From positions 1 to 41,290 of the forward strand of contig JAAYQW010000095.1 of the NCBI GenBank assembly GCA_012519115.1: a DNA stretch of 41,290 nt, in the 5' to 3' direction. Below the pieces are notes generated by a model. The model was not told the origin of the DNA and searched no databases. It saw only the letters and a program-made list of their open reading frames with translations. Source of the stretch: Spirochaetales bacterium. Its GTDB lineage: Bacteria > Spirochaetota > Spirochaetia > Sphaerochaetales > Sphaerochaetaceae. This document shows positions 1 through 41,290 of this stretch, in pieces. Each line of letters begins with the position of its first letter. Positions within the stretch are counted from its first letter, which is position 1. A program made the translations under genes and the position numbers.

Positions 1-832
1 AATGGCAGAAGGAACTGATTGACAAGGTCAGACCCACCATCAGAAGGCCGGCAAACATCATCCGCAATCCCGAGGACGACAAGTCCTACATCTATGGGGT
101 AACCGACTACAAGATTGAGTCCTACGGCAGAACCTGGAGGCATGTCTATTTCGACCCCGTCAGGAAGGAACAGGACATCGCATCGCTGATGCTCAAGCTG
201 AGAAAGTGCGAGGAGGAGCTTGCAAGCGGGAATACCTTCGAGAAGAACAGGAACCTGTACGAGACGTACTTCATTGTCAAGGAGACGCCCAAGCGAGGAA
301 GGAAGGTCAGCCTGAACGAGGAGGCCGTCAATGCCTACATCGACGGCTACAGCGGATTCTGGATCATCCTCACCAATGCACAGAAGGATGCATCCAAGGC
401 CTTGGAGCACTACAACCGCAGGTGCGACATCGAGTTCCATTTCGACGACATGAAGAACCTCTTGGACTGCAACAGGCTCAATGTGCACACAGAGAAGACC
501 ATGAAGGGCAGGCTATTCGTCAACTTCATCACACTCATCCTGCTCAATGATCTGAGAGGCAAGGTCTCGGCCATCAAGCCCAGGGACAGGAAGTACTGGG
601 ATTTCAAGGACATGCTGAACAAGGTGGCAACCTATTCCAGAATCCACTTCACCGGCACCTACAAGGATCTGTGGACGGTGCCGACCAAGGCTCAGAGACT
701 GATCTTCAGCCTCTTGAAGATAGAGTACCATTGGAAGGGAAAGATAGTGGATTTTGAGAAGCCCATAGAGCCTGAAGAAGATGCGGAACAGGATGTCGAA
801 GAAACCTAGATATAATTAGGACGGGAATTTGA
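1..832 (+). mobile_element. Right-hand part of an insertion sequence
   Basis: The transposase gene ends at 809 and parA homology resumes at about 833, in the middle of the parA coding sequence. The element boundary therefore lies at roughly 810-835. The left end is outside the window, so the terminal inverted repeats and any target duplication cannot be matched here. IS1634-group elements are known to make unusually long target duplications, so the missing parA start may sit intact on the far side. Confidence 0.6.
3..809 (+). CDS. Transposase, IS1634/IS4-type DDE family, C-terminal part (5' end outside window)
   Basis: The reading frame is open from the left edge and ends at TAG 807-809, giving 268 residues of a longer protein. 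It would catalyse cut-and-paste movement of its insertion sequence. The segment YNRRCDIEFHFDDMKNLLD followed by KGRLFVNFITLIL fits the C-terminal catalytic region of IS4/IS1634-type DDE transposases, in which the last acidic residue sits in a Y-x2-R-x3-E context. The other two catalytic Asp residues would lie upstream of the window. The C-terminal tail is acidic. Only about 25 bases separate its stop from the remains of parA, so the right end of the element must lie there. I cannot assign a named IS without a database, and its activity cannot be judged from a fragment. Confidence 0.8.
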   Translation, partial: WQKELIDKVRPTIRRPANIIRNPEDDKSYIYGVTDYKIESYGRTWRHVYFDPVRKEQDIASLMLKLRKCEEELASGNTFEKNRNLYETYFIVKETPKRGRKVSLNEEAVNAYIDGYSGFWIILTNAQKDASKALEHYNRRCDIEFHFDDMKNLLDCNRLNVHTEKTMKGRLFVNFITLILLNDLRGKVSAIKPRDRKYWDFKDMLNKVATYSRIHFTGTYKDLWTVPTKAQRLIFSLLKIEYHWKGKIVDFEKPIEPEEDAEQDVEET

Positions 833-1504
833 GGGTATAAAACGTTGCTTGTTGATGTGGATCCGCAGGGCAATCTCTCCTCTTGGTTCATGAAAGAGGC
901 AAGCCAATATGAATTGGCTGATGTCCTGCAAGGAAAATGCTACTATGAAGATGCGGTTGTTGAGATTAAAGCTATACCTAATCTATATTTGATCCCAACC
1001 TTTGCTATTGGCGGAACATTAAAGCTGTATTCGGAAACAAAACTTTCCGATGAGCCATTCATCATCCAAGATCTTGTACAGTCAATGAATAATGATTTTG
1101 ATCATATCGTATTGGATTTATCACCTGGTCTAGGGCGTCTGGAGCGTTCAGCGCTCATAGCCAGTGATGAGGTGATCTCCCCGATGACACCGGAGGTGTT
1201 CGGCCTTGATGGTCTGGAGATTTTCATAGAAGAGCTGAATAAGCTTAGAAAAAACCTTCGATCAAATCTTATTCATGAAAAGATTATCATCAACTCGTTC
1301 GATAATCGAATCAAACAGCACCGAGATATTTTGACTGCTGCCACTGATGGCAAGTTTGATGTGTATAAAATCCCCGTCGATCCTCATTTCAGAAAAGCAC
1401 AAGAGGCAGGTAAAGCCCCGCAGCTTTTCAAGATTCGGGGAAGGGGATTGAAACCAGCCACAGCGGAAGCATTTGAAATGCTTAATCAAGATATTTGGAG
1501 TTAG
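833..1504 (+). pseudogene. parA-type partition ATPase, 5' end removed by insertion sequence
   Basis: After an in-frame TGA at 830-832 the frame reads GYKTLLVDVDPQGNLS, the classic ParA segment that normally follows the P-loop by about 25 residues. The downstream VLDLSPGLGRL segment is the ParA Walker-B region and VISPMTPEVFGLDGL is also typical. The Walker-A KGGxGKT loop and the real start are absent. A TTG at 845 could open a 219-residue product, but without the P-loop it could not bind ATP normally. ParA proteins move plasmids or chromosome origins together with a DNA-binding partner, here the gene at 1507. The frame is otherwise intact to TAG 1502-1504, so the disruption may be recent. Confidence 0.85.
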
Positions 1505-1506
1505 GT

Positions 1507-1758
1507 ATGGCGTTAAAAAGAAATCCGGATTTGGAAGAAGTTGTTGATCAAAGTATCAGTGGCCAAAAAGCAAAGCAATTGTTTTCGAAAGACACTCGAA
1601 CCAGAAAGAAGGAGAAGAAGGTACTGACAACCTTCTCCATTGAACCTTCCTTCAAAATGGAGTTGGAGGATCTTTTTGCGGATATGGGTCTCGGCTGGGC
1701 TGCAGGTATTCGTTTTTCATTACGAGAATTTTATAAAAAATATAGAGAAGAAGAATGA
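1507..1758 (+). CDS. Small ribbon-helix-helix partner of ParA (ParG/CopG-like)
   Basis: This 83-residue protein starts at ATG 1507, two bases after the parA stop, with GGAG at 1497-1500 as ribosome binding site. Residues 1-40 are polar and rich in Lys and Arg, as in flexible ParG-type tails. From about residue 41 the pattern TTFSIEPSFKMELEDLF, then DMGLGWAAGIRFSLREFYKKY, fits a beta strand plus two helices of the ribbon-helix-helix fold. In type Ib partition systems the second gene encodes such a centromere-binding protein, which usually also represses the operon. The neighbouring AT-rich repeats would be its natural target. With parA broken, this gene may survive as a solitary DNA-binding protein. 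The family call comes from pattern and position, not from a database match. Confidence 0.7.
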   Translation: MALKRNPDLEEVVDQSISGQKAKQLFSKDTRTRKKEKKVLTTFSIEPSFKMELEDLFADMGLGWAAGIRFSLREFYKKYREEE

Positions 1759-1842
1759 TTCTGTATATTATTTGTAAGGAATTCTATTTAACAAACCTAT
1801 TATAATATTAAACCTATATAGAAATAATAAAATATAATAAGA

Positions 1843-1877
1843 AACAATAGCTAACAAATGAAAAGTTAGCTATTGTT
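1843..1877. repeat. Perfect 13-bp inverted repeat, 9-base spacer
   Basis: AACAATAGCTAAC at 1843-1855 is mirrored by GTTAGCTATTGTT at 1865-1877 around AAATGAAAA. The stem is AT-rich and is not followed by a U-run on either strand, so a simple Rho-independent terminator is a poor fit. A protein-binding site, for example for the ribbon-helix-helix protein, is more likely. Confidence 0.75.
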
Positions 1878-1937
1878 CTATATAAGTATAAACAAAAATA
1901 AAATAGTATAAATATAAAAACACATATGATACAAATA

Positions 1938-1961
1938 TTTATGATAGTTATAAATCATAAA
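1938..1961. repeat. Perfect 8-bp inverted repeat
   Basis: TTTATGAT at 1938-1945 pairs with ATCATAAA at 1954-1961 across an 8-base spacer, in the same AT-rich stretch as the longer repeat. In such AT-rich DNA a repeat of this size can arise by chance. Confidence 0.45.
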
Positions 1962-2114
1962 GTTCTATAATTAACATAAATAATGCAATATAAACAAATA
2001 AAAATAATCAGAAACAAGAATAGTTCCATATTGTCTGATAGCGAACATGTATCTGCGTGGAAGATTTAAACATTTTGACGTATCATGTATGTATATTGTT
2101 TGTTGGAGATATAC

Positions 2115-3689
2115 ATGTGGTGGAAGGACAGCATCGTCTATCGAATCGATCCCCGGAGTTTTCAGGATAGTGATGATGATGGAATGGGGGATGTAAAAGG
2201 GATAACCAAACGAATGGATTATATAAAGCATGTAGGCTTCAATACAATCCTTTTGAGTCCCATGCTTCAACCAGGCTCCGTCGATCATATCAAAAGTACC
2301 GGCACCCTTGCCGGATTTCCGCAAAACTTGGGTTCAATCCAAGATATTCACAATATGATTCAGACTGCTCATGATCATGACTTGAAGATCATCTTTTGCC
2401 TTGTTTTGAGTAATACTTCCATCGATCATCCCTGGTTTGAAGCTGCAGTCGCGGATAGGAATAGCAAATTCAGTTCCTTTTATATCTTTTGTGATGAAAT
2501 CCCCAATAATTGGATCAACGTGAGCGGAAAAAAGGCTTGGAGTTTCGAAGAGCGAAGAAAACAGTATTACCATCACAGCTACAACTATGACAGTGCTGAT
2601 TTGAATTGGCGAAATCCTGAGCTTGGGCTCATCATGGAGGAGTATCTGGCATATTGGCTTGATAGCGGAGTTGACGGATTCTATCTTCAAGATATCAATA
2701 CCTTGATCAAAGACGATGCATTGCGGGATAATCCTACAAATTTCGGGGTTATTCGACGCAGATACGAGCGCCAAGAGCATGTATTTGATCGAAACCGTTC
2801 GGAAACGCATCTGAAGCTTGAACGACTGAGGAATGTCGTCAATCGGTATGAGGATCGAATCCTGATCGGCAGATTGCAATCTCCTGACGCAGGAGAGCCG
2901 GAGCTTTCCGCTTCATATCTAGGTGTGGAGAGTGAAAAGATGCATCTGGTCGTCGATCGTTCGATCACCAACACCCGTTTTACAGCGAATCGAATAGCGT
3001 TGAGCGCCAAACGGCTCTATGAAGCGATAGGAAGCAGCCGCACCCCCGTGTGGGAGCTTACCGATGGGAGTCGTTCCAGAATCCTGAACAGATGCGGGAA
3101 AGTAGAAGCATTGGCCAGGTTGGCCGCCCTGTTTCAATTGACCCAGCGGGGAATGATCATTCTCTATTATGGTCAGGAACTCGGCCTGCCCGATTCGAAG
3201 CTTCCGTTTTATAAACGATTGTTTCGGAAAAAACAGGAACAACGAGCTCTCGGGCCGATGATATGGAGTACCGGCGAGGGAAGCGGTTTCAGCATGGGCG
3301 AACCGTGGATTCCTTTTGCCCGAGGTGCGAACCGGCTTTCAGTTGAAAACCAATTGCTTGAAGAAGGTTCGATTCTTCAGCTTTATCGGGCTCTCATCGA
3401 GCTTCGTAATCGATGTCCCGCGTTACGGAGAGGAGTGTGTTCCTTCATCGAGACTTCCGATCCTCATATGCTGGTCTACGCGCGAGAGACGGAAGAAGAG
3501 AGCTATATGATCTTGCTCAATTTCAATGAACGCTATCAAAACCTTGCATTCAAAGACTTTGAAGTAAGAGGAACTGTTGTCTTCTCGACGCTTCGCGGCA
3601 TCCCCAACGAAGGGGGGAGGGTAGTATTGGAAGAGCTAGGTCCATATGAAGGAGTCATCCTCCGTCTCGACTCAGAGACGGAAGAGTAA
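2115..3689 (+). CDS. GH13-family (alpha-amylase fold) protein with degenerate active site
   Basis: The 524-residue protein begins at ATG 2115 with GGAG at 2105-2108; an ATG at 2085 in the same frame lacks such a site. The architecture is that of oligo-1,6-glucosidase/trehalose-synthase-type GH13 proteins: WWKDSIVYRIDPRSF at the start, ADLNWRNPEL at 161-170, and a C-terminal beta domain from about 440. The conserved regions are altered. In region I, Asp and His are replaced by Cys95 and Asn100. In region II, the Arg and the nucleophile Asp are replaced by Tyr190 and Gln192. In region III, the acid/base Glu is replaced by Arg253. In region IV, the His is replaced by Thr316, while Asp317 may remain. 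Hydrolysis is therefore unlikely; a sugar-binding or scaffold role, as in the inactive GH13 ectodomains of SLC3 proteins, is possible. There is no signal peptide. Its 3' end overlaps the glutamine synthetase gene tail to tail by 18 bases. Confidence 0.85.
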   Translation: MWWKDSIVYRIDPRSFQDSDDDGMGDVKGITKRMDYIKHVGFNTILLSPMLQPGSVDHIKSTGTLAGFPQNLGSIQDIHNMIQTAHDHDLKIIFCLVLSNTSIDHPWFEAAVADRNSKFSSFYIFCDEIPNNWINVSGKKAWSFEERRKQYYHHSYNYDSADLNWRNPELGLIMEEYLAYWLDSGVDGFYLQDINTLIKDDALRDNPTNFGVIRRRYERQEHVFDRNRSETHLKLERLRNVVNRYEDRILIGRLQSPDAGEPELSASYLGVESEKMHLVVDRSITNTRFTANRIALSAKRLYEAIGSSRTPVWELTDGSRSRILNRCGKVEALARLAALFQLTQRGMIILYYGQELGLPDSKLPFYKRLFRKKQEQRALGPMIWSTGEGSGFSMGEPWIPFARGANRLSVENQLLEEGSILQLYRALIELRNRCPALRRGVCSFIETSDPHMLVYARETEEESYMILLNFNERYQNLAFKDFEVRGTVVFSTLRGIPNEGGRVVLEELGPYEGVILRLDSETEE

Positions 3690-5792
3690 GTCGTCATAGG
3701 ATGGAATCGGCCAAACATGCTTGTCGGTATGAATCTCCATTAAATCAACGTGGGTCCGAAGCTCTTCCATCCGGGTTACCACCGTATCGCGGTACGCCTT
3801 GGCTTGGGCCAAGGGATCTTCCTGAATCTGTTTAGCTGCAGCAACAGCTTGATGCAGGAGATCGACCCCTTCCATCGTTTGCGTTAAGGATTCATGCAAC
3901 AGCGTCAGAAGTTCTTTTTGTTTCGCTACATCGAGATTCAGAGATTCCTGCTTCCAAATCGCTTCGGAAAGGGTTCCGAGGTAGGTGATCATAGCCGGAA
4001 TGATCTCTTTCCGGCACATTTCAATCATCGTCGACGCTTCAACGTTGATTTGCTTTGAATAGCCTTCCAAGTAGATTTCCAGCCGGCTCAGCGTTTCACC
4101 TCTGGAGAGGACTCCTTGACCCTCCAAAAGAGCGATGCTTTTTTCGCTTGCCATTTGAGGAAGAGCGCTGACGGTGTCTTTGTATTGGGGAAGACCCCGT
4201 TCTTCCGCTTCTTTTGCCCATTCCTCCGAGTAGCCGTTACCGTTGAAGATGATTCGTTTATGATTCTGGTAGAAATCACTGATGATCTTGTGCGATTCCG
4301 CATCTTTGTCCGTTGTCGCTTCCAGGCGATCGGCGGCTTCGCTGAGAACTTGAGCGACCGCGGCGTTGATGAAGATATTCGGTCCTGCCATCGATTGGGA
4401 GGAGCCGACCATCCGGTATTCGAACTTGTTTCCGGTAAAGGCGATAGGACTGGTCCGATTGCGGTCGGTGAGGTCTTTCGGCAGTTCGGGAAGAATCGTG
4501 GTTCCCATCTTCACTACTTCTTTGGCGCTCTTTTCACAGTTTCCTTCTTTGGAAAGTGTTTCCAAGATCGTCGTGAGCTGCTCCCCGAGGTAGATGCTGA
4601 TGACCGCCGGCGGCGCTTCGCTTGAACCGAGGCGCCAATCATTTCCCGCCGTGGCGGCGCCGCAGCGGATGAGCGGAGCGTATTCATCCATCGCTTTGAT
4701 GAAGGACGTGAGGAAGATCAGGAATTGCACGTTGTCTTCCACATTGCTTCCCGGAGCATAGAGGTTCGTGCCGTCTTCCGTGGCGAGCGACCAGTTGTCA
4801 TGCTTGCCCGATCCGTTCACTCCGACAAAGGGTTTTTCATGAAGGAGGGCCACCATCCCGTGTCGAAGAGCGACCATCTGCAGGACATCCATCAGCAGCT
4901 GGTTGTGATCGGTGGAAAGATTTGCCGCATCGTAGACAACCGCGATCTCAAACTGGTTGGGGGCGGATTCTTTATGCTGGGTCTTGCTGCTGATGCCGAG
5001 TTTCCACAATTCATAGTTCAGTTCGCTCATGAAGACCGTGACGCGATCACCGATCGTACCGTAGTAGTGGTCATTCTGTTCCTGGCTTTTTGCCCCCAAG
5101 GATCCGATGACGGTCCGTCCGGCCAGGCGAAGATCGGTACGCTGCTCATAGTATTTCCTGTCAACCAGGAAATACTCCTGTTCGGGACCGATATTGACGG
5201 TGATCCGTTTTGCTGACGTGTTGCCCAGTGCCCGAAGGACTCTCAACGCCTGTTTTTCAATCGCTTGATTGGATCTGAGCAAGGGTACCTTCTTATCGAG
5301 CGCTTCACCTTTGTATGAGAAGAACGCGGTGGGAATATACAGCGTTTTCACTCCGTGCACTTCTTTGAGGAAGGCGGGGGAGGAGGTGTCCCAGGCGGTG
5401 TATCCCCGGGCTTCAAACGTTTCTCGGAGGCCTCCATTGGGAAAGGACGAGGCATCGCCTTCACCTTTGATCAGTTCTTTTCCGCTGAACTCGAGGAGGA
5501 CTTTTCCTCCCTTGGTGGGGCTGATGAAGGAATCATGTTTTTCCGCGGTCAATCCGGTCAGCGGTTGGAACCAGTGGCAGAAATGGGTCGCACCACGGCT
5601 GAGAGCCCACTGCTTCATCGCGCTGGCGATATAATCGGCAAGCTCCTCATTCATCTCGCGCTGACCACGCTGCACTTCCTTCAGTTGGCGAATGATGGGG
5701 TCGCTGATATATTTGCTCATCTCCGCTTCGGTGAAGCAGTTGATTCCGTAGAAATCAGTTACCGGTGTCTTTGCGTAGTCGATCGTGAACAT
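3672..5792 (-). CDS. glnN: Glutamine synthetase, type III (GlnN)
   Basis: The enzyme makes glutamine from glutamate, ammonia and ATP in the cytoplasm. The 706-residue length and motifs such as THFCHWFQPLTGLTAEKHD near the N-terminus, GKHDNWS, SSEAPPAVISIYLGEQL and NKFEYRMVGSSQSM identify the large type III form rather than the 450-residue GlnA I. I chose ATG 5792 because AAAGGA lies eight bases upstream. The ATG at 5801, three codons earlier, has its GG directly against the start, which would be too close. A promoter with TTGCAC, 18 bases, TATCTT precedes it. The citrate synthase, aconitase and isocitrate dehydrogenase genes further along the window make its carbon precursor 2-oxoglutarate. 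Confidence 0.95.
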   Translation of the reverse strand: MFTIDYAKTPVTDFYGINCFTEAEMSKYISDPIIRQLKEVQRGQREMNEELADYIASAMKQWALSRGATHFCHWFQPLTGLTAEKHDSFISPTKGGKVLLEFSGKELIKGEGDASSFPNGGLRETFEARGYTAWDTSSPAFLKEVHGVKTLYIPTAFFSYKGEALDKKVPLLRSNQAIEKQALRVLRALGNTSAKRITVNIGPEQEYFLVDRKYYEQRTDLRLAGRTVIGSLGAKSQEQNDHYYGTIGDRVTVFMSELNYELWKLGISSKTQHKESAPNQFEIAVVYDAANLSTDHNQLLMDVLQMVALRHGMVALLHEKPFVGVNGSGKHDNWSLATEDGTNLYAPGSNVEDNVQFLIFLTSFIKAMDEYAPLIRCGAATAGNDWRLGSSEAPPAVISIYLGEQLTTILETLSKEGNCEKSAKEVVKMGTTILPELPKDLTDRNRTSPIAFTGNKFEYRMVGSSQSMAGPNIFINAAVAQVLSEAADRLEATTDKDAESHKIISDFYQNHKRIIFNGNGYSEEWAKEAEERGLPQYKDTVSALPQMASEKSIALLEGQGVLSRGETLSRLEIYLEGYSKQINVEASTMIEMCRKEIIPAMITYLGTLSEAIWKQESLNLDVAKQKELLTLLHESLTQTMEGVDLLHQAVAAAKQIQEDPLAQAKAYRDTVVTRMEELRTHVDLMEIHTDKHVWPIPSYDDLLFRL

Positions 5793-5821
5793 GGCTTTCA
5801 TCCTTTTTTAGCTCTGGCTTG

Positions 5822-5851
5822 AAGATACACAGTTTTAGGCTCTTTGTGCAA
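5822..5851 (-). promoter_or_regulatory. Predicted sigma70-type promoter of glnN
   Basis: On the minus strand TTGCAC (5851-5846) is followed after 18 bases by TATCTT (5827-5822), with an upstream TG adding extended -10 character. It would give a leader of about 25 bases carrying the AAAGGA site. Confidence 0.5.
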
Positions 5852-6086
5852 GGTGAGACGGTAATCGGGGGTAGGGTTCGCTGATAATTTTGGTGTTGGT
5901 GAATACAAAGACTACATGTTTGCATCCGTTCCATAATGAATATTTTGTATTAGGTGATGAAAAAATGCATCAATACAGAAATTGTATATACAGATGGGGA
6001 AATCGGTAGTAGGAAAAGTTAGGACACAGGGTACGGAATTATAGCGATTAATTTCAGAAAGTAATGATAAATACTGTATGATTATA
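5852..6086. other. Intergenic region between glnN and the first exported paralogue
   Basis: No gene is visible. The two genes are divergent, so the region carries upstream control DNA for both. Beyond the two promoters described separately I see only short, imperfect inverted repeats that I would not assign. Confidence 0.4.
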
Positions 6087-6133
6087 ATAATACCCATGTC
6101 AGGATTTGCAATATTCCATAAGTTTGGTATAGT
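6087..6133 (+). promoter_or_regulatory. Conserved promoter block upstream of exported paralogue P1
   Basis: TTGCAA (6106-6111), a 16-base spacer and TATAGT (6128-6133) form a promoter with an extended -10 TG. The block ATAATACCCATGTCAG just upstream of the -35 is identical to the one before P2 (7539), whereas sequence further upstream has diverged. The shared block could be an activator site or the edge of the duplicated unit. Confidence 0.6.
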
Positions 6134-6188
6134 AGGACAAGGAGTCAACAAGAGGCTATATATATAAGAGGAGAAGGAGGGTGATTGT

Positions 6189-7337
6189 ATGAATTCTGCC
6201 AGATACATAACTGTCTTTTTGATGCTCCTACTTATGCCTGTACTCCTTTTTGGAGCGATCACCGCCACATATTACGCTGAACCGTCTCTTTATCTTCAGG
6301 TCCAACCCGGTCCCTACACGAGCGATACGGTCATCGGGGCGAAGCTGGGATTCTTGGAGGTGACGACCGATGGTGAGGAAATCTATTCGCCGGCATGGGG
6401 CTCCACCAGCGAAAACATACTCCCTACTCTAGTCTATGGGGATATGAGATGGTATGATCAACCCTCCGGTCCGTTTATACCTCTTTCATCCCATCCGTTC
6501 CACATCATGAGCGTCGCATATCGCCATGGATACCCCGGACAGCCGACTATCACCAAGGTTGACCATCCTTACTCTCCGATCATCGACAACGGACCGATTC
6601 AGGTGAAGGTCAGTCCGTTCCGGGTGGAGCTGTATCTTGTCAACACGGATTCAACGAATCGCAATATAAAAGTCAAATCTCAATGGCCGGATCGGCCGGC
6701 AATCCATTTTCTTGAGGGTTTCGTATATACCTTTGATTTATTGTTTGACCCGGCTTACAGCTTCGTCGTCGCAAACCAGAAGGGCACAAAAGTCAACGAG
6801 ATGATGAATTTGCTGGGCGAACCCAATTCGAACGGATCATATGTGAGCGTCGGTGGTAATACCGGATCAAACAGCATACCTATCGCCCCTGGTTTGAATC
6901 CCAATACCCCGGGAATGCCGTACGGTCCTCCACAAACTGTCATTTTCAGCGTGGCCCTTAGCGACCTGTCAACCACGTTCGATCTCGCCGAAGCTGTCGG
7001 TTCGAACAGGAAAGTTGTAAACACGATGACCATCATCGTCTACAATGGAGTGGTTGGCGCCAACTACTCCCAAGAGGTGGTCTTTACCGACACATCATCT
7101 GGATTTGACGACTTCAGGCTGCTTCACGAGGAAGGCGGATCCGTCACAATTCCCTTCAATCTCTTTTTTGGAGGAACACAGGTGACGAAGGGGGAACCCA
7201 TTGATTGGGACACCCTTCAAAGCGGATCGGACAATATAAAAACGATTCAAATCGGAGGAATCGACCAGAACGCAATCGATTCACTTGCCAGCGGAACATA
7301 CTCCGATACGATTAGCGTGGAGATCAGGAATCCATAA
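6189..7337 (+). CDS. Exported beta-rich protein P1 with SCPU-like C-terminal domain
   Basis: The 382-residue protein starts at ATG 6189 behind a strong AAGGAGG eight bases away. Residues 1-23 form a signal peptide (hydrophobic run VFLMLLLMPVLLFGA), probably cut after FGA by signal peptidase I; no lipobox Cys is present. The mature protein has an N-terminal beta-rich domain opening with PGPYTSDT and GAKLGFLEV, then a Pro/Gly/Asn-rich linker around residues 228-251, then a second domain. That domain ends with IPFNLFFGGTQV and SGTYSDTISVEI, which resembles the closing strands of spore coat protein U and chaperone-usher pilin domains. I see no Cys in the protein. No usher or chaperone gene is nearby. 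A surface or periplasmic structural role is plausible, but the function is unknown. Confidence 0.8.
   Translation: MNSARYITVFLMLLLMPVLLFGAITATYYAEPSLYLQVQPGPYTSDTVIGAKLGFLEVTTDGEEIYSPAWGSTSENILPTLVYGDMRWYDQPSGPFIPLSSHPFHIMSVAYRHGYPGQPTITKVDHPYSPIIDNGPIQVKVSPFRVELYLVNTDSTNRNIKVKSQWPDRPAIHFLEGFVYTFDLLFDPAYSFVVANQKGTKVNEMMNLLGEPNSNGSYVSVGGNTGSNSIPIAPGLNPNTPGMPYGPPQTVIFSVALSDLSTTFDLAEAVGSNRKVVNTMTIIVYNGVVGANYSQEVVFTDTSSGFDDFRLLHEEGGSVTIPFNLFFGGTQVTKGEPIDWDTLQSGSDNIKTIQIGGIDQNAIDSLASGTYSDTISVEIRNP
7137..7337 (+). repeat. 3' copy 1 of a 201-bp duplicated coding segment
   Basis: The last 201 bases of P1 align without gaps to 8588-8788 of P2 and differ at scattered, mostly third-codon positions. This points to tandem duplication followed by selection on the protein, or to gene conversion of the C-terminal end. 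Confidence 0.8.
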
Positions 7338-7538
7338 CCAAGAGCAGCATAATTCTCTGAAGGATCTTTCCAAGATTCTTAGGTGACCATGTCGACCCCA
7401 ACTGCTGAAAATGGCAGGATACACCGACTCTGTGTGCAAAGTGGGATGAGCACTGATGACCGATGGAAAGTTAAGACATAAGAGAGGTAAAAATAACAAT
7501 CAATGATTGACTATGTTAATAAATTCAATAGAATTTTG
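7338..7538. other. Intergenic region between P1 and P2
   Basis: No gene is supported. An imperfect hairpin AAGGATCTT/AAGATTCTT with a three-base loop lies near 7361-7381 but lacks a U-run, so a terminator is not convincing. A short palindrome TCAATGATTGA lies near 7500-7510. The P2 promoter block follows. Confidence 0.4.
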
Positions 7539-7585
7539 ATAATACCCATGTCAGAACTTGCATTATTCTATAGGTTTGATATAGT
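7539..7585 (+). promoter_or_regulatory. Conserved promoter block upstream of exported paralogue P2
   Basis: TTGCAT (7558-7563), a 16-base spacer and TATAGT (7580-7585) with an extended TG reproduce the P1 promoter. The upstream 16 bases ATAATACCCATGTCAG are identical in both copies. Confidence 0.6.
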
Positions 7586-7614
7586 ATGATTAAGACTCCA
7601 CAGGAGGAGGTTTC

Positions 7615-7635
7615 ATGATAAGAAACGGGAGTTGA
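7615..7635 (+). other. Possible six-codon leader ORF ahead of P2
   Basis: An unusually strong AGGAGGAGG is followed by ATG 7615, which opens the mini-frame M-I-R-N-G-S and stops at TGA 7633-7635, five bases before the P2 start at 7640. P2 has its own GGGAG inside this frame. The arrangement would suit translational coupling, but it could be chance. Confidence 0.35.
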
Positions 7636-7639
7636 TACT

Positions 7640-8788
7640 ATGAGGCTTGCCAGATTCGTATATGTTTTCTTGATGCTGTTGCTTTTCCCCACACTTCTTT
7701 TTGGGGCGATCACCGCCGTATATACACCTGAGCCGTATCTCGTCCTTCAGGCCAAACCCGGCCCCTTTACGAGTGACATGACGTTCGGGGCGAAGCTTGG
7801 AACCCTTATCGTTACGACTACCGATGGTGATAAGATCTATGCACCGACTTGGGGTTCCACCGACGAAGTCTCTAATGACGTCATTCTCAGTGGGCTGATG
7901 AGATCTTATCTCGGCGGACCGTTTAAGGAAGATACGCATAAGTTCCACATTATGAGCGTCGCATATCCCGAAGGATATCCCGGAACGCCGACCATTAGAG
8001 TGGTTCAGTCCCCTCATTCTCCGATCGTCTCGTGGTTTCCAAATACGGTGAATGCCAATCCGTTCCGGGTAGAGCTCTACCTTATGAGCACAAATTCAAC
8101 GAATCAGCACACAATACCTGTTTGGCGACCTGCAAGCTATTTTCATTTGAACACTGCATATACCTTGCCGGCAACCTTCAACCCGATCTTCAGTTTCATC
8201 AGCGCCAATGATCCGTGGATGAATGTCGGATGGATGATGGACAATGGAGAACCCGACCCCTCCCATGGATCATATGTGAGCGTCAACGGTGTCGCCGGCC
8301 CGAACAGCACCCCTATCGTTGATCCAACTGCGTATACCGACCCGGATAATCCCGGACAACCGGGAATGACGTACGGTGATCCTCCACAAATGGTCAGCTA
8401 CAGCGTATCCCTTACCAATCAGTCGATATCGTTCAACCTCGCTGATGCAATCGGTACAAACCGAAAAGATGTGAACACGATGACCATAATCGTTGCCAAC
8501 GGAAAGGTTGGCACCAACTACTCCCAACAGGTGATCTTCACTGACACCTCGGGATTCAGCAATTTCAGGCTGCTCCCTGAGCAAGGCGGATCTGCCTCGA
8601 TTCCCTTCAATCTCTTTTTTGGTGGAACGCAGGTACCGAAGGGGACTCCCATTCTTTGGAACACCCTTCAAAACGGTTCGAACAATATAAAAACGATTCA
8701 AATCGGGGGGATCGATCAGAACGCGATCGATTCGCTTGCCAGCGGAACGTACTCCGCCACGATCAGCGTGGAGATTCAGAATCCCTAA
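7640..8788 (+). CDS. Exported beta-rich protein P2, paralogue of P1
   Basis: It has 382 residues, the same length as P1. The frame is closed upstream by TAA at 7619, so ATG 7640 is the start, with GGGAG eight bases before it. The signal peptide (VFLMLLLFPTLLFGA) and the opening motif PGPFTSDMTFGAKLG match P1. The middle (about residues 75-240) is much more divergent, and the last 120 residues are close again, including the shared YSQxVxFTDT and the ending SGTYSATISVEIQNP. A Pro/Asp-rich linker sits at about 233-252. There are no Cys residues. Conserved ends around a variable middle suggest a scaffold that exposes changing surfaces. The ligand and cellular location are unknown. Confidence 0.8.
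   Translation: MRLARFVYVFLMLLLFPTLLFGAITAVYTPEPYLVLQAKPGPFTSDMTFGAKLGTLIVTTTDGDKIYAPTWGSTDEVSNDVILSGLMRSYLGGPFKEDTHKFHIMSVAYPEGYPGTPTIRVVQSPHSPIVSWFPNTVNANPFRVELYLMSTNSTNQHTIPVWRPASYFHLNTAYTLPATFNPIFSFISANDPWMNVGWMMDNGEPDPSHGSYVSVNGVAGPNSTPIVDPTAYTDPDNPGQPGMTYGDPPQMVSYSVSLTNQSISFNLADAIGTNRKDVNTMTIIVANGKVGTNYSQQVIFTDTSGFSNFRLLPEQGGSASIPFNLFFGGTQVPKGTPILWNTLQNGSNNIKTIQIGGIDQNAIDSLASGTYSATISVEIQNP
8588..8788 (+). repeat. 3' copy 2 of the duplicated coding segment
   Basis: Gap-free partner of 7137-7337; see P1 and P2. Confidence 0.8.
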
Positions 8789-8831
8789 TTAAGAGTAAAG
8801 CAAGTAACCAAAAGAAGTATTCTCTCAAAGA

Positions 8832-8860
8832 TAGACAATAAGAAAGGGGAATTATATACT
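8832..8860 (+). promoter_or_regulatory. Predicted promoter of exported paralogue P3
   Basis: TAGACA (8832-8837), 17 bases, TATACT (8855-8860). It does not share the block found before P1 and P2, so P3 may be controlled separately. Confidence 0.5.
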
Positions 8861-8898
8861 CGTATAAAAACAATAAAGATGATTGCTTTGGAGTAGCT

Positions 8899-10134
8899 AT
8901 GGATCGACCGCAAAAACTGGCAAAACTCTTTCTCACTCTGTTTATCATCCTCATCATGGGGATGATATCTGTTAGTGCGGCAGTCTATGCGGAGTATACT
9001 CCATCTCAAAGCCTGTATTTCAAACGTCCACCCCCACCGTTTACCAGTGATACTATGTTTGGCACCAAGCTGGGTCAATTCAAGATTTGGTCGGATGACG
9101 GGAATATTTACACACCGGTGGTCACCGTTACTCCTGATGCCTACTCAACGGCCATAAAGATGACAGGGCCTTATTCTTGGACTCCTCCAAACAACTATAA
9201 AACCGCTACGAATATTGCGTTCAATGTCATCTTTCTTGCATATCGCCAAGGTAGCGACCCGGCAACTGGACATCTTTCGCAGCCATGGAGCGATTCAAGG
9301 GTAGCGGTAGCGGGTGATATCGCAAATGTACAAGGTACCAGTGATCAGCCGTTTCTTGTCGATATCTATCTCATGAATACCAATATCATTTCTGGAATTC
9401 ACGGGATAGCTACTCTTGGCAGGTATGGAGCCGGATTTTTGCTTAACGCCGCTTATACATTCAACGCCCCGTTTAACCCCAGCTTTGGTTTGGCTACCGC
9501 TGATAATCCTAATACCTTTATGTATTCCTATATGAATAAGACAGAGCCTAGAACTACCGGAAACAACACCGGCGCGTATGTTACAGTCGAAAGCCCTTCG
9601 GGAAATAACACCGGATACGGCACCACCCCGATCGTTGACCCCGGAGGGATGAGCGGGGGAGAACCCGGCCAAGGAGATAATGGGGGAATTATCTACGGTG
9701 ATGAACCGGAGCCCGATCCGGTTATCAATACGTTATTTTCCTTAGCGGACAATGAGGTTTCCATCACGTTGAGCGATTATACCGGATCGCAGGTAAGAAA
9801 GATCAATAGTGCAACGCTGGGAGTAACGGTTCTCTATGGACTGGGTACCGAAATGATCAATGTGGATATAACGTTCACCGATAACTCGCCGGCAAGCTTG
9901 ACCGGTTTTCATCTTCTTCATGAGACGCCCGGGCCTACGATTCCCTATAACCTCTTCTGGGGAAATACGATGTTTCCAATAACGAAAGGCTCGGCGATTC
10001 CATTGAACAATTTGATTGAAGGAATCCATACGAATGATATTTACATGGGTCAAATAGATGAGACTGCCGTAAATCAAGCAGCCAGTGGTATCTATACAAG
10101 TACTGTCACCGTTACCATAACCAACCGTGATTAA
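8899..10134 (+). CDS. Exported beta-rich protein P3, diverged paralogue
   Basis: The 411-residue protein starts at ATG 8899 with TTGGAG five bases upstream. A signal peptide covers about residues 1-28 (hydrophobic LFLTLFIILIMGMISVSA). It keeps the family layout: PPFTSDTMFGTKLGQF near the N-terminus, a long Gly/Pro/Asp/Glu-rich linker at about 247-275, then the C-terminal domain with IPYNLFWGN and the closing SGIYTSTVTVTITN. The closing motif resembles spore coat U and fimbrial domains more closely than that of P1 or P2. Overall similarity to P1 and P2 is low outside these landmarks, so this is the older branch of the family. No Cys residues are seen. The function is unknown; a surface or periplasmic structural protein is the best guess. 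Confidence 0.75.
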   Translation: MDRPQKLAKLFLTLFIILIMGMISVSAAVYAEYTPSQSLYFKRPPPPFTSDTMFGTKLGQFKIWSDDGNIYTPVVTVTPDAYSTAIKMTGPYSWTPPNNYKTATNIAFNVIFLAYRQGSDPATGHLSQPWSDSRVAVAGDIANVQGTSDQPFLVDIYLMNTNIISGIHGIATLGRYGAGFLLNAAYTFNAPFNPSFGLATADNPNTFMYSYMNKTEPRTTGNNTGAYVTVESPSGNNTGYGTTPIVDPGGMSGGEPGQGDNGGIIYGDEPEPDPVINTLFSLADNEVSITLSDYTGSQVRKINSATLGVTVLYGLGTEMINVDITFTDNSPASLTGFHLLHETPGPTIPYNLFWGNTMFPITKGSAIPLNNLIEGIHTNDIYMGQIDETAVNQAASGIYTSTVTVTITNRD

Positions 10135-10172
10135 CCCTTAAACCGTCAATTGCCATTTGGCCTGCTGATTAA

Positions 10173-10188
10173 AACAATTTATATTGTT
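10173..10188 (-). terminator. Weak hairpin between convergent P3 and the export gene
   Basis: AACAAT (10173-10178) pairs with ATTGTT (10183-10188). On the minus strand the hairpin is followed by TTTTAATC, so it could end the minus-strand operon. The stem is short and AT-rich. Confidence 0.3.
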
Positions 10189-10212
10189 GGAGGTAGAGCT
10201 TCCTGGAATGCG

Positions 10213-10695
10213 TCAGAACCGCTTGATGAAGATCGAATCGACGCCGGCTCCAAAGGCGATGACCAGCGTGACGATGATAGCGGAGATGAGTACCCCCAAA
10301 GAGATTGCAAGGATTGTTTCCTTCTTCTTCAGACCCAGCACCCAGGAGCCGAGGGCGGCGGTCCATGCCCCCGTGACAGGCAGGGGAACGCCGACGAACA
10401 GGGCGAGGCCTATGTATCCCCATTTGTTGAAGTGCCGTTCGACTCGTTTTCTTGCCTGCTGAATAAAGCGGTCGAAGAATGAGCGGTACCACCCCCAGAT
10501 CCGGTAGAACACGTTGTGCAGCGATCCCAGGAAGAGGTAGACGAGGGGAGCTACCAGAAGATTCGCAAGGAATCCGATCAGACTGGCGAGGTACAAAGGA
10601 GCGCCGTTGAAATAGGCGTATGGAATCGCCCCTCTGAGTTCACTGATGGGAAGAATGCCGAGAGCGATCGTGATCAGATAGTGGACGAACATCAC
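10213..10695 (-). CDS. Small multidrug-export-family (COG2426, DUF-type) membrane protein
   Basis: The 160-residue protein has several hydrophobic segments. Its opening LGILPISELRGAIPYA and later LFVGVPLPVTGAWTAALGS are hallmarks of the sm_multidrug_ex family (COG2426). The family was named for possible export activity; its real substrate is not established. The start is GTG 10695 or ATG 10692; AGGAG lies eight bases before the GTG. The start overlaps the stop of the DUF362 gene, so the two are probably translated in a coupled way. The name should be read as a family label only. Confidence 0.8.
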   Translation of the reverse strand: MMFVHYLITIALGILPISELRGAIPYAYFNGAPLYLASLIGFLANLLVAPLVYLFLGSLHNVFYRIWGWYRSFFDRFIQQARKRVERHFNKWGYIGLALFVGVPLPVTGAWTAALGSWVLGLKKKETILAISLGVLISAIIVTLVIAFGAGVDSIFIKRF

Positions 10696-11810
10696 GAAGG
10701 AATCTCCTCATCAACCAGAATCGCGGAGGCGGGACACACCTCGTGACAACAATAACAGCGGATGCAGCGGTTTTCGTCAATCACCACGTGCTTCTTTTCA
10801 ACCTGAAGAGCATCAACGGGACAGATTTGAATACACTTTTTACAAAGGATGCACGCCTCTTCCAGAAAGAGGGGGGCTTTTCGCTGGCGTTTGACCCGCC
10901 AACGGACGAAAGGTCCGGCAAAGAAGGGAAGAATCAGAGCGTGGAAGAAGCGAGTCTTCTTTTGGACATCGATCCGTTTGTAATCGGTCTTGACCAGATC
11001 ATGCGCCTTCAGGTTCGGGTATTCACTCGGAGCTTTTCCCAACCCCCGCTTCAGCCCTTCGGCGACGATCGGAACATCAATCGGGTTGTAACCCATGATT
11101 TCCGCTTGGGCGTAATCAAGAGCCACCAAGTCTTTTGAAGCGAGAATCAGGCCAATCGGAAGGCTCAAGCCGTTGGCCGGACCGGGACCTTCCATCGCGA
11201 TGACTCCGTCCATCAGCGCGAAAGAGGCTTTGGCGACCGCGGCGATGCCGACCATCAGGGAGGCGAATTGCTCCCGGGTCGGAAAGCTCAGATGACAAGG
11301 GCTTTTATGGAGGTTCGGCACCAGGCCAAAGAGGTTCTTAATCGCACCCGTTGCGTACATCAACTGATGGGTCTTCATCTTCGGCAGGGAGAAGAGGAGG
11401 TCGACCTCCTCCAGCAACGAGGGGAGGGGAAGCTTCTTGTTCCGGGAATAGGGGATCGTGTAGGTGGTCGGGTGGTCGGTGAAATCGGCCCATTCGACCT
11501 CTTCTTCCTGGATCACCTTCCAAATTCCGCTGGCTCGGGGTCGAAAGTTCGGTGTATGGAGCCCCGGCGAATCACCGATCAGGATGCGTTTGGCTCCCTG
11601 TTCCTTCAGGAAACGGATGACGCTTCGAACGACCTGGCTGTGGGTGGTGATGCCAAGCTCCTCTTTGGAATCGGAGAGAATGTTCGGTTTCAGCAGAATC
11701 GTCTTGTCTTGGACGTCCGGCATCCCAGCAGAGATGCACGCTTCTCTGACCGCTTTTTCCACCAAGGACGGTTCATACGACTCACATCGAACAATGGAAA
11801 CACAACTCAT
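10692..11810 (-). CDS. DUF362 protein with C-terminal double [4Fe-4S] ferredoxin domain
   Basis: The 372-residue protein starts at ATG 11810, which overlaps the upstream stop as ATGA and has GGAGG five bases before it; an earlier in-frame ATG is not needed. Residues up to about 300 form the DUF362 domain (KTILLKPNILSD, LPKMKTHQLMYATGAIKNLF). The C-terminus carries two cluster motifs, CILCKKCIQICPVDAL and CIRCYCCHEVCPASAI, each able to bind a [4Fe-4S] cluster. Proteins of this type are thought to act in electron transfer, but no substrate is known. The gene is sandwiched in an overlapping three-gene operon with an rRNA methyltransferase and a small membrane protein, which gives little functional hint. 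Confidence 0.88.
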   Translation of the reverse strand: MSCVSIVRCESYEPSLVEKAVREACISAGMPDVQDKTILLKPNILSDSKEELGITTHSQVVRSVIRFLKEQGAKRILIGDSPGLHTPNFRPRASGIWKVIQEEEVEWADFTDHPTTYTIPYSRNKKLPLPSLLEEVDLLFSLPKMKTHQLMYATGAIKNLFGLVPNLHKSPCHLSFPTREQFASLMVGIAAVAKASFALMDGVIAMEGPGPANGLSLPIGLILASKDLVALDYAQAEIMGYNPIDVPIVAEGLKRGLGKAPSEYPNLKAHDLVKTDYKRIDVQKKTRFFHALILPFFAGPFVRWRVKRQRKAPLFLEEACILCKKCIQICPVDALQVEKKHVVIDENRCIRCYCCHEVCPASAILVDEEIPS

Positions 11811-12580
11811 CTGAGCCTCCGAATCAAACACATATAGAGCGGCCCTTTTCCGCCTGAAGCATCGGGAAGAATGATCGAACCGAAGGATCTCTTCTCTCCT
11901 ACGTCGAGAAGGATCTCTTCAAACCGTCCCGCTCTCCGCTTCTCAAGCTTGGCGACGACCTCTTCGTTCTCCTGAGGATTGATCGAGCAGGTGGAGTAGA
12001 GAATCGTTCCTCCCGCGACGACCGTTTCAAGGGCGGAGGCGAGCATCGCGAACTGATTGACCGCAAGGCGCTTGGGTCTTGCCGGCGACCACTCTCTCAG
12101 CGCTTTCTCATCAGCCAAGACATGACGCTCACTGGAACAGGGCGCATCAAGGAGAATCTTATCATACGCATCCTGCTCATAGAGGGACCACTTTGTCGCA
12201 TCATGGCTGGTGATCGTCATATTGGCTCGATCCTTCTCGGAAAGATGATCCTGTATCACATCCCGCAGGCGAGCCCTTCGAGCGGAGGAACGGTCATTTG
12301 CGGTCAAGCTTCCCGATCCCTTCAGTGCAGTCGCCAGTATAAGCGTTTTTCCCCCGGGAGCCGCGCACAGGTCCAAGACGCGGTCTCCTTCGCTCACACC
12401 CAACGCCCGGGCTGCGACGATCGATGCTTCATCAAGATAGTATGGCTGGAGCAACCCCTCCGCATAGGCGATAGGCTTGCGCTCTTTGAGGAGCGCTTTT
12501 TTCAAGGAATCCCAGCGATCCTGATAGAATGACCGGTAGTATTCATCAAACGCGGACGCTGCGGAGGTGTTCTTGACCAT
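11807..12580 (-). CDS. NOL1/NOP2/Sun-family RNA (cytosine-5) methyltransferase
   Basis: The 257-residue protein has the SAM-binding motif DLCAAPGGKT at about 70, and the two catalytic cysteines in DAPCSSERH and YSTCSINPQENEEVV. It would methylate a cytosine in rRNA (RsmB or RsmF type) or tRNA using S-adenosylmethionine. It lacks the N-terminal NusB-like domain of RsmB and the C-terminal RNA-binding domain of RsmF, so it is a minimal form. The start at 12580 has no Shine-Dalgarno sequence. A promoter with its -10 box ending six bases before the ATG suggests a leaderless transcript. It heads an operon of three overlapping genes. Confidence 0.9.
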   Translation of the reverse strand: MVKNTSAASAFDEYYRSFYQDRWDSLKKALLKERKPIAYAEGLLQPYYLDEASIVAARALGVSEGDRVLDLCAAPGGKTLILATALKGSGSLTANDRSSARRARLRDVIQDHLSEKDRANMTITSHDATKWSLYEQDAYDKILLDAPCSSERHVLADEKALREWSPARPKRLAVNQFAMLASALETVVAGGTILYSTCSINPQENEEVVAKLEKRRAGRFEEILLDVGEKRSFGSIILPDASGGKGPLYMCLIRRLR

Positions 12581-12586
12581 GAATCG

Positions 12587-12615
12587 ACTGTATCAGCTTT
12601 TTCTGCTCTTGTGAA
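12587..12615 (-). promoter_or_regulatory. Promoter placing transcription start on the methyltransferase ATG
   Basis: On the minus strand TTCACA (12615-12610), 17 bases, then TACAGT (12592-12587) with extended TG. Six bases separate the -10 from ATG 12580, so the start codon would be the 5' end of the mRNA. Its -35 shares bases with the divergent ccdA promoter. Confidence 0.6.
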
Positions 12616-12638
12616 CAACCTGCAACGTGTGCTATATA
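12609..12638 (+). promoter_or_regulatory. Promoter placing transcription start on the ccdA ATG
   Basis: TTGTGA (12609-12614), 18 bases, then TATATA (12633-12638) with extended TG. Six bases then lead to ATG 12645. The -35 overlaps that of the methyltransferase promoter on the other strand, so only one polymerase may bind at a time. Confidence 0.6.
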
Positions 12639-12644
12639 TGGCCA

Positions 12645-13316
12645 ATGGCATACCTGACTGCGTTTTTAGAAGGGATCATCAGCTTTATCAGTCCCTGTAT
12701 TTTACCGATTCTCCCCCTCTATTTTTCCTACCTGGCGGGGGGAATAACCGACCGTGAAGAGCGTAAAGGCATACTGATGACCAACTCGATCGCATTCGTG
12801 TCGGGGTTCACGATCCTCTTCGTCGCCCTCGGGGCGGCTTCGACCTCGATCGGACGATTTTTAAGCGATCACCTGGAGTTCCTCAACCGCATAGGGGGCG
12901 TTCTCGTGATCCTTTTTGCGATCAACAACCTCGGTTTCGTACTGATTCCTGCGTTGAACAAGAATCGCCAAATCCAATTCAAGGGCCTTTACAATATGAC
13001 GATCGGCAAGAGCATCCTCTTTGGAATCGTGTTCGCCATCGGCTGGACCCCGTGCGTGGGGCCGCTATTGGGTTCCGCGCTGATGATGGCGGCGAACGCC
13101 ACCCTGATGTACAAGGGAATGCTGACGCTCCTCTTTTATGCGCTGGGATTAGGAATTCCGTTCCTCCTTTCAGCATTGCTTCTCGACCGGTTGGAAGGAG
13201 TGTTCAATGTCATGAAAAAGCATTCCAACCTCATCACGATCACGAGCGGCGTGTTCCTCCTGGCCTTTGGCCTGGCATTGCTTCTGGGCTTCAATCCCGC
13301 CGCGCTCTTCTTATAG
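12645..13316 (+). CDS. ccdA: CcdA/DsbD-type thiol-disulfide membrane transporter
   Basis: The 223-residue protein has six hydrophobic segments. Its two reactive cysteines lie in SPCILPILPLY (about residue 18) and GWTPCVGPLLGS (about residue 135), exactly as in CcdA, which passes electrons from cytoplasmic thioredoxin across the membrane. The neighbour ten bases downstream encodes a membrane-anchored thioredoxin-like protein, its likely partner. I chose ATG 12645 over a GTG at 12627 because family members begin this way and because the -10 box (12633-12638) overlaps the longer version. No Shine-Dalgarno is present. Confidence 0.9.
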   Translation: MAYLTAFLEGIISFISPCILPILPLYFSYLAGGITDREERKGILMTNSIAFVSGFTILFVALGAASTSIGRFLSDHLEFLNRIGGVLVILFAINNLGFVLIPALNKNRQIQFKGLYNMTIGKSILFGIVFAIGWTPCVGPLLGSALMMAANATLMYKGMLTLLFYALGLGIPFLLSALLLDRLEGVFNVMKKHSNLITITSGVFLLAFGLALLLGFNPAALFL

Positions 13317-13325
13317 GAGTTTCCC

Positions 13326-14036
13326 ATGAAAAAACAGACTCGCAACTTATTGATAGCGATCATGGCGTTTATTCTGATCATCGTCCTTGCCTCCGTCCTC
13401 TACAACAAACTCGTAGATGATACCGCTCCGACCGTTTCCTATACCCCGGTATTGCGGGATCTTCCACCGAGTGAAAGCGCAATGAGCGTAGCGATGCCAG
13501 TCAATGAAGACGTAGCAACAGATATCTCCGAAGATGAAGAGTCTGCTCCTACAACCGAAGAAACAGTGGCGGAGACGGAAAAGGAATCGGATGAACTCAA
13601 GATGCCCAACATCCCCCTCTATCGCCTCGATGGCAGTGAAACCGACTTCTATGAAGTGGCTGATGGAAAGCCGGTGGTGCTCAATTACTTCGCCTCATGG
13701 TGTCCCCCTTGCCAAGCGGAGATGCCCGACTTCGTCAAAGCATTCAACACCTATGAAGACAGGGTGACGTTCATCTTCCTCGATGCGTTGGATGGGGAGC
13801 GGGAGAGTCTTGCCACGCTGAGGACGTTCATCAAGAAACAAGAGATGGATGAATCGTCGGTCTTCTATGATGAAGGGATCTTTTCCTACATCTTCCAGAC
13901 CACCAGCTTGCCGACGACCGTCTTTTTCTACGGCGACGGAGCGATCGCCGGCGGTCAGCTGGGGATGGTGAATGAGCAATATCTTAAGCTCGCCATCGAT
14001 GAGATCACTAGCGAAGCTTCACGAAACAGCCGATAA
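13326..14036 (+). CDS. TlpA/ResA-type membrane-anchored thioredoxin-like protein
   Basis: The 236-residue protein has an N-terminal membrane anchor at about residues 8-26, a long Ser/Thr/Glu/Pro-rich spacer at about 35-95 and a thioredoxin fold with the active site WCPPCQAEMP near residue 122. A cis-proline region (TSLPTTVFF) follows. It would reduce disulfides outside the cytoplasmic membrane with electrons from the adjacent CcdA. A good AGGAG lies upstream of ATG 13326. The last 29 bases overlap the convergent hemolysin III gene. The acidic spacer is unusually long for a ResA homologue and may span the periplasm. Confidence 0.88.
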   Translation: MKKQTRNLLIAIMAFILIIVLASVLYNKLVDDTAPTVSYTPVLRDLPPSESAMSVAMPVNEDVATDISEDEESAPTTEETVAETEKESDELKMPNIPLYRLDGSETDFYEVADGKPVVLNYFASWCPPCQAEMPDFVKAFNTYEDRVTFIFLDALDGERESLATLRTFIKKQEMDESSVFYDEGIFSYIFQTTSLPTTVFFYGDGAIAGGQLGMVNEQYLKLAIDEITSEASRNSR

Positions 14037-14673
14037 AGAACGCTACGCTTCCGCCGATGCAGAAGAGGTGCCAGATCGCATGGTGGTAGGGGAGGCGTTT
14101 GCCGGCATAAAACACCACTCCCGCCGTGTAGGTGATTCCTCCGGCCAATACATAGGGTAAAAGCCCCGGCGGCAGGAACGGGATGATATCGCCCCAGAAG
14201 AAGACGATGAGCCAACCCATCGCGATATACAGGAGAACGCGAAGAATCTTGAATTTTCCCCAGAAGAGAATTGTCAGGACGATTCCCGCGACGGCGATCG
14301 CCCATACCACGATGAGAACCATGATTGACGCAGCGGAGTTGATGCCGAGCATCAGCGGGGTGTAGGTTCCTGCGATCAGAATGTAGATGCTCGAGTGGTC
14401 CAGTACGCGCAATACTCGTTTGGCGTCACTCTTGGGCATAAGATGGTAGAGCGTCGACGAGCTATAGAGAAGAATCATCGTCAGGCAAAAGAGCACCATT
14501 CCCCAAGCGAGGGATCTTGATGAGTAGAAGGGGAACCGTCCAAGGACCATTCCAAGGGCCAGCACGGCAAGAATCGCCCCAAGACCATGGGTCAGCGCGT
14601 TCGCCCTCTCTGCGTGCGGATCATCGTAGTCGTGCAAGGTGATGTGCTTTTGCAGCCAAGATTCCGTTTTCAT
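14008..14673 (-). CDS. Hemolysin III (YqfA/PAQR-like) membrane protein
   Basis: The 221-residue protein has about seven membrane segments. Its signature residues are HAERANALTHGLGA near the N-terminus, SSTLYHL and LDHSSIYILIAGTYTP, and a closing HAIWHLFCIGG. The conserved His and Ser/Asp residues bind zinc in the PAQR superfamily, which supports an enzyme-like or lipid-related role. Despite the name, pore formation is not established for most members. The upstream TTAGGCG is a poor ribosome binding site. A weak TAGTGT lies six bases before the start, so this gene is a marginal leaderless candidate. Confidence 0.85.
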   Translation of the reverse strand: MKTESWLQKHITLHDYDDPHAERANALTHGLGAILAVLALGMVLGRFPFYSSRSLAWGMVLFCLTMILLYSSSTLYHLMPKSDAKRVLRVLDHSSIYILIAGTYTPLMLGINSAASIMVLIVVWAIAVAGIVLTILFWGKFKILRVLLYIAMGWLIVFFWGDIIPFLPPGLLPYVLAGGITYTAGVVFYAGKRLPYHHAIWHLFCIGGSVAFFIGCFVKLR

Positions 14674-14689
14674 CGCCTAACACTACAAA

Positions 14690-14724
14690 AAGCGGTCCTC
14701 CTTGAGCAAGATTTTGGACCGCTT
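14690..14724 (-). terminator. Rho-independent terminator of the amino-acid ABC operon
   Basis: AAGCGGTCC (14690-14698) pairs with GGACCGCTT (14716-14724). On the minus strand the hairpin is followed by a T-run, fitting termination after the ATPase gene, which ends at 14747. It lies upstream of the hemolysin III start. Confidence 0.75.
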
Positions 14725-14732
14725 CTTTTATG

Positions 14733-14750
14733 CTAGTAGAGTTCTACTAG
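14733..14750. repeat. Perfect 8-bp inverted repeat over the ATPase stop codon
   Basis: CTAGTAGA (14733-14740) and TCTACTAG (14743-14750) flank two bases. The stop codon of the ABC ATPase gene lies inside the right arm. Together with the adjacent terminator it could protect the 3' end of the message; chance is not excluded. Confidence 0.5.
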
Positions 14751-15490
14751 AGGATATGTTCGAGGAAGTGCTTTGTCCGATCGCTCTTGGGCTTCGTGAA
14801 GAGTTCATCCGGAGGAGCGATTTCAACGATCGATCCTTCATCCATGAACACGACGAGGTCCGCAGCCGCTCTGGCGAACCCCATCTCGTGGGTCACCAGG
14901 AGCATCGTCATCCCGCTTTTGGCGAGTTTGAGCATCACATCCAGAACTTCCTTGATCATCTCCGGGTCGAGGGCGCTGGTCGGTTCGTCAAAAAGCATCA
15001 CCTTCGGGTTCATCGCGAGCGCTCGGGCGATCGCCACCCGCTGCTGCTGACCGCCGGAGAGCTTGGGTGGATGCACGTTCGCCTTTTCCTCCAAGCCGAC
15101 AAGCTTCAGCAGCTCCATCGCTTCCTCATGCGCCTGTTTCCTGGAGAGTTTGCGAACTTTCATCGGAGCGAGAGTGATGTTCTCCAAAGCGGTAAGGTGG
15201 GGAAAGAGGTTGAAGGATTGGAAGACCATTCCCACTTCTTCCCGAATCGAGCGAATATCCACATCTTTTGCGGTTACTTCATCATCGTCGATGAAGATTC
15301 TCCCGCTCGTCGGCTCCTCAAGTCTGTTGATCGAGCGGAGCAGCGTTGATTTTCCGCTCCCGGATGGACCGATGATGACGACAACCTGTCCATCATCGAC
15401 GGTGAGCGACGCATTCACCACGGCATGAACCGTCTTGTGGTCGGTGGAGTGGTAATCCTTACAGAGGTTTTCCAATACAATTCTAGCCAT
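14747..15490 (-). CDS. Polar amino-acid ABC transporter, ATP-binding subunit (GlnQ-type)
   Basis: The 247-residue ATPase shows Walker [10 protein letters not shown], the Q-loop in [13 protein letters not shown], the signature LSGGQQQR, Walker B VMLFDEP and the switch His in VTHEMG. These are typical of the PAAT (GlnQ/HisP) group. It powers import of an amino acid together with the permease at 15483 and the binding protein at 16446. It overlaps the permease gene by 8 bases, so translation is probably coupled. The substrate cannot be told from the sequence. Confidence 0.95.
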
Positions 15491-16337
15491 GGCGGTGCAA
15501 TCGCTCCTCCATGATTCCCACCAAGCGCGAAAGCATCAAGGTGATGACCAGATAGATCAGGGCGACGACCAGCATCGTTTCCAACGACAGGAACGTTCGG
15601 GAGATATATTCCCGTCCTTTTCGAAGGATATCGCTGAGGGCGATCGTTGAGACAAGAGAAGAATCCTTCAGCATCGAAATGAATTCATTTCCAATCGCTG
15701 GAAGAATCACTTTCACCGTCTGCGGCAGAATCACATAGCGAAACGCCTGTGTGCGGCTCAGCCCCAAGGCGATCGCGGCTTCCATCTGGCCTTTGGGAAT
15801 CGCTTGGATGCCGGCTCGAACGATCTCGCCCATATACGCACCGAAACAGATCGCCAGCGCGGTAACTGCGGCAAGCATCCCTTCAATCTTGAAGAACCGG
15901 CCCATCGCATAATAGATGAAGATCAATTGGACGAGGAGGGGGATTCCCCGGATCGTCTCGACATAGATTCCGCTGATGATATTTACCCAATGCTTCTTGC
16001 TGACAGATCCCAAGCCGGTAATCGTTCCGATGACGATCGCCCCGATGATGGCGAAAATCGTCGCTTGGAAGGTGACGGGAGCGCCTTTGATCGTGACCAG
16101 GAAAATTGAACGATAGGGATCGGGCCTGAAGACCACCAAGAATGCCAACAGACACAAGGCGCTGATAAAGGTGATCCGCCACGAGTTGAACAGATGCCCG
16201 CTGTCTTTGCGGGGGATCAGGACCCCGTCGGTCATCGTGATCGTAGGCATCTTTTTTTTGGTGGCGTGAGGGTCCACCGAAAGCACCTTCTTGCGCACCA
16301 TTTCGAGTTTTACTTCATCTGATTGCTGATTTTCCAT
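15483..16337 (-). CDS. Polar amino-acid ABC transporter, permease subunit
   Basis: The 284-residue permease has about five membrane segments after a charged N-terminal extension of roughly 50 residues that typical HisM/GlnP proteins lack. The EAA loop is clear ([20 protein letters not shown]), which contacts the ATPase. The family motif [12 protein letters not shown] is also present. The start at 16337 has only a weak AGAAG-type ribosome binding site. A hairpin terminator between this gene and the binding-protein gene would lower its expression relative to that gene. The permease probably works as a homodimer, since only one is encoded. Confidence 0.93.
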
Positions 16338-16406
16338 CGGACATTCTTCTTACATAATTATGCGGATTAAGTCAAGGTGCGTCGTATATTTATTCAGACA
16401 AACAAA

Positions 16407-16425
16407 AGGGGAGCGCCGCTCCCCT
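16407..16425 (-). terminator. Intercistronic terminator between binding protein and permease
   Basis: AGGGGAGC (16407-16414) pairs with GCTCCCCT (16418-16425). On the minus strand the hairpin is followed by TTTTGTTTG. Such partial terminators commonly let the binding protein be made in excess over its membrane partners. Confidence 0.8.
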
Positions 16426-16445
16426 CGATCTTGTTTCATCTTCGA

Positions 16446-17201
16446 TTACAGCAGGTTCCACTTTGCTTTAAGAGCGTCGAATGAACCGTCCGCCATCGCG
16501 ATCTCAAGGCCCTTGTTGATCAGATCAAGCAGTTTCGTGTTGCCTTTCTGTACGGCGATCGCGATATCTTCCTGGGTGAACGCTTCACCGACGACCAGCA
16601 GTTTTCCTTGGTAGTTGGGATTGGCCAAGACGAAATCACTGGCGATAAGGGAATCGCATACCGCCGCTTCAACGTTCTTGTTGAGCAGATCCTCGATCGC
16701 CAGACCGATTTCATCGTATGCCCGGGTAACGACGGGATACTCTTCAAGAGCGAAATCTCCGGTGGTTCCGATCTGTACTCCGATCGCCTTGTCGCTCAAA
16801 TCATCGATCCCATTGTATTTCCCTTGGTCGGCGGCCCGGATGATGACCACCTGTCCCGCTTCCAATATCGTCGTGGAGAAGTCCATCGTCGCTTTTCGCT
16901 CTTCGGTCACGGTGACGCCGCTGGCGATCGCATCATACGCTCCATTTGCGAGCCCGGCGAAAATCGTATCCCAAGGGATGTTTTTCACCGTCATCGTCAC
17001 GCCGACTTTGCCGGCGATGAGGGGAATCAGTTCCACTTCAAACCCGGTGAGATTGCCATGTTCATCAATGAACTCCAGTGGTGGCCACGTGGCATCGCTG
17101 GCAAATACATACCCTTCGGCGGACTCTTTTTTGCCTCCGGCGAATACGGTTGCTCCTACAATCAGCACAACCAGTAAAAGCATCGCTATCTTTTTCTTCA
17201 T
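16446..17201 (-). CDS. Amino-acid ABC transporter, periplasmic solute-binding protein
   Basis: The 251-residue protein starts at ATG 17201 with AAGGAG eight bases upstream; an ATG at 17261 extends the frame but has no such site. Residues 1-21 form a signal peptide ending VFA, followed by GGKKES, the Cys-less junction common in spirochaete binding proteins. The mature part opens with YVFASDATWPPLEFID and contains GFEVELIPLIAGKVG, the SBP_bac_3 pattern. It captures an amino acid and delivers it to the permease. Its gene lies first in the operon. The substrate is unknown. Confidence 0.93.
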   Translation of the reverse strand: MKKKIAMLLLVVLIVGATVFAGGKKESAEGYVFASDATWPPLEFIDEHGNLTGFEVELIPLIAGKVGVTMTVKNIPWDTIFAGLANGAYDAIASGVTVTEERKATMDFSTTILEAGQVVIIRAADQGKYNGIDDLSDKAIGVQIGTTGDFALEEYPVVTRAYDEIGLAIEDLLNKNVEAAVCDSLIASDFVLANPNYQGKLLVVGEAFTQEDIAIAVQKGNTKLLDLINKGLEIAMADGSFDALKAKWNLL

Positions 17202-17232
17202 CCTTGAATCTCCTTGCATATATATACTGGAT

Positions 17233-17261
17233 ATCATGGATAGATATACAAAAAATGTCAA
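17233..17261 (-). promoter_or_regulatory. Promoter of the amino-acid ABC operon
   Basis: A perfect -35 TTGACA (17261-17256) is followed after 17 bases by CATGAT (17238-17233) on the minus strand. This leaves a leader of about 25 bases with the AAGGAG site, in contrast with the leaderless genes nearby. Confidence 0.55.
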
Positions 17262-17299
17262 GTATTTTCAAGAATGATTGTATAAGTATACAGGGAGGC

Positions 17300-17752
17300 T
17301 TAATAAAGCGTTACCAACAGACCGATAGCGAGACCCAAGATCATCCCGCCAAGAATCTGACTGAAAGAGTGCCCGAGCATCGTCTTGAGGTTTTCCGGCG
17401 TGAACTGGCCTTCGTTGTGGATATCGCTCAGGATTCTGCTCCATTCATTGATCACTTCGGCTTGCTTGCCCGCCGCGCGTCGGATGCCCATCGCATCGTG
17501 GATGACGATCGAGGCGAAGGTGAAGCTGATCGCGAAATACACGGTTCCGACTCCGTAGGTCAATCCGATGGAAGTAACCAGGGCGACCACCCCGGCGGTG
17601 TGGCTGGAGGGCATTCCGCCGGTGGTAAACAGCAAATGCCAGACAAACCTTCGTTCAAAGAGTGCATTCACAAATGGCTTCAGAATCTGAGCAATAAGAA
17701 AAGCAAGCATGGCGGAGACGAAAGCGCTGTTTGCCAAGAGGTTGTTATTCAT
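17300..17752 (-). CDS. Divergent PAP2-family (DUF212, YuiD-like) membrane protein
   Basis: The 150-residue membrane protein carries the family marks GGMPSSHTAGVVAL and HDAMGIRRAAGKQAEVIN, which echo the phosphatase motifs of PAP2 enzymes (Ser-His and Arg-containing boxes). It may dephosphorylate a lipid or another phosphate ester, but no member's substrate is firmly known to me. The start at 17752 has no Shine-Dalgarno sequence. A promoter whose -10 ends six bases before the ATG makes it a leaderless candidate. It diverges from the MFS gene. Confidence 0.88.
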   Translation of the reverse strand: MNNNLLANSAFVSAMLAFLIAQILKPFVNALFERRFVWHLLFTTGGMPSSHTAGVVALVTSIGLTYGVGTVYFAISFTFASIVIHDAMGIRRAAGKQAEVINEWSRILSDIHNEGQFTPENLKTMLGHSFSQILGGMILGLAIGLLVTLY

Positions 17753-17758
17753 AGGATA

Positions 17759-17787
17759 AATGTATAGGTTTTACCTAACTTGGGCAA
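17759..17787 (-). promoter_or_regulatory. Promoter placing transcription start on the DUF212-gene ATG
   Basis: TTGCCC (17787-17782), 17 bases, TACATT (17764-17759) on the minus strand, then six bases to ATG 17752. Confidence 0.5.
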
Positions 17788-17805
17788 TCATGGAGGAGCG
17801 TGTTA

Positions 17806-18990
17806 ATGAAAAGTGATACGATTCAGTTTTACACGATAAATCTTGCTTCTTTTTTCAGCCAGCTCGCGATTGCGATGATCAATCTGACGCTGGTCTATCA
17901 CCTTCGATATCACTACGACCTCCCTTCCGCGATGATCGGTCTCGCCGCTGCCATGAGTCCGACATCGTATCTGCTCTCGTGTCTGGTCAAAGGAAGGCTG
18001 CCCTCGAACCTGAGGCCTCGGCATGCGATCATGCTCTCCTTGGCGGGGATGGGCACTTCAATCCTGGTGCTTTTGAGCGTGCATAATCTTGCAGTCACAT
18101 ATCTGTGTCTTTTCCTCTATGGAATGTGGATGAGTTTTCTTTGGCCTCATGTGGAGGAGTGGTTCAGCCGGGGCAAAGAAGGGGAGGCGCTCAGCAGAGC
18201 CGCCAACGGTTTCAATGTCTCGTGGTCTCTGGGGGTTGCCATCTCGTCATATCTTGCCGGTCTGTTGATTGAGCGATCGACGATTCTCGCCTTCCTCGTT
18301 TCCATCAGCTTCTTTGTCGTGGTGTTTGTCGGCATCTGGGTAGTCAGCATCCTGGTTCCCGCGATCCGGATGGTTCCCGGTGAAACGACCCACATTGAAA
18401 CAAGTCAATTGAGCGATCGCTCGACGCCGCTGAGGTTCTATGCGTGGATAGGCATCGTCGTTCTCTACGGCGGAATGAGCATTATTCTCACCATCTTTCC
18501 TTTATATGCCCACGAAGAGCTGCTGCTCAGGGAATCCCATGTGGGATTGCTCCTGCTGATTCGGGGGATTACCAGCTGCATCAGCTTCTACCTTCTGGGC
18601 AGATTCTCCTTTTGGCACTTCAAGAAATCCCTTATTTTTCTCGTTCAGGCGCTCTTCGCCCTTCTGTGCTTCAGCGCCCTCCGGTTTTCTTCCCTTTTGT
18701 TTTATGGAATCTTCTTTCTTCTCTTCGGAGTGCTTTTCTCTTTTGCCTACACCCAATCGATCTTCCACGGCTCAAGCGGTGCGATCAGACGCTCCGAGCG
18801 GATGATCATCCACGAGATTCTTCTGACGATCGGAATAATTCTCGGCTCGGTCGGAGGGGGGTGGTTCTACCAGAAGTTCGGTTTTACCAATGTGCTACTT
18901 GCCGTCGGAACCCTTGGGGCGATCGCAGTGGGAGGAGAGCTCATTATCAGCATATACATCAGAACCCGTATTCGCTACAATGGAGCGTAA
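17806..18990 (+). CDS. Major facilitator superfamily transporter
   Basis: The 394-residue protein has about twelve hydrophobic segments split by a short polar loop around residue 200. A weak loop 2-3 motif (LVKGRLPSNLRPRHAIML) matches the MFS pattern. ATG 17806 has GGAGGAG seven bases upstream; an in-frame GTG at 17800 lies too close to it. The substrate cannot be predicted. The gene runs in the same direction as aconitase, 20 bases upstream of its start, but nothing links the functions. Confidence 0.85.
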   Translation: MKSDTIQFYTINLASFFSQLAIAMINLTLVYHLRYHYDLPSAMIGLAAAMSPTSYLLSCLVKGRLPSNLRPRHAIMLSLAGMGTSILVLLSVHNLAVTYLCLFLYGMWMSFLWPHVEEWFSRGKEGEALSRAANGFNVSWSLGVAISSYLAGLLIERSTILAFLVSISFFVVVFVGIWVVSILVPAIRMVPGETTHIETSQLSDRSTPLRFYAWIGIVVLYGGMSIILTIFPLYAHEELLLRESHVGLLLLIRGITSCISFYLLGRFSFWHFKKSLIFLVQALFALLCFSALRFSSLLFYGIFFLLFGVLFSFAYTQSIFHGSSGAIRRSERMIIHEILLTIGIILGSVGGGWFYQKFGFTNVLLAVGTLGAIAVGGELIISIYIRTRIRYNGA

Positions 18991-19010
18991 TCATTCGCAA
19001 GGAGGATGTC

Positions 19011-20948
19011 ATGGCCCTCACCCTGACGGAAAAAATTCTCAGTTCCCACCTCAAGACGGGAACGTTGGAGCGTGGAAATCCAATCGGAATATCGATTGAT
19101 CAGACCCTTACCCAGGATGCCACCGGCACGATGGCGTTTTTAGAATTTGAATCGATGGGCTTGGATCGAGTCCAGAATGAACTGGCAGTCAGCTATGTAG
19201 ATCATAATACCATTCAGGTAGGCTTTGAAAATGCCGATGACCACCGCTACTTGCAGTCGGTGGCGGCGGCGAAAGGGGTCATCTTCTCCCGTCCGGGAAA
19301 TGGAATCTGTCATCAGGTCCACCTGGAGCGCTTCGGAGTTCCCGGCAAGACGCTTCTGGGCAGCGACAGCCATACCCCGACCGGAGGCGGAATCGGAATG
19401 ATCGCGATCGGTGCCGGGGGGCTGGATGTCGCCGTTGCGATGGCCGGTGGTCCTTTTCACTTGATCTGTCCCAAAATAATCGAAATCCGCTTGACCGGAA
19501 AACTCCGCCCATGGGTCAGCGCCAAGGATGTCATCTTGGCGGTTCTTGAACGATATGGGGTGAACGGGAACGTGAACTGCATATTCGAGTATACGGGAGA
19601 GGGGGTGAAAACCCTGCAAGTTCCCGAACGGGCGACGATCTGCAACATGGGAGCGGAAGCGGGTGTTACCACCAGCATCTTCCCCAGTGATGAAAACACC
19701 CTCGCGTACCTGGCCGCTCATGATCGGGCGGAGGCGTATATCCCCATGTCCGCCGATGAAGGGGCGGTGTATCACGAAACGTTTGAACTCGACCTTTCGA
19801 CGCTGATTCCTAAAACCGCTTGTCCCCACTCACCGGGGAATATCGCCGACGTATCCTCGCTCGTCGGCAAGGAAGTCGACCAGGTTCTCATCGGTTCATG
19901 CACGAACTCCTCCTACGCGGACATGAAGAAAGTGGCCGACATCCTTGACGGAAAGCACATCGCCCCTGACGTTTCCTTCGGAGTCGCTCCCGGTAGCCGT
20001 GAAGTCATTCTCATGCTTGCCGAGGACGGTTCGCTCGGAAAGCTGGTCGCCGCCGGGGCGCGAATCCTTGAAACGGCGTGCGGCTTCTGCATCGGCAACC
20101 ACCAAAGCCCGGGGACCAATGCTGTAAGCTTGCGGACCAGCAACCGGAACTTTGAAGGACGAAGCGGAACGAAAAGCGCTCAAGTATATCTGGTCAGTCC
20201 GGAAACCGCCGCCTTGAGCGCGATAACCGGTGTCTTCACCGACCCGCTGGGCGATCATGGATTCGAGTATCCTGAGGTCGTGAATCCAAAGAAGTTCATC
20301 ATCGATGATTCGATGTTCATCTTCCCCCCGGAGGATGGAAGCGCCGTAGAGATCATTCGGGGACCCAATATCGGAAATCCGCCGGCAAACGTTCCCTTGG
20401 GCGATTTTCTCGATGGATACGTGACGATCAAGGTCGGAGACAAGATCACCACCGACCATATCATGCCCGCAGGCGCCCGCCTCAAATATCGGTCCAACAT
20501 TCCCGTCTACTCCAAGTACGTCTTCGAACCGATCGATGAGTTCTTCTCCCAGCGTTGCACGGAAAATCAGGATCGCGGAAAAGTAAATTTCATCGTCGCC
20601 GGGGTTTCCTATGGACAAGGCTCTTCACGGGAACACGCGGCGATTTGTCCGATGTACCTCGGTGTCAAAGCGGTGATCGCGATTTCGATTGAGCGGATAC
20701 ACCAGAACAACCTCTGCAACTTCGGAATCATCCCATTGACGTTCATCGATGAGGCCGATTATGAAAAACTCGATCAGAACGATGAGCTCGTCATCGAGAA
20801 CATTCGCCGGCAGATCGCCGGGGAGACCGTCATCCTGAAGAACAGGACAAAGAGCCTGGAGATTTCTTTGCGCTGTGATGTTACCGAGGAGCAGCGGACG
20901 ATGCTGATCAAGGGCGGCTTGCTCAATATCCTCAAGGAGCGTGGCTGA
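19011..20948 (+). CDS. acnA: Aconitate hydratase (aconitase)
   Basis: The 645-residue enzyme isomerises citrate to isocitrate through a [4Fe-4S] cluster. The cluster cysteines lie in LIGSCTNSS and [15 protein letters not shown]. Other family marks are [27 protein letters not shown] and [11 protein letters not shown] in the swivelling C-terminal domain. The length fits the shorter Aquifex/clostridial aconitase type rather than the 890-residue AcnA. The ATG at 19011 follows GGAGG; the same frame extends upstream into the MFS gene, but that part is not aconitase. Its stop overlaps the isocitrate dehydrogenase start as ATGA, so the two are co-translated. Confidence 0.95.
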
Positions 20949-22129
20949 TGACTCAAACGATTTGTTACATTGAAGGCGACGGAGTGGGTCCGGAGATAAC
21001 GAGCGTGATGCTGAAGGCGGTCGATACCGCCGTACGCAAAGCGTACCGAGGCGCCAGGACGATCGAGTGGAAGGAAGTGCTCGCCGGACAAAAAGCGTTC
21101 GATCGGGTGGGGACGTATCTGCCTAAGGAGACTCTTGAAGCTATCAAAGAACATAAGGTCGCGATCAAAGGTCCTCTGACCACCCCCGTCGGCAAGGGGT
21201 TTCGCTCCCTGAACGTCGTCCTGAGACAGGAACTGGATCTCTATGTGTGCTTGAGGCCGGTGGAGTACTTTGAAGGCACTCCTTCACCGGTCAGACATCC
21301 CGAGCTGGTGGACATGGTCATCTTTCGGGAAAACACCGAGGACATTTACGCCGGAATCGAGTGGGAAGCGGGAAGCGTGGAGGTCAAAAAGGTCTTGGCC
21401 TTCCTCTCCGACGAGATGAACGTCTCCACGATTCGCTTTCCGAAGACGAGCGCAATCGGAGTCAAGCCGGTTTCAAAAGAGGGGACCGAGCGGCTGGTCC
21501 GAAGCGCGATCGAGTACGCGCTTGCTCACAAAAGACGAAGCGTTACCTTGGTCCACAAAGGCAACATCATGAAGTTCACCGAAGGGGGATTTCAAAAGTG
21601 GGGGTATGAACTCGCGGTTCGCGAGTTCAACGCGATCAAGGAACGGAACGGCTATCATATCAGACGGGAAGGGGAAGCGGATCTCGTCATCAACGATTGC
21701 ATCGCCGATGCGTTTCTGCAGAACATCCTCACCAAAGCTGAAGCGTACGATGTGGTGGCGACGCTGAATCTCAACGGCGATTACATCTCCGATGCGCTTG
21801 CCGCCCAAGTGGGAGGAATCGGAATAGCTCCCGGGGCGAACATCAACTATCAAAGCGGACATGCGATCTTCGAGGCGACCCACGGAACCGCTCCGGATAT
21901 CGCGGGCAAGAATCTCGTCAATCCGCTCTCGATCGTGCTTTCGAGCGTCCTGATGCTTAACCATCTCGGATGGGATGAAGCGGCGGCCCTTCTCGACGAA
22001 GCGGTCAGAAAAACGATCAAAACCGGGATCGTGACAAAAGACTTTCATTCCCTGATCGAGAAAGAGGGAAGAACCGCGACCCTGCTCGGGACAAGGGAGT
22101 ACAGCGAGCGGCTCTGTGCGTTGATCTGA
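20948..22129 (+). CDS. icd: Isocitrate dehydrogenase, NAD-type specificity residues
   Basis: The 393-residue enzyme oxidatively decarboxylates isocitrate to 2-oxoglutarate. The substrate-binding Ser is kept in [20 protein letters not shown] and the metal-site region in [21 protein letters not shown]. Coenzyme-site residues that are Lys344, Tyr345, Tyr391 and Arg395 in the NADP enzyme of E. coli are Asp317, Ile318, Lys364 and Ser368 here, with identical spacing. Those are the residues known to favour NAD. It should therefore produce NADH, a prediction from sequence only. It follows aconitase in an operon and ends 20 bases before the convergent citrate synthase gene. Confidence 0.95.
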
Positions 22130-22149
22130 GCGTTGATTCTTCTTCAGGG

Positions 22150-23445
22150 TCATACCCGGTCGGCCAGGGGAACGACTTTTCGTTTCGCCAGGCCTGTATA
22201 CACCTGACGGGGGCGGGCGATCTTCTGATAGGGGTCATCAGCCCATTCAAGCCAGTGTGCGATCCAGCCCGGAAGGCGGCCCAAGGCGAAGAGCACGGTG
22301 AACATCGATTCGGGAATTCCCATCGCATGGAAGATGATTCCCGTATAGAAGTCGACGTTCGGATAGAGATTTCGTTCGATGAAATACGGGTCGCTCAAGG
22401 CGACTTGCTCCAGATCCAGCGCAATCTGCAGCAAGGGGTCGAGCTCCGTGTTTCCGATGACCTTCTGGCAGAGCTCCTTGGCGATCTTGGCCCGGGGATC
22501 GTACGTCTTGTAGATCCGGTGGCCGAAGCCGGCAAGGCGGAAGCCGTTTTCCTTATCCTTGGCCATCTCGACGACCTGTTCGACCGTCAAGCCCTCATTA
22601 TGGATCTTCAGCAGCATCTGCATCACCGCCTGGTTGGCTCCGCCATGCTTTGTTCCCCAGAGGGCGCAACAACCGGCGGCGACCGAGGCGTAGAGGTTCG
22701 CATCGCTGGAACCGACGAGCCGCACCGCGCTTGTAGAGCAGTTCTGCTCGTGGTCGGCGTGAAGTATCAGGAGGATATTCAATGCTCGGACGTGGAGCGG
22801 TGGAGGAACGTAGGCGTTCACGCTGGTGGAGAACATCATGTTCAGGAAGTTTTCACAGTAGGAGAACTTATAGGAGGGGTTTACGAAATCGAGCCCGTTC
22901 ATCTGCCGGTAGGTGAACGCCGCGATCGTCCGCATCTTCGAAAGAAGGCGTGTCACGGTGAGGTCGATGTTGGCTTGCGGGTCGGCATCGGCAAGTTCCG
23001 GATAGAACGCCGAAAGCGAAGCAACCATCGCCGCTAGGATCGACATCGGGTGCGCGTCCTGCGGGTAGTCGCGGAAGAAGTTCCGCATATCGATGTGGAG
23101 CAGGGAGTGACGGTTGAGCATTTCCGAATAGAGAAGCCGCTCTTGCACGTTGGGGAGCTCGCCCTTGATCAGGAGGTGGGCGACTTCGACGAATTCGCAG
23201 TGTTCGACCAGATCCTCGATATCGTACCCCCGATAGCGAAGAATTCCTTGTTCACCGTCCACATAGCAGATTTCGCTCATCGCGGATCCCGTATTGGCAT
23301 ATCCCGGGTCATAGGTGATATAGCCGGTTTGTTTTCGCAAGGAGGTGATGTCGATCGCTTTATCGCCCATCGAGTCGGTGATGATGGGAAGGGTGACTTG
23401 TTGGTCTTCAAGAATAAGTTTTGCAGCGTCTTTTTTTATGTCCAT
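22150..23445 (-). CDS. gltA: Citrate synthase
   Basis: The 431-residue protein condenses oxaloacetate and acetyl-CoA to citrate. The three catalytic residues are His267 in TKHGGANQ, His309 in GFGHRIYKTYDPRA and Asp365 in YPNVDFYTG. The N-terminal beta domain (residues to about 60) marks the larger, hexameric-type bacterial enzyme. AAAGGAG lies upstream of ATG 23445. Its gene faces the aconitase-isocitrate dehydrogenase operon, so the three steps that yield 2-oxoglutarate are clustered but transcribed from both sides. No other tricarboxylic-acid-cycle gene is in the window. Confidence 0.97.
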   Translation of the reverse strand: MDIKKDAAKLILEDQQVTLPIITDSMGDKAIDITSLRKQTGYITYDPGYANTGSAMSEICYVDGEQGILRYRGYDIEDLVEHCEFVEVAHLLIKGELPNVQERLLYSEMLNRHSLLHIDMRNFFRDYPQDAHPMSILAAMVASLSAFYPELADADPQANIDLTVTRLLSKMRTIAAFTYRQMNGLDFVNPSYKFSYCENFLNMMFSTSVNAYVPPPLHVRALNILLILHADHEQNCSTSAVRLVGSSDANLYASVAAGCCALWGTKHGGANQAVMQMLLKIHNEGLTVEQVVEMAKDKENGFRLAGFGHRIYKTYDPRAKIAKELCQKVIGNTELDPLLQIALDLEQVALSDPYFIERNLYPNVDFYTGIIFHAMGIPESMFTVLFALGRLPGWIAHWLEWADDPYQKIARPRQVYTGLAKRKVVPLADRV

Positions 23446-23526
23446 CGTTCTATCTCCTTTTAGGGGATAGCAAACACTACAGTACTTTTCTTCTTTTGAG
23501 AATAGGGGGGCTTCCGGGAGATTTCC

Positions 23527-23555
23527 TTTTCATTCATACCTGCAACGGCTATAAT
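23527..23555 (+). promoter_or_regulatory. Promoter of the ArsR/SmtB gene
   Basis: A perfect -10 TATAAT (23550-23555) lies 17 bases after a weak -35 TTTTCA (23527-23532). No clear dyad operator of ArsR/SmtB type overlaps it. Confidence 0.55.
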
Positions 23556-23579
23556 CAACAGGAGAACAGGAGAAGGAAG

Positions 23580-23885
23580 ATGGATGAGTTGACATTGCCG
23601 CTTGAGGAAGAGATTGTCGATATAGCGGATTTCTTTAAAGTATTCGGCGATCCCACTCGCTTGAAAATCCTCTTTTTATTGGAGCAGGGAGAGCGAGGAG
23701 TGAATTCGATCTGTGAAGAGCTCGGGATGCAGCAATCGACGATCAGTCAGCAATTGAAACTCCTCAGAGCCCGGCGGCTGGTCCGCTACCGGAAAGATGG
23801 CCGAAATGTCCTCTACCGCCTTAACGATGAACACATCCATGACATCCTTGCTCTCGGAATCGAGCATTATCAGGAGCTTCAATAG
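23580..23885 (+). CDS. ArsR/SmtB-family metal-responsive repressor
   Basis: The 101-residue protein starts at ATG 23580 with AGGAG seven bases upstream. The winged helix-turn-helix is plain (FGDPTRLKILFLLEQGE, then ELGMQQSTISQQLKLLRARRLV and a wing YRKDGRNVLYRL). In the last helix Asp83, His85, His96 and Glu99 reproduce the D-x-H-x10-H-x2-E/H alpha-5 site that binds zinc or cobalt in SmtB and CzrA. The alpha-3 Cys pair used by arsenic or cadmium sensors is absent. It would release DNA when metal binds. No metal exporter is adjacent, so its target may lie elsewhere or be itself. Confidence 0.9.
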   Translation: MDELTLPLEEEIVDIADFFKVFGDPTRLKILFLLEQGERGVNSICEELGMQQSTISQQLKLLRARRLVRYRKDGRNVLYRLNDEHIHDILALGIEHYQELQ

Positions 23886-23906
23886 TCTTGGATGAACTCT
23901 TTCGCC

Positions 23907-24377
23907 TCAATACAGGGAATGTTTCTTCTCGGCGTACTCCTTATAGAGCTTCAAGGCTTCCGCCCGGTCGATCTCTTCGATCGTGAGGACCGACTTGTCC
24001 TGGTGGCCTCCCTCGAGGTAATGGTAGATAAGGTCATCCCGGAACCCGATTTTTTCAGCGTCTTCGGCTCGAGCCGCGTAATAGACATCTTTGATATTCG
24101 CCCATATGCAGGCGCTTAGACACATCGGACATGGGTGTCCCGTCGCGTAGAGGACCGCACCGGTCAAATCGTGAGTGCCGTTTGCCTTGCACGCCATTCG
24201 AATCGCGTTGATTTCAGCATGGGCGGTCGGGTCGGCATCGCCCAGCACCGAATTGGAGGCGACGAAGACCTGGCCGTGCTTATCAACCACGACCGCCCCG
24301 AATGGCCCGCCGAGTCCGATATTCATCGTTTCTCTTGCTCGCTCGATCGCGAGGCGCATATATTGTGTTGCGTTCAT
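23907..24377 (-). CDS. guaD: Cytidine-deaminase-fold nucleobase deaminase, guanine deaminase-like
   Basis: The 156-residue enzyme has the zinc site HAEINAIR (catalytic Glu) and PCPMCLSACIWANI. The pattern GLGGPFGAVVV, then DPTAHAE and FRDDLIYHYLE, matches bacterial guanine deaminases of the GuaD type better than the tRNA editor TadA, so it probably converts guanine to xanthine. Substrate choice needs testing. The start at 24377 has GGGAG seven bases upstream, but that site lies in the arm of a large hairpin (24382-24424), which could hide it when the message reads through from argG. Confidence 0.85.
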   Translation of the reverse strand: MNATQYMRLAIERARETMNIGLGGPFGAVVVDKHGQVFVASNSVLGDADPTAHAEINAIRMACKANGTHDLTGAVLYATGHPCPMCLSACIWANIKDVYYAARAEDAEKIGFRDDLIYHYLEGGHQDKSVLTIEEIDRAEALKLYKEYAEKKHSLY

Positions 24378-24381
24378 GACA

Positions 24382-24424
24382 GCGCTCCCAGCGATTCATA
24401 GTACCATGAATCGGATGGGAGCGC
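24382..24424 (-). promoter_or_regulatory. Large hairpin covering the guaD ribosome binding site
   Basis: GCGCTCCCA plus CGATTCAT (24382-24399) pair with ATGAATCG plus TGGGAGCGC (24406-24424), interrupted only by a small bulge, around a six-base loop. On the minus strand the 3' arm contains the GGGAG of guaD. No U-run follows, so it is not a standard terminator. A weak promoter (TTGCGC, 17 bases, TACTAT with extended TG) overlaps the 5' arm and loop and would start after the 5' arm, leaving the site open. Confidence 0.7.
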
Positions 24425-24433
24425 AAAAATGTT

Positions 24434-25651
24434 TTATTTCCGTTTTGATTGAGCGATCAATCGGATCGCGTTGATTCGGATGAAGCCTTTGCAATCGACC
24501 GGGTTGTACTTCCCGGCTTTGTCCATCGAACCAAGCTCCTCATCGTACAGGGAAACGGGACTCTTCACCCCCGCGAAGATGACATTGCCTTTATACAAGG
24601 CGACCTTTGCGGTTCCGGTCACCTGTTTCTGGCTTTCAACGAAGAGGGCGCTGAGCATATTGAACTCGGGGGCTCCCCAGTAACCGTTGTAGATCAGCTC
24701 GGCGTACTTGGGCATGAGGGAATCGCGAAGGTGCATCGCCTCCTTGTCCATCGTGATGCCTTCCAGCATCCGGTGAGCCTTCCAAAGGATTTCACATCCG
24801 GGGGTTTCATACACCCCTCGGCTCTTGATGCCGATATAGCGGTTTTCAACCATATCCACCCGTCCGATCGCGTTGTCATGACCGATCTTGTTCAAGTACA
24901 GGATCATCTCCAAGGGATCGGTAACGACGATGTCATCATTGAGGTTGGTCACTTTCGTCGGAAGCCCGTTTTCAAATGAGATCTCCAGAAGCGTCTCTTC
25001 ATCGGGAGCTTCTTTGGGGCTGAGAGTGAGTGAGAAGACATCCTCATCGGGCCGTTTTGACGCATCCTCCAAGATTCCCGCCTCATGACTGATGTGAATC
25101 AGATTCTCATCCTCGCTGTACGGCTTGGCGATCGAGGCTTTGATCGGGATATTATGCTTTTTTGCGTAAGCGATCATATCGCTTCGACCTTCGAATTGGG
25201 CCAGGAACTCGCTGTCTTTCCATGGTGCGATGATGTTCACATCACTCATGTGCATGTAATAGCCGAACTCGAAACGGACTTGGTCATTGCCTTTTCCCGT
25301 TGCGCCATGGGAGACGTAGGTGGTGCCTTCCTTGCGGGCTATTTCAATCTGGGCTTTGGCGATGATCGGTCGGGCGAGGGATGTGCCGAGCATGTATCCT
25401 CCCTCGTAGATGGTATTCGCCAGCAGGGCGGGGAAGATGTAGTCGGTGACCAATTGACTTCGAAGATCCTCGACATACACCTTGGATGCACCGGTGGCCA
25501 GCGCTTTTTCTCTGATCGCATCGAAATCTTCGCTCTGTCCGACGTTTGCAACGAATGCGACCACATCGAACCCTTTGTTTGCCAGCCATTTCAAGATGAC
25601 GGAGGTATCCAGACCGCCGCTATATGCCAAAATGATTTTTTTCTTTTCCAT
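24434..25651 (-). CDS. argG: Argininosuccinate synthase
   Basis: The 405-residue enzyme joins citrulline and aspartate with ATP in arginine synthesis. The PP-loop [16 protein letters not shown] is at residues 7-22, and [25 protein letters not shown] and [10 protein letters not shown] are family marks. I chose ATG 25651, preceded by AAGGA; an in-frame ATG at 25681 is longer than the family usual. No argH or other arginine gene is next to it. A promoter with a 17-base spacer lies just upstream. Confidence 0.97.
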
Positions 25652-25672
25652 ATCTTCGTTCCTTATGGGCGC

Positions 25673-25701
25673 AGTGTACAAATATCTTTTAAGAAAGACA
25701 A
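25673..25701 (-). promoter_or_regulatory. Promoter of argG
   Basis: TTGTCT (25701-25696), 17 bases, TACACT (25678-25673) on the minus strand. A short palindrome GTATATTTATAC at 25711-25722 lies ten bases upstream and could be an operator, but I cannot match it to an ArgR box with confidence. Confidence 0.45.
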
Positions 25702-25847
25702 GCAGTTTGTGTATATTTATACTCTTATATACCGAAATATTCCCAATAATTGTGAAATAATCAGGAAATCTATGAATAGATATACATTAATCCGGTTTCA
25801 AAATCATCTGTCCGCCTTCGATGCCATAAATGATCGTTCACCTTCTC

Positions 25848-25876
25848 TTGTGTTAATACCTTGAACTTTTTATACT
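25848..25876 (+). promoter_or_regulatory. Promoter placing transcription start on the ABC ATPase ATG
   Basis: TTGTGT (25848-25853), 17 bases, TATACT (25871-25876), then six bases to ATG 25883. No ribosome binding site fits in between. Confidence 0.6.
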
Positions 25877-25882
25877 GTTTTC

Positions 25883-26605
25883 ATGCTCATATGTGACAAG
25901 TTATACAAGCGATATGCAAAGAACGCCCCCTACGCAGTGGAAGATCTGACACTGAAGGTTGGAGAAGGCGAGATTTTCGGATTCCTTGGTCCCAACGGAG
26001 CGGGAAAGTCGACGACGATCAAGATGATCGTTGCGCTGCTGAACAGCGACAGCGGCGAGGTGAGTCTGGACGGCATCACCGTCAAGGATGATCCGATCGC
26101 CTATAAGCGGTTGATCGGCTACGTGGCGGATGAACCCCAGTTTTACGACAAGATGAGCGCGAATGAGCATTTGGCGTTCATCGGGGATCTCTATCAGATT
26201 CCGCAAAACGAGCGGACCGGGCGAATCGCCGAGTTGGCCGCGACGCTTCGTCTGCAAGATGCGCTGAATGATGAAATCGGCTCCTTTTCCCACGGCATGA
26301 GGCAAAAGCTGGCGATCATCAGCGCTCTGCTGCCCGCCCCCAAGCTGCTGGTTCTGGATGAGCCGATGGTGGGCTTGGATCCGAAAGCGTCATTCGAGGT
26401 GAAAAACCTCCTGAAAGAGCTTGCAAAGGAGGGGAGGATCGTCTTTTTCTCCACTCACGTTCTCGAGGTCGCCCAGCAGCTTTGCACCAGCTTGGGGATC
26501 ATCAACGAAGGAAAGCTCATCTACCATGGAACGTTCGAGGCGTTGCAGAACGAACGGAATGAAAGCTTGGAAGAGCTCTTCCTGGAATTGACGGAGAAAA
26601 GCTGA
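25883..26605 (+). CDS. ABC-2-type transporter, ATP-binding subunit
   Basis: The 240-residue ATPase has Walker A GPNGAGKSTT, the signature FSHGMRQKLAI, Walker B LLVLDEP and the switch His in STHVLEVA. This is the subfamily that powers ABC-2 exporters (antibiotic, lipid or polysaccharide). It lacks a Shine-Dalgarno sequence and looks leaderless. Its stop overlaps the next start as TGATG, so the permease is co-translated. The substrate is unknown. Confidence 0.93.
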   Translation: MLICDKLYKRYAKNAPYAVEDLTLKVGEGEIFGFLGPNGAGKSTTIKMIVALLNSDSGEVSLDGITVKDDPIAYKRLIGYVADEPQFYDKMSANEHLAFIGDLYQIPQNERTGRIAELAATLRLQDALNDEIGSFSHGMRQKLAIISALLPAPKLLVLDEPMVGLDPKASFEVKNLLKELAKEGRIVFFSTHVLEVAQQLCTSLGIINEGKLIYHGTFEALQNERNESLEELFLELTEKS

Positions 26606-28245
26606 TGCGCATCCCGGTCGTGCTGCTCTTGCTCAGAACCTATTTGAAAGGGATCAGGCCGCTTCGATCCGCAGTCGAACGTTTCAGCTTCGGAAAGAAG
26701 AAATCGATGCGGACCATCAGCGGGATTGCGCTCTCGATCTTGATGCTCGTCTCGCTCTCGAGTTTCGTTTTCCTGCTTTGGACGAACTTCTATAACTATC
26801 AGATGGTCGGGATGATGGTCGGAGTTCCCCATGTCGGATTGCTGATGGGAATAGCCTTTGGCACATTGAGTCTTCTCATCTTCGCTTTTCCAGCAGCGAT
26901 CAACGTGTTGCATGCAGCGAAAGAGATCGAGCGGCTCCGAGCATTGGCGATCAGCGAAGCGGAGCTCGCCCTCAGCCGGATGATCATCTTCTATTTCAAT
27001 TTTTTCCCGGTCTACCTCTTCTTCATCGTACCCGCGCTCGTCGTCGGGATCATGACCACGGGCTTTTCTTTCTTTTACCTGTTGAGCTCGCTGCTTCTGC
27101 TTCTCGTCGGGCCGATGATTCCGATTTCGCTGGTTACGCTGCTTGAGATCGGAGTCGTTCATCTTACCAAGGGGAGGCGCGCTCAACGCTCGGGGGAACT
27201 GATCTACCTGGTCATCATGATGGCCTTCGTGATCGGCATATCCTCTCAGATGGGAAAAAACGCCGAGATGACCGGAAATTTTGAAGAATTGACGAATCAG
27301 CTGACCCCGGTAATCAGGAAACTGACCCGCTATCTCGCTCCTTTCTCGTTGCAGGCTCAAGGTCTGTATCGCCCGGTCTTGCTCCTCGTGTGGCTCGCGG
27401 GAGCGTTTCTCCTCATGTACATCACCTTCAGCGTGACCGCCGGAACGTATCATCACGCTTGCTCCTTGCTGGCCTCCGGCGGATATCAGACGAAGAAACG
27501 AAAAAAGAACAATACAGCCCAAAATAAGCCGACAGTCGCGTTGATGAAGCGCGACTGGACGATTCTCCTCTCATCCAGCGGGTTCATCTTCGAGTTGGGC
27601 GGGGAATTGTTGATTCCCCTGATTCTCATCATCACCTACAGCGCTATGGGAATCATAGGCGATATCTCGGAGGCGACGAAGGCTCTCGCTCAATATCCGG
27701 TCTTTGAATCGATCGTAGTCCTCATCGTTTTGCTTATGTCCAATATAAACATGCTTTCCTGCACCAGCGTATCGCGCCAAGGCAAGCTTGCCCTTCATGA
27801 TCGTCTGTACCCCCTCGAACCGAAAGCTTTCGTCAATGCAAAGGTGTATCTTCACATGGCTCTTGTCGGTACCACCAATACGCTCTATCTTCTTGCCGCC
27901 ACCTTGCTTCTCAAGCTCTCCATCGTGAATCTCTGGTTTCATATATTGCTTTCCTTGGTCACGATTGTCGGAACAAGCTGCTTCCATCTGGCGATCGATT
28001 ACCACAATCCTCTGTTGGATTGGACAAGCGCCCAGCAGGCGATGAAGCGGAATCCCAACGGCTTTCTCGGGATGCTTGTTTCGTTCCTGTTCGTCGTGTG
28101 GATCGCGTTCTTCTTGGTGGGTATGCCGTATTTCTTTGATGTCTCTCAAGCGAATGCGTACACACTCGCTCTTTTCGCGGCCGTGGTCACCGCAAAGGTC
28201 GGTCAAAGGCTCGCCTACCGGAGTGCGATGGGCTTTCTCGCCTAA
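26605..28245 (+). CDS. ABC-2-type exporter membrane subunit
   Basis: The 546-residue protein has about twelve hydrophobic segments in two halves, with a basic Lys/Asn-rich loop near residues 295-310 (TKKRKKNNTAQNKP) between them. GGAG lies eight bases before ATG 26605. It is the partner of the ATPase just upstream. The segment DRLYPLEPKAFVNAKVYLH is typical of large Gram-positive-type ABC-2 permeases. The last four bases overlap the convergent HAD gene. The substrate is unknown. Confidence 0.85.
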   Translation: MRIPVVLLLLRTYLKGIRPLRSAVERFSFGKKKSMRTISGIALSILMLVSLSSFVFLLWTNFYNYQMVGMMVGVPHVGLLMGIAFGTLSLLIFAFPAAINVLHAAKEIERLRALAISEAELALSRMIIFYFNFFPVYLFFIVPALVVGIMTTGFSFFYLLSSLLLLLVGPMIPISLVTLLEIGVVHLTKGRRAQRSGELIYLVIMMAFVIGISSQMGKNAEMTGNFEELTNQLTPVIRKLTRYLAPFSLQAQGLYRPVLLLVWLAGAFLLMYITFSVTAGTYHHACSLLASGGYQTKKRKKNNTAQNKPTVALMKRDWTILLSSSGFIFELGGELLIPLILIITYSAMGIIGDISEATKALAQYPVFESIVVLIVLLMSNINMLSCTSVSRQGKLALHDRLYPLEPKAFVNAKVYLHMALVGTTNTLYLLAATLLLKLSIVNLWFHILLSLVTIVGTSCFHLAIDYHNPLLDWTSAQQAMKRNPNGFLGMLVSFLFVVWIAFFLVGMPYFFDVSQANAYTLALFAAVVTAKVGQRLAYRSAMGFLA

Positions 28246-28907
28246 GAAGTGAGGAACTCCTTCGCTCGTTCGCACGCCGACGGCAGCGAGGCGTGAAGCT
28301 CAAAGGGATGGGGTGAAGATTCGGCCCCCCAGATCAAAAGAAGGCCCAGATCCGCCGCCCGGAGCATCGGAATATCGGTCGGTCCGTCGCCGATCGCGAC
28401 AATGTTCTCATAGGTTTCTCGCAAGGCTTCGAGATTGGCGCGTTTGCCTTCAGCTTCCCCGATATTGACTTGCAGGTATGCCTTGTTCTTCTTCCAATGA
28501 ATCCGTTTTGCTTTGATAAGGAAGAATTCATCTCTCAGACCGAGCTCCTCCAAAAAGAGTTCGGCGAGGTTTTCAGTTCCGAGGCTCAGAATCGCCAGAT
28601 CGGCGATCTCCGTCAGATCCCGAATCGCCTGAACGTCCTCTTTGCCAAGGAGCGCAGCCAGATCCCCGGCCGTCTTTTCCAATAAAACGGGGTCGACGTC
28701 ACGAATCATCTTCTCGTAGCGTTTGTAGAATTGCGGGTTGTTGAATGCTCCCCGTTGGTCGGCGCGGACAAAGAGGCGGGCGCGGAGACGAAAGAGGGGG
28801 CCTTTGGTCTTGGCGTGCGAGAGGACAAGCGTCTGTTCGCTATCGTAGGGGCGAAACGGGTAGAGCGTTCCGTCAAAATCAAAGACGACAAGGTTGGGTT
28901 TGGCCAT
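28242..28907 (-). CDS. HAD-superfamily phosphatase
   Basis: The 221-residue enzyme has motif I VVFDFDGTLY (nucleophile Asp10), motif II LSLGT, and motif IV AIGDGPTDIPML, with a helical cap between I and II. It resembles phosphoserine phosphatase or other small HAD hydrolases; the substrate cannot be named. ATG 28907 puts the nucleophile in the usual place, and earlier in-frame codons are not needed. No ribosome binding site precedes it. A -10 TATGGT ends five bases before the start, so it is a leaderless candidate. The hflC terminator lies just upstream. Confidence 0.85.
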   Translation of the reverse strand: MAKPNLVVFDFDGTLYPFRPYDSEQTLVLSHAKTKGPLFRLRARLFVRADQRGAFNNPQFYKRYEKMIRDVDPVLLEKTAGDLAALLGKEDVQAIRDLTEIADLAILSLGTENLAELFLEELGLRDEFFLIKAKRIHWKKNKAYLQVNIGEAEGKRANLEALRETYENIVAIGDGPTDIPMLRAADLGLLLIWGAESSPHPFELHASLPSACERAKEFLTS

Positions 28908-28912
28908 GGCCA

Positions 28913-28941
28913 ACCATAGCAAGAGAAGAAAAAAAGGGGAA
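28913..28941 (-). promoter_or_regulatory. Promoter placing transcription start at the HAD-gene ATG
   Basis: TATGGT (28918-28913) with extended TG, 17 bases after a poor -35 TTCCCC (28941-28936), and five bases before ATG 28907. The -35 lies in the hflC terminator stem. Confidence 0.4.
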
Positions 28942-28958
28942 GGGTGGCAGCCTTCCCC
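28929..28958 (-). terminator. Rho-independent terminator after hflC
   Basis: On the minus strand GGGGAAGG (28958-28951) pairs with CCTTCCCC (28943-28936) across a seven-base loop and is followed by a run of seven T. Confidence 0.9.
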
Positions 28959-28979
28959 CTGATATCTTTTAATAATTCT

Positions 28980-29966
28980 TTACTTGCCGTAGAGTTGATC
29001 GAAGTATTCCATATCGGTGGAAAGCACTTTATCAAGATCGGGAATCGTCTTGCGGTACGATTCCAGCGTTCGCCAGAGGTTGAAGAACTCCGGATCCGCT
29101 TCATATGCGTCGCTGTAGATCTTAGCGGCTTCGGCATCGGCGACACCTTTGATCGCCTCGCTTTCCGCATATGCCGTGGAAAGAATCACCCGTTGTTCGC
29201 TCTCGGTCTTTCCCTGCCACTGGGCAAGCTGGCCGCGACCGTATGATCGATACGCTTCGGCGATCTGATTTCGTTCCTTGATCATCCGCTGGTAGACGCT
29301 TTCGGTGAGGTCGTCACTGTAGCGAATCTGGCGAATGATGATGTCAATCAGTTCAATACCAAACCCGCTGGTGAATTGCTCCGCTTGAATATTCATTCGG
29401 GCACTCAACTGTTCCCGTCCAATTCGGATGTTTTCCTGTTTCGTCTGGGTCGCGGTCAAATTGCGCAGCTGTTCGGCATCTTCAGCGCTGTCAAGGCTTT
29501 GGACATCCTCCTCCACGGTGATCTCATTGATCTGGTTGGTGGTGCGGACCGCTTCATTGAGGTAGTTCTCGCTGATGATCGTCCGAACCGAGGAATCCAG
29601 AATGTCGTTCAGCCGCAAGAGACCGTTGTCGATCGTGTTTACCGTCTCATAATACTTGGCCGGATCGCTGATTCTCCATCGAGCGGTGGTATCGACCCAG
29701 ATGAACTGGTTTTCCTTCGTCGGAATCCGCTGGGCGGCTCCATCCCAAGAAAGAACCTTCTTCGGGTAATACACGACATTATCAATAAGAGGCATCTTCA
29801 GCTTCAGGCCGCTCTGGTCCTGCACATCGATGATCTTGCCGAAGCGGGTTACTACCGATTGTTGTCCTTCGACAAGGATGTAAAACGGTCCGAGGATGAT
29901 AAAGATAACAAGGAGAACGATAATGACGACAGCGGTAGTCAGGAGTCTTCTTTGTGAGCGAATCAT
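28980..29966 (-). CDS. hflC: HflC, SPFH-domain modulator of FtsH
   Basis: The 328-residue protein has one membrane segment at about residues 9-32, then a band-7/SPFH domain (VVTRFGKIID, WVDTTARWRISDP) and a long charged helical part ending in AEAAKIYSDAYEADPEFF. With HflK it forms a large complex around the membrane protease FtsH and limits its action. Its start overlaps the hflK stop as ATGA, and AAGGAGG precedes it. No ftsH is in the window. Confidence 0.93.
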   Translation of the reverse strand: MIRSQRRLLTTAVVIIVLLVIFIILGPFYILVEGQQSVVTRFGKIIDVQDQSGLKLKMPLIDNVVYYPKKVLSWDGAAQRIPTKENQFIWVDTTARWRISDPAKYYETVNTIDNGLLRLNDILDSSVRTIISENYLNEAVRTTNQINEITVEEDVQSLDSAEDAEQLRNLTATQTKQENIRIGREQLSARMNIQAEQFTSGFGIELIDIIIRQIRYSDDLTESVYQRMIKERNQIAEAYRSYGRGQLAQWQGKTESEQRVILSTAYAESEAIKGVADAEAAKIYSDAYEADPEFFNLWRTLESYRKTIPDLDKVLSTDMEYFDQLYGK

Positions 29967-30937
29967 TTCTCACCTCCTTGGATCATTTGCATCGGAAGGA
30001 AGTTGGCGAGGTTCTTATCAACCAGCGTGACGTTCCCTTTGTTGTCTTGAAGAATCTCCTCGATCGTTTCGATGTACAGACGGGTGCCGGTGATATCCTT
30101 TGAGGTTTCATAGACTTCCCGAACGCTGTTGAAGCGTTCAACGTCTCCCCGGGCCTGGTTTACCCGTTCGGCTGCATATCCGTTAGCGACTTGGATAAGG
30201 CGATTGGCCTCTCCGCGGGCGGCCGGGATGACTTCGTTGTAGAGCTTTTTGCCCTCGTTGATATAGCGGTTCATGTCCTGAATCGCTTTGTTGACGTCTT
30301 CAAACGCATCCTGGACGCTTCCCACCGGGGGAACGATGTTCTGGAGCTTTACCGTGACGACGCGGATTCCCAAACCGTAGAGATCGAACATCTTCTGCAT
30401 CATCTCCTGGGCTTCGACTTCGATCCGGGTACGCTGACTGGTCATCACCGAGAGGATCGGAAGGTCGCCGACGAGCTGATTCATGATCGATTGGCTGATA
30501 TCACGGAGCGTCGATTCACGGGACTCCACCTTGAACATCCAGTTGTAGGGGTTTTCAATCTTGTACTGAACGGTCCACTGAACATCGATGATGTTCAGAT
30601 CTCCGGTGAGCATCAACGATTCATTGGTGTAGTTTTGTCCATACAGCGGTGAAGCCGCACCCTGACCCCGGTAGCCAAACGTCATCGTTTGGACGACTTG
30701 GGTGGGTACGTTGTAATTCCTCTCGATTCCAAGCGGGATCTTTGTCTGGAGGCCCGGCCCAACGGTTCGGTGGTAGCGTCCAAAGCGCAGGACGACAGCC
30801 TGTTCCGTTTGGTCGACGACAAAGAAGCTGCTCAAAACCAAGAGGACCGCCACCACTGCGATTACGATCCATAGGATCAGCTTGGGGCTGATGTTGAATC
30901 GAATCGGGCGGACAGGTCGTTGGTTGCTATTATCCAT
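29963..30937 (-). CDS. hflK: HflK, SPFH-domain modulator of FtsH
   Basis: The 324-residue protein has a membrane segment at about 18-38 (LILWIVIAVVAVLLVLSS), then the SPFH domain (VVDQTEQAVVLRFGRYHRTVGPGL) and a coiled helical region with RLIQVANGYAAERVNQARGD. It lacks the Gly-rich N-terminal tail of enterobacterial HflK. It pairs with HflC downstream. GGAG lies before ATG 30937, and a strong promoter precedes it. Confidence 0.93.
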   Translation of the reverse strand: MDNSNQRPVRPIRFNISPKLILWIVIAVVAVLLVLSSFFVVDQTEQAVVLRFGRYHRTVGPGLQTKIPLGIERNYNVPTQVVQTMTFGYRGQGAASPLYGQNYTNESLMLTGDLNIIDVQWTVQYKIENPYNWMFKVESRESTLRDISQSIMNQLVGDLPILSVMTSQRTRIEVEAQEMMQKMFDLYGLGIRVVTVKLQNIVPPVGSVQDAFEDVNKAIQDMNRYINEGKKLYNEVIPAARGEANRLIQVANGYAAERVNQARGDVERFNSVREVYETSKDITGTRLYIETIEEILQDNKGNVTLVDKNLANFLPMQMIQGGEK

Positions 30938-30967
30938 GCTGTCTCCTTTGTGCGTAGCACAGCCCTA

Positions 30968-30996
30968 AATGTACTTAGGCATCAAAGCATAGTCAA
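30968..30996 (-). promoter_or_regulatory. Promoter of hflK-hflC
   Basis: TTGACT (30996-30991), 17 bases, TACATT (30973-30968) on the minus strand, giving a leader with a GGAG site. It lies back to back with the metG promoter. Confidence 0.6.
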
Positions 30997-31005
30997 GGTA
31001 GACCA

Positions 31006-31034
31006 TTGAAAAGAAAATACCGGCGGTCTATGAT
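31006..31034 (+). promoter_or_regulatory. Promoter placing transcription start next to the metG ATG
   Basis: TTGAAA (31006-31011), 17 bases, TATGAT (31029-31034), each five of six to consensus. Seven bases separate it from ATG 31042. The -10 overlaps two earlier in-frame ATGs, which therefore cannot both be transcribed and serve as starts. Confidence 0.65.
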
Positions 31035-31041
31035 GACGGTC

Positions 31042-33225
31042 ATGAAAAAACGACTCATTACCAGTGCTCTGCCCTATGTGAACAACATCCCCCACTTAGG
31101 GAATCTCATTCAAGTTCTCAGTGCGGATGTCTTCGCTCGGTTCTGCCGATCGAAAGGGTATGAAACGCTCTATATATGCGGAACGGATGAATACGGAACC
31201 GCCACGGAAACCCGGGCGCTTCAGGAAGGGGTGACTCCCCGGCAATTGTGCGACCATTACTTTGTCATCCACCGCGATATTTATGAGTGGTTCAACATAC
31301 GGTTCGACCACTTCGGACGAACTTCCACCCCCGCTCAGACGAAAATCGTCCAGGCGATCTTCAAAAAAGTCGACAAACGCGGCTACATTTCAGAACATGA
31401 GATCGAACAGCTGTACTGCCCCACCTGCGACCGCTTCCTAGCCGATCGCTTTGTCGAGGGGACCTGTCCGGTTTGCAGCTATGAAAAAGCCCGGGGGGAC
31501 CAGTGCGATCATTGCCAGAGCCTATTGGAACCGACCGAGCTCATCGACCCTCATTGCGGGGTGTGCGGCACCAAGCCGGAATTGCGGAAAACGAAACACC
31601 TCTATCTTGATTTGCCGAAAGCACTCCCTCTTTTGGAAGCATGGATGGACACGGCGAGCAAAGAGGGATTCTGGGCGAACAATGCGATTCAGGTCACTCG
31701 GTCATGGATTCGCGACGGTCTGAAAGAACGGGCGATCACCCGTGATCTGAAGTGGGGGATTCCCGTTCCCAAAGAGGGATACGAGAACAAGGTCTTTTAT
31801 GTGTGGTTCGATGCCCCGATCGGATATATCTCGATCACCAGCGAAGCGACGGAAGAGTGGAAGTCCTGGTGGCAGGATCCTCAAAACGTCGAACTCTTCC
31901 AGTTCATCGGGAAGGACAATATTCCATTCCACACCGTCATCTTCCCATCGACTCTGCTGGCGACCGGGGATGAATGGACGATGCTTCATCACATGTCCAG
32001 CAGCGAGTATCTCAACTACGAGGGCGGCAAGTTCTCCAAGAGCCTCGGGATCGGAATATTCGGAAACGATGTCCGGGACACGAAGATTCCCGTTGATGTG
32101 TGGCGCTTCTATATCTTCTACAACCGGCCTGAAACGAGCGACTTCACCTTCACGTGGAGCGATTTCCAAGAGAAGGTGAACGGTCAGCTGATCGGGAACC
32201 TCTCCAATCTGGTGAATCGGACTCTCACCTTCGTCAATCGCTTCTACAAGGATGATTCCGACCTTTTCGATGCTGAGATCGATACGGCTCTGTACGATGA
32301 AGTCAAAGCGATCGAAGCAAACATCGATCGGATTCTGGAGCGGAGCGAGCTGCGCGAAGGCCTCCGGCAGATTCTCGCTCTCTCTTCGGTGGGAAACAAG
32401 GCGTTCCAGGATGGGGAACCGTGGAAGGCGCGTAACGAGAATCCCGAGAAAGCGAAGAGTCTCTTGAAGACGTTGCTGTACGTGATTCGCGACATAGGCA
32501 TCCTTATCGAGCCGTATATGCCGCACACCAGCCAAGAGGTCCTTTCCTTCGTCGGCTCCGAGAGCGCAAGGTGGAACGATCTGGGATCGACCGATGCCGC
32601 ATTGACCCTGCGTGAACCGACCCTTCTCTTCGAGAAATTGGAGGATGAGCGCATCGCCGAGCTTCGAGAGCGTTTCAGCGGCTCTCAGGATCAGCGAAAT
32701 CAGGAAATGAAGGAAGAACTGTCAAATGGCCGGATCTTTGCCGAAAAAGTGATTCTCAAAGTCGCCCGGATCACCGAGGTTGAAAAACACCCCAACGGTG
32801 ATCGTCTCTATATCCTTACCCTGGATGTGAACGAGGATGAGGAACGCACGATTGTAAGTTCGATCGTTCCCTTCTACACGGAAGAGGAGCTCCTGAATAG
32901 GAAGATCGTCCTGGTCAGCAACATGAAACCCTCGAACTTCCGAGGGGTGAAGAGCAGGGGAATGCTTCTAGCGGCGAACGATCCCGAAGCGGAAGAGCAC
33001 ACCACGTGCGAAGTGGTCTTCGCCGATGATTTTGAGACGGGAGCGATTCTGGAAGTTGAAGGATTCGATCCACCACAAACGGATATTCCCTACGTGAAGG
33101 CGGATCTCTTCTTCTCTTTTGAGCTGTATGCGGAAGATGGGGTCGTGAAGGTTGACGGACGACCGATCGGAAAAGAGGGCAGGCAGATCAAAACTGTCAA
33201 ATATCTCAACGGTCCGGTAAACTAG
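31042..33225 (+). CDS. metG: Methionyl-tRNA synthetase with C-terminal tRNA-binding domain
   Basis: The 727-residue enzyme charges tRNA with methionine. SALPYVNNIPHLGN carries the HIGH-type motif and GGKFSKSLG the KMSKS-type motif. Two zinc knuckles are visible between about 130 and 190 (CPTC, CPVC, CDHC, CGVC pairs). The last 115 residues form an OB-fold tRNA-binding domain (VARITEVEKHPNGDRLYIL, SNMKPSNFRGVKSRGM), as in long dimeric enzymes. ATG 31042 matches the family start and lacks a Shine-Dalgarno sequence; earlier in-frame ATGs at 31030 and 31033 sit in the -10 box. A FemAB-like gene follows six bases after the stop. Confidence 0.97.
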   Translation: MKKRLITSALPYVNNIPHLGNLIQVLSADVFARFCRSKGYETLYICGTDEYGTATETRALQEGVTPRQLCDHYFVIHRDIYEWFNIRFDHFGRTSTPAQTKIVQAIFKKVDKRGYISEHEIEQLYCPTCDRFLADRFVEGTCPVCSYEKARGDQCDHCQSLLEPTELIDPHCGVCGTKPELRKTKHLYLDLPKALPLLEAWMDTASKEGFWANNAIQVTRSWIRDGLKERAITRDLKWGIPVPKEGYENKVFYVWFDAPIGYISITSEATEEWKSWWQDPQNVELFQFIGKDNIPFHTVIFPSTLLATGDEWTMLHHMSSSEYLNYEGGKFSKSLGIGIFGNDVRDTKIPVDVWRFYIFYNRPETSDFTFTWSDFQEKVNGQLIGNLSNLVNRTLTFVNRFYKDDSDLFDAEIDTALYDEVKAIEANIDRILERSELREGLRQILALSSVGNKAFQDGEPWKARNENPEKAKSLLKTLLYVIRDIGILIEPYMPHTSQEVLSFVGSESARWNDLGSTDAALTLREPTLLFEKLEDERIAELRERFSGSQDQRNQEMKEELSNGRIFAEKVILKVARITEVEKHPNGDRLYILTLDVNEDEERTIVSSIVPFYTEEELLNRKIVLVSNMKPSNFRGVKSRGMLLAANDPEAEEHTTCEVVFADDFETGAILEVEGFDPPQTDIPYVKADLFFSFELYAEDGVVKVDGRPIGKEGRQIKTVKYLNGPVN

Positions 33226-33231
33226 GGGAGC

Positions 33232-34167
33232 ATGAAGATTAAGCCGATCAGAGTGGAAGACCTTTCCGGAGACGGTTCTCCGCTTCAATCGCTCTTTTGG
33301 GCTCAAGTGAAGTCGATTCTCGGGTGGAAGTCCTACGCCTTTGAAATAGAAGAGGAGCAGCGGCTGCTGATTCTTGTTCGCAGAATCGCTCCTCTTTTCT
33401 TTTTTGCGTATGTTCCTTTCGGTCCGAGCAAGCCAAATGATTTGGCTCTGTTATCGGAACAGCTGAAACAGCGGATCGAAGAACCGATCTTTGCGATTCG
33501 ATATGATCTTCCGTTTACAGACATCTCATTTCCAACAGCCGGTCTCTTGCCGTTATCCTATTCGATCCAACCGGAGCGTACCGTTCGAATCGATCTTCAA
33601 AAGCCGCTGGCATATCGCAAGCGCGCTCAACGAGCGCTGCAGAAGTGCGAGACCGGATACACATTACAACTCTACAATGATGAACCGGGCCTCTTCGACC
33701 GGTGGTATGAAACGTACACGCAAACCGCTTTTCGCGACCGCTTTCACCCGCGAAGCAAAGAATACTTTTTCCACCTGCTTTCGATCGATGATGATAAGAA
33801 GGTGAAGCCGACCCTTCTTCTGGCGTTTGAGCAGAGCACGGTTGTCGGGGGAGTGCTGCTCATCGAAGGCGTGAAAGAAACGATCTATCTCGCCGGATCA
33901 TCGATCCGCCCCAACGTGGGGTATCTTCTTCAGGATGGAGCGATCCGTCGAACCAAAGAGCGAGGTGGAATAATCTATGATCTCTTTGGAATTTCCAACC
34001 AAAGCGAGTATCTTGCCTCGTTGGACCTGTTCAAGACCGCCTTTGGCGGGGAGACCGTTATTCGAAAGCCATCGCTTGATTACCCGATCAAGATCCTAAG
34101 GTACCGAGTATTCACGTGTCTTGAGCGATTCCGGTATCGTCGCTCGCGCTCTCTTCGGCAAGGATGA
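33232..34167 (+). CDS. FemAB/GNAT-fold protein, possible peptidoglycan bridge aminoacyltransferase
   Basis: The 311-residue protein resembles the FemABX family, which adds amino acids from aminoacyl-tRNA to lipid II. The pattern of two GNAT-like halves is suggested by LQKPLAYRKRAQRALQKCETGYTL, then TLLLAFEQSTVVGGVLLI and the LAGSSIRPNVGYLLQDGAI/YDLFGIS ending typical of the family. It probably belongs to the metG transcript. The GGGGAG lies only one base from ATG 33232, so initiation may depend on coupling to metG. The tail overlaps murD by 56 bases on the other strand, and that neighbour also acts on cell-wall precursors. Confidence 0.7.
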   Translation: MKIKPIRVEDLSGDGSPLQSLFWAQVKSILGWKSYAFEIEEEQRLLILVRRIAPLFFFAYVPFGPSKPNDLALLSEQLKQRIEEPIFAIRYDLPFTDISFPTAGLLPLSYSIQPERTVRIDLQKPLAYRKRAQRALQKCETGYTLQLYNDEPGLFDRWYETYTQTAFRDRFHPRSKEYFFHLLSIDDDKKVKPTLLLAFEQSTVVGGVLLIEGVKETIYLAGSSIRPNVGYLLQDGAIRRTKERGGIIYDLFGISNQSEYLASLDLFKTAFGGETVIRKPSLDYPIKILRYRVFTCLERFRYRRSRSLRQG

Positions 34168-35479
34168 GAAGATTCACCAGAGTTCGGAATTGATCGCCTC
34201 GGTCAAATTCGTTGTCGAACAGTTCGAAGGAAGCACTTCCCGGGGAGAGAAGGATCACTTGCTGCAAATCGGGAAGCTCCCGTTCTTTTTTCAATGCGCT
34301 ATCCAAGCTGACCTCCAGCGCCGCTCCCATCGAATCGAAAGGACCATGGTATGCGATCTTCTCTTTCTCGAGCAGAGGAATCAATTTGCCGGTGGTGAAG
34401 CTTCCCCCAAGCAGACTGATGCTCAAGGCTTGACGAAGCTCTTCAACCATGGAATTGGGATCGAGGCGTTTGTCGGTTCCTCCGGTGATCAAATGAACCC
34501 CCAGCAGTTTGAAGTTGGCATAGGTGAAGTGAACCGCTTCGGGAATCGTGGCGGCACTGTCATTGATGAAGAGGATGTTTCTGAGGCTTCCTATTGCTTC
34601 GATGCGGTGAGGTACCCCGGCGAATGACCCGAGCGCCTCAAGGACCTCCCGGTACTTGAATCCCAGCGAGAGGAGAATCGCATACGCGCTGTGGAGATTG
34701 GGATGCTCAAGGAGTTCTTTGGGAACGGTGGTGTCGATCGCTCGAATATGCTTGCGGTCCAAACCGGTCTGTTTTCGTACTCGCTGAGCGATGATCTGAG
34801 GAATGACCGCTTTCTTCACGAAGGAGCCGAACAGGAGCAGCTTGTCCTCCATATAGCGCTCGATCGATTCGTAGGTGTTGAGATGATCGGGGTAGAAGGA
34901 AGTCAGGGCGCATATTTCCAGCGGAGGCATCGCTCCCGCAAGAGCGCCGATCGTATCTCTGATCTGCCAGGAAGAGAACTCACAGACCAGATAGGCGGGA
35001 AGAGCTCTTCCTTGTTTTCTCCGCTCCTCAAACTCCTTCAGGACGGTAAATCCGCTTATTCCCATATTGCCGCACTGCATCGCCTCCACGCCGAGGTGGG
35101 CGAGAGCATGGGCGACCGCAGCGCTGGTCGTCGTTTTTCCTTTGGTTCCCGTGATGGCGATGATCTTTACTTCTTGAATCCACGGGGATGAGAAAAGCCA
35201 GGAAAAATCGTTGATCACGACTCGGGCGTCTTTCAAAAGGGGATGGGACGGAGGAATCGCCGGATTTTTCACCACCACGTCCGCCCAGAGAAAATCATCT
35301 TTTCGATGATTGCCCAAGCTATACGTCGCCCCTCGATGAACGAGGGATGCCACCTGGCTTTTCAGATCCTCTTCCGCCCGCAGGTCGGTAATTCGTACTT
35401 CATGTCCATGATCGAGAAAGTAGGATGCAGCAGCATACCCACCACCATGAAGCCCCAAACCGAAGATAAGTACCTTCAT
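34112..35479 (-). CDS. murD: UDP-N-acetylmuramoylalanine-D-glutamate ligase
   Basis: The 455-residue enzyme adds D-glutamate to UDP-MurNAc-L-alanine in peptidoglycan synthesis. The N-terminal Rossmann part starts MKVLIFGLGLHGGGY, the ATP loop is AITGTKGKTTTSAA, and SSWQIRD, YPDHLN and INDSAATIPEA match Mur ligases. ATG 35479 opens at the family start, though GGAGG sits directly against it. An in-frame ATG at 35524 would add a tail not expected in the family. It is a single gene, away from other mur genes in this window. Confidence 0.93.
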   Translation of the reverse strand: MKVLIFGLGLHGGGYAAASYFLDHGHEVRITDLRAEEDLKSQVASLVHRGATYSLGNHRKDDFLWADVVVKNPAIPPSHPLLKDARVVINDFSWLFSSPWIQEVKIIAITGTKGKTTTSAAVAHALAHLGVEAMQCGNMGISGFTVLKEFEERRKQGRALPAYLVCEFSSWQIRDTIGALAGAMPPLEICALTSFYPDHLNTYESIERYMEDKLLLFGSFVKKAVIPQIIAQRVRKQTGLDRKHIRAIDTTVPKELLEHPNLHSAYAILLSLGFKYREVLEALGSFAGVPHRIEAIGSLRNILFINDSAATIPEAVHFTYANFKLLGVHLITGGTDKRLDPNSMVEELRQALSISLLGGSFTTGKLIPLLEKEKIAYHGPFDSMGAALEVSLDSALKKERELPDLQQVILLSPGSASFELFDNEFDRGDQFRTLVNLLILAEESASDDTGIAQDT

Positions 35480-35612
35480 CCTCCCCCCTAGGGACAGTGT
35501 AGGAAGAAGAGGAAAAGAGTGCAAGTAAAATCATTGAATAGAGCGTTAAAATCGGTGTTTGTGATGTGAATCCGTTGTTCAAATCAGTTTTATTAAAACG
35601 CATTTGAATGAC

Positions 35613-35641
35613 TTGATTGCTTCCGCTTCTTCTGCTACTCT
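35613..35641 (+). promoter_or_regulatory. Promoter of the ATPase_2/DUF234 gene
   Basis: TTGATT (35613-35618), 17 bases, TACTCT (35636-35641) with extended TG. It leaves a leader of about 30 bases with GGGAGG. Confidence 0.5.
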
Positions 35642-35673
35642 ATGGACACACCGAATGGAAGGGAGGACAAGTG

Positions 35674-37050
35674 ATGAGATTTGTTGGAAGAGAACACGAG
35701 CTGAAAGAGTTCCATGAAATCTTCACCTCGCCTCGTTTTGAGTTTGTGATCGTCTATGGCCGCCGCCGGGTAGGAAAAACGACACTCATCTCCAAAGCGT
35801 GTGAAGGGTATCGAACAATCTTTCATTTGGCAGCAAAAACAACCGAGACGAAAACCCTTTCCGATCTTTCAACGGCTGCCGCGGCGGGACTCGATGAAGG
35901 ATTCGGTCTGAGCTTTACTACATTGGAAGTCTTTCTAGAGTATGTGGCTGAGAAAGCCGTAGAAGAGCCGCTTATCCTCGTCATTGATGAATTCCCATTT
36001 TTCTGTGCATCAATCCCTGAAGCGATGGGGGTGTTTCAACGATGTATCGATTTGCGCTTTCCCAAGACTCAGCTCAAGCTGGTCCTTTCCGGTTCTTCGG
36101 TCTCTTTTATGGAGCATCAAGTGCTCGGTGACAAAAGTCCCCTGTATGGTCGGAGAACCGCCCAGTTCAAGGTCCTTCCGTTCACCTTGCAGGAAACCAA
36201 GGAACTCTATGGCGGCAGTGACATCGATACTATCCGTGTGCAGGCGATAACCGGTGGAGTGCCGCTCTACGTTTCGTATTTTTCATCAAAGAAAAACTTT
36301 GAAGAAGAGATTACCCGCCTCTTTTTTCGAGTTAACGGTCTTCTGTACAACGAACCGATGAATATCCTGAATATGGAAGTAGGCCAACCGCAGGTGTATT
36401 TCACCGTTTTGGAGCTCTTGGCTCATGGGGTGAATAAACACATTGAAATCTCCGATAAAAGCGGGCTGTCACCGACTCAAGCAAGTTACTACCTTTCTAC
36501 ACTCCGCGAGTTGGGACTTGTTACGGATATCTTGCCTTTTAGAGAAAGGAATAAGAAGCGAACGCGATGGGTTATCAAAGATGGACTTTTCTTGTTTTAT
36601 TTCAAACATGTGTATCCCTATCGGGCGCTAATCGAGCGAGGAAGGAATGACGGTGTAACGGCGCAGCTGAAAAAAAGCTTTTCCACCCATATGGGTAAAC
36701 CGTTTGAGGAGATCTGCAAGGAATATCTCATGGTACATCCTGAATTGATGATCATTGAAATAGGGTCATGGTGGGGCTCCGACCCTCACTCCAAGCAGGA
36801 AGAAGAGATCGATATCGTCGCAAGAACGGCTGATGGGGAACTCATCTTCGGAGAATGCAAGTTCACCAATGCCCAAGTTTGCTCCCACGAATTAAATGAG
36901 TTGATTCGTAAAAGCGAGAACATTCGTAAGGGCAATCAGAGTGGTCGATACTACCTCTTTTCCAAATCCGGTTTTACCAAGGAACTCATCCGGCGAAGCA
37001 AGGAGAGAGAAGAGGTGGTTCGCGTGTCATTGGATGATTTGATGAAGTGA
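35674..37050 (+). CDS. ATPase_2-family AAA ATPase with DUF234/nuclease-like C-terminus
   Basis: The 458-residue protein starts MRFVGREHELKEF with Walker A YGRRRVGKTTLI (about 30-40) and Walker B LILVIDEFPFF, the pattern of archaeal-type ATPase_2 proteins. A winged-helix part follows around 260-310 (DKSGLSPTQASYYLSTLRELGLV). The C-terminal DUF234 part carries EEEIDIVARTADGELIFGECK, a PD-(D/E)xK nuclease-like core. The role of such proteins is not settled; defence, mobile-element and DNA-binding roles have been suggested. ATG 35674 has GGAGG seven bases upstream. It is a single gene closed by a strong terminator. Confidence 0.9.
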   Translation: MRFVGREHELKEFHEIFTSPRFEFVIVYGRRRVGKTTLISKACEGYRTIFHLAAKTTETKTLSDLSTAAAAGLDEGFGLSFTTLEVFLEYVAEKAVEEPLILVIDEFPFFCASIPEAMGVFQRCIDLRFPKTQLKLVLSGSSVSFMEHQVLGDKSPLYGRRTAQFKVLPFTLQETKELYGGSDIDTIRVQAITGGVPLYVSYFSSKKNFEEEITRLFFRVNGLLYNEPMNILNMEVGQPQVYFTVLELLAHGVNKHIEISDKSGLSPTQASYYLSTLRELGLVTDILPFRERNKKRTRWVIKDGLFLFYFKHVYPYRALIERGRNDGVTAQLKKSFSTHMGKPFEEICKEYLMVHPELMIIEIGSWWGSDPHSKQEEEIDIVARTADGELIFGECKFTNAQVCSHELNELIRKSENIRKGNQSGRYYLFSKSGFTKELIRRSKEREEVVRVSLDDLMK

Positions 37051-37069
37051 ATCTGATAATTTAATGGGG

Positions 37070-37116
37070 CACACAGGTGGAGTGTCTCTACAAAGAGGCG
37101 CTTCACCTGTGTGTTT
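37070..37116 (+). terminator. Strong Rho-independent terminator
   Basis: CACACAGGTG (37070-37079) pairs with CACCTGTGTG (37104-37113), and the inner bases extend the stem with G-U pairs to about 20 base pairs around ACAA. TTTT follows, ending the ATPase gene transcript. Confidence 0.9.
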
Positions 37117-37129
37117 TATCTTTTTGCTG

Positions 37130-38533
37130 CTATCGCTCTACCGCCATGACGGTGCTCAGATCCGCTCCGAACGGGTAGTAGACGCCTTGGATGTCGGAAA
37201 GGGGCAGAATCTGATCCCCGATGTCGATACCGAGAATCTCTTTCATCACCTTCCTTCGTCTCTCGATCCGTTTCCACGCGTTGGAATACTTTGCTTTGAA
37301 CTCGTTCCGAAGGCCGGCATCGGCAATGACCAGGCCGTCTTCGATGTGCAGCCCGGGGTGTCCGGGCGGGTTGGCGATGACGTCGCACTGAATCGCCATA
37401 CCGCTTCTCAGCTCGATTTCCTCGTGGGTCACGAAGAGGGAGTTCGTCCATTCATCGCTATGAATCAAGTGTCCCGGATTAAGACCGATGCCCAGCTTGG
37501 TGAACTCGGGCACTCGTTTCAGCAGCTCTTCGACCACCGCTTTCCCGGTATTGCCGATTCGGACCAGCTCGTACCACAGAGCGGTCATCTTGAAGTACGG
37601 CACATATGCCGCTTCCCAGCTGGTCGGATAGTACTTGTCGAAATCCGCTCGATCGTAGACGTATACTCCGGTTCGAGCGCACATCGAACCGCGGTAGCCA
37701 AAGCCCACATTCATCGATGAACCGTAGGTCAGCGGGTGGCGGGAGGGACTGGCGGTTCCTTGAAGCACTCCCTTCGGAGTGAAGTTCACGTTGGGGTGGG
37801 CGACCAAGGGATTTCCGTCGAATTGGAGGTAGAAGGACGCTTCGATTTCGCTCATTCCCTCTTCGAGATTCAAGAACATGTTTTGAACTCCGCGCGAGGC
37901 TTTCGCCGCTGCGATTTCAAGAACCGCCAGCTCATCCACATCCACGGTGGTGCGAAGTCCGTCATTTGCGTTGATCAGAAGGCTCGTCGCATTGAGGACC
38001 CGTTCCTTGCCGACGATCGATTGGAGCGATGAAACAAGATAGTGAGGCACATCGGTCATGTAATCGGGATTCGATCCTTCTACATCCCTGAAGTACTTCC
38101 AGCCGATGAGGCCGATCCGGCTTGAACCGTTGATGCCCGCCTTCTCATATGATTCCGCCAAGACGTTCTTTGTGGTCGGAACCCGCTCCTGGCCCATGAG
38201 GCTGAACGACTGATACAGCACGACATCCAATTGATAGGGGATGATCGTGCAATAGCTGTACCCCTCGTTGCCCACTAACAGAATCGGCTCGATTCCTTTA
38301 GCAAGGATGAGGAGCGCTTCCTCAAAGCGCGGATCGAAGCCGGTGAAATAGGTGAGGTTTGCAAAGTGCTCGCGATCGGCATAGATGACGAGATGGGAAA
38401 AACCGTTCTCTTCCGCTTTTGCTACCGCGCGATCGATCCGACGTTTGTACGCCTGTGGACTATACGGGTCGGTAATCGTCTGATGCAATACATCAAAGTG
38501 CATCGGTTCAATCGATTTGGTGATAATCTTCAT
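37130..38533 (-). CDS. M24-fold (pita-bread) protein lacking the usual metal ligands
   Basis: The 467-residue protein has the two-domain layout of Xaa-Pro peptidases: a creatinase-like N-terminal domain to about 190, then a pita-bread domain. Where M24 enzymes have two metal-binding Asp in D-x-G...S-D-x-T-R-T, it reads NVGFGYRGSMCARTG (275-289) with no Asp. The Glu that usually ends the fourth motif is Asp384, while HIED keeps Glu398. His355 and His358 lie near the His position. It is unlikely to be an ordinary metallopeptidase. Metal-free creatinase-type hydrolysis or a binding role is possible. AAGGAG precedes ATG 38533. Its 3' end faces the ATPase gene. Confidence 0.8.
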   Translation of the reverse strand: MKIITKSIEPMHFDVLHQTITDPYSPQAYKRRIDRAVAKAEENGFSHLVIYADREHFANLTYFTGFDPRFEEALLILAKGIEPILLVGNEGYSYCTIIPYQLDVVLYQSFSLMGQERVPTTKNVLAESYEKAGINGSSRIGLIGWKYFRDVEGSNPDYMTDVPHYLVSSLQSIVGKERVLNATSLLINANDGLRTTVDVDELAVLEIAAAKASRGVQNMFLNLEEGMSEIEASFYLQFDGNPLVAHPNVNFTPKGVLQGTASPSRHPLTYGSSMNVGFGYRGSMCARTGVYVYDRADFDKYYPTSWEAAYVPYFKMTALWYELVRIGNTGKAVVEELLKRVPEFTKLGIGLNPGHLIHSDEWTNSLFVTHEEIELRSGMAIQCDVIANPPGHPGLHIEDGLVIADAGLRNEFKAKYSNAWKRIERRRKVMKEILGIDIGDQILPLSDIQGVYYPFGADLSTVMAVER

Positions 38534-38683
38534 GCTAGCTCCTTAGAAATGCAGTTCATAGTGTCCGCCCCCTATCATTGACCTTGAAAGGGGGAGAAGT
38601 CAAGTTAGAATTTTTGGTGGTCAAAGAAGATACCGAATATAGGACGGGGAGAAGCAAAGGTTGTATTCATTTTTCTTTCCCCC

Positions 38684-38712
38684 TTGACGTTCTCTCTCAT
38701 TATTCGCATAAT
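38684..38712 (+). promoter_or_regulatory. Promoter and leader of the small basic ribosomal-type gene
   Basis: TTGACG (38684-38689), 17 bases, CATAAT (38707-38712). TAATTACA occurs twice, at 38709-38716 overlapping the -10 and at 38720-38727, and could be an operator. A GC-rich hairpin GGGGC-TTT-GCCCC (38735-38747) follows in the leader, just before the AAGGAG site. Confidence 0.6.
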
Positions 38713-38765
38713 TACACGGTAATTACAAAACCGCGGGGCTTTGCCCCTCAGTAAGGAGCTCTACA

Positions 38766-38858
38766 GTGCCTTGTGGACGAAAAAGAAAAAGACATAAGAT
38801 TGCCACGCACAAGCGGAAGAAAAAGCTGAGAAAGAACCGTCACAAGAAAAAGAAATAG
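38766..38858 (+). CDS. AURKAIP1/COX24-domain small ribosomal-type protein (mS38/bS22-like)
   Basis: This 30-residue gene starts with GTG 38766, seven bases after AAGGAG, and ends TAG 38856-38858. The product is almost wholly Lys and Arg, with PCGRKRKRHKIATHKRKKKL at 2-21, matching the AURKAIP1/COX24 domain. That domain forms mitochondrial small-subunit protein mS38, and small basic relatives (bS22) exist on some bacterial ribosomes. It probably sits on the 30S subunit near the decoding region, by analogy. It lies upstream of the rpsF operon but has its own promoter and terminator. Confidence 0.85.
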   Translation: MPCGRKRKRHKIATHKRKKKLRKNRHKKKK

Positions 38859-38880
38859 GTTCGATGGCAATCATCGCAGG

Positions 38881-38908
38881 GAAACCGCCGGGATGCTCTG
38901 GCGGTTTC
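38881..38908 (+). terminator. Terminator of the small basic ribosomal-type gene
   Basis: GAAACCGCC (38881-38889) pairs with GGCGGTTTC (38900-38908), followed by a weak T-run at 38914-38920. Confidence 0.75.
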
Positions 38909-38924
38909 TGCCGTTTTGTTGACC

Positions 38925-38953
38925 TTGGCCGGTCAAGCATGATAGATTATACA
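38925..38953 (+). promoter_or_regulatory. Probable promoter of the rpsF operon
   Basis: TTGGCC (38925-38930), 17 bases, TATACA (38948-38953). The short palindrome TTGACC/GGTCAA (38919-38936) overlaps the -35. Confidence 0.45.
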
Positions 38954-38962
38954 GACCTCTTT

Positions 38963-38982
38963 ATCCATCCTTGAGGATGGAT
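38963..38982 (+). promoter_or_regulatory. Leader hairpin before rpsF
   Basis: ATCCATCC (38963-38970) pairs with GGATGGAT (38975-38982) across four bases, in the untranslated leader. CAGACC occurs on both sides. In other bacteria the S6-S18 pair represses translation by binding the rpsF leader, so this is a reasonable place for such a site. I cannot match the known consensus. Confidence 0.45.
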
Positions 38983-39005
38983 CATTCAGACCGTAAGGAG
39001 GAACC

Positions 39006-39287
39006 ATGAGAGATTATGAGTTCACCGTTATTCTCGTCGCAGACGAGGATAAGACAAAGGCCGGATTGGAAGCAGTAACCACCGCCTTTGCAGCTGCCGG
39101 GGTAGAGATTACCAAGCAGGAAGACATGGGCGTTAAATTTCTTGCCTATGAAATCAAGAAGCAGGACAAAGGACACTACGTCTACTTCGAATTGAAAGCA
39201 GATCCCGCTTCCATCACCGGCTTTGAGCAAGAGTTCAGGCTCAACGCCAACATCCTCAAATATCTGTTCGTAAACGCCGAGAAGTGA
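39006..39287 (+). CDS. rpsF: 30S ribosomal protein bS6
   Basis: The 93-residue protein opens MRDYEFTVILVADED and has the beta-alpha-beta plan of bS6 with YFELKADPASITGFEQEFRL near the end. It binds 16S rRNA together with bS18, encoded two genes downstream. AAGGAGG precedes ATG 39006. It heads the rpsF-ssb-rpsR-DUF2232-rplI operon. Confidence 0.95.
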   Translation: MRDYEFTVILVADEDKTKAGLEAVTTAFAAAGVEITKQEDMGVKFLAYEIKKQDKGHYVYFELKADPASITGFEQEFRLNANILKYLFVNAEK

Positions 39288-39311
39288 CCCGTAAAGGGAT
39301 TGGAGTGCAAT

Positions 39312-39761
39312 ATGGCAAATGATATGAACGTAGTCGCATTAGTAGGACGCCTTACCCGGGACAGCGAGCTTCGCTACACCCAAGGAGGGATGGCGATCGC
39401 CCGATTCTCGATAGCAGTCAACCGGAGAAAGAGGACGGCTGACAACCGCTGGGAGGATGAAGCAAACTTCTTCGACTGCGCGATGTTCGGAAAGAGCGCC
39501 GAATCCGTGAACCAGTATCTGGAGCGGGGAAGGCAGGTTTCGATCATCGGCGAACTGAGACAAAACCGCTGGGAACAGGATGGTCAAAGTCGCAGCAAGG
39601 TAGAAGTCGTTGTCAATTCACTGCAGCTTCTTTCGAGCCCGAGCGGCCAACGAGCCGATGCTCAAGCGTATGGTCAATCTGCACCGAGGCAGCAACAGGA
39701 ACTGCCACCAATCGAATACGGTGGGCCTGAGCAGTTTGACGACGATCAGATTCCGTTCTGA
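39312..39761 (+). CDS. ssb: Single-stranded DNA-binding protein
   Basis: The 149-residue protein has the OB-fold of bacterial SSB in its first 110 residues (LVGRLTRDSELRYTQGGMAI, FFDCAMFGKSAESVNQYLE), a Gln/Pro-rich linker and the acidic tip DDDQIPF that docks partner proteins. ATG 39312 has GGAG six bases upstream; a TTG at 39300 in the same frame is not needed. Its place between rpsF and rpsR is a conserved order. Confidence 0.96.
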   Translation: MANDMNVVALVGRLTRDSELRYTQGGMAIARFSIAVNRRKRTADNRWEDEANFFDCAMFGKSAESVNQYLERGRQVSIIGELRQNRWEQDGQSRSKVEVVVNSLQLLSSPSGQRADAQAYGQSAPRQQQELPPIEYGGPEQFDDDQIPF

Positions 39762-39785
39762 TTCTGTTTAAATAGGAGAAACGTA

Positions 39786-40070
39786 ATGCGCGACGAAACC
39801 AACGACGCAATGATGAATGATATGGATGGACGCGGTGGACGCGATCGCCGTAGACGCCGTCCCGCCTTTCGAAGAAAAGTATGCAAGTTCTGTACTTCAC
39901 CCCAGGGCCCTGATTACAAGAATCCGGAGCAGCTTCGCCGGTATGTCACCGAGCGCGGCAAGATTCTTCCCGCCCGCATCACCGGAAACTGCGCCAAGCA
40001 CCAGCGGGCGGTAACACGCGAAATCAAGCGTGCTCGAGTGCTTGCCTATCTTCCGTTCGAGAAGAAATAA
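39786..40070 (+). CDS. rpsR: 30S ribosomal protein bS18
   Basis: The 94-residue protein has the bS18 core from about residue 24 ([16 protein letters not shown], then [39 protein letters not shown]). A Cys-x2-Cys pair and a further Cys hint at a zinc-binding version. The N-terminal 20 residues are Asp/Asn/Arg-rich. TAGGAG precedes ATG 39786. It binds next to bS6. Confidence 0.96.
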
Positions 40071-40082
40071 ATCAAGATTGCC

Positions 40083-41042
40083 ATGGACCAAAGCCAACGT
40101 GCGCCGATTGTAAAGATGACTCTGATTGTAAGTGCGGTAAGCATCGTGCTTTCCCAGCTTACGATTGGCAATTTCCTCTTCACAATTCCCTTGATCGCGC
40201 TTGCCCCCCGATACCTCAATCGCAGACAGGCTCTGATGCCTGTCGGGATTGTAGCGCTTCTGGTGGCACTCATCGAGCTTGTCCACTCCAGCGGCTTTCC
40301 AAGCAGTGAAAGCCGAGTCCTCGGAGTCATTTCGCTCTTTGTTCCCGTGGTCTTGCTGGTCGGCAGCGCCGTTTGGATCACCCTTGACGGGTACCGCCTT
40401 CTCTATCGTTACCTCGCCTCCTGCTTCTTCGCGGTGGTGGCATCGATTTCGATAGTGATCTGGTTCAGTTCGGCAAGTGAAGCGATACTGCGCGTTGACA
40501 GCATAATGAGCGAAAGTTTCAAAACGCTCTTTGCTCAATTCAGCGGATCGGCTGCCCAGTATGACGCTACGGTGAATCTTCTGTATCGCTCGATGGTGAT
40601 GATCCTCGGAGCAGTTCTCGCCCCGATGATGATGGCCGTCATGGGATTTGCCTTCTATGTGGCATTATCCTTTCAGAGCCGCGGCAGCGAAGAGCCGTTT
40701 GTCGTCCGTTTCAGCCGAATTCGCCTGCCGGAGTATGGAATTTGGGCCTTTTTGGGTGGGTGGACTCTTGTGCTTGTCCTTATGCTTGCCAAGGGTGGCT
40801 ACCTCCCTCGCGCCCTCACGATCCAATGCGCTCTTTCAATCAGCATGCTATATGCGATTCAGGGCTTTGCGATCATTCTGTTTCATCTGGTCAAGCGAAA
40901 CCTCATCCATAGGGCCGGTCGGTTAGGGTTTATGGTTGTGATTTTGATGTTCCTGGTGCCAGGGTTGAACCTGCTGGTTGTCTTTGCACTTCCCCTTCTG
41001 GGAGTGACGGAGACTTGGATAGCGTATAGAAGAACTGTGTAA
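40083..41042 (+). CDS. DUF2232-family (YybS-like) membrane protein
   Basis: The 319-residue protein has about eight hydrophobic segments and sits in the conserved place between rpsR and rplI held by YybS-type proteins in several phyla. It starts at ATG 40083, 12 bases after the rpsR stop, with no clear ribosome binding site. Its role is unknown; a membrane protein tied to translation genes by position only. Confidence 0.75.
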
Positions 41043-41053
41043 GGAGTATTCCT

Positions 41054-41290
41054 ATGAAGATTATTCTTAATCAAGATGTCGCGAACCTCGGAGAAGAGGG
41101 CGATATCGTTGTTGTAAAAGCCGGATATGCCCGCAATTACCTCCTGCCTAAAGGCTTGGCGGTGTTGCACACTAAAGCAAATCTCGCGATTTTCGCCTCC
41201 CGAGCGGAAGCGATCGAGAAGCGCAAAGAGCTTAAGCGCAAGGAAAGCGCCTCGCTTCGTGACAGGCTCGGCGAGCTTGAACTCAAGATC
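41054..41290 (+). CDS. rplI: 50S ribosomal protein bL9, N-terminal part (cut by window edge)
   Basis: The first 79 residues are present. [19 protein letters not shown], then [17 protein letters not shown] is the bL9 signature that binds 23S rRNA. A Lys/Glu-rich connecting helix begins near residue 45. AAGGAG precedes ATG 41054. It closes the visible part of the rpsF operon. Confidence 0.96.

Follow-up and report, generated by a model that had tools for sequence, protein, structure and literature searches.

Predicted leaderless genes and mirrored promoters on a shared -35 element in a Sphaerochaeta-type spirochaete

Leaderless genes are known in bacteria, including the spirochaetes. Extensive leaderless transcriptomes have been measured in Mycobacterium tuberculosis (PMC3898074) and, as cited in PMC5243855, in Deinococcus deserti, and dRNA-seq of Leptospira interrogans maps the transcription start of about 430–450 genes to less than 10 nt from the start codon (PMC5243855). 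For the spirochaetes more widely, Zheng et al. (2011) predict TA-led leaderless genes in 6 of 18 genomes, at 1.8–6.9% of genes (PMC3160421). The initial annotation of the DNA considered here, a window of 41,290 nucleotides, knew of no report of widespread leaderless transcription in spirochaetes, and was mistaken given the mapped starts of L. interrogans (PMC5243855) and these predictions (PMC3160421). A literature search, with most subscription journals outside its reach, found no report of leaderless genes in Treponema or Sphaerochaeta; what is new here is the lineage concerned, how extensive the leaderless genes are and how deeply they are conserved, the changes between leaderless and Shine-Dalgarno (SD) initiation, and the mirrored promoters.

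As in M. tuberculosis and D. deserti, a large leaderless minority is predicted here beside genes with SD sequences, although those bacteria belong to distant phyla and their leaderless transcripts were measured where ours are inferred (PMC3898074; D. deserti as cited in PMC5243855). L. interrogans likewise belongs to the spirochaete phylum, but to another class, with transcript ends measured there and predicted here, and whereas that study found no general promoter motif (PMC5243855), clear -10 and -35 elements are present here. The genes described below resemble the TA-led genes (PMC3160421) in having a TANNNT core some 12 bp before the start, found here above chance, and in lacking an SD sequence. 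The estimates of Zheng et al. are not directly comparable with the value of about 15% obtained here, since our model also uses the -35 element; conservation and mirrored promoters, both treated here, were not among the subjects of that study.

The window is one of the 117 contigs of a draft genome of 1.70 Mb (83% complete). Its metG shares 92% identity with the Sphaerochaeta sp. MAG5 counterpart and about 71% with the Sphaerochaeta halotolerans one, and the source is therefore a Sphaerochaeta-type spirochaete. Genome-wide figures come from a 593-kb sample, about a third of the genome and including the window, from which two small contigs reading as N were excluded. Within this sample 479 genes were called from codon usage alone, ignoring upstream signals, with starts based on coding score and homology, and 465 starts were used for the TANNNT position counts.

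Judged by sequence alone, a large minority of genes in this little-studied spirochaete group is probably leaderless, with about one gene in seven of the Sphaerochaeta-type genome appearing to be translated from its first codon without a leader. Sigma-70-type promoters are very probably set so that transcription begins at, or within 1–2 nt of, the A of the ATG, leading to leaderless translation, as suggested by the position of the -10 box, the -35 element at 17 bp, the absence of an SD, the enrichment over controls, and conservation. RNA polymerase would initiate at or no more than 1–2 nt from the A of the start ATG, yielding mRNAs with neither leader nor SD, the 5'-terminal AUG of which would bind the ribosome directly.

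The initial annotation had singled out six starts as fixed by homology and free of an SD, those of an RsmB/F-family rRNA methyltransferase, CcdA (DsbD_TM), a DUF212 protein, an ABC ATPase, a HAD hydrolase, and methionyl-tRNA synthetase (families from Pfam). The N-termini of five of these proteins (CcdA, DUF212, ABC ATPase, HAD, and MetG) align from residue 1 with those of relatives, the methyltransferase start is fixed by a conserved CAT/-10 block, and none of the six carries an SD. Each was further said to have a TAnnnT-type -10 box ending 5–7 nt before the ATG, mostly with a -35 box 17–18 bp above it; the distance holds at all six, but the ccdA box is TATATA, and a -35-like box is present at five starts but not at that of HAD, where a terminator-like hairpin of the upstream gene occupies the site and an extended -10 (TGCTATGGT) is found instead (Table 1).

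Table 1. Features of the predicted leaderless starts, in window coordinates
Feature	Position	Strand	Details
Methyltransferase ATG	12578..12580	-	Gene 12580..11807; predicted mRNA 5' end A12580
Methyltransferase -10 TACAGT	12587..12592	-	6 nt before ATG; invariant in 17/17 same-genus species
Shared -35 heptamer TTGTGAA	12609..12615	.	Invariant in 17/17 species
ccdA -10 TATATA	12633..12638	+	6 nt before ATG; TATGCT or TATATT in relatives
ccdA ATG (DsbD_TM family), predicted leaderless	12645..12647	+	Pfam E=1.6e-16; posterior 0.83
HlyIII-family gene start, seventh candidate	14671..14709	-	-35 TTGCTC 14709-14704; -10 TAGTGT 14685-14680; ATG 14673-14671
DUF212 start	17750..17787	-	-35 TTGCCC 17787-17782; 17-bp spacer; -10 TACATT 17764-17759; ATG 17752-17750
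ABC ATPase start	25848..25885	+	-35 TTGTGT 25848-25853; 17-bp spacer; -10 TATACT 25871-25876; ATG 25883
HAD start	28905..28921	-	Extended -10 TGC-TATGGT (28921-28913); 5 nt; ATG 28907-28905; no -35
Terminator-like hairpin and T-run of gene upstream of HAD	28929..28960	-	Occupies expected HAD -35 site; same in 20 genomes
metG start	31006..31044	+	-35 TTGAAA 31006-31011; 17-bp spacer; -10 TATGAT 31029-31034; ATG 31042

A two-class model of gene starts strayed toward the SD motif and was abandoned; the three-class model used in its place learned TATACT and TTGACA at 17-bp spacing for one class and AAGGAG for the SD class. Applied to the 593 kb, it assigns 15% of genes to the leaderless class (bootstrap 12–19%), 51% to the SD class, and 34% to neither, so that about one third of the genes in the 465-start sample fit neither class. 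The leaderless share falls to 0–0.6% in shuffles, 0.6% at internal ATGs, 0 at antisense ATGs, and 0 of 71 in E. coli. Leaderless initiation requires an AUG start codon, and AUG is the start codon in 65 of the 68 genes predicted to be leaderless genome-wide. The predicted leaderless genes are mainly those that have their own promoter, in particular those with a divergent neighbour, where their share reaches 32% compared with 5.6% inside operons (less than 40 bp from a same-strand neighbour), whilst SD users form the majority. These statistics, together with conservation, support the proposal of the initial annotation that leaderless and SD initiation coexist.

The lengths of the predicted leaders in this genome are bimodal, with a spike at 0–2 nt (42 genes, 2 with an SD), a trough at 3–10 nt (13 genes), and SD-bearing leaders from 11 nt (52 genes at 11–29 nt, 42 with an SD). 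Eight further genomes, from the same genus, family, and class, provide an independent test because none of them was used in training the model, for which this genome served. With the model fixed, their 532 genes include 30 with leaders of 0–2 nt, none with an SD; leaders of 3–10 nt are rare, and those of 11 nt or more mostly bear an SD. The 0–2 nt spike is absent under the same model in E. coli and in a genome of family f5. Per-genome fits within the class give leaderless shares between 4.5% and 14.5%, apart from the f5 genome (0), and of four genomes fitted outside the class three give 0–2% and the fourth 11%, a rough map given samples of 80–100 kb each and a Sphaerochaeta-trained model that may miss other promoter types.

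The boxes may alternatively be real promoters of minor importance, with SD-free mRNAs that carry leaders and originate from promoters further upstream dominating. Some upstream gaps are long enough to house such promoters, as at the ABC ATPase (231 bp), and the 34% of genes with neither signal suggest that SD-free initiation on leadered mRNAs may exist. Against this, the 64-bp gap between the methyltransferase gene and ccdA would force a leadered promoter into the opposite gene, and the trough at 3–10 nt argues for selection on the position of the promoter relative to the ATG, making this explanation unlikely.

Leaderless initiation from closely set promoters is further suggested by metG, in which a -35/-10 pair ends at the ATG in 68 of 78 spirochaetes and SD leaders are found in seven, although, with related rows not independent, the counts should not be read as a test of significance. 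All 68 leaderless metG genes start with ATG and six of the seven with SD leaders with GTG or TTG, and the metG tree requires at least three changes to SD to account for the seven. With metG predicted to be leaderless over much of the class and to have lost this form at least three times, the evolution of changes between the leaderless and SD modes is open to study. In a quite different reading the A/T-rich hexamer would act in translation, as an enhancer serving for instance ribosomal protein S1, and be no promoter at all; this draws on the A/T-rich bias ahead of non-SD genes in other phyla, for which a role as an S1 signal has been considered (PMC5397173). The reading is nevertheless very improbable, given that genes chosen solely for a TANNNT box and the absence of an SD have, 17 bp upstream, a TTGaC(A)/TTGaCa-like box that was not selected for (first base T in 73%), that 57 of the 68 metG promoters have a 17-bp spacer, and that the predicted leaderless genes are markedly biased toward divergent neighbours.

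Counting -10 hexamers near starts against shuffles, as the initial annotation had proposed, gave 61 TANNNT boxes summed over positions -14 to -11 compared with 24.9 ± 5.2 expected, the highest of 50 shuffles reaching 38. Boxes beginning at -12 account for 31 of the 465 starts, where about 6.5 are expected from dinucleotide shuffles, and a peak exactly at -12 places +1 on the A of the ATG; internal ATGs in the same sample show no TANNNT peak. Chance occurrence of A/T-rich hexamers at a suitable distance, combined with errors in start assignment, can be dismissed, since however weak a pattern TANNNT is (about 1.4% per position), this excess, the far lower shuffle, shift, internal-ATG, and E. coli controls, and the conservation of the promoters across species already refute it.

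Overlap between the elements of back-to-back promoters is a generally known arrangement. The -35 boxes of the methyltransferase gene and ccdA do overlap, as initially described, and this is conserved in 17 of 17 same-genus species (the window's included), all of which keep the left -10 TACAGT, an 11-mer, and the right -10, with almost constant distances between them. The heptamer is read as TTGTGA (12609-12614, + strand) for ccdA and as TTCACA (12610-12615, - strand) for the methyltransferase, offset by one base, and sits within the nearly invariant 11-mer CTCTTGTGAAC (16–17 of 17 species at each base). The methyltransferase gene (Pfam Methyltr_RsmB-F, E=6.8e-33) has a leaderless posterior of 1.00, and the N-terminus of CcdA aligns from residue 1 in 17 species. 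The two leaderless promoters would be mirror images built on one -35 heptamer, at which, given the near-complete overlap, RNA polymerase could probably face one way or the other but not both at once, with the two genes competing for it. The conserved 11-mer could alternatively be a regulator site. In other genera the region roughly 35–60 bp upstream of ccdA (L139-L143) carries the palindromic motif GTGAyAAAGTyAC (GTGACAAAGTCAC in L139, for instance), perhaps a regulator site; it was not seen upstream of ccdA in the window's genus.

In E. coli, bidirectional promoters of pseudo-symmetric DNA drive divergent transcription from a shared -10 with starts 10–23 bp apart (PMC12825309). In contrast, the methyltransferase gene and ccdA have separate -10 boxes and share the -35, their predicted starts lie about 65 bp apart, and both are predicted to be leaderless. 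This leaderless form with a shared -35 may be a variant worth testing, and would offer a compact system for polymerase competition.

Similar arrangements occur elsewhere. A second pair in the same genome (L092, 66 bp apart) uses TTGTCAA in the manner of TTGTGAA, and one pair in three Treponema-side genomes (L078, L079, and L080) has TTGTCAA as its shared -35; two more mirror matches in the source genome (L091 and L116) were not linked to gene pairs. The mirror scan gave 35 matches, many of them orthologs, with 0 in the reversed-sequence control and 2 after block shuffling, and, being restricted to strict TANNNT boxes, missed the window's own pair because the ccdA box here is TATATA. The mirrored -10/TTGTCAA/-10 pattern is found in 220 of 297 genomes of the class, compared with 63 for the control core TTCTGAA of equal composition, with matches taken regardless of leaderless-gene context and A/T-rich genomes adding chance matches. 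In this genome nine divergent pairs are separated by 55–90 bp; when a leaderless promoter is counted as TANNNT plus three or more matching -35 bases out of six, eight of these pairs contain one or more, and four contain two. It is possible, though somewhat doubtful, that leaderless expression is old and lineage-wide in Sphaerochaeta- and Treponema-related spirochaetes, with mirrored TTGTSAA promoters serving as either/or switches for divergent genes.

The remaining starts in the window differ in how widely their layout is kept. The DUF212 arrangement of -35, -10, and ATG (posterior leaderless 1.00) is found in 20 genomes; for its -10, TACATT was preferred to the alternative TATACA because it agrees with a 17-bp spacer. 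At the HAD start (posterior 0.95) a TGCTACACT-type box is retained in 20 genomes. The ABC ATPase (posterior 1.00) is predicted to be leaderless here and in four others of the 20 genomes compared (L217-L236), the other 15 having an SD leader and retaining a TATACT-type box, and the predicted initiation mode thus visibly flips between a leader of about 0 nt and a short SD leader with the -10 constant. The posterior for metG at 31042 is 0.98. Calling by coding score placed this start 12 nt before the conserved one, at an in-frame ATG (31030) that falls within the -10 box of metG itself; automatic annotation may misplace it likewise, and starts and promoters in these genomes may therefore be misannotated. 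A seventh candidate, an HlyIII-family gene at 14673 (posterior 0.95), was overlooked in the initial annotation. Its -35 lies in the loop of a terminator-like hairpin of the upstream gene (14680-14715). The leaderless layout of this gene is found solely in the window's species and the nearest species, with SD leaders in the others, and it is therefore a lineage-specific candidate.
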